Of a DNA stretch of 64,000 nt, positions 1 to 64,000 are shown in pieces; position 1 is the stretch's first letter, and the number at the start of each line of letters is the position of its first letter. The DNA comes from Botryosphaeria dothidea (Eukaryota > Ascomycota > Dothideomycetes > Botryosphaeriales > Botryosphaeriaceae). The translations under genes and the position numbers were made by a program. Below the pieces are notes generated by a model, which saw only the letters and a list, made by a program, of their open reading frames with translations, did no database searches and was not told the DNA's origin. Location: positions 2,604,001-2,668,000 of the forward strand of contig WWBZ02000033.1 in NCBI GenBank assembly GCA_011503125.2. The letters are read 5' to 3'.

Positions 1-829
1 CCGGAGGCTTGGCAGAAAGTGGGCCTCTCTCGACCTGGCGACCGGCCGGAATTCTGTGCGCGTGCAGGGAAGTTGCCGTCTAATGCGCGGCACAGTAAAT
101 CTGGGGTAACCAATTCCGGGGCCGTGGGGTAAAATGTCCGACCAACGAGCTCCCCGGAACACCAGCCAGCCTCCTCGCATATCATCCATCTCGTTCAGCA
201 GTCCTCACGCTCTCGCGCGATGCTGAGTCGGGTGCTTTCGCCGCACGGCGCCATTCCGCATACCAAGGACTCTTGTTCGAGCGAAGGCGCAGGCTGGAGG
301 AACCTTAACCATGCTCGGCATATGCAAGGACATGACAAGCAACCGTTGGATGCTTCTCGCAATCGGGTCATGTCGGGCCTGACGACGCCCCACCGCGCCC
401 CGGTCACTGGCCGCTCACCGGCTCCGAGCACGCTGTCGTCGGGCTGCGTCCACTTTTGCCGATGCCGTTACGCCTCGCTGCAGCTTCGACCCCTACTCCG
501 GGCCGCTTGGCGGAGGCCCCCATGGGCTGCCGCCGTGGAGCCCGCCATCTTGGCCTCTCTTGGCCGCGGCGCCATCATGACCGCATGCAAGCCATTGATA
601 CTACCCCAGCCGTGCTCGTTGCCCACGGCGAGGCCCCGCGTTCCATGCGCGCTGATTAGATTGCTGGTGCGTACGACGCGTTGCTATATAAGACAGTCCG
701 GCTGGATTCTGCATTTCCTTCCCAGTCCAGCGGTCCTCTTTTCCACCGTCCTCCTACACCCACCCGCTGGCGAGCTCCTCACTTCCCTCCCCTTGCCCCT
801 CAAGTCCGCCGACGAGCCAGCCATTCACC
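1..829. promoter_or_regulatory. Upstream region of the JEN1-like transporter gene
   Basis: No coding gene is recognised in this stretch. Reading frames are open across parts of it, but their predicted proteins are Pro/Arg/Ala-rich with no family resemblance, as expected from GC-rich DNA. The last 150 bases hold a TATA element and a pyrimidine-rich leader typical of strongly transcribed fungal genes, so I read this as the promoter and 5' UTR of the transporter that starts at 830. The left part may include the end of a neighbouring transcript that lies outside the window. Confidence 0.5.
685..692 (+). promoter_or_regulatory. TATA box of the JEN1-like gene
   Basis: A clean TATATAAG lies 145 nt upstream of the ATG at 830 and is followed by a CT-rich leader. 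TATA boxes are typical of regulated fungal promoters, which fits a nutrient-regulated carboxylate transporter. That it is used as the TATA box is inferred from position and sequence only. Confidence 0.6.
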
Positions 830-2521
830 ATGCCTGCCGACGGAGAGCCCGCGGAGCCCATGTCCAGAGGAATCTGGTTCACGGCGAAGCAAGCTGGGGG
901 TGATCTCTTCATCTGGAAGCAGCGCGTTGTCGTCACCAACGAGTATGGCGAGGAGCGCACCGAGTGGCAGTCGCCTGCCCCGCTGCAGAACCCCTTCTCC
1001 CTGTTCGCCCAGCTCTCCTTGAAGGACTGGATATTCTTCCTCGTCGGCCTGGCAGCATGGACTGCGGACGCCTTCGACTTCCACGCACTGTCCATCCAGA
1101 CCGTCAAGCTGGCCAAGTACTACGACCAGTCCAAGACCAACATCACCACCGCCATCACCCTGACGCTTCTTCTCCGTTCCATCGGCGCCGCCTGCTTCGG
1201 TCTGGCTGGCGACAAGTTCGGTCGCAAGTGGCCCATGGTCTTGAACATGATCATCCTCGGTGTCCTGCAGATTGCCACCATCTACAGCACCACTTTCCAG
1301 CAGTTCCTCGCCGTCCGCAGCTTGTTCGGTCTCTTCATGGGTGGTGTCTACGGCAACGCCATTGCCATGGCTCTTGAGAACTGCCCGTAAGTAACCGAAC
1401 AGTCCCTCGCCAGTCACGCGACACCCCCCCCCCCCCTCCCACCTTGCTGACCGAACACTTCGATAGTACCAACGCCAGAGGTCTCATGAGCGGCATCCTG
1501 CAGCAAGGCTACTCGCTCGGCTACGTCTTCGCGGCGTGCGCCAACCTGGGCGTCGGTGGCTCGACCGACAGCTGGAAGACGGTCTTCTGGATCGCGGCGG
1601 GCATCTCGATCGCCGTGGGCATCATCCGCATGTTCTTCCCCGAGTCGCAGCAGTTCGTCGAGGCCAAGAAGGCGGGCAAGAAGGCCAAGGCGCCGGGCGC
1701 CTTCTGGCAGGAGACCAAGGTGATGCTGGCGCAGGAGTGGAAGATGTGCATCTACTGCATCATCCTGATGACCTGGTTCAACTACTACAGCCACACGTCG
1801 CAGGACAGCTACACCACCTTCATGCTCACCCAGAAGGAGCTCGACAACTCGGGCGCCTCGCGCGCCTCCATCCTCATGAAGGTCGGCGCCTGCGTCGGCG
1901 GCACCATCATCGGCTACCTCTCGCAGTTCGTCGGCCGCCGCCGCGCCATCATCGTCGCCGCCCTCATCTCCGGCTGCATGATCCCGGCCTGGATCCTCCC
2001 CGAAGGCGAGCGCTCGCTGTCGGCCTCCGGCTTCTTCATGCAGTTCTTCGTCCAGGGGGCCTGGGGTGTCATTCCCATCCACCTGAACGAGCTGTCTCCC
2101 CCTGCCTTCCGTTCTTCCTTCCCTGGTACGTTCCCACCCGCCACACCACCAGAATCCCCCTCGAAACAAAACTAACACTCAATCGACAGGTATCACCTAC
2201 CAGCTCGGCAACATGATCTCCTCGCCCTCCGCCCAGATCGTCAACGCCATCGCCGAGAAGACCCTGGTCACCAGCTCGCACGGCGACCGCGTGCCCGCCT
2301 ACGGCCCCGTCATGGGCGTCGCCACGGCCATCATCGCCGTCGGCATCGCCGTCACCACCGCCTTCGGCCCGGAGAAGCGCGGCCGCCACTTCGAGGCCGC
2401 CAAGGTCGCCGGTGCCGTCGAGGAGCCCGTCAAGGACGTCGAGCAGGGCTTCGGCAGCGTCAGCGAGAAGGGCGCCGCCGTGCAGGCCGAGAAGATCGAG
2501 ACGGCCGAGCCGGCGAAATAG
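830..2521 (+). CDS. JEN1: Carboxylic acid transporter, JEN1-like (major facilitator superfamily)
   Basis: Predicted plasma-membrane proton symporter for lactate, pyruvate or dicarboxylates. There are three exons: 830-1386, 1467-2125 and 2190-2521, giving 515 aa. Both introns are GT-AG, and splicing restores the continuous family segments ENCPTNARGLMSG and FPGITYQLGNMISSP. About 12 membrane segments alternate with short loops. The GDKFGRKWP loop between TM2 and TM3 is the MFS signature, and LAAWTADAFDFHAL in TM1 resembles Jen1/Jen2 proteins. The C-terminal tail is Glu/Lys-rich and cytosolic. The ATG at 830 was chosen because the protein then starts as Jen homologues do and it follows the TATA box at a normal distance. 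Substrate (lactate versus dicarboxylate) cannot be decided from sequence. A lactate dehydrogenase gene lies 30 kb downstream (31953). Confidence 0.88.
1424..1436 (+). repeat. Poly-C run inside transporter intron 1
   Basis: Thirteen consecutive C residues lie between the branch region and donor of the first intron (1387-1466). It is a simple mononucleotide tract and a likely place for length variation or sequencing error. It does not touch the coding sequence. Confidence 0.8.
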
Positions 2522-3810
2522 AGAGATGGATAGAAGGAAAGCGTTCAGGCGAATAATGACACTTGATATGAAAATATACGGTTTGGCAAAGGGAGAAGAT
2601 GTTTATACCACGCGAATGACCTTGTTTGAAACGATAAAAGAACGCATCATCCCTGGCTTTTGCGGGGCCAATGGATGAAACGATTTTATTGCTCAGTCTC
2701 TGTGTTCCATTTCTTCAACGTCGTGACCTGGCTCTTTTCCTTTTTTTTGTTTTTGTTTTTTCCTGACAAGACGTTCGAGGTCGCATCCGCCTCGCTGAGC
2801 CCTGCACTATCTGGAGCGGGAGTGAAACGAAGTTAGAATAAACAAAAGTATAATCCGCCCACGCCCTTGGTTGGTTCCAAGTTACAGCGGGGCGCACCAA
2901 TATCCGACTATTAGCGCTAAACGTGATCGGTCTATTAATAAGCCATACAAAGGCCAGATCAAGGGTACTGCGGGGAGTTGCAGCATACATCTGGATGAAA
3001 GTTGTCACCAGAACTGCATTCCCTTTGCGTTCCGACGAACGCTTCACCCTCCTGCCCATGGAGTCATATTTCTGAAGGCCAATGACACTGACCGTCAGCT
3101 GCGGCACCCCTCAGTACATCCACGTCTTCTGAGAGGCATTTTCGGGTCTGAAAACCTAGATAAACTCGGTGCTAATGGTTGCTGCACTTCTATCCGAAAA
3201 GCAATCCCCGTCTATGCACCTCTTGGCGAGCGAATTTCTTCTTTTCTTTTTATTGTGAAGAGATCGGGACCCCCACATTCGTTCCGAACGTTCACAAACT
3301 GCATGATACTGCAGGTTTGGCTATTCGGTTTTGGTCCCTATCTCGCTGATCCCAAGTCGGCACTTCTGAGGGTTGTTTGCAAAGTGCCTGCCTGCCATGA
3401 GGAGTTGAAACAATTTTCCGAACGCAAATGCTCTCAATTGCTCTACGCAGTTGCATGCGATTGCCTGCTTCAACTCTTTATTAGGGACCTAATAGCCATC
3501 CGCTTCCTCGGTATCTCGAATGGCCGCGATAAACTCAATAGCAGAGGGGGGGGGTCGGTCAGCCAATATCAACCCTTTGCGTTCACAACCATCTCCCGTG
3601 GCTCCGCGCAAGGCGTACAGCACTCAGTGACTTTGCTTAAGAGGTAGACTTCAGCAAAAGGTATGGTCTGCTCTCCGCAAACGGTACAGGTCTCCCGCCG
3701 GTCGTGCACGTGCGCCTAAACGCCCACCGGCAAAAAGACTCGCTCAACACCACGCATCCCTTTACACGACCTATCTGTCCCCATCCAACCACCAGGATGG
3801 CAAAAGGAAT
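2522..3810. other. Intergenic region, no gene recognised
   Basis: This region lies between the transporter stop and the tRNA-Thr. A reading frame of about 258 codons (2871-3647, plus) is open, but its composition is irregular, it has no family resemblance and no intron or promoter context, so I do not call it a gene. The first 200 bases are AT-rich and probably hold the transporter 3' UTR. T-rich tracts occur near 2740-2762. Confidence 0.5.
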
Positions 3811-3901
3811 TGCTCCCACTGAGATTTGAACTCAGGACCTCGGCATGACTGGCGAAGGACCAGATACTAGTGCCGCGCTCTACCAACTGAGCCATAGGAG
3901 C
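3811..3901 (-). tRNA. tRNA-Thr(AGU) with canonical 18-nt intron
   Basis: On the minus strand, 91 nt fold into a complete cloverleaf. Acceptor stem GCTCCTA pairs with TGGGAGC, with A73. The D-stem is GCTC/GAGC with GG in the loop. The anticodon stem is CGGCA/TGCCG and the T-arm CTGAG-TTCAAAT-CTCAG. The anticodon loop reads CT-AGT-A, followed by 18 nt (plus-strand 3847-3864) before base 38. This is the usual position of nuclear tRNA introns, one base 3' of the anticodon, cut by the tRNA splicing endonuclease. Removing it leaves 73 nt. The anticodon AGU decodes ACN threonine codons after A34 is converted to inosine. It is a normal gene and a useful contrast to the tRNA-Gly at 18314. Confidence 0.96.
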
Positions 3902-4473
3902 TAATTTGTTGGTATATCGTGAGGAACCAATTTCTCCTTGCTCCTCGAGGTTGGATTTTCCTACCAGGAAATAGGGCTATATTCCGTAGATCATTGAGAT
4001 GTCGAGGAAACACCAAATGTTGGTCGTACGGAACACGAGGGCGAACAAAAGGGGCGAGCTGGATCTTCTCGGTAAAGCATTGAGGCGCGTCGGCCGTTTG
4101 CCTATTCTAGTAAGCAAAGCGAACGGTCTGGACCGAGCCGCCCAGGGGCGGCCTGTCATGTGTGCGTGTTCCTGGGTAGCTGAACGCGTGTCACTGCAAA
4201 CGAGAAACGTACCTTGGAGGGCGGAGAATGACGACGTAATGGGAACTTGGTAGATGATCCAATATGTGTCATGAGAATGCATTCATTCCTACCTGCCCAC
4301 TCAGTAGCGCCAGAATAAATGTGCACAAATATGAGATATCGCTATAGATGTTCTGCCTCCTCAGTAGCCGCAGACTTTCGTCAGACGCAGTGTCGCCTTT
4401 ACAATTTCATTCCAACTCACCCGGCCGTTGGACAATCCCATGGTCTCTTTTTTTTTTTTTTGAAGAGATCTCC
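3902..4473. other. Intergenic region with T14 tract
   Basis: This lies between the tRNA-Thr 5' end and the stop codon of the kelch gene. No gene is recognised. A run of 14 T (4448-4461) lies 12 nt beyond the kelch stop on the gene's downstream side and probably belongs to its 3' UTR. Confidence 0.5.
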
Positions 4474-5841
4474 TCATCGGTCAACGGTGATCAGCCAGCC
4501 ATTGTCCAGAATCTTGCCGGTATCATCTGCGCCGCCCCAGATCACGACACTCGCGCCATCGACTTCCGTACCCTTCGTAGCTCCAAAGCCGATCCGTGTG
4601 TCCATACCTTTGGTTCCCGCCAGGCTCGCAGGCCTTTCAGGAACAACATCACCCTCGTCGTTGAGGTACTGGTAGTGCACCTCAGACCAATGCGCATCCT
4701 TTGTATCCAACTTGATCGTGTTCTGGGAGGTGCTCTTCGCAGGAGTCGCGGCAACGGTCGTGGGGAGCTGGAACACCCAAACATCATCGAGGTACGAGAG
4801 ACCCTCTTCCTGAACGTCGGGCTTCAAGCCGCCGACAAGCAGTAGATAATGACCGGACTTGCCGGCGGTAACCTCGACCAGGGCAGCGCCAGATCGGTTC
4901 GCAGGTCCAGCGCCCTCTTCATGCTGGATGGTCTCCCATTCGCCAGAGAGCGTCCTGGCAGGCGGGCCACCAGACTCGGCAAACCTCCAAAGACCGCTAA
5001 CATCGAAGTGAGAAACACCGGTCGGGACAGGCTCGGTGTTATTTACACCGCCGAAGAGGTAGAGGCGTGAGCCAACACACGCGAGAGCGGCGGCTAACCT
5101 GGCAGGACCAGGAGGCGCTGCCAGCTTGTTCCAGATTTTCGAACGAATATCAAAGGTCCACAGGTCATGGAGAAGTTCGCCATCTGCGCCTTTGCCGCCG
5201 GAGATAAAGATGGTTCCCCAGGTACCGGGCTCGGGCGGTTCTGGTACGACTAGGGAGGGATCCGGAGGTTGTTGGGGGAGGGTGGTCTGGTCGGTCCTGG
5301 TCTCTTTGGGAGTAGGCTCCTCGCTGGCAGCAGCAGCTTGGAATGATCTCGAAGGAGGTGCAGGGGCTTCGGCGTTGGCGGGGTCGAGCGGGGTCCAGTT
5401 GCTTCGCGAGGTCGAGAAGACCCAGACTCTGCCATTCTCGTCGGCGCCTCCCTCGATGTCGCCTCCGAAGATGAATATGTCGTCGCCGACAACGACGGCA
5501 CTGTGACCTTTCCTCGCAGCGGGGACACCGCCGTCTTCCTTGGCAGCCTTGGGGGTAATGGTGTAGTAATCAGCTTCGGAAACGCCCGACGAGGGCAGGA
5601 TCACGACGTGCATGTCATTGTCAGCGATCTGGCCCTCGGCAGTCTCGCCACCAAAGATGTAGGCGCGGCCCTTGACGACGGACACGGAGTGCGAGGTGCG
5701 TGCTAGCGGAGCTCCAGAGACCTGGGCGAAGGTAGCCTTGACGGTGCGCTGGCCGGGCTGAGCGATGCCTTTGGCGAAGCCGACGGCGCCGGACAAGTAG
5801 CCCTTGCCGGAGTTAAGAACGCCTCCAAAAGTGGGCGGCAT
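4474..5841 (-). CDS. Kelch-repeat protein
   Basis: A single-exon gene encodes 455 aa. Repeated motifs of the kelch beta-propeller type are visible: RTSHSVSVVKGRAYIFGG, RKGHSAVVVGDDIFIFGG, GTIFISGGKG, ACVGSRLYLFGGVNN, HYLLLVGGL and SVVIWGGAD. In each, a hydrophobic strand ends in a GG doublet about 50 residues from the next, so about six blades are present. There is no F-box, BTB or membrane segment, so the protein is probably a cytosolic propeller used as a protein-binding platform. A Pro/Ala/Ser/Thr-rich insert (about residues 155-205) separates blades two and three. Function cannot be named. The start at 5841 gives an N-terminal Gly-rich segment followed directly by the first blade. Confidence 0.85.
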   Translation of the reverse strand: MPPTFGGVLNSGKGYLSGAVGFAKGIAQPGQRTVKATFAQVSGAPLARTSHSVSVVKGRAYIFGGETAEGQIADNDMHVVILPSSGVSEADYYTITPKAAKEDGGVPAARKGHSAVVVGDDIFIFGGDIEGGADENGRVWVFSTSRSNWTPLDPANAEAPAPPSRSFQAAAASEEPTPKETRTDQTTLPQQPPDPSLVVPEPPEPGTWGTIFISGGKGADGELLHDLWTFDIRSKIWNKLAAPPGPARLAAALACVGSRLYLFGGVNNTEPVPTGVSHFDVSGLWRFAESGGPPARTLSGEWETIQHEEGAGPANRSGAALVEVTAGKSGHYLLLVGGLKPDVQEEGLSYLDDVWVFQLPTTVAATPAKSTSQNTIKLDTKDAHWSEVHYQYLNDEGDVVPERPASLAGTKGMDTRIGFGATKGTEVDGASVVIWGGADDTGKILDNGWLITVDR

Positions 5842-6840
5842 TTTGTGACTGCAGGTAGGGGGGAATTGGAATGTAGCGAGGAAGATGTTGTTTGGGAATG
5901 GGTCAGCTCAGGCAGGCAGCTTCGGCTTACTATGAGCTCACGCCATGACGTAGCCCCGCCGTGGCGGTGCCGCGTATCCCGGCGCACAAGCCATTGAACG
6001 CCCCCCCAAAATAGCACTGACACCCGGAACCCCTCAGCGGGGAATCAATCACCTTTCAAACAGCCTGCCACCCTCCGTCATCTCCGGCTTTGTCGCCATT
6101 GTTGCCGTCCAACCGGTTAGAACCCGAAGAAAGTGACCAAGAATCCCAACTGCCATGCAACGCCCACGCACCTCAGAATACACACACACACTACTGAACC
6201 ATTGTAGGTCCAAGGGCCGTTGATCTCGTATTCCCCAGTGTTTCGCTGCAGCGCTCAACACTCGGGGGCCTGAATGAATATCACGATCACGCACTTTCAA
6301 ATCCCCGTGTTCCCAGTGCAGAATCTTGCCGACCTCTTGTCTTGGTTTCAAAATCCCTCATAAAATGACTCCTTATTCGCTCTCATACCTTGTTTGAGCG
6401 AAGCAAGAAATAGACAGACGTTTGATTTGATCATCCACAAGCTGGCCTTTTGATTGAGCGTCTGGTGACCTTTTCGTGCTTAGATCCCTATCGACGGTTA
6501 GAGGAAGCAGTACACAGCGTAGTGAATTGATTTGAACTGGATGGCTGGCATGATCCATTCACATTGGCACGTCGTTGATTTTATTTTGAATAACAATAGG
6601 GTTGATCTGAGACTTCTACACTACAACCCGAGCAAAGATTCGAAGTCGACTTGAGAATTCACAACTATCTCAATCCATCTGAAGTCTCTCTATCTGGTCG
6701 GCCACAGCAAGACGCTCATAGACGTTTTTGTACACGCCTCCAAAACGCCCAATAACTCCACCACCACGTCGTGATACCACCGCCACGCCCGCACATATCT
6801 TTCAAAGCAGAGCATCTTATCATACCAGCCACACCACCTT
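5842..6840. other. Intergenic region between kelch gene and HIR3 3' end
   Basis: About 1 kb. The kelch promoter occupies the left side and the 3' flank of the HIR3 homologue the right side. A short CA repeat is present at 6181-6190. Short open frames (for example 6049-6351, minus) show no recognisable protein. I see no RNA gene. Confidence 0.5.
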
Positions 6841-9800
6841 TCAAGCCTCGGAACCCTTCGAGTCACCGGCTGTTGCCGCCGCAGCACTAGCAGCAGCCCT
6901 TCCCCTCCCTCTCCCACCCCTTCCACCTCTGCCTCTTCCTCCTCGCGACCCCGGTCCACCACCTCTCGTCTTCCTGCCGCCCCGAGTAGTCTTCTTCTCT
7001 TCCTCCGCCTTCTCTTTCTCCTTCCGCTTCCGCTCCGCCTCCGCCTCCTCGGCCGCCTGCCTTGCCGCTCTGGCACCCTCAGCCATATCCTCATCATCCG
7101 AGTCATCAATCTCGCTCAGCTCAGATTCATCGTCTGCGGAATCATGTATGCTTGCAGGAGCGGTCGACGTAGCGGTCGTCGGAGCAGTGGCGGGAGTAGT
7201 GGCGGGAGCAGTGGCGGGAGCAGAGGTGGGGGCGACAGGAGGGGGTTTCACCTCGGGCGAAGAAACCTGCTCTGGCTTCTCCTCTTTAGCGGCAACGGGC
7301 GCGGGGGCAGGCTCCATATCTTCCTCTTCTTCCTCCTTAGCCGTAACGAGCGTCTCGTTATCGTTGTCATCATCGCCGACCTCATCGTCCGCCGGCGCTT
7401 CATCCGCAGTTACGCCCTCGTCCGCCGTGACCATCGTCTCGTCACCGTCACCCGCATCGGCTTCCGGCTCTTCGTGGTCGACGGCATCCTGCTCCTGCTC
7501 TCCTTCTTGATCTTCGTCATTCTCACCTTCACCCTCACCATCGCCCTCGCCCTCTGCCTCTCCCTCTTCACCGTCTCCCTCTCCAGCTTCATCACCGTCA
7601 CCTTCTCCTTCCACATCTGCCTCCACGCCTGTATCCACGCCATCAGCACCATCCATATCCATCACATCGTCCTTCTCACCAGCGTCCGCGGCTTCAATCT
7701 CACTCGGTCCCTCACCCGCCGGTGCTTCCTCCTCAACCTTAGCTCCATCACTCTCAGCACCTGGCACAGAGGTCGCGACGGCTCCGGCCACACCCGCCAC
7801 ACCCTCGGCTACACTCGGCCTCGCTGGACTCGCTCTAATCGGCATCGTCGTTGCCGCCGCGGGCGTAGTTGGCGTCGCAGAGACGGGCCTCGTGACCGCG
7901 GCGTCTGCTCTGCGCATGAGTTCGCGTCTTCCGACACCCTTGGCTCTAGGCTTCGGCGCCGCTGCCGTCGCAGCAGCAGCGGGCTGATCAGGACCAGCCG
8001 GTGCACCAGCCGGCGTCGTGGTGTCGGTGGTGGGAGCGGTGCTGTTGGGGGCGGCGACGGGCTTGGTGCTGTTGCCCATAGACAGGACGCCGAAAGCGCC
8101 AGCGGGCGGGCCTGGTTCGTTGGCGCCGGCGCCATCGAGATTCATGATATTTTGCATGGACATCATGTTTGTGCGTTCGAAGGTGGGTGCTGGTTGAGGC
8201 GGAGGAGCTGGTGGTGGTGCAGCCGCGATTGGGGCGGGAGGTTGAGCTGCCGGCGCAGGTGGGTCGGGATCCGGCCGCAGTGTGGGGACTACTTGTTGGT
8301 AGAGGAGGGCATAGGTGTCGCCAATGAGGTCGTCGATGAGGGTAGCTTTCATGAGGTTGTTGTTCAGCCGACGGAGCTCCATTGCTTCGCGCAGGACTTC
8401 CAGGACATTAGATTTGGTCTCCGGGTCATGGCACCAGGCTTCCAGGCGGGTGGCGGCCGAAGTCCATTCCTCGTGGTTGATTGATTTGAAAACCGCGTCT
8501 TCGTGGCCTTCTGGCACTTGACCGGCTCTTCGGAGCATCTTCAGGTACGTCAGGCAAAGGGTCTGCCACAGCTTCGTGTGTTCGAAGAATTCATGGTTTC
8601 TGCGCCTGACTCTCTTTGCCAGCGCCTCCATACCAGCTCTGTCGCCTGTCTCGAAGAGAAGCTGGATGAAGAAGAGAGTATAGCGCGTTGTGTACACAAA
8701 GTGACGACCCAAACGCTCATACTCCGGCTTCCACACCTGAAGCTGCATTGTCTTGGTGAAGATTTGCTGCGAGAATTCGCCTTTAGCCGAAAGGGCAGCA
8801 ACATAAACATCTGCGGGCGAAGGCTCCCCATAATGAATGCGTGCCGCTCTGGCCGTCATGCGGTGATGCCAATTCGACTTGTCTGCGGACCGAAGTACTT
8901 TTAGAACTTTCAGAATATAATCGTCCCAGTCGTCTTGGTGTTCCGAATCTTCTGGGTTGAAGATGGGGACCTGTCCCGCGTAGTGAGTTGCCTGAAGCTT
9001 CTCGCTCGCATCTCGTGGCTCGAGTTCTCTCCGTTGCACCAATTTGTAAAGGATAGCCAGTATCTTGTAGTGAGGCTCCAGGATAGGCTCTCCACGGCTG
9101 CCTTTCTTTCCTGGAAGCTCTTCAATAGCTTTGGTAAATGCGGCAACAACCTCTCCAACGCTTGGCCGGTTTTTGGGTTGGATTGTCCCTTCTTGAGTGG
9201 TGTGCATTTTCCACAGACATTTGCCAAGCATGTAGTGAGAAAGCCAGTTGTCAGGCTTCCTAGCGATGGCTCGTTTGAAAAGCCCACTAGCAAATTTCCA
9301 TGCCATCACGGGTGTCATAGGCGCGAATGGGACGGACCTCATTACCTGGTTGGTGCTGTAGAACCTCTCCTCTGTGTCCTTCAAGGTGAAAGCTTGCATC
9401 GAGAGTGGATCGCGAGATGATGAATATATCCTCATGCCAAAGTCGGCATAAAGCTGTGCCATCTTGTTGGCCGTTTCCTCCGAGGCGTCAGCGTTCCTAA
9501 TAGCGGTAGCGACAGCCATTGTGTAACAGTGAATGGCTGCCCTTTGGTGCTGCACGAGTTCTGGATCACCTTTGTTGACCTTCTCAGCAGACCAGGCCAC
9601 CATCTCATCGACTTGGTAGTCGTACGCTTGCGCTTGCGAGTACCAGGTCTCCCAGCGTTCGGAGTCGTACTCCAGGTCCTGACCGAAGAAAGCTGAGGCG
9701 ATGTTGATGTCCTCTGTCGGTACCGGAGCTTGCCGTTTTTGATTCTGAGATCTGAACCTGTTCAACGCAATGCTGCCCATAAGAAAATACCAGCCCCGAG

Positions 9801-12800
9801 ATGCGATGCGAGCATTTTTCGTTGGTATGGGCTTGGCGGACAGTCCTCCAATACCATTGACACATCTGTACAGGTCCAGCGGGTTGACCGGGGACTTTAT
9901 GAAGGAATTGTACTTCATCTTGTTCAGCAGGAGATCTTCGGCCCCAGCTGGTTTTGCGCGTGCCAAATAACCGTGTACAACATCAATCGTTGATCCGAGT
10001 TGAGTCTTGTGCAGATCCTTGATGTTCACCTTTCGTGCCTGGTACATGACGAAATCCAGAATCTTCATAGCTGTCTTCTGGTCCATAGGATCATGATCGC
10101 TAGGATACTCGGTGATATCATCGGCGTTAGTGAAGCAGAATAGACCGTACAGATCATAAAGAACCTGGCATATAACAGTATCCCGGGTTTCGATATCAGG
10201 TATTTCGTCGCTCTTGAACCATTTAAGAACCTCGTCTTTCATCAATCGGAGCAATGCCTTGGTCGAGGCCGAGCAGAACCCACGTATTCCAAAGGCATAG
10301 TGAACGTGACGGAGGTATTCAAATTTGTCCTCGGCTGGCTTTGAGAACAATTCGCTGTCCTGGGACATGGCATCACCCAGAAGACGAAATTGCAGTAGCC
10401 AGCCTCGCACCATGGTGTCATGGAGCTTTCCCATGAATGCGGTGAATGCAGAGTTGAATCGGCCTTCGAACGTAGGCTGAGGAATTTGACCCACGCGAAT
10501 CAAGTCTTCGAAGATCGTGACCGTGTTCAGGAGCCAGAGTAGCTCGCTGATAGCATTGAGCGACGACCACATGTGAGCATCATCAATGAACTCGAAGATG
10601 TCCTCAAGTGACGCCAGCTTGAGGGCCCTCTCGAAGATGTCATCAATGATTTTAATGGACTTCAAAAGCTCAGCCGACCTCTGCTCAAAGCCAGCCTCAC
10701 TGTACGCCTTGCTTTTGATGTCTTTGACGAGAATCTCAATGCTGCGGAGATAACACGAGACAACCTTAGGCGGATAGTCTATCGCCTCGTATGCCTGCCG
10801 TAGACGTTGCCATAAAGACAAGCGTAGCGTGACATTGGCACTGGAGACGAATCTGGTCATAGCCTGCAATGGCGAAGGTCGAGAACCCTCATTATTTCCG
10901 AGTGACGAGCCGTTCGCGAGGCTGTCTGGTGTCAAAGCAGCGTCAGAATCCTGGCTATCGCCGATTTCTGTCCTGGCCACGGCTCGATGTTCTTCTTCAT
11001 TGGAAGATTCCAAGATGGGTTCAAGACTTTCAATAACAGATACTGGATCTTGCTCATCGTGCTGGAATACTTTCATGAAACAGTCCTTCATGTTGATCTT
11101 GGTCAACTCGCGTTCGGCTGCTTCGACAGAGAGCTCCGGCATGATTGCATTGTTTGGAACGTGGATAGCAGAACCTGGAAGAAGATCTGCTATGGTCTTC
11201 AGCTCCTCGATGCATTTCACGACAAAGTCCTGAGGTACATCATCAGAGACGCTCAGATGGAAAGTTGACGCCCAGAGATGCCTGAAGTCTATTTCGTCGA
11301 CGATGACCTTCCGCTCTACATTTGCTCGATGTGCCATGGCATCCCGGGCCAAACGGGACCACCTCTCGAGCCTTTCCCTCTGAAGTACTTGAGTGGACAC
11401 GTCAACACTGCTGGTAGGGTGCTTGATAAGCGAGTAAACGTCGAGGTGAAGTTCAAAGACTGTCTGGACCATCTCAATCAGGGAATTGTCTTCATCGCTC
11501 AGTAACGTTTGATTGCCAGCGGTATTGTCCTGTAAAATTTTTGCGTTCAGAACAGACAGCTGTTCCGTCAAGCGTTCGTACAGAAAGTCATCAGCATTGA
11601 CCATTGCCTGCACAGCAATCCTCTTGAGGTCGTCGGACCATTGATGACGCATGTAGCTGGAACGCGTATCTTCAGCATCCGGGAATGCTCCAGGTTTGAG
11701 CATGCTTTGCAGCCACGACCAGACAAGTTCCTTGGTTGGTGTGCCACCGGTATCTGCAAGTGGCTGCCATTTGGAGAGATTCTCGCAATCAAGAGCAGGT
11801 CGATTTGAGTCTTGGGAATTCGGGGATTTTGTGTATCCCAAGAAAGCGTTGAGTCCCGCCTCTCGCGATGCGCTGCCCAGCATATCAATGGTGTCCGGAC
11901 CTGTGATGATCGGGACCGCCTGTGGGATTAACTGTTGAAGAATCGTATAGAGATCCTGTGCAGCAGTTTTGAAGCCCGATGCTTCCATATCTGAAGAGTC
12001 TGTCTGCTTGTTTCGCAACATGTCTCTCAGGATCTTTGGAGAGCCTAGGCCTTTGACGTCCAATTTTGCCAGCATGTCGCCCACGATTTCATAAAGCCAA
12101 TCATCAGCTTCGTGGAACTGCCTTAACTCATCCTCGACCTGTTGCTGGGCTGCATCGGCAGCAGAGACGACACCGCTAAGGTTTCCGTCCCCTATAGATT
12201 CGCGGGCTCGTATCCGCTTGCTTCTTCCTCGACCCCCTTCAGCTGTTTCTGGGAGGCCTGCAGATTCCGTGGATCTCTTTCTTGATGATGCAACTGGTCT
12301 GTCAGAGGGCTCCACGGAGTTTCCCTCTCCGTTCTTGGTCTCATCGTTGTCTGCCTTATTATCACTGGCTTCCTTCATCTCCGTATCCTCACCATTTTCT
12401 GCATTTGCCTTGCCATCTTTTCCCTCTACACTGGGTTGAGCTCCGGAAGCCTCTTGCTGGATGTGATCTGCTAGGTTCTCAGCCGGGGTATCCTTTGTTG
12501 GTCTATGCTGGGGTTCGATGGTCTCGGTAGGTAGTCCGGGCAGATTAAGGGTAACAAGGAGTCCAGGACCAAGGTCTACGATCCTTTGCTGTTCCTGAAG
12601 GTACTGGTTTAGGATCGCATCGCCAACATGTGCCCAATCTGGTTTGACAGGAGTCAAGACCAAGCGAGGGACAGGGCGACCCAAAGCCTGGTCCAGATTT
12701 TCCCGCTTTTTTACATCTGCTGGCAAGGGGGCAAATGTGAATGGAGCCAGGCGCTTTTTCAAGGCGGCAGAAAGCTTCCGTCGCCTTAGATCCGAAAGCG

Positions 12801-13509
12801 GAGATTGAAGTAATGATAAATGGTCTTGTAACTTCTCCACGAGCTCTCGCAGTTGCTGACCTGCGAAGCCCTCTTCAAGGCCTGGCAGACGAAGGATGCT
12901 GTCCAAGCCCTCGTCATCACCATCCAGAACGGCTTCCAAACAAAACCTCGTTATCCTACTGCTGCCGGTAAGCGCCGCGACAGAAGCGGTGCGTGTCCAC
13001 AAATCCAAATCGTTATCATCCTTGTCCAGAGCTTCGGCAAAATAACGTAATGGCACGTCTACGGCAGCGGCAGATGCAGCAGCATCTAGCGCAAGGAGGG
13101 TATCCTGGCGTTCCCGAAGACTGTGTTGTACGACTTCCAGCATGAACTGGCCATGGTTCTTGTAGGACAGGTGCAATATCTGTGGTAGAGTGTTGGGCGC
13201 ACTATCCGCTGCGCCGCCCAGCTGAGTCGGGCCAGCCTCATACTCGTCCTGAAGTATGAAATCGTAGTCGGGGTCTCCATTGATCTCGGTGCGGCGGTAC
13301 TCGGAGAGCGATTCAGGGTATTTGAAGATGTCAGATTCGAAGAGAGCTTTGTAGGCTTGGATAGCGGCCTGGTAAGACTCAGGGCCTTCCGAATGGTACT
13401 TGAGCGCAGTCTGATATAGCTTCAAGGCTTCCTCGATTTGAATTTCCTTGGTATCGTCGATCTCCTCGTCCGACTCGACGTCCGACTCGATGTTGATTGC
13501 TTTGAACAT
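6841..13509 (-). CDS. HIR3: Histone transcription regulator 3 homologue (HIR complex, CABIN1-like)
   Basis: An intronless 2222-aa frame. The N-terminus (EIDDTKEIQIEEALKLYQTA, then FKYPESLSEY) matches fungal HIR3/CABIN1 proteins. HIR3 is the large TPR-like scaffold of the HIR complex, which deposits H3-H4 independently of replication and represses histone genes outside S phase. Helical TPR-like repeats fill most of the first 1700 residues. The C-terminus is low-complexity: a proline/alanine linker (about 1760-1925), a strongly acidic Glu/Asp/Gly tract (about 1926-2063), a Pro/Ala/Thr repeat (about 2070-2123), a charged coiled-coil-like Glu/Arg/Lys segment, and an Arg-Gly-Gly tail (about 2170-2205). 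The acidic tract may contact histones (inference). A short upstream exon is possible because the bases just before the ATG resemble an intron end. Confidence 0.9.
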   Translation of the reverse strand: MFKAINIESDVESDEEIDDTKEIQIEEALKLYQTALKYHSEGPESYQAAIQAYKALFESDIFKYPESLSEYRRTEINGDPDYDFILQDEYEAGPTQLGGAADSAPNTLPQILHLSYKNHGQFMLEVVQHSLRERQDTLLALDAAASAAAVDVPLRYFAEALDKDDNDLDLWTRTASVAALTGSSRITRFCLEAVLDGDDEGLDSILRLPGLEEGFAGQQLRELVEKLQDHLSLLQSPLSDLRRRKLSAALKKRLAPFTFAPLPADVKKRENLDQALGRPVPRLVLTPVKPDWAHVGDAILNQYLQEQQRIVDLGPGLLVTLNLPGLPTETIEPQHRPTKDTPAENLADHIQQEASGAQPSVEGKDGKANAENGEDTEMKEASDNKADNDETKNGEGNSVEPSDRPVASSRKRSTESAGLPETAEGGRGRSKRIRARESIGDGNLSGVVSAADAAQQQVEDELRQFHEADDWLYEIVGDMLAKLDVKGLGSPKILRDMLRNKQTDSSDMEASGFKTAAQDLYTILQQLIPQAVPIITGPDTIDMLGSASREAGLNAFLGYTKSPNSQDSNRPALDCENLSKWQPLADTGGTPTKELVWSWLQSMLKPGAFPDAEDTRSSYMRHQWSDDLKRIAVQAMVNADDFLYERLTEQLSVLNAKILQDNTAGNQTLLSDEDNSLIEMVQTVFELHLDVYSLIKHPTSSVDVSTQVLQRERLERWSRLARDAMAHRANVERKVIVDEIDFRHLWASTFHLSVSDDVPQDFVVKCIEELKTIADLLPGSAIHVPNNAIMPELSVEAAERELTKINMKDCFMKVFQHDEQDPVSVIESLEPILESSNEEEHRAVARTEIGDSQDSDAALTPDSLANGSSLGNNEGSRPSPLQAMTRFVSSANVTLRLSLWQRLRQAYEAIDYPPKVVSCYLRSIEILVKDIKSKAYSEAGFEQRSAELLKSIKIIDDIFERALKLASLEDIFEFIDDAHMWSSLNAISELLWLLNTVTIFEDLIRVGQIPQPTFEGRFNSAFTAFMGKLHDTMVRGWLLQFRLLGDAMSQDSELFSKPAEDKFEYLRHVHYAFGIRGFCSASTKALLRLMKDEVLKWFKSDEIPDIETRDTVICQVLYDLYGLFCFTNADDITEYPSDHDPMDQKTAMKILDFVMYQARKVNIKDLHKTQLGSTIDVVHGYLARAKPAGAEDLLLNKMKYNSFIKSPVNPLDLYRCVNGIGGLSAKPIPTKNARIASRGWYFLMGSIALNRFRSQNQKRQAPVPTEDINIASAFFGQDLEYDSERWETWYSQAQAYDYQVDEMVAWSAEKVNKGDPELVQHQRAAIHCYTMAVATAIRNADASEETANKMAQLYADFGMRIYSSSRDPLSMQAFTLKDTEERFYSTNQVMRSVPFAPMTPVMAWKFASGLFKRAIARKPDNWLSHYMLGKCLWKMHTTQEGTIQPKNRPSVGEVVAAFTKAIEELPGKKGSRGEPILEPHYKILAILYKLVQRRELEPRDASEKLQATHYAGQVPIFNPEDSEHQDDWDDYILKVLKVLRSADKSNWHHRMTARAARIHYGEPSPADVYVAALSAKGEFSQQIFTKTMQLQVWKPEYERLGRHFVYTTRYTLFFIQLLFETGDRAGMEALAKRVRRRNHEFFEHTKLWQTLCLTYLKMLRRAGQVPEGHEDAVFKSINHEEWTSAATRLEAWCHDPETKSNVLEVLREAMELRRLNNNLMKATLIDDLIGDTYALLYQQVVPTLRPDPDPPAPAAQPPAPIAAAPPPAPPPQPAPTFERTNMMSMQNIMNLDGAGANEPGPPAGAFGVLSMGNSTKPVAAPNSTAPTTDTTTPAGAPAGPDQPAAAATAAAPKPRAKGVGRRELMRRADAAVTRPVSATPTTPAAATTMPIRASPARPSVAEGVAGVAGAVATSVPGAESDGAKVEEEAPAGEGPSEIEAADAGEKDDVMDMDGADGVDTGVEADVEGEGDGDEAGEGDGEEGEAEGEGDGEGEGENDEDQEGEQEQDAVDHEEPEADAGDGDETMVTADEGVTADEAPADDEVGDDDNDNETLVTAKEEEEEDMEPAPAPVAAKEEKPEQVSSPEVKPPPVAPTSAPATAPATTPATAPTTATSTAPASIHDSADDESELSEIDDSDDEDMAEGARAARQAAEEAEAERKRKEKEKAEEEKKTTRGGRKTRGGGPGSRGGRGRGGRGGRGRGRAAASAAAATAGDSKGSEA

Positions 13510-14121
13510 TGACTGACATAAGTGTTAACATGAGCTGTGCGCAAGGCGTGGTTCGGACTTGCCATGGTGTAGGTCTTGGTACGGCCCGCCTGTGTCTGTT
13601 CTTGGGAGCTTCCACCTTGCGCGAACTTGCGCGGAATCGCGTCGACTGCAACAGCTGCGAGTGCGCAGCGAAGCGAAGTCCTCTGAAGGGTGACTATGCC
13701 ATGGAAAGAGGTCAGGAAGCTTGAGAGTAGAATGTGGGGTGTGCGTAGTGAGTGCGCGCCGTGAGCGGTGGTGATGCGCGGTGGTGAAGTGTCGCGAACA
13801 CCTGCGACGCGGGCGGCGGACAATGCGGTGGTGATGCAGCGCGAGAGCTCCAGCACGACTCGTGCGCGCGCGGCTGCATGACTAAGGCGCGCGGGTTCAG
13901 CGACAGGGCTGGGACGGTCCCTGCCCTGCTGCTGCTGCCGCTGGCTGAAACGTCAACGACCTGGCCGGAGCTCAGGTGCGGTCGACGATCACCACCTCCC
14001 ACCAGACCCATCCGCCGCCTGAACTGCGCACCGCAATCTCCTCCCTCCCCGCTGCCGTCCTCCGCAAACACAATTGATGGTGCTGCGCTAGAACAGCATC
14101 ATCTCCCACCGGCCGCCCATC
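13510..14121. promoter_or_regulatory. Shared divergent promoter region of HIR3 and ChAPs genes
   Basis: 612 bp separate the start codons of two divergently transcribed genes. It is GC-rich, with many short open frames but no recognisable protein. Immediately upstream of the HIR3 ATG (minus strand) is a GTTAAC followed by TATGTCAG, which resembles a branch point plus acceptor and may mark a 5' UTR intron. Confidence 0.5.
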
Positions 14122-16654
14122 ATGGTTCCTCAGCCAGCAGTCCCGGAGTAGGTCTCGTATTTATTTTGTCTCCGCATCTGTCTCCTTAGAGAGCTCATGT
14201 ATGCCAGCTGCCAGTGTTGCGCCCACTGTACCCTGTACCTATTCAATTCCTTCTCTACTCGCGTTGGCGCCCTTTTATTTCCTCCTGTGCTCGCCGCGAC
14301 AAGGTGCTGACGTGTCCTCTCTTTGCCTAGGATCTTCGAGGATGAAATCCAGACCGTTGTCGACGCCCGCACAGAAACTCTCCAGTCGCTGCGAGAATTA
14401 GGCCCCCCGGATCTCGTGCATTTGGTAAAGCAACCGAAAGGCACAACAAACAAGGTGGGTAGGGTCGTGGCACACTTGGCTTGGAGAGGCAATGGAGGAG
14501 AACCCTTCTGATACTTTGGTAGATCGGCGTGTACCACCATGTGACAGGCGTCGACGCATCCTCATCCGCCAGTCTAGCCGCTTACATCAATACTCTTACC
14601 TACAATCCGAATGACAAGACTAACAAAGTCGTTTCTGGCCTATACTGGTAAGACTTAGATGGGAAACGCGGTCGTCATTGCTCAGGATCTGGCTGATGTG
14701 TCTAGCTGCTACAATGCCTTCTCAAGACTGGACATGCGCGTGCAGGTAGCAATTCCAGGAACTGTCGAAAGCTACTGCATTGACGAACGTGGCGAGAAAC
14801 GGGTTGCCTCAGACGAGTTGTGGCTTGAGACTTATCTCTGCAGTGTCTTGCGCGCCTACTCCTACGCAGATGACGGGTCGGGCGATACGATCAAAAAGAT
14901 AGTCGGCGTGCGGAGGTTCAATCCCATCACAACCACCGAATCGGAGCACAAGTTCCTGGATGCCGCCGAACGCCTGTTTTTCAATGGCTGGCAACTTGGC
15001 TCCGACCCCGAAATTCAGGTTCCTAATTTGGTCTCCAACCACCTGACCACCGGACTCCTGAATTATATCCATACGACTGGCCGCTATGCATCCGGCATCA
15101 ACCTGTTTGAGAAGCTGCGTACACGAGACCCCGAGATCGCCTCGCTACTCTCTCGCGTGTACATTTCCGCAGATGAGGAAGTCAAGGCGGTGAGATTGCT
15201 CCACGACGCTATCCAGGAACTTCCCATGGATTATTCTCTCCTTGACTGCCAGGCTGAGTTCTTGAACCGGAAAGGCCACCCGGAATTAGCGCTGGAGATC
15301 GCGAAGAGGAGCGTCATTTCTGCCCCTAGCGAGTTCGGTACATGGGCAAGATTAGCTGAGATCTACGTCAGTCTTGAGCAGTGGGACATGGCACTCTTGA
15401 CGCTCAACTCTTGTCCCATGTTTACGTACCAAGACAAGGATGCCCCTCGTATGCCGGAGCCGCTTCGTGTCTCCCTTCCCGTAATGACCGAAAGTGTTTG
15501 CGACGAAATCGACGACAGCGCAGGTGTGTCTGATGTGGACATGGTGCATCCGACTCTGCGCAAGCTGCACGCAGCTGGCTTCAAGGGTACATTCCTGAAA
15601 GCGTACATGCTACTCACCAAGATCACCAAGAAGATCGGGTGGGATCAGCTACTTAGGATACGAAGCCAGGTCTTCGTTATGGAAGAAGAGTACAGGCATG
15701 AGAAGCAACATGTGCAACCGCCTAGCCGTAATGCCAGCACAAGCGCTATCCGTTCGCCAAGCCCGCGGCCTAATGGCCACGGCGAAGTTGAGACGGTCAG
15801 CGAGAATGGTGAATCATCTAAGACGGACGGAGAGACCAACAATGAGACCAACAACGAGACCAACAACGAGACCAACAATGAGACCAACAACGAGACCAAC
15901 AACGAGACCAACAACGAGATCAACAACGAGATCAACAACGAGATCAACAACGAGACCAATAACGGGAACGAAAACGAGAACGTTGATGCAGGTGACTCTG
16001 TGGAAAGGCCAGCAACGACTGTTGCTTCAGAGGAGGTCAAAGCTGGAAGCGATGAACCGGACCCTTCACACCAATCATACACCCAGTTCCAGAATAAGCG
16101 CCTCTGCGAGCGCTGGTTGGACAATCTCTTCATGGTCCTGTACGAAGATTTGCGAGTATACACAATCTGGCGCACAGAGATGGCTCAATACCGTCAACAA
16201 CAACTGGTCTACAAGAAGCATGCCGAAGAATGGGAGATCCTTGGAGAGCTCGCGGAGCGACTGCACCATTTTGACGAAGGCATCGAGGCATATCAAAATT
16301 GTCTTAGCCTCCGCTTCTCTCCTAAAGCAATGCGTGGTTGCCTCAAGCTGTATGAGCAAACTGCAGACGTGAGAGCCATGCTCGGAGCACTCATCCGCCT
16401 GGTGTGTTGGCAGTATAGGTGGTATTCAGAGGTAAGTCTCAGTTGTAAGAGCTTGGAAATCATGCCTCGAACGCTAATGAGTGGAACAGTTCTCTCCCCC
16501 ATTACTCTTCACCATCCGTAGGCTCATAGAAGAAGAGGGTACTCTCAAGGTCCGCAGCATAATTCAGGGAACAAGCCTTCCGCAGCATGTTCTGGAGCTT
16601 ACGCACCAATACACGGCCCTGGTGGCCTCCTTCCGAAACCCTGGGTCGGAGTAA
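14122..16654 (+). CDS. BUD7: Chs5/Arf1-binding protein (ChAPs family, Bud7/Bch1-like exomer subunit)
   Basis: Exomer subunits bind Chs5 and Arf1 at the trans-Golgi and sort chosen cargo, such as chitin synthase 3, to the plasma membrane. There are five exons: 14122-14147, 14331-14454, 14523-14647, 14706-16431 and 16490-16654, encoding 721 aa, close to yeast Bch1/Bud7 length. Family segments seen are IGVYHHVTGVDASSSASLAA, RVQVAIPGTVESYC, DERGEK, LETYLCSV and LRAYSYADDGSGD, followed by TPR-like repeats from about residue 240. Exon 1 carries only 26 nt. The join at 14647/14706 gives Tyr-Cys-Cys-Tyr where a Trp might be expected. Between about residues 465 and 510 lies an Asn/Glu/Thr tandem repeat that is absent from ordinary family members (see repeat at 15832). 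It shares an upstream region with HIR3. Confidence 0.88.
15832..15963 (+). repeat. Coding minisatellite, 11 units of 12 bp
   Basis: Eleven tandem units of gagaccaacaay lie inside the ChAPs gene: seven read Glu-Thr-Asn-Asn, three read Glu-Ile-Asn-Asn (acc to atc change), and one more reads Glu-Thr-Asn-Asn. The near identity of the units, with a block of one variant, points to recent unequal exchange or slippage. Because the unit is 12 bp, length changes keep frame. The encoded segment is polar and most likely an unstructured linker between TPR-like regions. Confidence 0.95.
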
Positions 16655-17381
16655 TGGACTTCTACGGCGCAATGACACGAACAACTGATGGTGGGCTAGG
16701 ACGGATGGGCGGCCAGTATTCTCGCATGATTATTGCGCGTCTGGGTATTTTGGGACTTGAACAAGTGCAGGACAAGATGATACCTTTGCATGAAGGATTT
16801 GCCAGTATCACAATTGTTTAATTTCTGCTCGCCGCGCACATGAGTTGGCACAGATTTGGTAATGCCAGCAACGCTTTAGACTTGTAATGCGAAAAATCAG
16901 GAAGCGAAGGTGCCCGATTTTGTTACGATTCCTACTGCACTTGAGTGGATACGCTCGACGGCTTCGACTGTTCACGAGTGGAAAATGAAAAAGGTTGCGA
17001 GGTTGCGAGGTGTCGCGCGGACCCATAAGGCGAGCGCGACATCCGGGGAAGCTCTGCCGAAGGAGCTCCGACCCGCAGCTGCTGAACACCAAGGTGGCTT
17101 CATCATCTGTCTATCGGCCTCGCACTTGCCCGCGTTGTTCGCAACACCAAAACAACTTTTCCTCTGCAAGGCCGCGCAACGCCGGATACCGACACAATCA
17201 CGGCCACAAAAGCGCGTGTCTGTCAACCAATTCTACAGTCCTCCCTCGCGTTTCCGCTGCACACGAATTCTCGAACACGTACTACCGCGTCCCAGGCACC
17301 GCACTGCGCGCAGAAACCGTTTAGACACGACACACCGGCTTCATTCCTTCTTGACATCACGCTCCAGCTTGACAGCCCACA
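16655..17381. other. Intergenic region upstream of SEC11
   Basis: 727 bp between the ChAPs stop and the Sec11 start. No gene is recognised; long open frames on the plus strand are out of frame with Sec11 and lack family features. The right part is C/T-rich and is presumably the Sec11 promoter and leader. Confidence 0.5.
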
Positions 17382-17973
17382 ATGGACTCTCTCCTCGGCC
17401 CCCTCGCCGGCATGCAGCCGCGCCAGATCGCGCTGCAGGTCCTCAACTTCGCGCTCGTTCTCAGCACGGCCTTCATGCTCTGGAAGGGCCTCTCGGTCGT
17501 CACCGACTCGCAATCACCCATCGTCGTGGTGCTGTCTGGATCCATGGAGCCGGCGTTCAACCGTGGTGATCTGCTGTTCCTGTGGAACAGGGCGAAGGAG
17601 ACGAAAATTGGCGAGGTCGTGGTATACAACGTGAGGGGCAAGGACATTCCGATTGTGCATCGCGTGGTCAGGCGTTTTGGTGGAGGGTAGGTTTCTCTGC
17701 TTCCTTGTATCGTGAGAATGTGTGGGCTGACTTTGTTCCTGCAGTGCGAACCCGCTACACCTTCTTACCAAGGGCGACAACAACGTTGCCGACGACACGG
17801 AGCTCTACGCGCGCGGCCAGTCCTTCCTTGACCGCGAGCGCGACGTCATTGGCAGCGTGTTTGGCTATATTCCGTTCGTGGGCTACGTGACAATCTTGTT
17901 GAGCGAGTACCCCTGGTTGAAGACAGTTATGCTGGGCTTGATGGGCCTCACCGTCGTGCTGCAGAGGGAATAA
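17382..17973 (+). CDS. SEC11: Signal peptidase complex catalytic subunit Sec11
   Basis: This is the ER-membrane serine protease that removes signal peptides from secretory proteins during translocation. Two exons, 17382-17686 and 17745-17973, encode 177 aa, a little longer than yeast Sec11 (167). One N-terminal membrane segment (about residues 15-37) precedes the catalytic domain. The nucleophile is Ser54 in SGSMEP, the histidine is His93 in PIVHRVV, and the acid is in the KGDNN-x3-DD motif (about Asp118/119), the eukaryotic Ser-His-Asp set. A C-terminal hydrophobic stretch follows GYIPFVGY. The 58-nt intron interrupts FGGGANP. All catalytic residues are present, so it should be active. Confidence 0.96.
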
Positions 17974-18313
17974 TCGTCTACGGGGGATACTGCTTGATTA
18001 AGGCCATGATGAGGAATTGAAGACTTCATTGGGACTGCTTTGTTACGAAAACCAAATAAGATTTAAGCCCGGTCTCTGCTTCAGGTTCCTCTGAATCAGT
18101 GCTTGAAGTCATTGAGGCCGACTGTCTATAACAGCAACCTCTTAGGAAAAGGTCGGCCATGTTCCAGCGTCCTTAAGCTCCATGATCTGCCAGCATTGTA
18201 TGCCTACTGTATTGTACAATGAAAAAGAAAAGAAAAAGGGATGTTAGAGGGACGTGGACGGGAGCTGAAGTCAAGACAAAATCAAACAATAAAAAGGTCA
18301 AAAATAATTCCAC
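17974..18313. other. Short intergenic region between SEC11 and the split tRNA-Gly
   Basis: 340 bp, AT-rich. It contains the Sec11 3' UTR and, on the minus strand, the 3' flank of the split tRNA-Gly with two short T runs. No gene is recognised. Confidence 0.5.
18300..18304 (-). terminator. Candidate Pol III terminator of the split tRNA-Gly
   Basis: On the minus strand a TTTTT lies ten nt beyond the discriminator base of the tRNA-Gly. A second T5 follows at 18291-18295. Runs of at least five T right after a tRNA are the normal RNA polymerase III stop. Their presence suggests the locus descends from, or still is, a Pol III gene. Confidence 0.55.
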
Positions 18314-18333
18314 TGCGGGAGGCAAGATTCGAA

Positions 18334-18392
18334 CTGTTCCGGTTTCCAATCAGTTATACGATACCTCTTATTCGTGGGTCAGTTTGCCTTAC
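18334..18392 (-). other. tRNA-Gly intron 2 (59 nt, spliceosomal-type, before T-loop)
   Basis: The intron starts GTAAGG and ends GGAACAG, with ACTGAT (branch A 16 nt from the 3' end) and an upstream ACTGAC. The upstream exon ends GCGAG, again AG|GTAAG. It separates the 5' half of the T-stem from the T-loop. Only its removal brings GCGAG next to TTCGAAT-CTTGC and restores a five-pair T-stem. Because the intron itself ends in AG, the DNA still reads AGTTCGAATCT, close to a B-box. Confidence 0.8.
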
Positions 18393-18430
18393 CTCGCGGT
18401 CTCTGCTTTGGGAAAGCAGCGCCTTAACCT

Positions 18431-18490
18431 CTGCATGGTGAAGAGCACCGTTAGCATCATGTTAGACATGGGAACTGGGAGTCTGCTTAC
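18431..18490 (-). other. tRNA-Gly intron 1 (60 nt, spliceosomal-type, in D-loop)
   Basis: The intron starts GTAAGC, ends CATGCAG, and holds two CTAAC branch-point motifs; the branch A of the second is 20 nt from the 3' end. The upstream exon ends CTAG, giving AG|GTAAG, the standard donor context. It splits the D-loop between G15 and A16. Length and motifs match introns of the protein genes around it (47-75 nt). It shows no resemblance to tRNA-endonuclease introns, which sit after base 37. Confidence 0.8.
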
Positions 18491-18505
18491 CTAGGCCACT
18501 CCCAC

Positions 18506-19285
18506 CAATTTGATTGAAGGGCTCGTTGCTTGTGGAGCTAATAAAGTAATGGGTCGGCTTGCTGGTGACTGGTCATTTGTGATATGCAAGAGGATGTGAT
18601 AGGTGTATGCCAAGAGTTGTGCCCCTGCCAGGGCGCTTGCGTGCAGTTGACATATGCGGCGTGCGTGGAAGGAGGAGATGTGAATGTGCATGTAATCAAC
18701 GGGATTTACGTTGCCAAAGCACGTTTGTTACGTAGGTGCCTGATAGTGGTTCCTTGACTGGAGTGTGGCCGCTCTGGAAACAGATCACTCCTTTCAATGA
18801 TTGGGGGAAAATGTGAGTCTGAGTGTTATTCAGAGGCATGCTGCCGCGGATTGTATTATCGATGGCTGCGAACCCAGGTACAGCTGCACGAATAACTATG
18901 AAGAGCTTTACAGACGAAAATGTGCTCCGCCTACCACGACGGGGTTGTTCGGACGATAACATCCACTACTCCACCTGGTCTGTCCTGTTCTTGAGAAAGA
19001 TCGTATTTCAGTGCCAAAAGTCAGCTGAAAAGGTCAACCGGACTATCAGGCGTCTATGATGTGGCTATGCAGGAACAGGTTATGCAATGCAACTATGTAT
19101 GTACGCCGTTTGCTTCCCTGTTGACAACCCGACGCACCGGATCCACCTCGCTGTCACACCAATGAAGAAACTCAGCCGACATCACTGCTTTCTTTTTCCA
19201 GCAGGATTTAGTATCCCATTAACAAATCCAACGCCATCCATCAGCTCGTGAAATTTCGTCTAAAACATTTGCGTTTGCAGTCAGA
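18506..19285. other. Intergenic region between split tRNA-Gly and TANGO2 gene
   Basis: 780 bp with no recognised protein. It is the upstream side of the split tRNA and the downstream side of the TANGO2 gene, so a read-through TANGO2 transcript would cross it into the tRNA in sense orientation. No other tRNA arm or A-box is evident. Confidence 0.45.
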
Positions 19286-20327
19286 TTACCACCCCTCAAT
19301 CTGGAAATCAAACCTCCTATCCCCTTTCCCTTCCTCCACCGGCTTTCCGTCACCATCATATAGGGTTCTCTCAACGAACGTAACCTCCCCCTCCCGGTCT
19401 ACCAATATGACTGACTGTTTCTGCGTTCCATAAATACCACTGGTTGCGCTCACTGTCTCTACCCCTGTCGCGGCAGCCACAGCATCGGCAGGTTTCTCCG
19501 CCATTTCGACGTCGTGCCCGATGCCGGGAATGAAGATGCTGTTGCGCAGCTGACGCAGGTAGATCTCCCATTGCTCGCCGTTGCGCTGGCGGGGCATCGT
19601 GTCTTTGCTAAGGACGTCGAACAGGCGGCTGAGCAGCTGCTCTTTGGTCTCGGCCGCCGCGACGCTGGCGTCGACGGCGTCGCGTGTGCCGGCCTCGCCC
19701 TGCACGATCTTCGGCCACGACCTGTCGCCGTAGTGCGAGTTGCTGAGGGCGTGCGTCTCACCGGACGCGCTGACAAGCCAGACCAGGCCCTTGACGTCAG
19801 GGGTGCGGTTGGAGATGATGGCAAGGCCTCTTTTCTGGGCGTCGCCGTTTGTTTCGGCGGCGGCGGGGTCGCGCTTTTGTACGACGTCCTGCAGGCAGCC
19901 GCACAGTAGGCTGAAGCCGCCCACATGCTTGAGGGTGCCCTCGTCGACGAGGCGTTGGGCGAAGTCAGCGGTGCCCTCATCGGAGTCCGGCGGGGTGTTC
20001 AGCCAGGCGATGGGGATGGCGCCGCGGCTGCGCTCGTCCTGGATGATGGCGGCGCCCTCCTCGCGGAAGTTGGTCAGCACGGCGATGCGCCCCTGGCGCG
20101 TGATGCCCAGCCAGGTGCCGTGGACGGGCCGGTGCAGGTCATAGCCGCCTAGGACGTACGAATGCGGCTCTGCCCACCACTGGGCGGGTGCGGTGGGGCG
20201 GTGGAGATATTCCTGGGGATAAAGGTCAGTTGATGCGGGGTCTGGGGAAGGGTGGTCTCACATCTCTGTTGTTGAGCAGGATAAATGGATACTGCGGGTG
20301 GGCGGTGGTGATGATGGCGATGCACAT
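19286..20327 (-). CDS. TANGO2/NRDE-family protein
   Basis: Two exons, 20327-20262 and 20212-19286, encode 330 aa. The protein starts MCIAIITTAHPQYPFILLNN and continues across the intron into RDEYLHRPT, the N(N)RDE motif that defines the family. Further conserved parts are WLGITRQGRIAVLTNFRE, RGAIPIAWL and LSNSHYGD. Family members are predicted N-terminal-nucleophile hydrolases with Cys2 as nucleophile after Met removal. Human TANGO2 loss gives a metabolic crisis disease, and the family has been linked to Golgi organisation, mitochondria and haem handling, but the reaction is not settled. The start is secure because Cys must be residue 2 and the NRDE motif is completed only by this splice. It is divergent from the REEP gene. 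Confidence 0.9.
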
Positions 20328-21231
20328 TATGTGCAATGGGATTGTGCGAGCGAATTAGATATGTGGATGATGATGCAATGCAAAAACGCTTGCCTGATGC
20401 AGAAGTTTTGCAAGAAGCAGTGAGTTTGAATGATAGATATGCGGAGAAAAGCACGCGACAAAGCGACCGCTCCTCTATACAGTCATGTATGGTGATGTGG
20501 ACAGACGCTCATGCGAGGCGAGGCGGTTGTAGAGGCCGGAGCTCAGCGCTGGCTGTGACGTGGAGGCCGGGCGAACCAGGGATCTTTGTGGCGCGGAGAG
20601 AGGTACTGTTCAAGCCACGCAGCCCTGCGGCTCGCCTCCCCAACCGAATCGCCGCGGTGTTGTTCTGTGGTTGACTTCAAAGATCCAAAGCACCCAGACA
20701 AGCACGACGCATAGAGCACAAGATGTCCGCAGGTCACAGGCATGCGGCAAGCGCTCAGGCGGCAGTATACATGAGACAGACAGCCTGCTCCCTGCCGGAC
20801 ACAGCGCTTTGCGTCGGCTGGGTCAGAGGCGCTCCACAGGCTCAAAGGACACGGCGCCACTGGCGCACACGCGGAACCTTGTGACGGGGTAATGTGACGG
20901 TTGAATTTCTCTGAGCGCCGAGCTCCGGGAGCCGCAAGGCGAGGTGTCCTGGAGAACGGCGACATTTGCTGGCGCCTGTCAGCAAAAATAGCACCCGATC
21001 CAGCGAGGTGACGGGCGCGGACTTCCGGGCGCGGTTAGACGGCTGCCTGCGCCCCTCCCGCGCCGATAGGGCCGATAAAGGCGGAGCTTGGGTAGCTCAC
21101 CGCGGTGCCACTCTGCGGGGCGGCCTGAGCACTCTACCGTGCTGCTGCTCTCTTTCACCTCCGACCCGCACTTTCTCTCTCTACAACCCCCAGCCCTCGC
21201 AACCCCCGCTGTCTGCGGGACCGCCGCCCAA
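20328..21231. promoter_or_regulatory. Divergent promoter region of TANGO2 and REEP genes
   Basis: 904 bp between two start codons that point away from each other. The right 100 bp is C/T-rich and is probably the REEP leader. Open frames in the middle have no family features. No TATA box is evident. Confidence 0.5.
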
Positions 21232-22436
21232 ATGTTCTTCGGCATCTTCAACATCGTCCCCAACCTGCTCACGTACGTCGCTTCCGTTTGCTCTCAGCGC
21301 ACTCACAGCTATCACCAGCTTCGGCGCCCCGTCTGGAGCTAAGGCTTCAGCATCGGAAGCCGGCACAGAGCTCGCAGGCCACTCCACCTGCGCACACAAA
21401 ATTCTCCTCCTCGCAAAACACCTCGCTGATAGCTTCCCGCAGGACGGGGCTCACCACCCTCTTCCCCATCTTCGCCTCGTACAAAGCGCTGCGTGCCGGC
21501 GACCCGCAACAGCTGACGCCATGGCTGATGTTTTGGGTGTGCTTCACCATTGCCCAGACCGCTGAATACTGGTTTGCCTGGGCCATCGACTGGTTCCCCT
21601 TCTACGCCTGGATACGCTTCGGAGCCTACCTGTACCTCGTCCAGGGGGCCCCATATCTGTACCAGACGCACGTGCACCCCTTCCTATCGCAGCACGAGCA
21701 TGAAATCGAGCGCTTCATCAGCGATGCCCACGAGAATGGCAAGCGCGTTGGTCTGCAATATCTGAATCAGGCCATCGAGTTCGTCAAGGTCAACGTTTTG
21801 GGCATGGCACCGCGCGAGCCCACCCCTCCCCCGAGCCGCGCCGGCCAGGGCGGCACTTACGCGCAGAACCTACTGTCGCGCTTCAATCTCCCCTCGGCCA
21901 CTCAGGGGCTCGCTGTCCCGGCTGGCGATTTCTATGGTCTGGTTTCGGGTGCGCTGCAGGGCGCGGCCCAGTGGCAGAAGCAGGGCAGCTCGCGCGACGA
22001 TGCGGCTGCCGCTCTCTCCGCCAGCGGAACCCTCATTCCTGAAGAGATTGCTCGTGGTCGCCCTGAGGAGCGTGCAAACTACATCGCCTCGCAGCGTGAC
22101 CGCCTGCAGACGCTGCTCAACGCCTTCGAACGTGAGGCTACATATACCAGCAGTTCGAGAGATCCATCCAGGGAGCGCAGTGGTGGAGGTCTGACAAAGA
22201 GCAAGAGCGAGCTGGAGTTTGACCGTGTAGAGTACGACGAGGCGCTTGAGGGCAGCGGTGCACCGCCTCGCATGGGTGGCCGCAGGACGACGAGCGGTGG
22301 ATGGATGCCGTGGCAGTGGGGTGGTGCGGGTGCGCCTCAAGAGAGGGGAAGGCTTTCGCCGCAGCCACCGTCGAGGTCGCGCACGCCTTCACGCGAGGAT
22401 AGGGCCAGGGCAACGGCCAACGACCTGGCGTACTAG
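21232..22436 (+). CDS. TB2/DP1/HVA22 (REEP/Yop1-type) ER-shaping protein
   Basis: Two exons, 21232-21272 and 21443-22436, encode 344 aa. Residues about 15-100 form the TB2/DP1/HVA22 domain: LFPIFASYKALRAGDPQQLT, PWLMFWVC, EYWFAWAIDWFPFYAWIR and YLYLVQGAPYLYQTHVHPFL. Two hydrophobic hairpins of this type insert as wedges and curve ER tubules. The remaining about 240 residues are polar and probably disordered, with Ser/Arg/Pro-rich stretches that could be phosphorylated. This is the longer fungal form, not the 180-aa Yop1. The 41-nt first exon encodes MFFGIFNIVPNLL. Its 170-nt intron is the second longest noted in the window after the Rab-like gene's second intron. The start is supported because the joined sequence flows directly into the first hairpin. 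Confidence 0.88.
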
Positions 22437-23613
22437 AGAGGAAAGTTCGTCACCAGGATCGTCATTGCTTAGACAATTGCACATCAAGGGAACATGGGCG
22501 TTTGGTTTTTGCTCGCTTCGTTATTTGACGGCCATCATCGTGCTGAACATACTTACACATGCTAGAGCGGTGGCTCACTCATCTTCCGGAGCGGAACTCC
22601 GAGAGTAAGAACAAAATTTAAGGGTCTCGCGACCGCCATAGCTATCCGCAATAAAAGCATCAGATCTGTTGGATGATGCGGAGTGTGAGAGTGAAGTGAG
22701 ATGGTTTTTCCTGGCATGGCTTTGCTTGATTTTGCTAACGCGAGTCCATGAGCTGCGAAGCGGCAGGCATCCAACCGCGCATGCAAGATGTGTCCTTCTC
22801 TCCGCCAGCCTAAATGCCACGTCAGGGTTGAAAATAGGCAGCCGAGTTTGCTAGACGTCGAATAACAGGTGATAGTTTCATCATCAAGTGGCTACACCAC
22901 GGAGTGCGCGAGTTCGACTCCAGAATCGGTTTTAATTTGAATCTACAGCAAACAATAGATCAATAAGATTACCTATAGATCTGTCAATAGATCGCCAATA
23001 GATCATCAATAGCTGACTCAATAAGCGAATCAATAAGTCAACATTACCAAAAATGGGTTTCAATAGGTTTATACGTTATACCGTTAATGCTCGATGACCC
23101 CACGTCCGCGCCCACCTCTACCCTCGCACACTCGCTCTCGTTGTCACTGCAAGCTCACTTCAACTTTCCGAAACCCCTACCAAGTCGAGTCGCACAACGG
23201 AGAGAGTTGTCACCTTCAAATGTTCACTCATCCGCGCCGTTAACCCAGGGTTGAAGGATGGAGAATCACGTTGGACAAACACCGGAACCCCTTACACGCA
23301 CACATCAACCACGGGCTGATATCAGAGTGAAAAAGGATCTCGGTGAGACTGGGCGCATTGGAGTTACACATTGGGAGGCGGAGATGTTCTTTCTTTTCTT
23401 CTGGTCCCTGGCGAGCACTATTGCTCTGCCTTCCTGACTTCTTTATCGACAGCCATGTATATCTTACAACGTTCGAAGCGTATGCCACCACCTGCTCGGC
23501 TAGCGTAACTCGTCGGGCGGCGTCCATATTCACAGCAACGCCCGTCCAACCCCACTGCTGGCTGATCCACGTTCTAATTTCACTAAAAAGCGTGTTGCAT
23601 CTGTTTTCAACCC
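22437..23613. other. Intergenic region between convergent REEP and MGM101 genes
   Basis: 1.18 kb between two stop codons. No protein is recognised. A T-arm-like GAGTTCGACTC occurs at 22909-22919 but no tRNA folds around it. An AT-rich degenerate repeat (22953-23040) follows. Confidence 0.5.
22953..23040 (+). repeat. Degenerate 12-bp tandem repeat around CAATAGATC
   Basis: Eight imperfect copies of a CAATA(G/A) core start near 22953, 22961, 22973, 22985, 22996, 23007, 23019 and 23031, spaced mostly 11-12 bp, several followed by GATC. A ninth core is at 23061. Composition is AT-rich against GC-rich surroundings. Function is unknown; simple slippage is the plainest origin. Confidence 0.7.
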
Positions 23614-24543
23614 TCAAGCCCCGAACTTACTCTCCTTCCACGGATACGGAATCTCATCGTCCTTCCTGATGTAAATCTGCTTCCTCTTTTTCGTCGCCAC
23701 ATGCTCGACCCACACCTTCTTCCCATAATCCTTCATGAATTTCCGAATGAACCGCGGATCCCACAGCTCGCTCGCCACGCCCAAGTCCTTGCAGCACCGC
23801 ATCAACGCATTGCTCTTGCACCCCTCCGTCGCGGTCGGAATGCCCTCCGGGTCGAAGTACTGCTGCTCGCCCCGCGCAACGCTCACCAGCCGCCCGCCCG
23901 CCACCAGGCCGTACTCGCGCGTCACCGTCTTGCCCGTCACGATCGTCTCGCCGCGGGGCGCCAGGCCCCAGCCGCCCGGCCCGAAGGCGCGGTTGAGGAT
24001 GCGCCGGTACTTGATCTCGGGCAGGTAGATGATGCCGTCGGGCTTGATCTCGATGTCGTCGGCCGCGATCGGCTCGAGCAGCGCCGCCGCCGCCGCGTCG
24101 CTGAAGCGCTCCGACGACAGCCCGTGGAAGCTGCGCGACCAGTCGCGCGAGTTTTCCTCCGGATCCAGCTCGAGCGGGTTGTCCTGCAGGCCCTCTTCGA
24201 GGTCGCGGACCGGCGCCGCCGAGGCCCCGTTGCTGGAGGAGGCTGTTGTGGCGGTGGGAGCGGCGGCGGCGTTGCGGACGGTTGTGGGCGGTGGTTCTGT
24301 GGCTGCGGGCGCGGCGTTTGAGGTGGAGGGTGTGGTGCGGCGGGCGGCAGTCGTGGGTGCAGTGTTGCTGCGTGCTGCGGTGGTGGTGGTGCTCGCAGTG
24401 CGGACAACGCGTTTCGGCGCGGTTCTCACGGTGCTGGTGGTGGTGGCGTACGTGTGCCGGCTGTTGGACGGTGTGAGGAGACGCGAGGAATTGAGGCAGC
24501 GGCGCAGGCATGCACCTGCGTGCCGAGCGGGTAATGCACTCAT
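23614..24543 (-). CDS. MGM101: Mitochondrial genome maintenance protein Mgm101
   Basis: Mgm101 is a mitochondrial-nucleoid DNA-binding protein related to Rad52, which anneals single strands and is needed for mtDNA repair and maintenance. Reading from the Met at 24543 gives 309 aa with an Arg-rich start ([20 protein letters not shown]) suited to mitochondrial import. A low-complexity Thr/Ala/Ser linker follows (about residues 40-105). The conserved core covers the last about 190 residues, including [48 protein letters not shown] and [20 protein letters not shown]. Single exon. The frame extends 26 codons upstream to 24621, but the shorter start is preferred for its import signal. The end KFGA follows PYPWKESK. 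Confidence 0.93.
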
Positions 24544-25055
24544 TGAAGCGGCGGAACGGTGTGGAGGTGTTGAGTCCGTGGCGATGTGATGATGGAATCG
24601 CTTTTCCCCAGCCACGCGCACGCGAGAAGTCGTGGAGTTCTTCGGGATTTGCTGTCTTCTCGGCCCGACATCGGCGCTTCTGGCTAGCGATTGTTCCTAT
24701 CAGTTCCTTATCAGTTGGAGCATGTCGTCATTGTCATCGAAGCTCCCCTCAGGCCCACCACGAACCATTTTTGTGTAATGCGGATAATCCAAAGACATCA
24801 TTGGAGCGTAAGTTACCTTCGATCCCAGCAAGGGGTAAGCTGATCCTGCAATCGGCGAAATGAGCTCAACACATGGAATCACCGGGTTCAGTCCAGAGTT
24901 TACAACACCCCAAAAATATATTCTTCTCAGGACGTTCTATCTTTCTAGTCCCTTTAGCAGTAGTAATAAAGAAAATTTTAGGGTAAGAGTCGTCATTCCC
25001 GAAATCCTGCTCTGCACGAGCTACGCCAATTCCATAAGTGGATTCACATAATCAT
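24544..25055. other. Intergenic region between FGGY kinase stop and MGM101 start
   Basis: 512 bp. It should hold the Mgm101 promoter and the 3' end of the kinase gene transcribed from the same strand. No gene is recognised. Confidence 0.5.
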
Positions 25056-27012
25056 CTAAGCCTTCGCATACTCAGCGACGGTCTCGTCGATGAGCTTCCT
25101 GTAGCGCTGCTGGCTCTCGAGCTGCTCGAGGAACACCTTGTACTTGGTCGCCAGCAGCTTCTTCTCGCCCTCGTTCTTCGTCGGCTTGATAACCTTACCG
25201 GGCTTGCTGTAGCGGTCCATGATCTCCCACAGCGGGGTGGTCTTACCCTCCTTGTCGGCTGAAGCGGCCTTGGCACCAAGCATGGCTGCACCGTGAACCA
25301 CGGCAGCGTGGACATAGCGAGGGATCAAGACGGGCATTTCGCAAGCCGCCGCGATCAAGTGCATCAGAATCTCGTTCTGGCACTGCGAGCCGGACATGAA
25401 GATGGTAGAGATCTGGTGGCCAGCCTCGTTCATTGATGTGACGATCTGGTGGGTCTGCAGAGCAATGAACTCCATAGTTCCAAGGTACTGCAGCGCAAGA
25501 GAATCTAGCGACTTGTCACTGCTCAGACCAATGATCGAGCCCTTCATGTTGGGGTCGGCGATAGGGGAACGGTTGCCGAACAGATCACCGTAGAAGAAGA
25601 AGTGCCTTCCAAGGTAGCTGATGAAAGGTGCCCCAGCCTTCTCGGCCATCTCGCGGAGATGCTCGTTGAGGTAGTCGTAAATGTTGGTGTTGAAAGTCTC
25701 CGCCACCGACATGGCCTCGTTGAATGCTGGGTGAGTCTCAATCATGTGTTTGAGCAGTTCACCGGTAGCACTCTGTCCACCCTCAGCCATCCAGTAGTCG
25801 GGTAGCAGAACATCACGATATGGTCCCCAGACACCTGGAACGAAGACGGGGTTGGGGGACATGGCCAAGTGGCAGGTGGATGTGCCAGCGACGGCAGCCA
25901 GGCGAGTGAAGGCCTGAGAGACGTCGTTCTTGGGGGCATCGGCGTTGAGCTCGTCATCGCTGAGCTTGACCTTCGCACCAACGGTACCGATCCAGCCGGC
26001 ATAGGCGTCAATGACACCACTGCCAACAGCGATACCGGCAGGAAGGCCCATGTCCTGTGCGGCCCTCTCGCTCAGCAGACCGACGAGCTCGCCAGCGGTG
26101 AAGTACTCTCCGTTCTGCGAATCAAGTTAGCGGAAGGATGAACAACAGTTGGAGGGTGAAGACTAACCACCCCATTTACACCACCCATGCGCTTGAAGTT
26201 GTTCTCGCACAGTTCCTCCAGACCGATCTCCTTCAGGAAATCATCCTGCCAGCCCTTGACACTGCCATCCACGCCAACGGGCACGAAACCCTGCTTGCAG
26301 GCAACACTGCAAAAGCTGCGGGCCTCATTGCCAGTAGCCATGTGGGTGAGAGCGTCAGTCAAATCATAGAACTTGCACTTGTCGAACAGCTCCTTCGGCA
26401 TATTGTTCTTGAGCCAGAGGACCTTGGGGATCTCCATCTCAATGGACATCTTGCCGCCAACATAGCGGAGGAGGTTGTGCTGGGTGTTGTTAATCTTGAC
26501 CGTCTCATCGACGGGACGGTGGTCAAGCCATAGAATGACGTTGCGGTCATTGCCATCGCGGTTGTCGAAGTTGGGCCCGGTGACGCACACCGGCTCGTCA
26601 GTCTCGGCATTGAAGACGGAGAGCGAGCAGGTGGCGTCGAAACCGACACCGCGCACAGTGCTGGCGTCGATGTTGTGCTGGTCCAGAGCGCGACGAATGG
26701 ACGAGCAAATGCACCTCCAGATGTCGGTGGTGGATTGCTCCTGCAAACGTGCGTTAGTAGATGCGCAATTGAAGCGTGCGGAGGTGGCAGGCTCACGTAG
26801 TAGCCAGTCTGGGGCTGCCAGAGGCCAATGTTCTCAGAGGCAAGGCCGACAATGTCGCCCTGGTCGTTCATGATACAGGCACGCGCACTGCCGGTACCGA
26901 CATCGACACCAATGTAGTGATCAACGTGCGGATGAAGCTCGTTGCGCGGGTCAGTCGACATCTGGCGCGACTGCTTCCGCGAGGGCGGAGCTCTGTAGGG
27001 AAGAGAAGACAT
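25056..27012 (-). CDS. FGGY-family carbohydrate kinase (D-ribulokinase-like)
   Basis: Three exons, 27012-26797, 26740-26171 and 26114-25056, encode 614 aa. The N-terminal ATPase-fold half begins YIGVDVGTGSARACI and contains GVGFDATCSLSVF and WLDHRPVDE. The C-terminal half contains GSGVIDAYAGWIG, AGTSTCHLAMS, GPYRDVLLPDYW and IFMSGSQCQNEIL. This set matches the fungal/animal D-ribulose kinase group (yeast YDR109C, human FGGY). Members phosphorylate D-ribulose to its 5-phosphate, probably as metabolite repair, though ribitol or other pentulose use cannot be excluded. Introns are 56 nt each. Met at 27012 (MSSLPYRA) was chosen; Met at 27024 is in frame and possible. Confidence 0.9.
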
Positions 27013-27775
27013 GGTGGGCAGCAATTGGCGTCTGGGCCGGTCTCACGATCGGAGTGCGGTGTGTTGAGCGCGGGGGGCCGATAGGAGCTTCTGTTCGGGC
27101 ACAGAGCTGAGCGGAGCCCAACGCGGGGGAGCTGTGGGGGGATTTATGAAGTGAAGCTTAAGGGGAGCTGATGCAGGCAATTGAGAGTGAATTGCACGAG
27201 GAGTGAGACGAGTAGAGGAGGAGGGTGACGCGGGGCAGGGGCGGGAAAAGCTGTTGAGACGCGGCCTCCTAGCTCTTTCAAATCTCACGATCGTCGAGAA
27301 GCTGCGCGAATGACTTCATACCCTGGCCGGCCCAAGGGTCCTCCACACTCAAATTGTGGAGCTCGCGCCCCGGGCGGGTTGCGATTTTCCCAGCCATTTC
27401 TTGACCGGCTTTCTCGCCATCAATCGCCATTGGCCGCGTCCTCGCGATGCCGCCGTCTCCTTCGCATCCGAGGCGCACCGGCGGACCACGTTGACGTTGC
27501 ACGACTCAAAAGTTTGCAGCCGCCCTCAGCCATCCCGCGCCTCAGGGCTCGGCCGTCGTCTGTCTTGCCCCATATTTCTCGTGCCAAGCCAGCCTGCTCG
27601 GCGGACCTACCCCGAGCCCAACCCTAACGGCCCGTTCATTCTTCCGTCGGCCAGCCCGCCGCTGCCAAACGCCAGAGAGCTCCGCCAACCAATCCAACAC
27701 CCTGCGGAGCTAACAACAGCTGCACACCACCCGCAGCTTCACCGCCGCTGTACACCTCCCGGCACACTGCCCGCC
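27013..27775. promoter_or_regulatory. Divergent promoter region of FGGY kinase and EMC10 genes
   Basis: 763 bp between divergent start codons, GC-rich. The EMC10 frame stays open upstream to about 27356, but that extension is Pro/Arg-rich and would bury the signal peptide, so I treat it as untranslated. Confidence 0.5.
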
Positions 27776-28402
27776 ATGCCGTCGATACAATCCCTCCTCG
27801 TCGTCCTAACGCTTCTCGTCACCGCTGCCTTCGCCGACAAAACCATCAACGTCCACGCCTGGCCCCTCGGCGCCAGCGCCCCCCAGCACCTCGCCCAAAT
27901 CAGCTACGATCCCGCCACCGCTAATGCGTCCGTCGTATCCTGGAAGCCTCCGACCTTCTCCACTCCTGACGCCCTCGTTCGCGTCGGCCTCCAGAAGCCT
28001 GATTGGACTGGCATCCTGACCTCAGGCGCCGCGCTTGGTCCGGACTACAAGAAAACGCTAGTCCTGCACGCCGATGCCCAGGGAGCAGTGTACAGCGTTG
28101 GATTTGGCGCCGAGCCTCAGGACGAGACGAAGGAGACGAAGAAGGGCGATGATGTTGTAGAGGTCAGGGTAGAGAAGGCGCGGTCAGGACCGGCGCCAGT
28201 GTTGAATAAGCCGGTGGTCCTGGATGAGAGCGGGAAGATTGCAGGGCAGGGTGAGCCGGAGAAGACGTTCTTGCAGAAGTAAGTATCCTAACAGAGGGGT
28301 CGGTTTGCTAAGATTCTCTTGCTGATTTGTCTTCTTTTCAGGTATTGGTGGGCGATTGCCCTTTTCTTGGTGCTCCAGCTCTTTGCTGGTGGTAAAGAGT
28401 GA
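27776..28402 (+). CDS. EMC10: ER membrane protein complex subunit 10 homologue
   Basis: Two exons, 27776-28278 and 28342-28402, encode 187 aa. Residues 1-20 (MPSIQSLLVVLTLLVTAAFA) are a signal peptide. The lumenal beta-rich part includes INVHAWPLGASAPQHLAQI and VRVGLQKPDWTGILTSGAAL. The second exon adds YWWAIALFLVLQLFAGGKE, a C-terminal membrane anchor. This arrangement matches fungal EMC10, part of the ER insertase that places tail-anchored and multi-pass proteins. Starting at 27776 places the signal peptide at the N-terminus. Similarity is recognised from architecture and a few motifs, so the name is likely but not certain. Confidence 0.78.
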
Positions 28403-29741
28403 ATAATCATCGGGAGCAGATAAGAAATACAGACAGTTCATGGGCGGACACGGCTTTAGGGCACGACCTCAATCATTGATGTGCTTTGTCTCTTAGGCTG
28501 TCGATACAAGCAAGCACTGACCCGAATTTCCTGTACCAAACAAGATCAGGGCTCAATTTCGAGATGACCAGACCCGAAGAACCTCGGTCTGCCATCAAAC
28601 ATGGACGCTGGAAGGCGCGTCTCACTTGTGGTGCTCGAAGGTCTCAGGACCACACAATAGATACAAGATCGATAGGAGAAATTGGCAAAAAAAAAAGGTG
28701 CAAAAAAGCAACTCTGCTGCCAGAACGTCTCACTCGCTCGAATCAGGCTGTGGCGCAGGAATCGTAATATGACACCAGCGCGATTCGAATAGGTCGATTT
28801 GTGGATGAGGAAACCCAGCCCAAAGAGGAAAGTCCTTATAGATTACAAACCCTTCGGATTATTGCACTTTCAAGGTCCCGGTGGCACCGCATAGGCCCAT
28901 ATGCTGCCCAGCACACACCGTCTATGGAGAATGTGCTAGCACTCGCACAATCAGCTCCTAGCTGAAGAGAGGGTTCCAGCCGCTGGAAGTCCACTCAGGC
29001 TGCTACGTAGCATACCTGTTTCTAATTATGATAGAGAAATGATTTGAAGGAGTACAAAGAATGATATGTAAATCACGGTAGCCACAGGCGGCTACTCGCC
29101 TCGTCGAGTTGAATGACAAGACACTAAAGCACCATCATGGCCTGTAGTTTACGCACAATAGTCACTACAACCATGCAAGAGAATTTTGAGAAATCGATCT
29201 GGGTATCTTCATTCTGCGATCTGAGTTTCGTAAATCGAGCAACCCGTGTGGGCGACGTTATATCTTTGCCTTCTTTCGAAAATCAGCACCAACGCCGTCA
29301 TGCCTGCGCCCACCCATCGCCATTAACAATTAAAGGACTAAACCGCAACCCTGGACCAACGAGATAGCAAAGGAAAATGCTCGCTACTGTTACGAAAAAA
29401 GGGGAGAAAAAAGATATCGTCTCCAAAGCCGTTGAGAGAAATAGGAAAAGTGAAACTGAATCATGAAAAAAAAATAACGAGTAAGAAGAGATAATAGAAA
29501 AGCGGTGAATGCTGAAGCCCTGCTTCCGCCAAGAAAAGAAATAATGTGACTAATGTGACCTTGAAGAGCCTGCGAAGCGACGAAGGACGGCAGACAATCT
29601 CCGTGCATAAAGGTCCGTCCCGCTTACTTCGCACCATCTCCGGTGATTAGGATTAGGCCCGTTGTTGATCGTACGGGTGAGTAAACCACATCTGTTCGTT
29701 CAAAGCGAGCCCTTTCCCGTCGTTGCTGTCGTGTAAACTTC
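28403..29741. other. Intergenic region between convergent EMC10 and Rab-like genes
   Basis: 1.34 kb between two stops. AT-richer than average with several short A runs (for example near 28688 and 29465). No protein, tRNA arm or repeat with clear units is recognised. Confidence 0.5.
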
Positions 29742-30967
29742 TCAGCAACACTTACCGCTCTTCTTCTCAATCCGCTCTATTTCAGCATTCCATTCCTCGC
29801 CCCCAGGATTCTGGTTGGGCCCACCAATCCCGGGGGAAGGAGTCGGGAAGCCCAACCAGCTTCTGCGCTTGTCTCCAACACCAACTCTGAAGCTGCCAGC
29901 CGCACTGCTAGACGAGTAGTCGAAGTATCCTCCTTGGCCCGGCCCGCCGTTGATCGCAGGCGTAACACCACCTGAACTAAGGAATTCCTGCTCCATGGCC
30001 TTATTCCGCTGTTCGACCAGTTTGCGAGTAATGACCCGGAAGACTTCCTCAACACCCTCGCCATCCTTGGCACTAATCTCATGGCAGCAATCCCAACCAA
30101 CGTCCTGTCCCCAGAACCCACTGCTCCGGTTGCTTTGGGGGCTTGCCATACCGCTCTCATCTTTGCTCCCACCAGTTACCCCGGCAACGCCCCAAAGGCC
30201 CCTCGGCACTGACGTGGTCTGCTTGTCCTGTTGCATTTGCTGCGAGAACAGATTCTCCGCGACATAGGCGATGCAACGTTCGAAAGGGACTTTCCGCGCG
30301 GAAGGGTCTTCGGCAACCCTGTCAACCTTGGTTCCAACCACGTGCAGGATAATATCGTCGCCCAGATTGTTCTTCAGCTCGATGAGCCAGCGGCCCATTT
30401 CCTCAAAGGATTTCGGATCGGTGATGTCGTAGCAGAGGACAGCTGCATTAGCGCCTGCATGTATGCCGTCAGCATTCCACCCGTGTGCATCCGCATTTCT
30501 CCACCTTGCTGTATACATGGGGCGGTACCTAAGCGAGAGGCAACAAGCATTTTTCATGCTGTCTCCTGTCGCAGGCGTACCGTGTATGCAAACCATCGGG
30601 TGGCCCCTTTGGAGCACGACTTTTGCAGATATATGTGTCTGTGCGGCGCAAGATGCAGGGTCTGTGACTTACCCCGGTAGTACAGCTTGGAGATGCTGCG
30701 ATATCTCTCCTGACCTGCAGTATCCCATATTTGGAGGCGCACAACGGTGGACGTATCGATGTCGACGACTTTCTTGGTGAGGAAGGAGGCGCCGACGGTG
30801 GAGGTGGTCTTCGCGAAGGCGTTCTTGACGTATCGGTGGACCAGGCTGGTTTTGCCGACACCCTGGCGTGGGTTAGCAGTCTGCGAGAAGCTTGTGCGTA
30901 AGAAGGCGACGAGCGGTACCTGGGAGCCAAGCACTACGACCTTAGCCTCGACGTCTGAACCGGCCAT
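29742..30967 (-). CDS. Rab-like small GTPase with long C-terminal insert and tail
   Basis: Three exons, 30967-30920, 30862-30673 and 30454-29742, encode 316 aa, about 100 more than a normal Rab. G1 is GSQGVGKTS (14-22), G3 is WDTAGQE (62-68), and G5 is EISAKD (205-210). G4 reads TKVD (121-124) where most Ras-family proteins have NKxD. About 50 extra residues rich in Gly, Ser and Gln lie between G4 and G5, and a Gly/Ser/Pro-rich tail precedes the C-terminal KSGKCC, a double-cysteine prenylation signal. YYRGANAAVLCYDITD is typical of Rab proteins, so vesicle-traffic control is likely. The second intron is 218 nt, the longest among the genes here, and joins YYRG to ANAAV. The specific Rab subfamily is not clear. 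Confidence 0.85.
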
Positions 30968-31952
30968 GTTGGAGGTTCACAGCGTCTCGGAAGGGCACGC
31001 TTCGTAGGGAGAGAGCGGAGGTTGTTTTGGCAGACGCGTGGGGAGATTTGCAAAGACAGATAGCCGGAGGCCCGTGTGCGAACGTTCAAGGATGGTGCTG
31101 AATGCGAATGGGTTGACGGTACAGCTGCGGCGCTGGGCTGACGTGCGAAACGCGCGACGGCTATGATCGGCGCTGTGCGAGTCCCGTAGTGTTTGGAGAT
31201 GCTTGTCGCGACGCAGCCATGAGAGCGCGCCGGGGCGGGGACAAAGGTACTAGAGCGAGCTCGCGACTTTGGGGCAGGCGCGAGGTACGGGAGCGGTACT
31301 GGCGGGCGCTGGAGTGGTGGTGAGCAGCGATGACGAGAGGCGGCTGTGCGATCGGCCTGGATTGGCAGCATGACAATCATAGAGAGAGGATCATCGTCCT
31401 CGTGCCGTCGTGCGTAGCGCCGCGGCCGCTCGGGACCTTGGCCGCCCCTCTGCTGGCCCCGGCCCGCCTGCTGTGCTGCCTGAGGCCACACCCACCCGCC
31501 ACCTGCAGTGCAGACCGAGCAGAGCAGCCGGACGCATCAGGCGGGTTGCTCAGGCTACTTACGATGACAGGCTCGCGCGAACGGGCCCGAGGTCGGCACG
31601 ACGCATTACTCGATCCAGCGACGCACGCCGGCGTGCTGAGCGAGGGCGGCGGCGCTCCCAATCCGTGCTTAGGAAACGCCGCCGTGTCATTCGCTGGCCT
31701 GCCTGCCGACCAGTCTACCCCACAATCACTCGGTATTCCTTTAGGCCGACGCCCCAGGGCTCGAGCCGCTGCGATAGCCGCATCGGAAAGCTCAGGGAAC
31801 GCCGGGCTAGCTTGCACCAAAACTGCAATATCTTCCTCTTCTCTCTGTAATATATTTGGCCCAAGTGCCGCCTCCACCTCACACAGCTCCTCCGCCTCCA
31901 TCCTACCCTCGATTTCGCCGCATTTCCGCTCGATTGACGCCGCACCGCCACC
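30968..31952. promoter_or_regulatory. Divergent promoter region of Rab-like and CYB2-like genes
   Basis: 985 bp between divergent start codons, GC-rich in the middle. Overlapping open frames on both strands have no family features. The 100 bp before 31953 is C/T-rich, typical of a fungal leader. Confidence 0.5.
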
Positions 31953-33676
31953 ATGAACCACAAGAGCAACGACACCCAGCCGGTGAAGCTCACCGGCACC
32001 GAAGTCGCCAAGCACAACTCCAGGGAAAGTTGCTGGGTCATCGTCCACGGCCGCGCATACGACGTCACCGAATTCTTGCCAGAGCACCCCGGTGGCCCCA
32101 AGATCATCCTCAAGTACGCTGGCAAGGATGCCACCGAGGAGTACGAACCGATCCACCCTCCCGACACCCTCGACAAGTACCTCGATAAGTCGAAGCATCT
32201 GGGCGAGGTGGACATGAATACTGTGGAGCAAGAGGAGAAGGCAGAGGATCCGGATGAGAAGGCCCGTCAGGAGAGAATCGTGAAGATGCCCATCCTTGAG
32301 CAATGCTATAACCTGATGGACTTTGAGGCGGTGGCGAGAAATGTCATGAAGAAGACTGCATGGGCATACTACTCCAGTGGCGCTGACGATGAGATTGTAA
32401 GCCTACCTGTGACAATGGTGTGAGCAGAGAACGACAGGCATGAAACTAGGCTATGATTCACCTTGACTGGTGGCATTGCCTAGTTTGTGCGTTCCTCACT
32501 TAATTGACAAGAGAACTGCCACACGAGTGGACGAAGGCTAATCTTTCCCCCAGACTATGCGCGAGAACCACTCGGCATTCCACAAGATCTGGTTCAGGCC
32601 TAGAGTGCTCGTTGATGTAGAGAAGGTCGACTTCTCAACAACAATGCTTGGCACCAAAGTCGATATTCCCTTCTACGTCACCGCCACCGCGCTAGGAAAG
32701 CTCGGTAACCCTGAGGGCGAGGTGGTTCTCACAAGGGGCGCGAAGAAGCACAATGTCATTCAAATGATCCCGACTCTTGCATCCTGCTCATTTGACGAGA
32801 TCGTGGACGCAGCAGAGGACGGACAGGTGCAATGGCTGCAGCTCTATGTAGGTTTCTGTTGATTGCTGGCTGTAACGACAGCGTTAACATTGCTTCTAGG
32901 TCAACAAAAACCGTGACATCACCAAGGGCATCGTGGAGCATGCCGAGAAGCGTGGCTGCAAGGGTCTTTTCATCACTGTGGACGCTCCACAGCTTGGTCG
33001 CCGCGAGAAGGATATGCGGAGCAAGTTCGATGACGTCGGCTCCAACGTACAGAACAGCTCTAATGACAACGTCGACCGTTCTCAGGGAGCTGCCCGTGCC
33101 ATTTCATCCTTCATCGATCCCTCACTCAGCTGGAAGGACATTCCTTGGTTTCAGTCGATTACCAAGATGCCCATCATCCTCAAGGGCGTGCAGTGCGTCG
33201 AGGATGTGCTCAAGGCTGTCGAGGCCGGCGTGCAAGGTGTCGTCCTGTCAAATCACGGTGGTCGCCAACTCGACTTTGCCCGTTCCGGTGTTGAGGTCCT
33301 TGCGGAGGTTATGCCGATTCTCCGCCAGAGGGGATGGGAGAACAAGATCGAGGTCTACATCGACGGCGGTGTCCGCCGCGCGACCGACATCATCAAGGCG
33401 CTCTGCCTGGGTGCCAAGGGTGTTGGCATCGGTCGTCCGTTCCTGTACGCCATGTCCGCCTATGGCTTGCCCGGTGTCGACCGCGCCATGCAGTTGTTGA
33501 AGGACGAGATGGAGATGAACATGCGCCTGATTGGATGCTCGAGCATCGACCAGCTGAACCCCAATCTGCTAGATACGAGGGGCTTGAGCATGCACAGCGC
33601 AACTGTGCCCTCGGACACTCTGAGCTTGAATGTATATGATCCGTTGATTGGACCTAAGGAGAAGGCGAAGTTGTAG
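31953..33676 (+). CDS. CYB2: Cytochrome b2-type L-lactate dehydrogenase (FMN, cytochrome b5 domain)
   Basis: Three exons, 31953-32396, 32554-32847 and 32900-33676, encode 504 aa. Residues about 12-85 are a cytochrome b5 domain with haem ligands His45 (EHPGG) and His68. The rest is an FMN alpha-hydroxy-acid dehydrogenase barrel: RPRVLVDVEKVDFSTTMLG, FYVTATALGKLG, and the active-site SNHGGRQLD with base His365 and Arg368, then YIDGGVRRATDIIKALCLGA. Such enzymes oxidise L-lactate to pyruvate and pass electrons to cytochrome c. No mitochondrial presequence is visible, unlike yeast Cyb2, so it may be cytosolic or use another electron acceptor. Substrate could also be another 2-hydroxy acid. Family fit is strong; the lactate assignment is inferred. 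Confidence 0.9.
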
Positions 33677-33687
33677 AGCGTACATAC

Positions 33688-33725
<38 letters not shown>
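33688..33725 (+). repeat. Compound microsatellite (GT)n(GA)n
   Basis: A GT run passes directly into a GA run just after the CYB2-like stop codon, in the likely 3' UTR. It is a probable length-variable marker. Confidence 0.9.
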
Positions 33726-34155
33726 TTATTAACGCGGATACGCCATTTTAGTATTTCTCTTCGATATTCTTTGTACAGGTCTTGAGGCTCTTCTCAGCGG
33801 TATTTGGGATGGGTATCTGGTTCGAAGACAGTAGAAGTTTGGCCACTGAAGATACAGCTTTTAGGCTAAGTGGACGGGGCTTTATTTACAGAATAGGTAT
33901 TTGCTACCCTGGTTCCTGAAAGTAATAATTTAGCGTTCGCCTGACTCAATAACGAGTACGCTTGGTGACATATCGCGGAAAACATTTTGAGCATCAACGA
34001 CCGGCGATAGTAGCAATGTCCGGCTATATCCGTAAGTCACGTCTGACAAAATCTCCTAAGAAGTGAGCAAGACATAAATACGTGCGTGTTCATTGACTGC
34101 CCAACCCGCCTTGGAAGCAACAATTACATCCTCACAGAATATTCATCAAAAAGCC
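33726..34155. promoter_or_regulatory. Upstream region of the short-chain dehydrogenase gene
   Basis: 430 bp between the microsatellite and the SDR start codon, AT-richer. The SDR frame is open upstream to 34093, but the Met at 34156 gives the usual N-terminus. No separate gene is recognised. Confidence 0.45.
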
Positions 34156-35054
34156 ATGGCGACCGCAGATTTGCTCAACTTCCAGAACATTTTCTCGCTG
34201 GACGGCAAGGTCGCAGTCATCACGGGAAGCTCAAAGGGTCTTGGCCTTGCAGCCGCATCCGGAATGCTACAAGCCGGCGCTTCGAGGGTCTATATCACCT
34301 CACGGACGGCAAGCGCTTGTGAAGAAGCGTGTAAAAAGCTCAACCAGCTACCGAACAAACGCCCCGGCGCCCTGGCTATTCCAGTCCCTGCAGACTCCTC
34401 CAATTTCAAGGGTATAGAGCACCTCGTCGACGCCGTCAGCCAGACAACTGATCATGTGGATATCCTATTGGCGAACGCCGGCGGCACGCAGGGCGCTTCA
34501 ATTGAGACCACGACCGAGGAGGAGTTCTCACAAGTGCTGGGACTGAACCTGCAGAGCGTCTTCTTCCTCATTCAAAAGTACCACTAATCCCCGCCCTCTC
34601 CATCTCCATGAAAAGCATGGCTGACCCATCCTCCAGATTTCTCCCCCTCCTCACCAACCGCGCCACCATCACTTCCACCTCCCGGATCATCGTGACCTCC
34701 TCCGTCGGTGGCCTCTCCCTCTCCAATGTCGGCGACGTTGCAACCTATGCCTACGCTGCCGCCAAAGCCGGTGTCGTCCACCTCGTCAAGCACCTGGCCG
34801 TCGACCTCGGCCCGCGCCACATCCTGTCCAACTGCATCGCGCCTGGCTTTTTCGTAACGGAAGGCTCGGCACCGTTTTTGGAAGAGTACGGCGGCAAGGA
34901 GACGATGGCGAAGACGTATCCGAATGGGAAGCTGGGAAAGGGTGAGGATTTTGCGGCCGCGGCGGTGTTTTTGGCGAGCAGGGGTGCGGCGCATGTGAAT
35001 GGGCATTGTCTGGTCATTGATGGGGGCGGTATTGTCGGGCGGATTGGGCGGTAG
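34156..35054 (+). CDS. Short-chain dehydrogenase/reductase (SDR)
   Basis: Two exons, 34156-34577 and 34637-35054, encode 279 aa, normal for a classical SDR. The cofactor motif TGSSKGLG is at 23-30 after GKVAVI. The NAG motif (LLANAGG) follows HVDIL. The catalytic pair is Tyr180 and Lys184 in YAAAK, with Ser162/163 in VTSS before it. IVGRIGR ends the protein. Residues ITSRTAS after strand two suggest NADP(H) rather than NAD. Substrate is unknown. The nearest recognised group is fungal carbonyl/alcohol reductases that share a C-terminal VNGHCLVIDGGG. The 59-nt intron joins FFLIQK to FLPLL. It lies tandem to the CYB2-like gene with no sign of shared control. Confidence 0.9.
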
Positions 35055-35223
35055 TGAGCAAGTCTCGTGCAAGACTTTCTGGGCAACTTGGCTAATGATG
35101 ATGAGAAGAATAATAGTGGTATTGAAGATCAAAAGCCGTATTTGCTGTTTAATTTTTAGCAGACCAGCCGCATACTGGAACTACAACAGGTATAAATAAA
35201 CATATGCTGGTGCTTTTACGGCC

Positions 35224-36610
35224 TCAGGGTGACAAGTTGAGCCAGTCATTCCAGACAGGTGAAGCTGGTGGTTCCGATACAGGGGTTTGCTGGTCGTTCC
35301 CCCTTTCAAGAAGCTTCTGTCGAACTGAATTCTCTCCGTCCGGGTCTTCATTCATTACTGTAATTAGAAGGGGCTCTGCTGGATAATCCAGAAGTGGAAC
35401 CTCGAGATCGTCGAAAGGAGTCATGGCCGGTGTCCTCCACAGGTCTTCATAACTCTGATTCATGACGGCCGGGGGAGTCTCGGCCTCTGCGTCGGAAAGA
35501 ATATAGCCTGTCTGGTGTGTAAAATTGTCGATGCCTGGGACGAAAATTGAAGCTTTGCCCGTCCTCTGGGACAAGGGGAGGGTTGCTAGCGCCCACAAGA
35601 ACGCGGAGACCCTTTCCTCGTCTATCTCGAAATACACTTTTTCCCAAATAGATTCTTGTAGTCCTGAGCGCAGAGTCATTTCCTGGATACTTTGAGTCGC
35701 CTTATTGGATACTTTGGAAGGACAATGCCGTCTGTAGCCGATATTACGAATGGTTTCGAGAGCTGCATTTATTTCTCTGATTCTCAAGGCATCGACCGGG
35801 ATAAGAAGGCGTTTCCGGGGGGGCAATAAATTGTGGATGAATTTAAAAAAGCAGTGATATGGAAATCGAAGGGGTTTGTGGGCCAGAAAAGCGTCTTTGG
35901 GGCCCGAGTGATACTGCGCAGGGACCAGATCTGGCGTGACGGATTGGGCGATTGAGTTATCTTCCGTCGAGGCATTGCACCATCGCTGAAGAGAACCCAT
36001 CTCAGGGTATGGACAAGAATCAATGCTCTGTCCGTCTGAATCAGGTGCGGGGTCCATAGTTGAGGGGGAAATGGAGAAATCGAAGCCGGCTGGTTCAGCA
36101 AGTGGAACTCGGCTGGGGTCCATTATTTTATCGAAAGGGTCTGTACGACATCAGCTGTGGGCATACATACAAGCGCAGAGCAGCGCAGCTTACCCTGCCT
36201 TTCTCTAGTGGGCATCCAGTAGGCCTCTGGAGCTATCATGTTGAGCGCCGTTCTTTGGTTTGGTGGAATCGAAGTCACACCTTTGCCTTCCACCCTTCGT
36301 CTTGCTTTCTTTTCCGTCACTTTGTGGATTTCTTCCCTTTTTGCGAAGTTACTTTGGGTCTCCTGGCGTCCTTTCATCCTGCTGGCTTTGCACTTGTTCT
36401 TGAAGACACCCCAATCATTTAGCTTGTTCTTGTACTGTCTCACGCTGCGAATGACGAATGAGCTACCTCTCGAAACCCAAGTATAAGGAACACTCACGAG
36501 AATTCTGCGCCCTTGGAATCGATCTCGGACTTTACCTCCTTTAGGGACAACCCTCTCCGATATTTCGCAATGATTTCATCCTTGAAAGGATCTAGCCCGG
36601 AGCGAGGCAT
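35224..36610 (-). CDS. Clr5-domain protein
   Basis: Three exons, 36610-36498, 36444-36194 and 36140-35224, encode 426 aa. Residues about 5-55 (LDPFKDEIIAKYRRGLSLKE, then the intron, then VRQYKNKLNDWGVFKNK) match the Clr5 domain, a fungal helix-turn-helix-like module named after fission yeast Clr5, a silencing factor. Next comes a basic Lys/Arg stretch that could be a nuclear signal. The last 300 residues have no recognised domain; one part (about 190-300) is compact and aromatic-rich, the end is acidic. The domain is assembled only when exons 1 and 2 are joined, which supports this model. Many such proteins exist in filamentous fungi and few have known roles; chromatin or transcription is a guess. 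Confidence 0.78.
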
Positions 36611-37172
36611 AGTGTTAGTGCTATGATTCCGCAGTGCTCAGTAGAGTGCCCGAAGTTGACCCCAACGATGCTTGAATTTGAAGTTTGGACGAGCGGCAAA
36701 AATCATTTGGGGAGTTATTTGGTTATGATTGAGAGAGAAACTCGCAGAAGATGACTGGCTCTTGCCCTGCAGGAGGGATGACTTGCTGCACTTTGGAAAG
36801 TGCAACCTCAGCTGAGAAAGTGCAATGCTGCCTTGCTGCAGTGGGGCAATGCACGCAGCCAATCCGGTCATCGCTTGCACAGCCTCGCAGAAACGCCACT
36901 TTCTGAGGATTGCTTGGGAGAAGACATCCAACAAAAGAAATCTACTGCATCGATGAGGGAAAAAATGCTTCAAACAACATCGGCTTACGCGATTTTCAAA
37001 CCACCATATGCGTGATCAAACGCCAAGTACACAGCCCAACCCCCACGTTGTGGATATCGCCAAAAAGGTGCACCTAAAAGCATGCCGACCCCCCGGGGAT
37101 AGAACGCCATGTCAATGCAGCCAGCTCTTCCAAGTCCAATCTTCCGCCTATCCACACAGACTGAACCGTTTC
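36611..37172. promoter_or_regulatory. Upstream region of Clr5-domain gene / 3' flank of F-box gene
   Basis: 562 bp between two genes on the minus strand. Four or five direct stretches resembling 'aagtgcaa' and 'ttgctgca' occur between 36780 and 36850 and could be a small repeat cluster or binding sites. No gene is recognised. Confidence 0.4.
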
Positions 37173-39549
37173 TCAAAAGAAATCCATCACCTCCACAACC
37201 CTCACCCTCCCCCGCGGCCTATGCCACCACTTCCCGGTCCCGCCCCTCGCCCCCACCGGCCCCGTACAAGCCTCTCTGATGCCCGGTCCCCCGAACCCAC
37301 GCGGCGACACACCACCAACGCCCCTCGCCGGTCCTCCCAGCATCAAATCCGCGACCCCAATAACCGCATCCACGCTCCCCTCCACGTCCGGCTCGAGCAC
37401 GTACTTGATCGGACTCCCGTGCGTCCCCATGTGTTCGAACGTGAATCGATCCATGACCACGCCGTCCTCCTCGACGACAACCTCAATCCCACTCGCCGCC
37501 GTCCCGCAGCTGACGCTGCGCATCGACGAGCCCCTGATGGAAGAGTTCGCCGACGAGCCCGGCGAGCGATTCACCGCCACCCTCGCATCTATCCGCTCCT
37601 GCGCTCTCCGTCTCGCCTGCGCCAAGTTTCGCGTGTACTCGACGCGCTGCTTCGCGAAGGGGCCGGGCCCTGTCTCCTCGCGCGGGCTCATCGAGTCGCG
37701 ATGATTGCTGCTCTCCCGCACCTCGTGGTCGTGATGAACGAGGTACCCATCCTCCGGCCGCACGACGCAGCCACGCGGCCTGCACAAATCCTGCAGCTGG
37801 CCGTCGTAGTCGCACGGGGCACGCAGGCGGCGCAGCGCGGGGAAAGCGCCACCGGCGATGCTGACGGCGAGCTCGTCGGTGGCCGGGCCCGGCATGAGGA
37901 TGTCCCAGTGCAGGGTGTGCAGCGTCTTGGACGTGAAGATGGGGCGGAAGAGCGGGATGTCCGGGGAGACGCCGGGCGAGCCGTCCTGGACGATGGCGAA
38001 GCGCTGCAGGTGGGTGCAGAACTTGAAGAAGGAGATGAGGATCAGCAGGTCGACGATTTCCTGGTGGATGAGCGCGAACGAGGTGAGGTTGGCGGCGGCG
38101 GGGGATGAAGAGAAGCGCAGCAGGCCCTTGTCGGTGATGCCGTCGAGGGCTTCGAGGCGGAGAGAGGTCAGGGTCGTGGGGAGGGCGGCGAGGGTGCGGT
38201 CGTTGAAGTCGGCGGCGGAGAAGTTGGAGAGATGGAGGTTTTGCAGGTGCGGGAGATTGCGGAAGGTGGCGATGAAAGACCGGAAGTCCATGGCACCGGA
38301 CTCTTTGCCGTGGAGAAAAATGGTGTGGAGTTTTGCGGTCACGTCGTGATGATGGAGGAAGAGTTCAGTCGGGCCCGGGTAGAGCTCGAAGGCTTGCTGT
38401 TGGGTTAGCTTTCCTGCTCCATGATTGATAGGTTTCCCCACTATCCATGCTCGCTCCTTCAAGTTCGGTCTTGTTGATAGTGCATGGTTGAGGCGGTCGA
38501 ATTCATGGTTGTATACCGCGTGAAAACCGACGAGCCTCTCAAGGTTTGGACAAGCCATAACGATGGACGCCAAATCATTAAGGATCTCCTGTCCTTCATT
38601 GTAGTTGGCTTGAAGAAAAACCTGCTGCATTTCCGATGCCTTTATTTCCAGCACCAACTTCGCGAGAGCGCCTCTTTCCCGAAGTGTTTTCCGAAGGAGC
38701 TTTAGGCGACTGGGTATTTTGGATTTGAAGTAAAGGTTGGTCTCTGGGTGGTCTGGAGGTGGTAGCCACAAGCTGGAGTACCTGTGATACCGTGAGCTGT
38801 TCTGTTCAATGATCCTGAATTGTTTCGAGTCTTACAGTTTGCTTCGTGCCGCCTTATCCCACTTGCGACTTGTGAGTGCAAGGTTATACAGATCCTGCAG
38901 ATAGCAGGTAGTGCAGCTCTGCGCTCCCTTTCCAAAATGCAGCACTTCCAGTTGTTGAAGGACGCAGTCAAACACTTCGCGTGGGAGCATCTGAAATATG
39001 CGCGGCTGCATGATACTCGGGGCCTTTGAGTGGCGGGGCCCGGAGGTGACGGAAAAGATTGACATCGGACGCTGGAACTGGGTATGCATTTCCCAGCCTT
39101 TCTCCGCAGCCGGCACACTCTCGAACTGCGAGCGATACTGTATTCCGTTCTGGTTTTCGCTGATGGACGTGCGCTGCGAAATGATGGAGTTCGCGGTGCG
39201 ATATATAGACGTCTTAGCGCTCGTAATGGCCGGCGGCATGGACGATCGTTTTCGAGACTGGTCCGTCGTCTGGCCTCGATAGCGCGGGATATTCACCGAA
39301 GGGGCCGCATCGTCAGTGTCGTAGGACGAAGAATCCTCCTCCTCTCCCTCCTCCTCTTCCTCCTCAATCACATAGGGTCGTGGCGTATATAGCCTTTTTG
39401 CGCGACATGTCAGTAACTTAACCGGGGCGTTGGAAGCATAGCTGAATAATTTGGGCTGGAACGTACTCATGAGCTTGGCTTCGCGGCGTAATGCGGGTAA
39501 TGACGTCCTGCATAAAGAGGGAGTCCTCAATGGAATGAAGTTTCGCCAT
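37173..39549 (-). CDS. F-box domain protein
   Basis: Three exons, 39549-39467, 39393-38836 and 38781-37173, encode 749 aa. The F-box is around residues 157-210 (MLPREVFDCVLQQLEVLHF ... DLYNLALTSRKWDKAAR). F-box proteins recruit targets to SCF ubiquitin ligases through Skp1. A Glu-rich stretch (VIEEEEEEGEEED) lies near residue 40. After the F-box come leucine-rich-repeat-like segments (LPHLQNLHLSNFSAADF, TLTSLRLEALDG) likely to bind the target, then a Gly/Arg/Val-rich tail. The first exon (MAKLHSIEDSLFMQDVITRI) is defined by a clean GTACGT donor and joins in frame to LYTPRPYV. The frame in exon 2 is open much further upstream, but that sequence is intron and promoter. Confidence 0.85.
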
Positions 39550-41375
39550 GGTTTTTTGCGAGTTGACGAGCGAGAGCATTCGAGCACCGAGGGTTTGGGG
39601 ATGAGGCGAAGGATAAGAGCCCCGATGGCAAGGCTGGGCAAGCTCGCGGCCGCACTATCATAGGGCAATGACAGGCAGAACCATGTGCGTGCGCGTCGAT
39701 GCCGGCTCAAGCATCCAGCCCCGGTCCAGGGATGGCGGGAGGCCATCAGGGTTGCGCCAGCGATGATAGCGCCATCACTACCGCCCACACGGCCAATGAG
39801 TGGGGAGATCGGAACAATTTGTGGTCGCTCCAGAGCGCGGGCTAGCGGCGCACCCGGTCGCGTGGTAAGGGACCCAAGACGAGGGAACTTGAGATTGAGT
39901 TGCAGATCCGGGTCCATCACAGGTGGGCAGGCTCTCCCGGAGATCCGCGTGCTGCTCGGTGCGATCGCCCATCACGCAGATCCGGCTGGTGTGTTCCTGT
40001 CGCTGGCGGCTCGAAATGCGCTGGCCAGCTCCTCCTCGGCGCGTCAAAATCAGCTGATGGAGGTCGTCGGCGCGTTGTCCGCCACCGGCGGAGTCGCCTA
40101 GCCCCATCCGCCGCCGTCCCCCCGTTTGATGGCTCGTTCTTCTTGCCTTCGTCGTCTCCAAGAGGGGTTCGGTCGCGCCGTGGTTCGTCCGCCTGCTTCC
40201 TTCGTCAGTGGCCCATTTTCGAAACGTCGGCCGCGTCGGCAACGGGTCGTTCCCCTGGTCCACCCATGCGGGAGTCCTATATTCGGCCTGCGAGAGCACG
40301 TGGCAGCCTGACAGCTCGACAGCTCGATCCGTTCCTGAGGCTGCCTCCCACACCCGCCCGTGACGTCGGCCTGCCTCTGCTCCGTGTCTTGACGCTGAGG
40401 ATATGCACTGATGCGTCATTGCTGCTATGTGCTGTCCATGCATGCCCTGTGCTGCATGTATCCAGGACACCCTGGCTTTGAATTGACTCTTGCTCGCCGA
40501 CTTGATTGTCATGCTGCATTCGAAGCGCACCGAGGCCTCGAATGATTGTGACGTTCGATTTGATTCTCGGGGATACGGAGACTACACCCGCATCGAGTGA
40601 TTGAGCATTCCAGGAGGGCTGAGACTCGTTGCGATTGGCGGCATATTTGCCTTGCAAAAAATGAGTTTCACCAGTAACTCTAATGCAGTTTCTTCACGTG
40701 GTGAGCAATTCGGATGCAGGGACCGGCAGTCGCCCGCTACTCTTGACGTGACCGCAGCGACGCAACCACGCTGGTGGCCAAGGTTTCAAGCTGCGGCCTC
40801 TTTCGGTGGCGGAAAGATTTGTCGATCCGCACTGACCTTCCCAGTTAGACAGTACTAGGTTCCCTGCTTGCCCGCACCGTTCGTTAGTCTGGAGTAAATG
40901 CATACGAGGTGTCCCCTTTGATGACGCCCGAAAGCCACAGAAATTCCAAAGTGTTTGGAGGAAAGGTATCCTGAAGAATGCATTTTGGTCCCGGAAGAGA
41001 CCACGTTATTGTGTCCAAGCCAACCGAAATACCGCGCTGGAACCAGCTCTCTCTTTTTTTTATGATATCCCACCAGCGCCGACCCTTTGCTGAACCATGC
41101 GTCTCAACCGATGAGACGGCCCAGATGCCACGAAACACCATTGCCGAATGCTCTTGAAGGAACTCCCGGTTTGCCGTGCATCTAAGTCTATGAGAAAGGC
41201 CGTTATCTTTCTGCCATTGCCAGCTTGTTGAAGCTGCTCCGTCAATCAACGCCCGACGCTGTCCTCACGTCGGGCGGAGCGGAGTCTACCGTCAAACCCA
41301 AAGGTCCGAAACGGTTCAATTAGCACCTGCCACAGGTTAGTCCATATTAACACACTCGCTCAATCGCATGCAACC
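39550..41375. other. Large intergenic region, no gene recognised
   Basis: 1.83 kb between the F-box start and the PRMT1 stop, both minus strand. Two overlapping frames of 190-250 codons exist between 39778 and 40530 on opposite strands, but they are mutual shadows in GC-rich DNA with no family features. I see no tRNA, repeat or transposon end. Confidence 0.45.
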
Positions 41376-42707
<1,332 letters not shown>

Positions 42708-43920
42708 GATTGCTGAATGTTGTGGGAAAGCTACAGCAAAAAGGAAGGCAGGTCTTGGTGGTTAGGAATGTGTCGAGCGGAAGGTAGACTTTTCTGTCGC
42801 GGATAACTTTCGCGGCGGTTTTCGGTGCACGGACGCGACAGGAAAGGTTGGCGCAGTGTTCCGCTAGGTTTTTATGGGCTTATCGCCTCTGCGCCGGGTA
42901 AGACTCCGGCGCTGCTGCATTTCGTCACCCCATGGCCTGAAAAGGCGCAATTTTGGTCTATCAGGCGAGCATCCTCCGCAGAGCTCCCGCTCCGTCTGTC
43001 CGTGCTTCGAAGCGTACAGTTTTGCGGAGCGGCTGTACTGCCATTCAATGCTATGACAGTTGCACGGGTCATCCTTTCATCACCCTCCCAGACGAAATTT
43101 TCATCGAGTCCGCTGAGCACTTACAGGGGGGTATCGCAGCCGGTGGCTAACGGTAATGGACTCCGGAAATGTAACTTCGTGGGGAGTGGAAGCATTCATT
43201 CGGATGTACACTAACAAGGCCGTCCGGACGAATACTTCCACTCCCTATAGAAGTGTAAACCCGATCTTTTTCTCGCTTGTTGGTGGGAATCTCGCATTTA
43301 GTGCTAACCGTCGGCTGCAATACCCTCCTGTACATTTCAACGCGTGTCCCAACTTAGCATGCGTATATTATTTGCCAGTGTACTACGTAGTAAGCCATGT
43401 CGTCGCCACATACTGGCATTTACCCGTAGCCATGGCCGGGCCCAATCGCTGTCGTTGGTCCAGGCTTGTGCCCGAAACAGAAACAATCGCAAACGGAGCA
43501 GGGTATGCAGAGGCAATCAAGCTATACTATTGGATGGAATGCTGCCAAAGTAATTCCGATATGAAGCTTCCGCTCAGGTTAAAATAACCCATGCAGATCC
43601 CCTGCAGTGCTACGCTAAAAAGGAAAGTATTGGAGTAAGGCGTTCCCGAAAAATTCGCTGGCTCATCGCGTAACGATTGTCCGATTGCTGTTTTCCTGTT
43701 CCGCCGTTGTCCCCCATAATTCAGAAGAGACCGCCGCTAATTGAACCGGTCCGCCCCGCCAGGTAATGGGTATATCTTCGTGAATTCGTAAATCGTGATT
43801 CGTAATATGCAAATCCAAAAGATGTTTTCCTAATACCAGGGAGTGCTCCAGATGCTCAGGGAGCACCTATTGTTGGGAATATGTTAAGGAATGCTTCACA
43901 GTCTGCAAAATTGTCAACAC
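42708..43920. other. Intergenic region upstream of PRMT1
   Basis: 1.21 kb that includes the PRMT1 promoter (right of 42707) and the 3' flank of the next minus-strand gene. Open frames of 130-140 codons on the plus strand have no family features. Nothing else is seen. Confidence 0.45.
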
Positions 43921-45746
43921 CTAGCGCAAAACTGGGCGTGGAACGGACTGACCTTGTCGCAATTTGAAACGAAGCTCAAAGCGACCATCTCTTCCCTTAG
44001 GCGGCGAGTAGTTGTCGCAGAAAACGTAAGGGTGTAGTGCGCTGAGCGACAGAATCCTCGGGCCTACGCGTCGCATCCATCCATTGAGGCCGATATACTG
44101 CGTCACAAATGCTGTCCAAATTGGCGTCTTCTGCATCGGTCCGCGGCGGGCTGTTGCTTCGAATCGAACAGCGCCGGTGTTTGTATCCTTGAACACTCGG
44201 AAAGCGTGGAGGTAGCGGTCATCTTCGATTTCTGCCGCGAATTCCATGTCTTCGCCGTTTTGAAAGAAGTCTTCAACGTTAAGCGGGCTTTCGACAGCAT
44301 CTTGGCGTTTCAAAGCAACAACAGTGCAGAAGAAAAGGACCATTCTTTCATAGAAGGTGAATCGGAGATTCGTCCAGAGATCCAACCGTCCATCGTACTG
44401 GTTACCTCTCGACAACTGCAAACACGTACCAACACGCCGAATGTTCAGAAGGGTAAGCGGGATGCAATGGCGGTAGCGGCGCCCAAGGCGATCTTTAGTG
44501 AGAAAAAGAATTCTTGCACGATGGTCAGATGGCCTCCAGTACAGTCGCACAAAGGCATCCGCTGCATCAAAGGGCCTACTCAAGTTAGAGCAAATCAGTA
44601 ATAGAACGAGCCTAACTTACTGCTCCACTATCTTCGAGAATCCCTCGGCCCAGAGCCGATTGACAGCCTCAGGGATATCTCTGCCAAGACATCTCGTTCT
44701 AAACATTTTGTCAGTATAACGATCAGAATCACCACGTTATTGGTCTCACGGTTGGCCCAGGTTTCCACGGAATGGAGTCATAGCATGCATTCCGTCAAAG
44801 ATCTTGTTAGCCCAATGGATCGGGCTATATGAGCCAGTGGAATCCAAACTCGGGGACGTCGGAATAGATGCATAGGTGTCGAAGGAAGAGTTGGAAAAAG
44901 TCGGTGACAAAGGTGCCTGAGGTGCCGCTGGAAACGCAAACATTTCATCGCTATCCCAGTCGTCCGAGCTTAAGTTCGGTGATTGGGGCATGTAGGGAGG
45001 GTTTGTACGGAGCGGAGGTCTTATAGAGGGCGCCCTGGGCGACTGGACCGGTGGAGATCCTAATGGAGACACTGAAATACGTAAGCCTGGTGATGAGTTG
45101 ACTGACCATTCAAGGACCGGACAACAGCCAGCCGTATGTAAGAATCGGGAGTGCTTTTCATGTTGATAGCAGGCAGATCCGTGGAGCTCATCAAATACTC
45201 ACCATATTTGTCGGTGTCAAGAGTCAACTGCCGAGCTTTCAGACTCTTGACGACGGAAGCCACCTCATCAAGGTCTTCAATCATCCCATCCCTGGTCGCG
45301 AATAAGCACATGGAAACCTTGGATGAAGGAGATTAGTCGCACCCTTGCACCAAATCACAAAGCCCTACGGCGAGATCCTGGTATGCCACGAGGCGACCGC
45401 TGAAGGATCGTCCTTCTCGTCCGAAATGTGAGCATAAGTGTTCGTACGCGCGACGTGGGCTTGCCTGAGCTCTGGCGCCGAAGAGATCGGCTTTGACCGT
45501 GTCAAGCGTCATCTCCATGCTGGCACATAGCAGATCGAGCTCGTACGTGACCTTGGCGGCGGCGCGACGGTTTGCCCGGCGGCTGATAAGCTCGTCGAGA
45601 CGCCTCAGCTCCGCGCTGATGGCGAACAGGGCGCTGATGTGGGCCAGGAAATCGCGGTCATAACCGGGAACACCGTCAACGAAGATCTGCAGGCCGGACG
45701 CCACGTCCTCGGCGTCCTTTGAGAGATCAAGTAGCGACCAGTCCAT
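43921..45746 (-). CDS. Hypothetical fungal protein
   Basis: I do not recognise this family. The best model has five exons: 45746-45369, 45317-45203, 45071-44750, 44698-44621 and 44575-43921, encoding 515 aa. All joins keep frame, and introns 1, 3, 4 and 5 carry normal fungal signals. Residues about 1-165 are helical and charged, reminiscent of fungal N-terminal helical domains of unknown function. Residues about 165-275 are Pro/Ser-rich and probably disordered. The last about 220 residues contain beta-strand-like segments (LYWRPSDHRARILFL, RYLHAFRVFKD, ARRGPMQKTPIWTAFVTQYI). The 131-nt second intron could instead be a 35-nt one that keeps 32 more residues. No signal peptide or membrane segment is seen. 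Confidence 0.65.
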
Positions 45747-46716
45747 TGTGCATGGCGTGACGGGCGGAAGTGGGCGAGGGCCGGAGTTTGTGTAGCGGGG
45801 AAGGCTAAAACAACGTTTGTGCACCGCTCCGTCATGAGGATCGCGAGCTCGCTCAGCGACGCTATGGGAGAAGTCCGGGGGCAATTGCGCGGCGGCACAC
45901 GAGGTGAGCAGCGCGCGAGCCGGCACACGACTTCTGAGGCTCTACCGCTGTTGATGAGCTGTCAATGGCAGGGCAGGCCAATCGAAAGCTACCGCATACG
46001 CATCCTACCCGCATGCCGCTGATCCCACGAACGTGACCATCGGCGCACTCAAACCACCCAAGAGCCCCTCCCTTTGCATGAAAATGCATCTCTTGCGTAC
46101 CGTGGCCATTGGCGGCACCGCTGGCTGGCAGGGTTAAGCCGTCCGTCTCTAAGCCGACATGCTCGGCTGCCGCTATCGGGATGATCGCCGCTGCAGTGTT
46201 GCCTAGAGATTCGCAGTCCGGCGTGTGGAGACTCCGTCAAGCGCGCGTCGACGGCCGCGAAGGGCGCCGTACCGTGGATACCTACGGCTTCTCCGGTCGC
46301 ATAGTGGCGTAGACCCGCATGCTTTTCCGCGAGTGTGCTGGCGAGAGCTGATAAGACGATGCGAATCGAACGAATCCTCGGACGCGGTCCAGCCTACAAA
46401 CGGACGAATAGTGGCATGGGATGACATTGCTAGCAGTACAGGTTGTAAGATAGTGACAGACAATGTCTGAGGACGTCCAGCAGCTTTATATACGTGATGG
46501 ATGCCTACATTTGTGATTGCAAGTCCGCCTTGCGCTCCGCCTCACTCCCACAAGGCCAGGCTGCGCCACCGCGACAAGGTATTCGTGCAATCGCTGCCCA
46601 GCCGCCCTCCTTTATGAGTACAATACCGCCCCAAGGACGACCGTAAGCACACAAACATGTGGGCGGGCGCTGGGGGTGATTGGTCATCTCCGTAGACGCA
46701 CGTGGTGTGTCTCGGA
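45747..46716. other. Intergenic region, no gene recognised
   Basis: 970 bp between the hypothetical gene start and the riboflavin synthase stop, both minus strand. Short open frames only. Confidence 0.45.
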
Positions 46717-47539
46717 TCACTTGCCAATGGACTTGAGCCGCTCATCCACCAGCCTGGCCACCATCTTCTCCAAAATGGCAATCTCACCGTTTGCCTTGTC
46801 CTCAAAATAGCCGACCACGCTCTTCTCGACGTATTTGCCTACCTGGTCAACCTCGACGTTGACTTCGTCGCCGGGCTGCTTCCCCGCGGTGACAACCTTC
46901 TCCTGAGTGTAGGCAATAAGCATAACTTCCCACCAGCCGTCTGGTCCGTCCTGGACCTTCGTCACAGTCAAGCTTGCTCCATCTATCGTAACGTATCCCT
47001 TCTCGACAATGTACCGGAGGATAGCTTTGTCGCGCGGCTGGAACCGGAAGGTCTTTGCGTTGCCGTCTGGAGTGACGGAGAGGATCTTCGCAACGGTGTC
47101 GACGTGGCCCTGAACGAAGTGGCCTCCCATGCGTGTCGAGGCGGACACGGCGCGCTCCAGGTTGACATTGGAGCCTTGCTTGAGAGAGCCCAGGTTGGTG
47201 CGGCGGAGCGTCTCGGGAGCGACGCCAACCTTAAAGGAGGACTTATCGAACTCGGTGACGGTCAGGCAGGTGCCTGCGAAGCGTCAACAAGAGATCGCCA
47301 GAGTGACTAGAAGTATCACGGCTGACCATTGACACCGATGCTGTCACCCAAGTGTGCGTCAACCAGAATTTTCTCGGCGCCGGAGATGGTCAAAGATGTC
47401 CCACCCCCGCCGCTCGCAGAGTCATCCTGCTTCTCCAAGGCGGAGACGGCTGGCACGGTTAGCGAGACTCGTCAAAGGAGACATGGCGAGATATGCTGAA
47501 TCGCTTACTGCCGATAATCTCGACGATGCCGGTAAACAT
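46717..47539 (-). CDS. RIB5: Riboflavin synthase alpha chain
   Basis: The enzyme joins two 6,7-dimethyl-8-ribityllumazine molecules to give riboflavin and a pyrimidine that is recycled. Three exons, 47539-47509, 47449-47327 and 47273-46717, encode 236 aa (yeast Rib5 is 238). The protein shows the internal duplication of the family: MFTGIVE at the start, DSIGVNGTCLTVTEF in half one, MGGHFVQGHVD between the halves, and TIDGASLTVTKV in half two. The first exon holds just 31 nt. The C-terminal helix (NGEIAILEKMVARLVDERL) is the trimerisation helix. It is divergent from the CoA-transferase gene with 239 bp between the two start codons, so the two probably share a promoter. Confidence 0.97.
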
Positions 47540-47778
47540 GGTGAGAACACTTGTGGCTTGGGAAAAAGAGGCCAGGGACGCCGAGGAGCGCGCAGGGTGA
47601 CGCAGCAACCTCGGCCCAAGCTCCCCTCCAGTCAGGAAGGCCATAGCGGGGCAGCTGCAACCGCTACGGCCTTCCCTACCCGGCCATCGGCTTGCCGCGG
47701 GGCTGAGATCACCTCGTCTTTCCGCAACTCTTAAACCCATCGCCCGAAAAACGTGAGGAAGCGCGGGTAGCTGCAAAA

Positions 47779-49551
47779 ATGTCTAACCTCATTGCTCGCG
47801 CTCCAATTACCCGGCAATTGTACCGATCAACTCGTCTCGTCAGCTACAATGGTCTGAGAACTCGACAGTTGGCGACAGCTCCTGGAGCTGCAGTTGCCGC
47901 GACTCTTCCCTTGGCCGGGATTCGCGTTCTGGACATGACAAGAGTTCTCGCTGGCGTAAGTTCTTCGTACGCTTGGATTGCCAACATTACTAATTACCTT
48001 TTGAACAGCCTTATTGTACACAGATTCTGGGCGATTTAGGGTACGCCAGCTACAGGCACCCAGTACGGGCCACCTCCTTCGAGGTTGTCAGCTTCGGGTG
48101 TCTAGAGACTGACGTCATGTGTCTTGCAGAGCTGAAGTGATCAAGATTGAGCACCCCGTCCGCGGAGATGATACAAGAGCATGGGGCCCTCCGTATGCAA
48201 AATATACCTCTGATGACGCTCAGGGGCCCGGTGAATCCGCCTATTTTCTCTCGGTATGATTAATTTTCTTTGAGGGATAGGTAAATCACTAATTCGCCCT
48301 GCCTCAGGTCAATCGAAACAAGAAATCACTCGGCCTCTCTTTTGCTCATCCGGCAGGTGTGGAAATTCTCCACAAGCTGGCCAAGGACTGCGATGTGCTG
48401 GTTGAGAATTATCTCCCCGGTGGACTTAAGAAGTATGGAATGGATTACGGAAGTGTCTCGAAGATCAATCCCAGCTTGATTTATGCAAGCATCACCGGTT
48501 ACGGACAGACAGGACCTTACAGCAACCGCGCCGGGTATGATGTTATGGTTGAAGCGTGAGTGATACTTGTGACAATTTTCGGTATCGTAACATCACGTCA
48601 TTGAAAAGGAAAGCTTACATCTTGCAGCGAAATGGGTTTAATGCATATCACTGGCTCAAGAGATGGACCTCCTGTGAAAGTTGGTGTAGCAGTCACAGAT
48701 TTAACCACTGGACTCTATACGTCAAACTCTATTATGGCGGCCCTGATTGGACGAGGAAGGACGGGCAAAGGACAGCATATCGACGTGGCACTCAGTGATT
48801 GCCAGGTTGCGACGCTGACAAACATTGCTAGCTCGGCTCTGATTAGTGGGAAGAAGGACTCGGGACGGTGGGGCACGGCACATCGTAAGTTGACTGTCGT
48901 CACGTCCAACCGGGATGCTAATAAGTCACAGCGTCAATCGTACCGTACAAGGCTTTCAAGACCGCTGACGGCGACATCCTTCTTGGTGGTGGTAATGACC
49001 GGCTGCACGGAATCTTGGTCGAACGTATTGCGAAGCCGGAATGGGCAAAGGACGAGAGGTTCGTGACCAATGCGCTCAGAGTGAAAAATAGGGACCTGCT
49101 CGAAGAGTTGATCGAGAATGAGACGAAAAAGAAAACGACGCAGGAATGGCTGGAGATTTTCGAGGGCTGTGGAATGCCATATGCGGCGATCAACGATATT
49201 CAAGGAACTTTGAACCACGACCACGGTATGTGCCCCCAGATACGTTCGAAATTTGTGGAAGCAGACGGACTGAACGCCTGGCAGTCCTTGCGCGAAACAT
49301 GGTTGCAGAGGTGGAGCATCCAAAGTGCGGGCCGATCAAACTGGTCAACACTCCGGTCAAATACTCGTTCTCTGAGCCGAAAATTCGCACGCCTCCCCCA
49401 ACGCTGGGTAAGTACTGACGTCAAAAAATGCGGATGAGCGGAAGTTGACAGTCTGGCGTCAGGCCAACACACAGACGAGGTGTTAAAGGACATGGTTGGT
49501 ATGAGCGAGACTGAGATCGCGAGCCTGCGGAGCGAAGGGGTAGTGGCGTGA
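47779..49551 (+). CDS. CoA-transferase family III (SUGCT-like), probably mitochondrial
   Basis: Eight exons, 47779-47955, 48009-48040, 48130-48253, 48308-48555, 48628-48884, 48932-49225, 49285-49407 and 49463-49551, encode 447 aa. The N-terminus ([20 protein letters not shown]) is basic and lacks acids, as in mitochondrial presequences. Family III features are [82 protein letters not shown] and [10 protein letters not shown]. Asp in [10 protein letters not shown] is the expected catalytic carboxylate. The closest group by motif is succinate-hydroxymethylglutarate/glutarate CoA-transferase, which swaps CoA between dicarboxylic acids. Exact substrates are not determined. Exon 2 is 32 nt. It shares an intergenic region with RIB5. 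Confidence 0.9.
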
Positions 49552-49988
49552 AAAGCCGAACCGTCTGGTTGGTTAGTTTATCGGAGAGCCGATGCTTGAG
49601 CGGCTTGGGTTGAGGGCGGGTAGATGGCCATGGATGGACTTTGCATTGGGTTGGGTTGCTGCAATAAAAGCCGCGAATCTCAGACACAGCAGTAGCCGAA
49701 GGCAGAGCCTATCTGCCGGATCAGGTAGCTAGAAAGAGAGATATGGAGAAGCTGTATAGCGGACGTGCGCTCTTTGCGATGCATGCTCATCATCAGTGCA
49801 CGGAAGCGGAGCGGCGAGCGGAAAGACAGATGACGGCTAGGCGGAGATCATTGGCCCCTGCGCGGGTGGTAAGTTCAACGGGCAGCTTGTCTGCGCATCC
49901 GGCAAGCACCCAAGCCTCCACAGCAGACAGCCAGCTCGCATGCATCCATTGCCCTACCACACCCGTCGCACTCTTCTCACGGGCCCGA
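49552..49988. promoter_or_regulatory. Upstream region of the PHD-finger gene
   Basis: 437 bp. The frame of the PHD gene is open upstream to 49743, but the Met at 49989 (MSLEQSPG) is the first with fungal-like context after a Ser/Ala/Arg-rich stretch. No other gene is recognised. Confidence 0.4.
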
Positions 49989-51740
49989 ATGTCGCTTGAA
50001 CAGTCGCCCGGCGCCCCTGCGCCCGCCAATGCTTTGGCGAACCACAATAACGGTCAGACCAGCGACTCTGCGCTCGCCGCTGCGCGTTCATGGACCGCCG
50101 CAACCAGCGCCAGCACCTCCACCACGTTGCACGCCCTGAAGCCTGCAACAACCGCCTCCGCGCCCTCCGCGCCCTCCGCGACTCCCTCTTCCGTTTCGCC
50201 CGTCGGCCTGTCACGGATACCCTCAGGCTTTTCCGCCTCCACCGAGGAGATCCTGCGGCGCGTCAGCGCGAACGCATCGGCGCATGTTGGAACCCCGGGA
50301 TACGAGGCAGCGCGGGAGCAGGTCTTGAAGAGCATGGTGACTAGCGACAAGATTCCCACTCCCCCGCCGATGTCGGCAAATAAAAGGGGAGCCCGCGGAG
50401 GCCCCAGGGCCGCTCTCACAAGCTCATCGACGCCGCGGCCGGAGAGCGCAGCCGGTGCGGGGGAGAGCAGCGCAACCCCCGTGTCAGCTGCCAGCGTGAC
50501 GTCTGCAAGAGGGCGAGGCAGTGGCAGGGGTCGCGGTCGCGGCGGATCAAGAGGTGGCAAGAGAAAGAGGGCAGACACGCCGGACAGTGAGGTGAGCTTG
50601 CTGTTCCGTTGGGCCATGGCGGCATCTAACCGTCCTCCTACCCTCAGGACGATTCCGACATCTCTTCATCCTATACCCCGCTACCCACCAAGACGAAGTC
50701 TGGCCGCAATGTCACGAAGCCGGCGCAGTTTACTCCTGTCCTTCCGTCCCCTTCGACTGCTCTCAGGAAGAAGCGCACACAACGGCGACCCACCGAAACG
50801 AGCGTTTGCAAGGTATGCCAACGAGGCCACAGTCCCATAAGCAATATGATAGTATTTTGCGACGGATGCAACTCAGGTTACCACCAGTACTGCCACCATC
50901 CTCCCATTGAGCGGGAGGTTGTGCAGGTCGCCGAGAAGGAATGGTTCTGTGCTGCTTGTGCTGCTTCTAAAAAGAAGCAAGACGATGCACTACCAAACTT
51001 CAATGATCTGATACCCGGCGTAAATCTTAGTAGAGAAGAAGTTGGTCTATCCAGCGCACTCAAGCCCCAGTACATACTGACGAAGATGCTAGAAACGAGC
51101 CTACTTCTCAACACTGTCGGCAGTAAAGCTCACAGAGCTATTGCTGTATGCTACGGATGTTAATCCAGATCTCGCTGTCTTCGCACAAAACGCTCGGAAT
51201 CTTATCGGTGCAACCGGAGCTGTAGTGAGACCCGTAGCCTCCAGCGCCACGAACAGCGCCACACCCGACGGCATTATCGTCCAGACCAACCACCACTCTG
51301 GCCTCAACAACGCTAGCTTTGTCACCAGCAACACTCAAACGCAAACAATCAACCCTGCAAAAACCACATCCATACCGCCGCCTTCAACACTGGCTGTATC
51401 GAGCACTACAGCTTCACTCCCGCCCTCTGCAACCACTCTTAACCATGGCCACTTGCCCTCGACGATGATCGCACCAGCGCCAGACGATTCCGGCGTAGGC
51501 GATCCCGAAGACCCGTACGGCGACGGCTACGACTCTGATCCGCCCGCGCATTACCCCAAACCCGGCCACGGCCTGGCCCGCACTCTGCGCCCCGAAACCG
51601 AAGACCTGCAATGGCTTGTCGACGATAATCTGGAGGTTTTCAGCCATGTTTACACCAACGACAGCCAATCTGGACTGAATGGGTTCGGGGCGGATGGCGC
51701 GATTGATCTGGCGGGCACGGAGGCTACTGCGGGGCCGTAA
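49989..51740 (+). CDS. PHD-finger protein
   Basis: Three exons, 49989-50591, 50648-51040 and 51093-51740, encode 547 aa. Residues 1-200 are low-complexity Ser/Ala/Thr/Pro with an RG/KR-rich end (ARGRGSGRGRGRGG, KRKRAD). The PHD finger follows in exon 2: CKVCQRGHSP, FCDGCNSGYHQYCHHPP, EKEWFCAAC, a full Cys4-His-Cys3 set, so it probably reads a histone H3 tail. The second intron (52 nt, branch ACTGAC) joins NLSREE to KRAYFSTLSAVKLTELLLYA, restoring a conserved helical stretch after the finger. The C-terminal third is again disordered with an acidic patch. Its targets are unknown. A GTAAGT at the stop codon could allow a further exon. Confidence 0.83.
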
Positions 51741-52473
51741 GTGTTGTTCTTTTTCGCTCGTACATAGGTCTGAGCGAGATGAGGGAGATGCATTAGATAT
51801 GGGGCAATAGGCGGTGTTCGGTAGGGAATCGGGCAAGGCATGGGTCAGTGTGGGCGTTACGCGCTCTTTTTGTTAGCTTCATACATAAGTATTCTCGCGA
51901 CTTAGGAGCATCCGTCTCTGATTGAAGTCGAGATTCTTCTCTGCCTCATGTAGGGGAAGATGACTGTCGGTCTGCTGACTTCGTCCTCGTCTATGACTCC
52001 TGGTACTCTTATCGTGAATTAATCAAGGGAATGAGGGCCTTGTATTGATAACGTAGTTTTCAGTTCACCTGTGTATAAGTGCTACCGTGCTCTTCAGGGT
52101 CTTCCTGTGACATACCACTCTGGCCACGCTTGAAGATGGAAGCTTCTAGTTTTGAGACTCATTAATCCGAGGCGAAATTAAAGAAAGCCGGTCGAAGCAG
52201 TCATCTGGTGGACTGATTCAGCTCCTCATAAATGATGGGCGGAAGATTGCCGCGCTATTGAACAATGTTGTGATTAGACGGCAGTGAGCCAAATGTAAAG
52301 TTTCACCAAGCAATCTTCACGCAGACAGCATTATTCAGAAAGAAATTCTGGGACCCAATATTTTTGTAATTTATTGAATGGGATACCTCATGGACTTGTA
52401 AATATGTGCTTCAGTTGGAAGAGGAAGATGACTCGACGCCGACGCTCAATCCTCATATACACAATCTCATATC
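51741..52473. other. Intergenic region between convergent PHD and P450 genes
   Basis: 733 bp between two stops, AT-rich. No gene, tRNA arm or tandem repeat is seen. Confidence 0.5.
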
Positions 52474-54088
52474 CTACTCCTTGCGCCGTTTGAATAGCAC
52501 TTTGGCCATGGGGTTCGGATTGATCTGAGGAGAATATTTGATTAGGACTGTAACGTTGTAGAACGGGTCAAATAGGGGGTTAGCATACCTGGGTACCGAA
52601 AACAAAGTTCTTCGGCCTTCCAGCATCCTTGTCAACGGGCTGGAGGTCGTAGGACAGCAACAGCTTGGAGAGGATTGTCTTGATCTCGTTGCTCGCGAAG
52701 AAGCGGCCGGGACAGCTATGACGGCCCTGACCCCAGTGCAGGTAGTCAGCGTTCGATGTGGCAAATTGGTGGGAGTTTTTGTCACCGTCCGCGCGGAGGT
52801 TGTAGAAGCGGAGAGCGTCGAAGGTGTCGGGCTCATCAAAGAACTGAGGATCGAAGTACTTCTGCGCGCTGTCGATCTCGATGACAGTGCCCTTGGGTAG
52901 GAAGGTGCCGTCGGAGAGCGTGATGTCACGGAGGCAGTACCGCTTAAAGGTCGTCAGGCCCGGGGGATTGTATCGCTGAGATTCCTTCATGAAGCTATCG
53001 AGCTTCTTCATCTTGGCCATGGTGTCCTTCTCGTAGCCGCCGGTCTCGGCAACCGCGGATTGAATCTCATCACGCAGAGGCTGGATATTCTCCGGATGCT
53101 CGATAAGATCGTAGATCATGTGAGTAGAGCTCATGGTGGTAGTGTGGATGGCGGCCATGGCAAGCTGCACTTGAACGTATGCCTGGTCCGCATAGTCCTT
53201 CGCAAATTCAGGGCTGGACTTTTGCTTCAGCCACTCAGTGAAGTCGTCGCGCTTGGTCTCTGTTGCCTGGCGTTCCTGTGACACTGGGGTCATGAATTTA
53301 ATAGCCTCGGCTCGCACTTTGTAAAGCTCGCGCAGCTCCGGGAGGAATCTGTAGACAAAAGGCCGCACCCATGGCTTCCATTTCTTGAGAGCGCGGGAGG
53401 CCTCAAAGGCTTTAAGTGTATAGTCTTTAGAGAGCTGTAGCCAGTGAGGGTCCCGGCACAACGGGGCGCCAACGAAGACTCGCGCAGATACCTGGGCGAC
53501 GATGTCCAAGATTGCTGAGTAAACAGCGACAGGGGTCCAATCGTCGCAGGCAGGCATAACCCTCTCGAGTGCGAGGTCGATTTCCTCGGAAATCACGGGC
53601 GCCAAGCGGGGAAGGCTAGGTGTGAGATCGGCTTTGATTACATGCACGGCAATTGGGACCTCTCTATCACCGATGCCGCAGTACCTGCCAGCCATGGCCT
53701 TCTCGATGGCTTTGCTGAAGGAGAGGTAGTCATCGGGGAGTGCCTTGAGCTCAGCGGCGTATTTGCCGCTGAGAACGACGGTTTCAAGTCCATCAGTAGT
53801 TGTTATCCGGTACATGGTAAGGCCGGTCTTGAACTTCTCGTAGCCTTCCTTCAACAGCGTTACGGCATCTCCAAGGAACTTCTTCTCGCGCTCTTTCTGA
53901 TCGAGATGGCCGGCAATGAGTGGCGCCTGGAGCTTTCCGCGCTGGAAGAAGAGTAAAATGAGGTAGAAGAGAGCCACGCCAATAGCGACAATGGAAAGCA
54001 GAGGTGTGTTCTCCAGGTCTCTGTAGCTTGCCATTTTGGCCAAGAGGTTTTCAGGCAGGAAAGTTGGAATATTGCGAATGCTCTCCAT
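52474..54088 (-). CDS. Cytochrome P450 monooxygenase
   Basis: Two exons, 54088-52589 and 52524-52474, encode 516 aa. An N-terminal membrane anchor (LLSIVAIGVALFYLILLFF) is followed by the P450 fold. The ExxR helix is KESQR, and the haem-binding loop is HWGQGRHSCPGRFFA with Cys459. The I-helix region reads AAIHTTTMSSTH, where the acid/Thr pair is His-Thr. The protein resembles fungal P450s of secondary metabolism in the ent-kaurene-oxidase/CYP68-like groups, which carry a similar HWGQGRHSCPG loop, but subfamily and substrate are not assignable. The short second exon ends in KRRKE. No terpene synthase, PKS or NRPS gene lies nearby, so it is a lone P450 here. Confidence 0.88.
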
Positions 54089-55266
54089 GGTGGCCCGCCA
54101 AAGATGTCAAGAAAGGGAAAATTTCACACAAAACGCACAAAGAGAGGACTTGAGTGATATGGGTACGAACGTGTATAAAAGACTGCTCACAAAGGCGACT
54201 AGGGGAATTCGGCTCGCCATGCTGCACTAGACCACCGACGAGCAACCGCCATGTTGCAGATCGACGCGGTTACTGCTGGATTTGGGCAGGGGCTTGTTCG
54301 AAGCTCGGACGAGTTATGAACTTACGATACGATGGGTGCATCGGTAGCACGCTGATTGGCATGTTATACGCAGCTGTCACAGGGCCACCCGGGAGGGCTC
54401 AGTTCCGAGTACCCACGCGCGGCGAGCGTGCCATGATGCGTGTACACGAAACGACACACCCCAAACGTGTGGCCGGGAGTGGGCGGATCGCTTGCCGGAT
54501 GAGCGGGTACATTGGGGAGGAGGTCGTGAGGCGTAGTCCGTGCAAAGCAATCTAGACGGCGGCTGCCTAGTACCTCGCCGTTCGCATCCTTGGGGGATCC
54601 TGGTCGTGAGAGGAAGGTCTTCGCTTTCGCTTTCCACGGCCCAGGAAGACGGCGCCGAAACGATTGTGAAAGTGGGAGCGCCTGCAGCAATTCCGTACAA
54701 GGGGGGAGGTCTCAGGACACGCTGCGGCGACGCGAATGCGCAAAGTGGAGAAGAATGTAATGAAATGGATCGTAGCTGGTCTGACGTGAGATGAAGCATT
54801 TTCGCGGGAGTCTTGATGGGCGAGAGACGCGAAACGAGAAACAAATGTGAATGGAAGGCGCCCACAACGCGAATCGAACCGATGGCGGTTGGTGTGGAGT
54901 GAGAGAGGCTCGCTAACGCGGCGCTTCACCACAAAGCCAACCCCGCCGGTCACTCGCCCGCGGCTTTGCCGACGACTTCACCTCTGCCTCGCGCTTTCGG
55001 CCTCGCACCCAACCCAGAGACCCTGCGCATCCGCCTATCGACCTTATCGCCGACAAAAAAAAGTTGCCCACTATGTACACAATCCACCGCGTCGTCCTCC
55101 GCCAGCTGTAGGCTCTGTCAGCCAAGATGGCGCTTCACGGTCTTGACCACAGCTTCTGCTCACCCACCACGCGATTACTGAAAACTTTCGCCGTCTACAC
55201 TCCACAAACAACCCTACACCACCCGCGGCAAACGCGCTCTCCCCGAACCCCGTTCTACTATCCAAC
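54089..55266. other. Intergenic region between divergent P450 and BRF1 genes
   Basis: 1.18 kb. The P450 promoter is on the left; TATAAA-like TGTATAAAAG (54173-54182) may serve either gene. A B-box-like GGTTCGATTC occurs on the minus strand near 54871-54880, but I could not fold a tRNA (see rejected). The 200 bp before 55267 is C-rich. Confidence 0.45.
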
Positions 55267-57464
55267 ATGAGCACCGTACCGCGCCCTCGCCCTCCGCGGG
55301 AGCGCCTGTCCTCTCTTAAAGATGCGGGCAAGACACGGCCTGTCGGCGCCCTCCCGCCGCGCCCCAAGCCTAAGCGCCAAACTTGCTGTGCCAACCCTAC
55401 TCCGGAAGACATGGATGGAGTCATGGTGTGTACGAGCTGCGGTAACGTCATCAACGAATCCCATATCGTTTCCGAGGTCACCTTTGGCGAGACATCCTCC
55501 GGTGCCGCCACTGTGCAGGGTGGCTACGTCGGCGATGAGCAAAGACATGCGAACACAATGGGGGCGTCCGCCCGCCGCTTGGGCTTAGGAGGAGGCGATG
55601 GTAGGAGTACGGCTGAATCGAATGGCCAAGATGCCGTCAGAGGGCTTATGACTGCATTGCGTATGGCTGGCGAAAGCTTGGAATCCCAGGCCATGAACAT
55701 CTACCGACTAGCTGCAAGAGAAAGGTTCACACATGGACGCCGTCCCATCGTAATTGCGGCTTGTTGCCTGTACTACATATGCAGAACGAGACCTGGAAAC
55801 AAGTATCTCCTCATTGACTTCGCCGAGAAGATTAAGGTAGGGTCCACTGCGGGCATTTGGCATACTTCAACCTTGCTAACACCTGGCAGCTCAATGTCTT
55901 CAAGCTTGGAGAGACCTACAAGGAGCTGCTTGGCAAACTCTTCATCTCCGACCCATCAAAGAAGGATGACTACGCCGCCCTGGAGCCCGAGCCTCTCATC
56001 AAGAAGTACGTTGACAAATTGGAGTTTGGAGAGGCTGGCGGAAGAAGGGTTGCAGAAGATGCCGTCAAGATTCTCAAGAGGATGAAACGAGATTGGATGG
56101 TGGAAGGAAGACAGCCCGCTGGAGTTTGCGGCGCATGTATCATCCTCGCAGCTCGTATGAACAACTTCCGACGAACCGTCCGCGAGGTCGTCTACGTAGT
56201 GAAGGTTGCCGACATGACCATTGCCAAGCGTCTGGTCGAGTTCAAGCGTACTCAAAGCGGGCAGCTTACCATCAATGAGTTCCGGGAGCGCTTTGAAGAC
56301 CTTCCCGCTGAGAGGGAGCCCCCGTCGGTCTATCAGGCGCGCGAGCGAGCAGCGAAGCGGCGCAAACTGACTAGCGTCGAAGCAGAAGCAGAGAATATGC
56401 TCTCACTGACCGGATCACGCCAGACGTCTGTCGCGCCCGCCCCGTCTCAGGAGCCTCGTCGTGATGCCGATGGCTTTCTCATCCCCACTATCCCAGCTTC
56501 GATGCCAATTGACCCAAATCTGCTCGCCGCCACCAATCTGGCTGCGGAGGGGCTGGAAGAAGGTGAAGGTACGCCCGAAAAGAGAAAGCCAGGAAGGCCT
56601 AAGAAGAAAAAAGCCCCACCGCCGCCGGTGGCAGATGAAGATTTGGCAGTCGAGCAGGAAATTGAAGAGGAAATTGAAAACATTCTCCATGACCCGGAAG
56701 TCAACAACGTCGAGGACGTCAACTTCGCTCTTGTCGAAGCTCGCTCAAAGGCGCTCGCCAATCAAATGAGGGGAGAACAAAGAGCGCCTGAGACAGAGAC
56801 CGTCGAGGACCACGAATTTGACGACGACCCGGAAGTGGCCAACTGCCTGCTTAGTCCGGCAGAGATTGCCATCAAGGAACGTATCTGGGTCACTCACAAC
56901 CATGACTGGCTACGTGAGCAACAAGCCAAGATGCTCAAGAAGGCGCTGGAAGAGGCCAACGGCGGACCTAAAAAGAAGAAGCCTCGCAAGAAACAGCCAC
57001 AACTTGGCGATATGACCGAGTACACGCGTGATTCCCCTATCGGCAGCGCAGCAGAAGGCATGCAGAGGATGGTCCAAAGGCGTGGGAAGGGATTCAGTAA
57101 GAACATCAACTACGAGAGGCTCAATGCTCTGATGGGAAGAAACGAGCCGGAGGCCAGCCAGTCGTCCAGCAGCAGGCCCAGTAACGCCGGAAGCCCTGCA
57201 CCAACCGAGATGTCGGCTGAGTACGAAGAAGAACCACTGGACGGTCCGGCTGGCGCAGCACAACGTGGCAATGGTCTTGTCACACCTCCGGCGACTCAAC
57301 AATCCCAGGCTGGTCGTTCACAAGAGCAAGCTACCGTTATCGAAGACGACGAAGAGGAAGAAGACGAGGGAAGCGAAGTCGAGGAAGAAGAGGTGGTGGG
57401 TGATGTGGGTTTGGCTGGCATGACTGAGGAGGGAGATTTCGAGGACAGTGGGTGGTTCGAGTAG
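55267..57464 (+). CDS. BRF1: Transcription factor IIIB subunit Brf1
   Basis: Brf1 bridges TFIIIC and RNA polymerase III at tRNA and 5S promoters, with TBP and Bdp1. Two exons, 55267-55836 and 55890-57464, encode 714 aa. After an Arg/Pro-rich lead the zinc-ribbon region has Cys40, Cys41, Cys55 and Cys58; the first pair is adjacent, not CxxC. The linker VSEVTFGETSSGAATVQGG is diagnostic. Two cyclin folds follow (about 115-200 and 205-300: MNIYRLAARERFTHGRRPI, GRQPAGVCGACIILAARM). The C-terminus carries the TBP-binding Brf homology segment (ANCLLSPAEIAIKERIWVTH) and an acidic end. The 53-nt intron joins EKIK to LNVFKLGETYKELL. Confidence 0.95.
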
Positions 57465-58495
57465 GCCATCACAGGCAGCGAACAAAATCTTCCCTTTCGG
57501 GAAGGTCAGTCCCAGTCCGGTAATCAAAAGTCTCTTTGGGGCAATGTGTAACACTACGAAGCATCTTATGGCGTTATCATTGGGGATATGGAAGAACACG
57601 ACGATACTAATCAGTTTTTTAGGAGTGGGTCTGGAAGATATATAGCTTCTAGGTCTGAACCACATAATGCTTTGTGCTAATGAGGCTCATGTAATCTTGG
57701 CTTGCGACGGGATGGCATGTGTTTAGTACTGCGTAGGCAGAAAAAAAAACTCAACGACAAGCCCGGTCGCTCACTACATACAACAGGAGACGGGATTTGT
57801 ATTTGCACCATGCCATGTTTTCAATTTGTGACCTGGAGCGTTGCCAATGCCGTACCCAGTCATCGAGCATCTCCGTTCGGGCACGACGTTAGTCCAGCTC
57901 GGAGATAGGTCAAGATCGAGGTCTAGAAGGGCTTACAACCCGCACACGAGATTTGCGGAGAATTTTCGATGCGCATTTTTTCAGGAACAGGAAGTTGGCA
58001 GCCAATGGGTAGATGCGTATTGTCAGCGAAGCAAGATCGTGGTGGAGAATTGCCACACAGTTTGCGCAGGCTAGGTGGCTGGATTTCGGCGATGATCCAA
58101 ACGAGTCATCAACGTACTAGAGCTACGCAAAATGCGGGAAGAAGAGGAAGGAATGAGCCAATGACGTGTCAAGTGATTAGGCCGGATTGACCAGAAAGCT
58201 TGCTGCGGATGCCCGTGCTGCGGGAGTGTCGTGATGTCGGCTGCCATCGAACGGTGCATCGCCCCCCGCTTACTTCGAGAGGCTTCTGATTGGTCGGTCC
58301 GGTGCCTACCATATCAGATGCCAGCATCAGATATTCGCCCTTAAGGAAGCATAAAAAGGCACCCTCTGCTGCTTGTCTCCTGACCTTCTTCATCCACCCG
58401 CCTCAATCAAACAAAACCACCGCCTCCATCTTCGGAACCGCCAGCTCCAAGACGCCTACCCAACCTTCCGCAAAGCCAACTACATCAAGCCCGCC
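57465..58495. promoter_or_regulatory. 3' flank of BRF1 and promoter of the Cys-rich gene
   Basis: 1.03 kb. The left part is the BRF1 3' flank. The right part is the promoter and leader of the Cys-rich gene, with a TATA-like element at 58351-58357 and a CT/CA-rich leader. No gene is recognised between them. Confidence 0.5.
58351..58357 (+). promoter_or_regulatory. TATA-like element of the Cys-rich protein gene
   Basis: ATAAAAA preceded by C lies 145 nt before the ATG at 58496. The spacing resembles the JEN1-like gene. TATA-type control fits an inducible stress gene, but this is inferred. Confidence 0.5.
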
Positions 58496-59010
58496 ATGTC
58501 TGCTCCTGTTGGCGCCGTTCCCTCTACCTGCTGCAAGCGTGACGGCTCTGGCTGCGTCTGCGCCAAAGAGGCCACGTGCTCGTGCGGCAAGCAGAAGGCA
58601 CTTCACTGCACCTGCGAGAAGGCGGCGACCGAGAACAAGATCGCCGGTGCTACCTGCTCTTGCGGTATGTCTTAAGCCTGTCCTCCCGGATCTCACAGTG
58701 CCCCCAGCACCCCGGTTTCAGCCCTAGACATATTGTCGCTCTGCCGGGTGCCCCGCTATATTTGTGTCTGATGCTGATTTAGACGTCTACAGGCCAGCGT
58801 GCTGCCGGCGCTTGCACCTGCAACCGTTCTGGCGAGGAGAACACGGTCACTGGCGACAAGTGCGCCTGCGGCAAGAGGTCGAGCAGTATGTCCCGCGTGC
58901 TGTTTTCGCCATAGCGCCTATGCTGACAATTTCCATTAGACTCCTGCACCTGTGCTGGTGCTGAGCTCGGTAGCTCGGAGCTCGAGACCGACTTCACCAC
59001 CAAGAAATAA
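58496..59010 (+). CDS. Cys-rich metallothionein-like protein (seven CxC motifs)
   Basis: Three exons, 58496-58664, 58793-58885 and 58940-59010, encode 110 aa with 16 cysteines, of which 14 form seven CxC pairs (CVC, CSC, CTC, CSC, CTC, CAC, CTC). Units alternate as ATCSCGKQKALHCTCEKAAT, then GATCSCGQRAAGACTC, then DKCACGKRSSNSCTC, so the protein is built from about three repeats. It ends TDFTTKK. This pattern recurs in a fungal-only family described as Cys-rich or copper-metallothionein-like. Metal binding, probably Cu(I) or Zn(II), is likely from the CxC pairs, but has to be inferred. No signal peptide, so cytosolic. The introns fall between repeat units, suggesting repeats grew by exon-sized steps. 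Confidence 0.85.
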
Positions 59011-59781
59011 GCAACTGCCGCTTCTTGTGTGATTCTGCTATTCGAGATGATGGCCACTGAGGGAGTTCGGGCATGACTACGGAGTTGCAAGGCGTTTAAG
59101 GGAGCAGCCACCTCGGCCAGGACGGCCGGGTTTACGGCAAAGGACGCGGACGGTGTGTCGGATCGGGAGATTTTAGGATTTAGGTTAAGCAGCGATACCA
59201 ATGCAGCATTCAATCAATGGCCCGCAGTGGTGTAGCGCCGTTTGCAGGAGGCGGTGACGCGGTGGATGTGAGAAACAGGGCCTGAGGATCGCTGCGCGGG
59301 CTCCACACACACTCATGATGATCGCCCCGTCGGGTCAACCTGGCTTCCGAGTCGCCAGGGCCGGCGGCAGGGCGGCAAGCTCCAAGGGTACCAAGACAGC
59401 TCATGCTCGCGACAGAGCCTCCTTGCGCCAGCCTGACGAAAATAATTCCCCGCCCATCGCCCTCGCGCGCCCCATCCTCTGCGCGCCGCTCCGTCCTCAC
59501 TGCGAGAGCACGCGCCTGGGCCCCGCTGCTACAGCGACTCTCCGGCCAAGACATCCGCCCCTCACGCTCCTTACCTCCGCATACCTCCGCCGCCGCCCCC
59601 TAGACGCTCCCGCGACCCTCGAAAAAGCGAGCGAGGACGACGCCCCGGATCTTACCTGCTGCCCCTCCGCTGACATCCCGGCGGACCTCCGCCGCCTGCG
59701 AGGCGAAATACACCGTGCCGAATTGGTTCTCGCCGACCCACGCCCACCAGCCCGTTCCCGGCGCCATCCACCCCCACAACC
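59011..59781. promoter_or_regulatory. Upstream region of AP-2 alpha gene
   Basis: 771 bp between the Cys-rich gene stop and the AP-2 alpha start. GC-rich, C-rich leader near 59781. A long plus-strand frame overlapping the AP-2 start is in another frame and is a shadow. Confidence 0.5.
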
Positions 59782-62719
59782 ATGGCGTCCAACACCGGCG
59801 GCGGCGGCGGCTTGTTCAGCCGCGGGAGCTCCGGCCAGCAGAACTCCATGCGCGGCCTGGTGTCGTTCATCGCCGACCTGCGCAATGCCCGCGCTCGGGA
59901 GCTCGAGGAGAAGCGCATCAACAAGGAGCTGGCCAACATCCGCCAGAAATTCAAGGATGGCGGCCTCAACGGCTACTCCAAGAAGAAATACGTTTGCAAG
60001 CTGCTCTACATCTACATCCTTGGCTGGAATGTCGACTTCGGCCACCTGGAGGCTGTCAACCTGATCAGCGCGAACAAGTACTCGGAGAAGCAGATTGGCT
60101 ACCTCGCCGTCACCCTGTTCCTGCACGAGGAGCATGAGCTGCTGCACCTGGTTGTCAACAGCATACGGAAGGATCTGCTGGATCACAACGAGCTGTTCAA
60201 CTGTCTTGCGCTGCACGCCATAGCCAACGTTGGAGGCAAGGAGATGGGTGAGGCTTTGAGCGCTGACGTGCACCGGTTGCTAATTTCCCCAACATCTAAA
60301 TCCTTCGTCAAGAAGAAGGCCGCCCTCACGCTCCTGCGTCTATACCGGAAGTTCCCTGGAATCGTGCAACAGGAATGGGCCGAGCGCATAATAGCATTGA
60401 TGGATGATCCGGATATGGGTGTGGCTCTCTCGGTTACGTCCCTGGTTATGGCGCTTCTGCAGGATAACCCCCAACAATACCGTGGAAGCTACATCAAGGC
60501 GGCGCACCGCCTGAAGAAGATCATTGTGGATAATGAGTGTTCCGCCGATTACCTTTACTACAAGGTCCCATGTCCGTGGATCCAGGTCAAGCTCCTACGA
60601 CTGCTCCAATACTACCCGCCATCCGAAGATACGCACATCCGTAACTTGATCCGTGAATCTCTGCAGCGGATCATGGACTCGGCGATGGAGATGCCGAAGA
60701 ACGTGCAGCAAAACAACGCCCAGAATGCCGTCCTTTTCGAGGCCATCAACCTGGTTATCCATCTGGACACGGAGCAGGACCTTATGGTGCAGATTTCTTC
60801 GCGGCTAGGAAAGTTCATTCAATCACGAGAGACAAACGTCCGTTACCTGGGTCTCGAGGCCATGACGCACTTGGCCGCAAGAGCAGAGACATTGGACCCC
60901 ATCAAGAAGCATCAGAGCATCATTATCGGTTCTTTACGGGACAGGGACATTAGCGTTCGGCGACAGGGCCTGGACTTGCTTTACAGCATGTGCGATTCCA
61001 CAAACGCAGCGCCCATCGTTTCGGAGCTCTTGAAATACCTTCAGACGGCCGATTTCGCTATCAGAGAAGAAATGGTCCTGAAGATTGCTATTTTAACGGA
61101 GAAATACGCCACTGATGTCCAATGGTACGTGGACATTTCGCTACGGCTGATTGCCATGGCAGGAGATCACGTTAGCGACGAGGTTTGGCAGCGCGTCATT
61201 CAAATTGTCACGAACAACGAAGAGCTCCAGGTTTACGCAGCGCAAAACATCCTTCAATACGTCAAAGCGGAGCACTGCCACGAGACCCTGGTCAAGATCG
61301 GTGGCTACTTGCTCGGCGAATTCGGACATTTGATTGCCGATAACAAAGGATGCAACCCGATTGAGCAGTTCTATGCTCTGCGCGGGAAGATGCTAGGCTG
61401 TTCGTCTAGCACGCGTGCTCTTATTCTTTCCTGTTTCATCAAGTTTGTCAACCTTTTCCCCGAAATTAAGCCACAACTCCTGCAAGTCTTCCAGGACTTC
61501 AGCCACACCTTGGATTCCGAGCTCCAGCAGAGAGCGTGCGAGTACCTTACTCTGGCGACATTACCAACGGATGATCTGCTACGGACTGTTTGTGATGAAA
61601 TGCCACCGTTCCCTGAACGTGCCTCCGCTCTCCTGTCCCGTCTCCACCAGAAGCACGCGAACTCCAGTGACAAGAGGACTTGGGTCGTTGGAGGAAGAGA
61701 TGCGAACACCGATCCCAAGGAGTTCAACCTTGTGCAGCATACCGGTCTCAAGCGGTCATTCACCAACGCTCTGTCAAACAACGGCACGCCCACGACGCCA
61801 ACCGCAAACGGCGCGAATGGCTCATCCAATGGAGCAGCAGATCTCTTGGGTCTCGATATGCATCCCGATAGCGGCAAGGGTGCAAACTTGGCCAGCGCCG
61901 CTCACTTGAGTCCAGACTGGGAAGTCGGCTACAACCGACTGCTACTCCGGCCTGAAGGCGTGCTCTACGAGGACGTCCAAATTCAAATCGGCCTGCGCAG
62001 CGAATATCGTGGCGAGCTGGGCTGCATTATCCTGTATTTCAGCAACAAATCCTCATCTATAATGACCTCCTTCACCACAACACTGGACAATCGTTCTGCA
62101 GAGTTCCTCAAGACCGACATCAAGTCCCTACCTGAGACAACAGTCCATCCGGAAGGGCAGACGCAACAGATGATCATGTTCGAGGCCAAAAATGTTTTCA
62201 TCCATCCGCCAACGATCCGCATCTCGTATCTTTCTGGCTCTTTGCAAGGATTGACGCTACAGCTACCGGTCACACTGCACAAATACATGGAAGGCGCACA
62301 ATTGTCGGCTGATGACTTCTTCAAGCGTTGGAAGCAGATTGGTGGGGCGCCTCGCGAGGCGCAAAAGGTGTTTGGCGTGATCAAAAAGGGCCGCACCACC
62401 AATATGACCTTCACTCGCCGGGTTGTCGAGGGTTTCAAGTGGGGCGTTTTGGATGGTGTTGACCCTAACCAAAAGAACCTAGTCGGCGCAACTGTTCTTC
62501 ACACACATGATGGCAGATTTGGATGTTTGATGCGGCTGGAGCCTAATTTTGATACGAACGTGAGTCCCTTCTCTTGTAGCGATGACGAGGCGTGTGCAGC
62601 CACTAACTGATTTGCTTTAGATGTACCGTCTGACCATCCGGGCAACCGATGAGTCCGTTCCTCCAGTCCTGCTTAACGCAATGGTGGAACGCCTCTCGCA
62701 AGGAATGGCTCCTCATTGA
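59782..62719 (+). CDS. APL3: AP-2 adaptor complex subunit alpha
   Basis: Large subunit of the plasma-membrane clathrin adaptor; it binds PI(4,5)P2 and, with sigma, dileucine cargo. Two exons, 59782-62559 and 62621-62719, encode 958 aa. After a Gly-rich start (MASNTGGGGGLFSRGSS) the adaptin trunk begins MRGLVSFIADLRNARARELE and INKELANIRQKFKDGGLNGY, then KKKYVCKLLYIYILGWNVDF. HEAT-like repeats fill residues to about 610. A hinge (about 640-700) is Asn/Gly/Thr-rich. The appendage (about 705-958) has the alpha-ear fold segments VQIGLRSEYRGELGCIILYF and LQLPVTLHKYMEGAQL. The last intron (61 nt) adds MYRLTIRATDESVPPVL, needed to complete the ear. Confidence 0.95.
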
Positions 62720-63949
62720 TCAGTCTCAAAGTGGACCAACCTTGCCCTCTTCGCTTCTTCTCTTCCTTTTCTCTCACTCTTGTTCCGACAAATGTCTGCA
62801 TTGTAAGGCGGGTAGCAATCAGCTGTTGATGGGGATGATGCGGGCATGGAGGGTCCGGCCGGGAGCATCGCGAATTGTTGTTTTGGATAAGTTACCCTCT
62901 AGTGCTGTGTCGCGTGGAGTATGGATCATTAAACCTTTTAAAGTACGATTTCTTTCTTTCTTAATATTGGCCCCTATTCGATCACATTGCCTCTGAAATG
63001 GCGCCGTAGGCTGCGTTGTTGATCGATACACACGTGCGCAATCCTTCTCCATTTCTTTTCTTTCTTGAGTTTCCATGGACATCAACAATATGTGGGAAGC
63101 AAGAGGTGTACACTTCGTGTCCTTCGCTGGCTGGCTTCTACACCACTCCCGGCCGTCCCCATCTACTTCTCTAGTTCATACGTTGGCCTGGGTGGAATAG
63201 TGTAAAGACTGAGATTCTGCCCTCATAGTTTCTTGCAATGGTAAAAGAGTCGGTACGTCTCACGGAAAACTTTTGTGAATGGTGGTCGAGGGTAGAAAGT
63301 CATGCCATATGCACGGTCAACATGTCACTCCGAGGCACATTTTGGTTACGTTCCAGCGGAGCATCTGGTGCGGTGACATCCCACAGCCATGGCTTGGCTA
63401 CCCGCACGGATGATTCCCGAATGCCCCAAACTCTGCGCTGAAGGCAAGTGCCCCCGGCCGTTTGCCGATTCATCAGCAGCGCTCTTTGGAGTTTACCGCC
63501 ACTGACATTGCTCAACAGATCACTCGCTGCACATCCTCACATAAAGGCGAATCATTTACCTCCATGCGATTGGTCAGCGTCCGCCTAAAGCGTGTTTAAG
63601 GCTTCCTATATGAAACTCTGCCTTCCACCCCGGGCCAAGAATCTCGCAGCCAAGCCGGGCGGACTACAGCGCCAAGCGTCGAAACACTGTTTTGGAGGTT
63701 CGTATAAGCACTTGGCAGTGTCGTGATCGCTATACAGATCAGCCCTACTTTTAATTCCCTGAGGCCGTTTCCGGAAGTTTCAGAGTGGAGTCGCCATGCT
63801 GTCCGCGCCGTCGTGCCGGCGGAAGTCGTATATAAAACAATCACTGTGACCCGCTACAATGGTTTCCATTCTTCTCGCCAGAGATCAGTCGTTCTTTCAT
63901 TTGATATATCGTTCTTTTTTTCCCTTGCTCCAGGAAGAGCAGATCCAAC
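62720..63949. other. 3' flank of AP-2 alpha and promoter of a secreted-protein gene
   Basis: 1.23 kb. No gene is recognised. A TATATAAAA (63829-63837) lies 121 nt before the ATG at 63950, followed by a T/C-rich leader. Confidence 0.5.
63829..63837 (+). promoter_or_regulatory. TATA box of the right-edge gene
   Basis: TATATAAAA on the plus strand, upstream of a T/C-rich leader and an ATG at a distance normal for regulated fungal genes. Use is inferred from position. Confidence 0.6.
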
Positions 63950-64000
63950 ATGAAGTCATCCCTCGCCCTCTCCCTCCTCTCCGCCACCCTCGGCGCGCAG
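63950..64000 (+). CDS. Partial: N-terminus of a predicted secreted protein
   Basis: Seventeen codons are present before the window ends: MKSSLALSLLSATLGAQ. A single Lys followed by a Leu/Ala/Ser hydrophobic core is a typical start of a secretion signal. Strong TATA box and pyrimidine leader upstream support a real, well-expressed gene. The mature protein is outside the window, so its family is unknown. Confidence 0.7.
   Translation, partial: MKSSLALSLLSATLGAQ

Follow-up and report, generated by a model that had tools for sequence, protein, structure and literature searches.

We confirm that the genome of the fungus Botryosphaeria dothidea (assembly GCA_011503125.2) contains a tRNA-Gly(CCC) gene split by two GT-AG segments. 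The gene lies at 18505-18314 on the minus strand of the window, by which we mean the whole 64,000-nt stretch that was analyzed (positions 2,604,001 to 2,668,000 of contig WWBZ02000033.1). It spans 192 nt, of which 73 nt are left once segments of 60 and 59 nt are taken out. Evidence at the level of sequence establishes the split structure, the splice signals, an intact cloverleaf, and a T-run. The most likely reading, and in our judgment a probable one, is that of a Pol III-type tRNA gene whose maturation relies on the spliceosome. That the product is a working nuclear tRNA, with the spliceosome taking the place of the tRNA splicing endonuclease, we regard as evenly poised. To our knowledge, tRNA genes are not known to use the mRNA-splicing machinery, and a spliceosome-matured nuclear tRNA would be the first of its kind.

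Structure of the split gene

The exons, introns, and flanking signals are listed in Table 1. When joined, the exons form a full cloverleaf that ARAGORN calls as tRNA-Gly(ccc). All 21 stem pairs (7 acceptor, 4 D, 5 anticodon, and 5 T) are standard, including two G-U pairs at 2:71 and 51:63, and the invariant positions T8, A14, G15, G18, G19, A21, T33, and A37 are present together with the T-loop TTCGAAT. The original prediction, made from the letters alone, had described removals of 60 and 59 nt that leave 73 nt with every arm paired and the usual invariant bases; our coordinates, lengths, and features agree with that description.

Table 1. Features of the split tRNA-Gly(CCC) locus, in window coordinates.
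Feature	Position	Strand	Description	Basis
Exon 1	18491..18505	-	15 nt; tRNA nt 1-15: acceptor 5' strand, T8, D-stem 5' strand, A14 G15	joined cloverleaf
Intron 1	18431..18490	-	60 nt; GTAAGC...GCTAAC...GCAG; in the D-loop, after nt 15	
Branch-site motif GCTAAC, intron 1	18450..18455	-	branch A 20 nt from the intron end	
Exon 2	18393..18430	-	38 nt; remaining D-arm, entire anticodon arm with CCC, variable loop, T-stem 5' strand	
Intron 2	18334..18392	-	59 nt; GTAAGG...ACTGAT...ACAG; at the T-stem/T-loop boundary, after nt 53	
Branch-site motif ACTGAT, intron 2	18349..18354	-	branch A 16 nt from the intron end	
Exon 3	18314..18333	-	20 nt; T-loop TTCGAAT, T-stem and acceptor 3' strands, A73	joined cloverleaf
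TTTTT, Pol III-type terminator	18300..18304	-	begins at +10 downstream of the tRNA	
Second TTTTT, possible back-up terminator	18291..18295	-		
TCAATCAAATTG leader	18506..18517	-	weak resemblance to TCAA leaders preceding some other tRNA genes of the genome	

The nearest upstream open reading frame on the same strand (at least 120 amino acids) is at 19286-20257, approximately 780 nt from the split tRNA. Among the protein genes of the window, a ChAPs-domain gene at 14659 encodes a protein 91% identical to one from Diplodia seriata, and an FGGY kinase fragment matches a Botryosphaeria dothidea protein at 100% identity across 99% of the fragment.

Both introns must be removed before ARAGORN recovers the full tRNA. 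In both of its modes, the program found no tRNA in the genomic 192 nt or in a version lacking intron 1 alone. The version lacking intron 2 alone gave no tRNA in the default mode and, with introns allowed, a poor fit with a 41-nt pseudo-intron. Across the whole window, ARAGORN and Rfam (at the gathering threshold) missed the split locus, and the sole tRNA reported was at 3811-3901; invisibility to standard finders had been anticipated from the sequence, and these runs bear it out. Such programs are built for contiguous or anticodon-interrupted genes and may therefore miss similar genes. If its transcript is indeed spliceosome dependent, this tRNA is perhaps one of several that have been missed.

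Controls for chance resemblance

We scanned the window on both strands for every single and double set of GT-AG removals (donor GTRNG, acceptor YAG, 45 to 120 nt) and compared the products with a strict template, namely, a class I tRNA that spans the junctions and in which 16 or more of the 21 pairs form. The only match among 3,517 window removals was the split locus, which has all 21 pairs. No match occurred among 673,730 removals in 200 dinucleotide-preserving shuffles of the sequence. Judged by ARAGORN alone, which is less strict, two of the 3,517 window removals matched, these being the split locus and a tRNA-Pro(ggg) with two GT-AG segments removed (plus strand, 31143-31382). The latter failed the strict template, and we take it as a chance match.

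A wider control covered 344,647 bases of real genome DNA (the window plus fetched loci, with four loci that overlap the split locus excluded), using looser splice sites and at least 17 pairs. Here, 45,026 single and 218,360 double removals yielded two matches: the split locus and a second locus (L063), which proved to be an edge effect on an ordinary contiguous tRNA. Thus, no second split tRNA was detected in the 345 kb searched (less than 1% of the genome). Note that the strict template recognized 11 of the 28 tRNA loci supplied to it, because anticodon introns and class II tRNAs were disallowed.

The segments resemble spliceosomal introns

A survey of fungal U3 introns (PMC5832005, in its available text) gives, as intron criteria, a donor near GTRWGT, a YAG acceptor, and an RCTRAY branch site 6 to 36 nt before the intron end. 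With GTRWG as the donor rule, both segments pass: intron 1 has a GTAAGC donor, a GCTAAC branch site, and a CAG end, and intron 2 has a GTAAGG donor, an ACTGAT branch site, and a CAG end. The final T of the donor consensus is missing at both. These rules are selective, being satisfied by 1 of 127,880 window 60-mers and 3 of 127,882 59-mers (4 of 255,762 segments of either length); two of these four segments are introns 1 and 2. The donors, AG ends, and branch-point-like motifs claimed in the original prediction are therefore upheld under fungal spliceosomal rules. So is the claimed similarity in size to introns of adjacent protein genes, in a comparison limited to the two introns of the neighboring FGGY kinase gene (99-100% identical protein), which lie in gaps of 56 and 53 nt and which the lengths of 59 and 60 nt fit.

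AG is a usual place for an intron to insert. An exonic AG precedes each intron of the split gene and an AG ends each intron, so the point of insertion could slide by two bases. Neither intron has a copy elsewhere in the genome, and each matches itself alone; they are thus not recent copies of a repeated intron. We accordingly rejected an introner-like origin, which would be marked by near-identical intron copies in the genome. By their signals, both segments appear to be ordinary U2-type spliceosomal introns that the spliceosome would remove. Because they resemble those of protein-coding genes, making this tRNA would need the mRNA-splicing machinery.

Transcription signals

The downstream flank carries TTTTT at +10 and again at +19, and TTTT is absent inside the 192 nt. 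Of the 20-nt stretches on this strand of the window, 1.3% contain TTTTT and 4.3% contain TTTT; in the local intergenic stretch, these shares rise to 4.1% and 14%, respectively. A run of T4 or longer lies within 40 nt downstream of 23 of the 27 tRNA genes that we examined from this genome.

The B box (GTTCGAATC) is intact in the DNA across the junction of intron 2 and exon 3, because the AG displaced by intron 2 is made good by an identical one at the intron's own end. The A box keeps its first eight letters and loses its GG, its second half being displaced by intron 1. The TCAATCAA leader is like some other tRNA leaders in the genome; this likeness is weak, because TCAA occurs in 7.8% of 20-nt stretches.

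On our reading, the split gene would be transcribed by Pol III. The original prediction had proposed, from the spliceosomal character of the introns, that the gene is possibly transcribed by Pol II. We find this less supported, as the T5 runs at +10 and +19, the lack of an internal TTTT, and the intact 3' box are no less compatible with Pol III, for which U6 offers a precedent. U6 is transcribed by Pol III.

Other glycine tRNAs in the genome

A pattern search of the genome (51.7 Mb in 78 contigs) for the 5' half of CCC tRNAs led to C58:1508090-1508173 (L051:91-174). There, ARAGORN, with introns allowed, calls a canonical tRNA-Gly(CCC) whose anticodon loop holds an intron of the ordinary kind; this tRNA has one BLAST match in the genome. 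The genome further has a tRNA-Gly(UCC), likewise with an anticodon intron (L067). GGG is thus readable without the split gene, and the absence of another GGG-reading tRNA, which the original prediction had put forward as support for function, does not hold.

No further copy of the split gene was recovered. Among 52 matches to a pattern spanning the A box to CCC (the 5' half), that at C58:1508097 corresponds to the canonical tRNA-Gly(CCC). ARAGORN found no further tRNA-Gly(CCC) in 30 of the 52 loci (L021-L050), reporting there only a neighboring tRNA-Ser (in L025); another 21 matches, three of them with all four D-stem pairs, lie outside this ARAGORN count. A contiguous pattern from CCC to the B box gave 17 matches, none of whose loci contained an ARAGORN tRNA. 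BLAST revealed no contiguous close paralogue of the joined tRNA, returning only the window's own exon 2 and an edge match. Nor did we find a second haplotype or duplicate of the split locus, which has a single 100% match in the assembly. A genome-wide tRNA family search, in which 63 of 1,497 candidates were scored, returned at least 61 matches; the window tRNA at 3811 is not among the matches listed. Exact exon 2 patterns had no matches in bacterial and archaeal genome contigs and none in viral contigs, which argues only against a prokaryotic or viral source with those letters.

The body of the split tRNA is no nearer to the glycine tRNAs than to tRNA-Val(UAC), and identity figures assign it to no family. 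It shares 43 of 70 aligned letters with Gly(CCC), 48 of 66 with Gly(UCC), 43 of 71 with Gly(GCC), and 51 of 70 with Val(UAC). By comparison, each pair of the three glycine tRNAs has 49-51 of 70-71 letters in common. Pair 2:71, which in other species contributes to glycine identity, is U-G in the split tRNA versus C-G in the three glycine tRNAs.

The searches yielded several side observations. Many of the fetched tRNA genes (L067, L075-L081) have anticodon introns, some of them of unusual length. ARAGORN places one of 69 nt in a tRNA-Ser(GCU), another of 47 nt in a tRNA-Gly(GCC), and a third of 66 nt in L080, a locus that it labels Thr but that has the body of Gly(GCC). The canonical tRNA-Gly(CCC), whose anticodon-loop intron is short, was unreported by Rfam even at an E value of 10, though ARAGORN calls a tRNA there. 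Some regions were seemingly assembled twice (contigs C3/C12, C36/C69, and C36/C78), in that tRNA, U6, and pattern matches recur with the same letters or score at near-equal spacing. Contig C14, with at least 14 tRNA matches in about 118 kb, is probably the mitochondrial genome.

A working gene or a recently dead one

On the preferred reading, a nuclear gene of tRNA-Gly(CCC) type would have acquired two U2-type introns, in the D-loop after nt 15 and at the T-stem/T-loop boundary after nt 53. Pol III would start about 10 nt upstream of the tRNA and stop at the T5 at +10, and the spliceosome would take out both introns. Folding of the body would have to wait for splicing, as would trimming by RNase P and RNase Z, the addition of CCA, and the reading of GGG.

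There are two introns, and both leave a perfect tRNA, which suggests that by the time the second arrived the transcript was already being spliced and put to use. Nothing requires an insertion into a silent gene to be a perfect intron, still less two such insertions; by this argument, splicing of the gene was very likely in place at both gains. We considered random substitutions free of constraint after the arrival of the second intron (substitutions only, with indels not counted). The probability that the tRNA and both introns stay intact is 0.67 after 1 change in the 192 nt, 0.20 after 4, 0.09 after 6, 0.036 after 8, and 0.015 after 10. Any unconstrained time has therefore been short, and the gene is either still maintained or died recently.

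Recent death is the main rival, and one that we consider rather unlikely. It holds that a gene working and spliced at the time of intron gain has since become silent, its product neither transcribed nor charged. The canonical Gly(CCC) and Gly(UCC) make the gene redundant, which counts against the working reading as well as for a dead gene. Death is also favored by the A box broken by intron 1 and by the G-U pairs at 2:71 and 51:63, each explained by a single C-to-T change. Furthermore, insertions in the D- and T-arms of eukaryotic tRNA genes occur mostly in one of many synonymous genes, and these are supposed pseudogenes, according to the available part of PMC4090602. Against this, all 21 pairs, the tested invariant positions, the signals of both introns, and the T-run are intact, and such intactness is improbable past roughly 4% unconstrained substitution (8 changes in 192 nt). 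The original prediction had offered a gene invaded by introns and now dead as its alternative; the substitution figures leave room for it only if death was recent. Further facts weigh against a working gene. Its body is no nearer to the glycine tRNAs than to Val(UAC), and its pair 2:71 is U-G. Exon 1 with a 10-nt leader would come to about 25 nt, a very small size for an uncapped RNA that the spliceosome has to recognize. The genome offers no precedent in its U6 and U3 matches, and the 345 kb searched gave no second split tRNA. Runs of T4 or longer are not rare locally, at the 14% given above.

Spliceosomal introns are found mostly in Pol II transcripts. This would suit a spliced noncoding RNA, perhaps made by Pol II, that has a tRNA-like fold and does no decoding (it might act as a processing signal or as a tRNA-like regulator). 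The body being no nearer to glycine tRNAs than to Val(UAC), and the coverage of decoding by other genes, would suit it too. We nonetheless judge such an RNA improbable, as a full anticodon arm with T33 and A37, a length of 73 nt, A73, and T5 at +10 are traits of a Pol III tRNA gene.

It is very improbable that these are noncanonical introns cut by the tRNA splicing endonuclease. Introns in the D- and T-arms are also found in tRNAs of Cyanidioschyzon and nucleomorphs (PMC4090602, PMC9602550, and PMC3978253, in their available parts), which speaks for this reading. However, the bulge-helix-bulge (two 3-nt bulges with a 4-bp helix between them, at the exon-intron junctions) is absent at both introns of the split gene, with 1-2 of 4 central pairs in any register that keeps the same exons, and full spliceosomal signals at both would then be a coincidence. 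Least probable of all is a chance resemblance or an assembly error: chance is ruled out by the window scan, the shuffles, the real-DNA control, and the splice-rule counts, and the single 100% match of the locus in the assembly speaks against error.

Comparison with known systems

Our reading of the split gene as a spliceosome-matured tRNA gene has its closest parallels in other small structured RNAs. The U6 genes of fission yeast and other fungi have mRNA-type introns (work cited in PMC5832005, in its available text). Like the split tRNA, U6 in those fungi is a small structured RNA cut by an ordinary spliceosomal intron, but it is a component of the spliceosome and not a tRNA. Fungal U3 snoRNA genes have GT-AG introns with RCTRAY branch sites, with two introns in each of four genes, according to the available text of the same survey (PMC5832005). 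The likeness thus extends to the type of intron, to its presence in a structured RNA, and, in some genes, to the number, although U3 is again not a tRNA. In the B. dothidea genome, U6 has at least three matches, full length and with no insertion (47 of 2,779 candidates scored), and at least two U3 matches cover the whole model in 217-218 nt with no insertion (24 of 584 candidates scored). Because these matches are uninterrupted, they provide no in-genome precedent. In lichen fungi, short spliceosomal introns occur in rDNA and their removal is reported (PMC8527467, in the part available). There too, ascomycete introns of the spliceosomal type sit in an RNA gene that Pol II does not transcribe, but the product is Pol I rRNA.

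Among tRNA genes, introns in the D- and T-arms are described for Cyanidioschyzon, nucleomorphs, and archaea (PMC4090602, PMC3978253, PMC9602550, and PMC8450103), and some of these genes have two or three introns (PMC4090602, PMC9602550, and PMC8450103), again on the available parts of these sources. In Cyanidioschyzon and archaea, they have bulge-helix-bulge sites for the tRNA endonuclease, whereas the split tRNA has no such sites. In the Guillardia nucleomorph, the tRNA introns are 3-24 nt long, versus 59 and 60 nt here. The available text of these sources contains no description of the Cyanidioschyzon, nucleomorph, or archaeal introns as GT-AG spliceosomal introns. Eukaryotic tRNA genes are said to be restricted to one intron in the part of PMC8450103 available. 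Canonical eukaryotic introns (at 37/38) also split nuclear tRNA genes and are common among the tRNA genes that we examined in this genome; they differ from the introns of the split tRNA in position, signals, and enzyme.

Implications

In the available text of the published open-licence literature, we saw no mention of a nuclear tRNA gene with spliceosomal introns. Such introns are already known from a Pol III-type RNA gene; here, the gene that has them is one for a tRNA. If the gene is dead, it would still record intron gain in a transcribed tRNA gene. The locus offers a natural experiment on the limits of the spliceosome as regards exon length and the lack of a cap, and genome annotation would need to include a search for tRNAs split by GT-AG introns. 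If the preferred reading is true, Pol III-type transcripts besides U6 can be spliced, the substrates of the spliceosome would extend to tRNA, and decoding capacity would be coupled to mRNA splicing.
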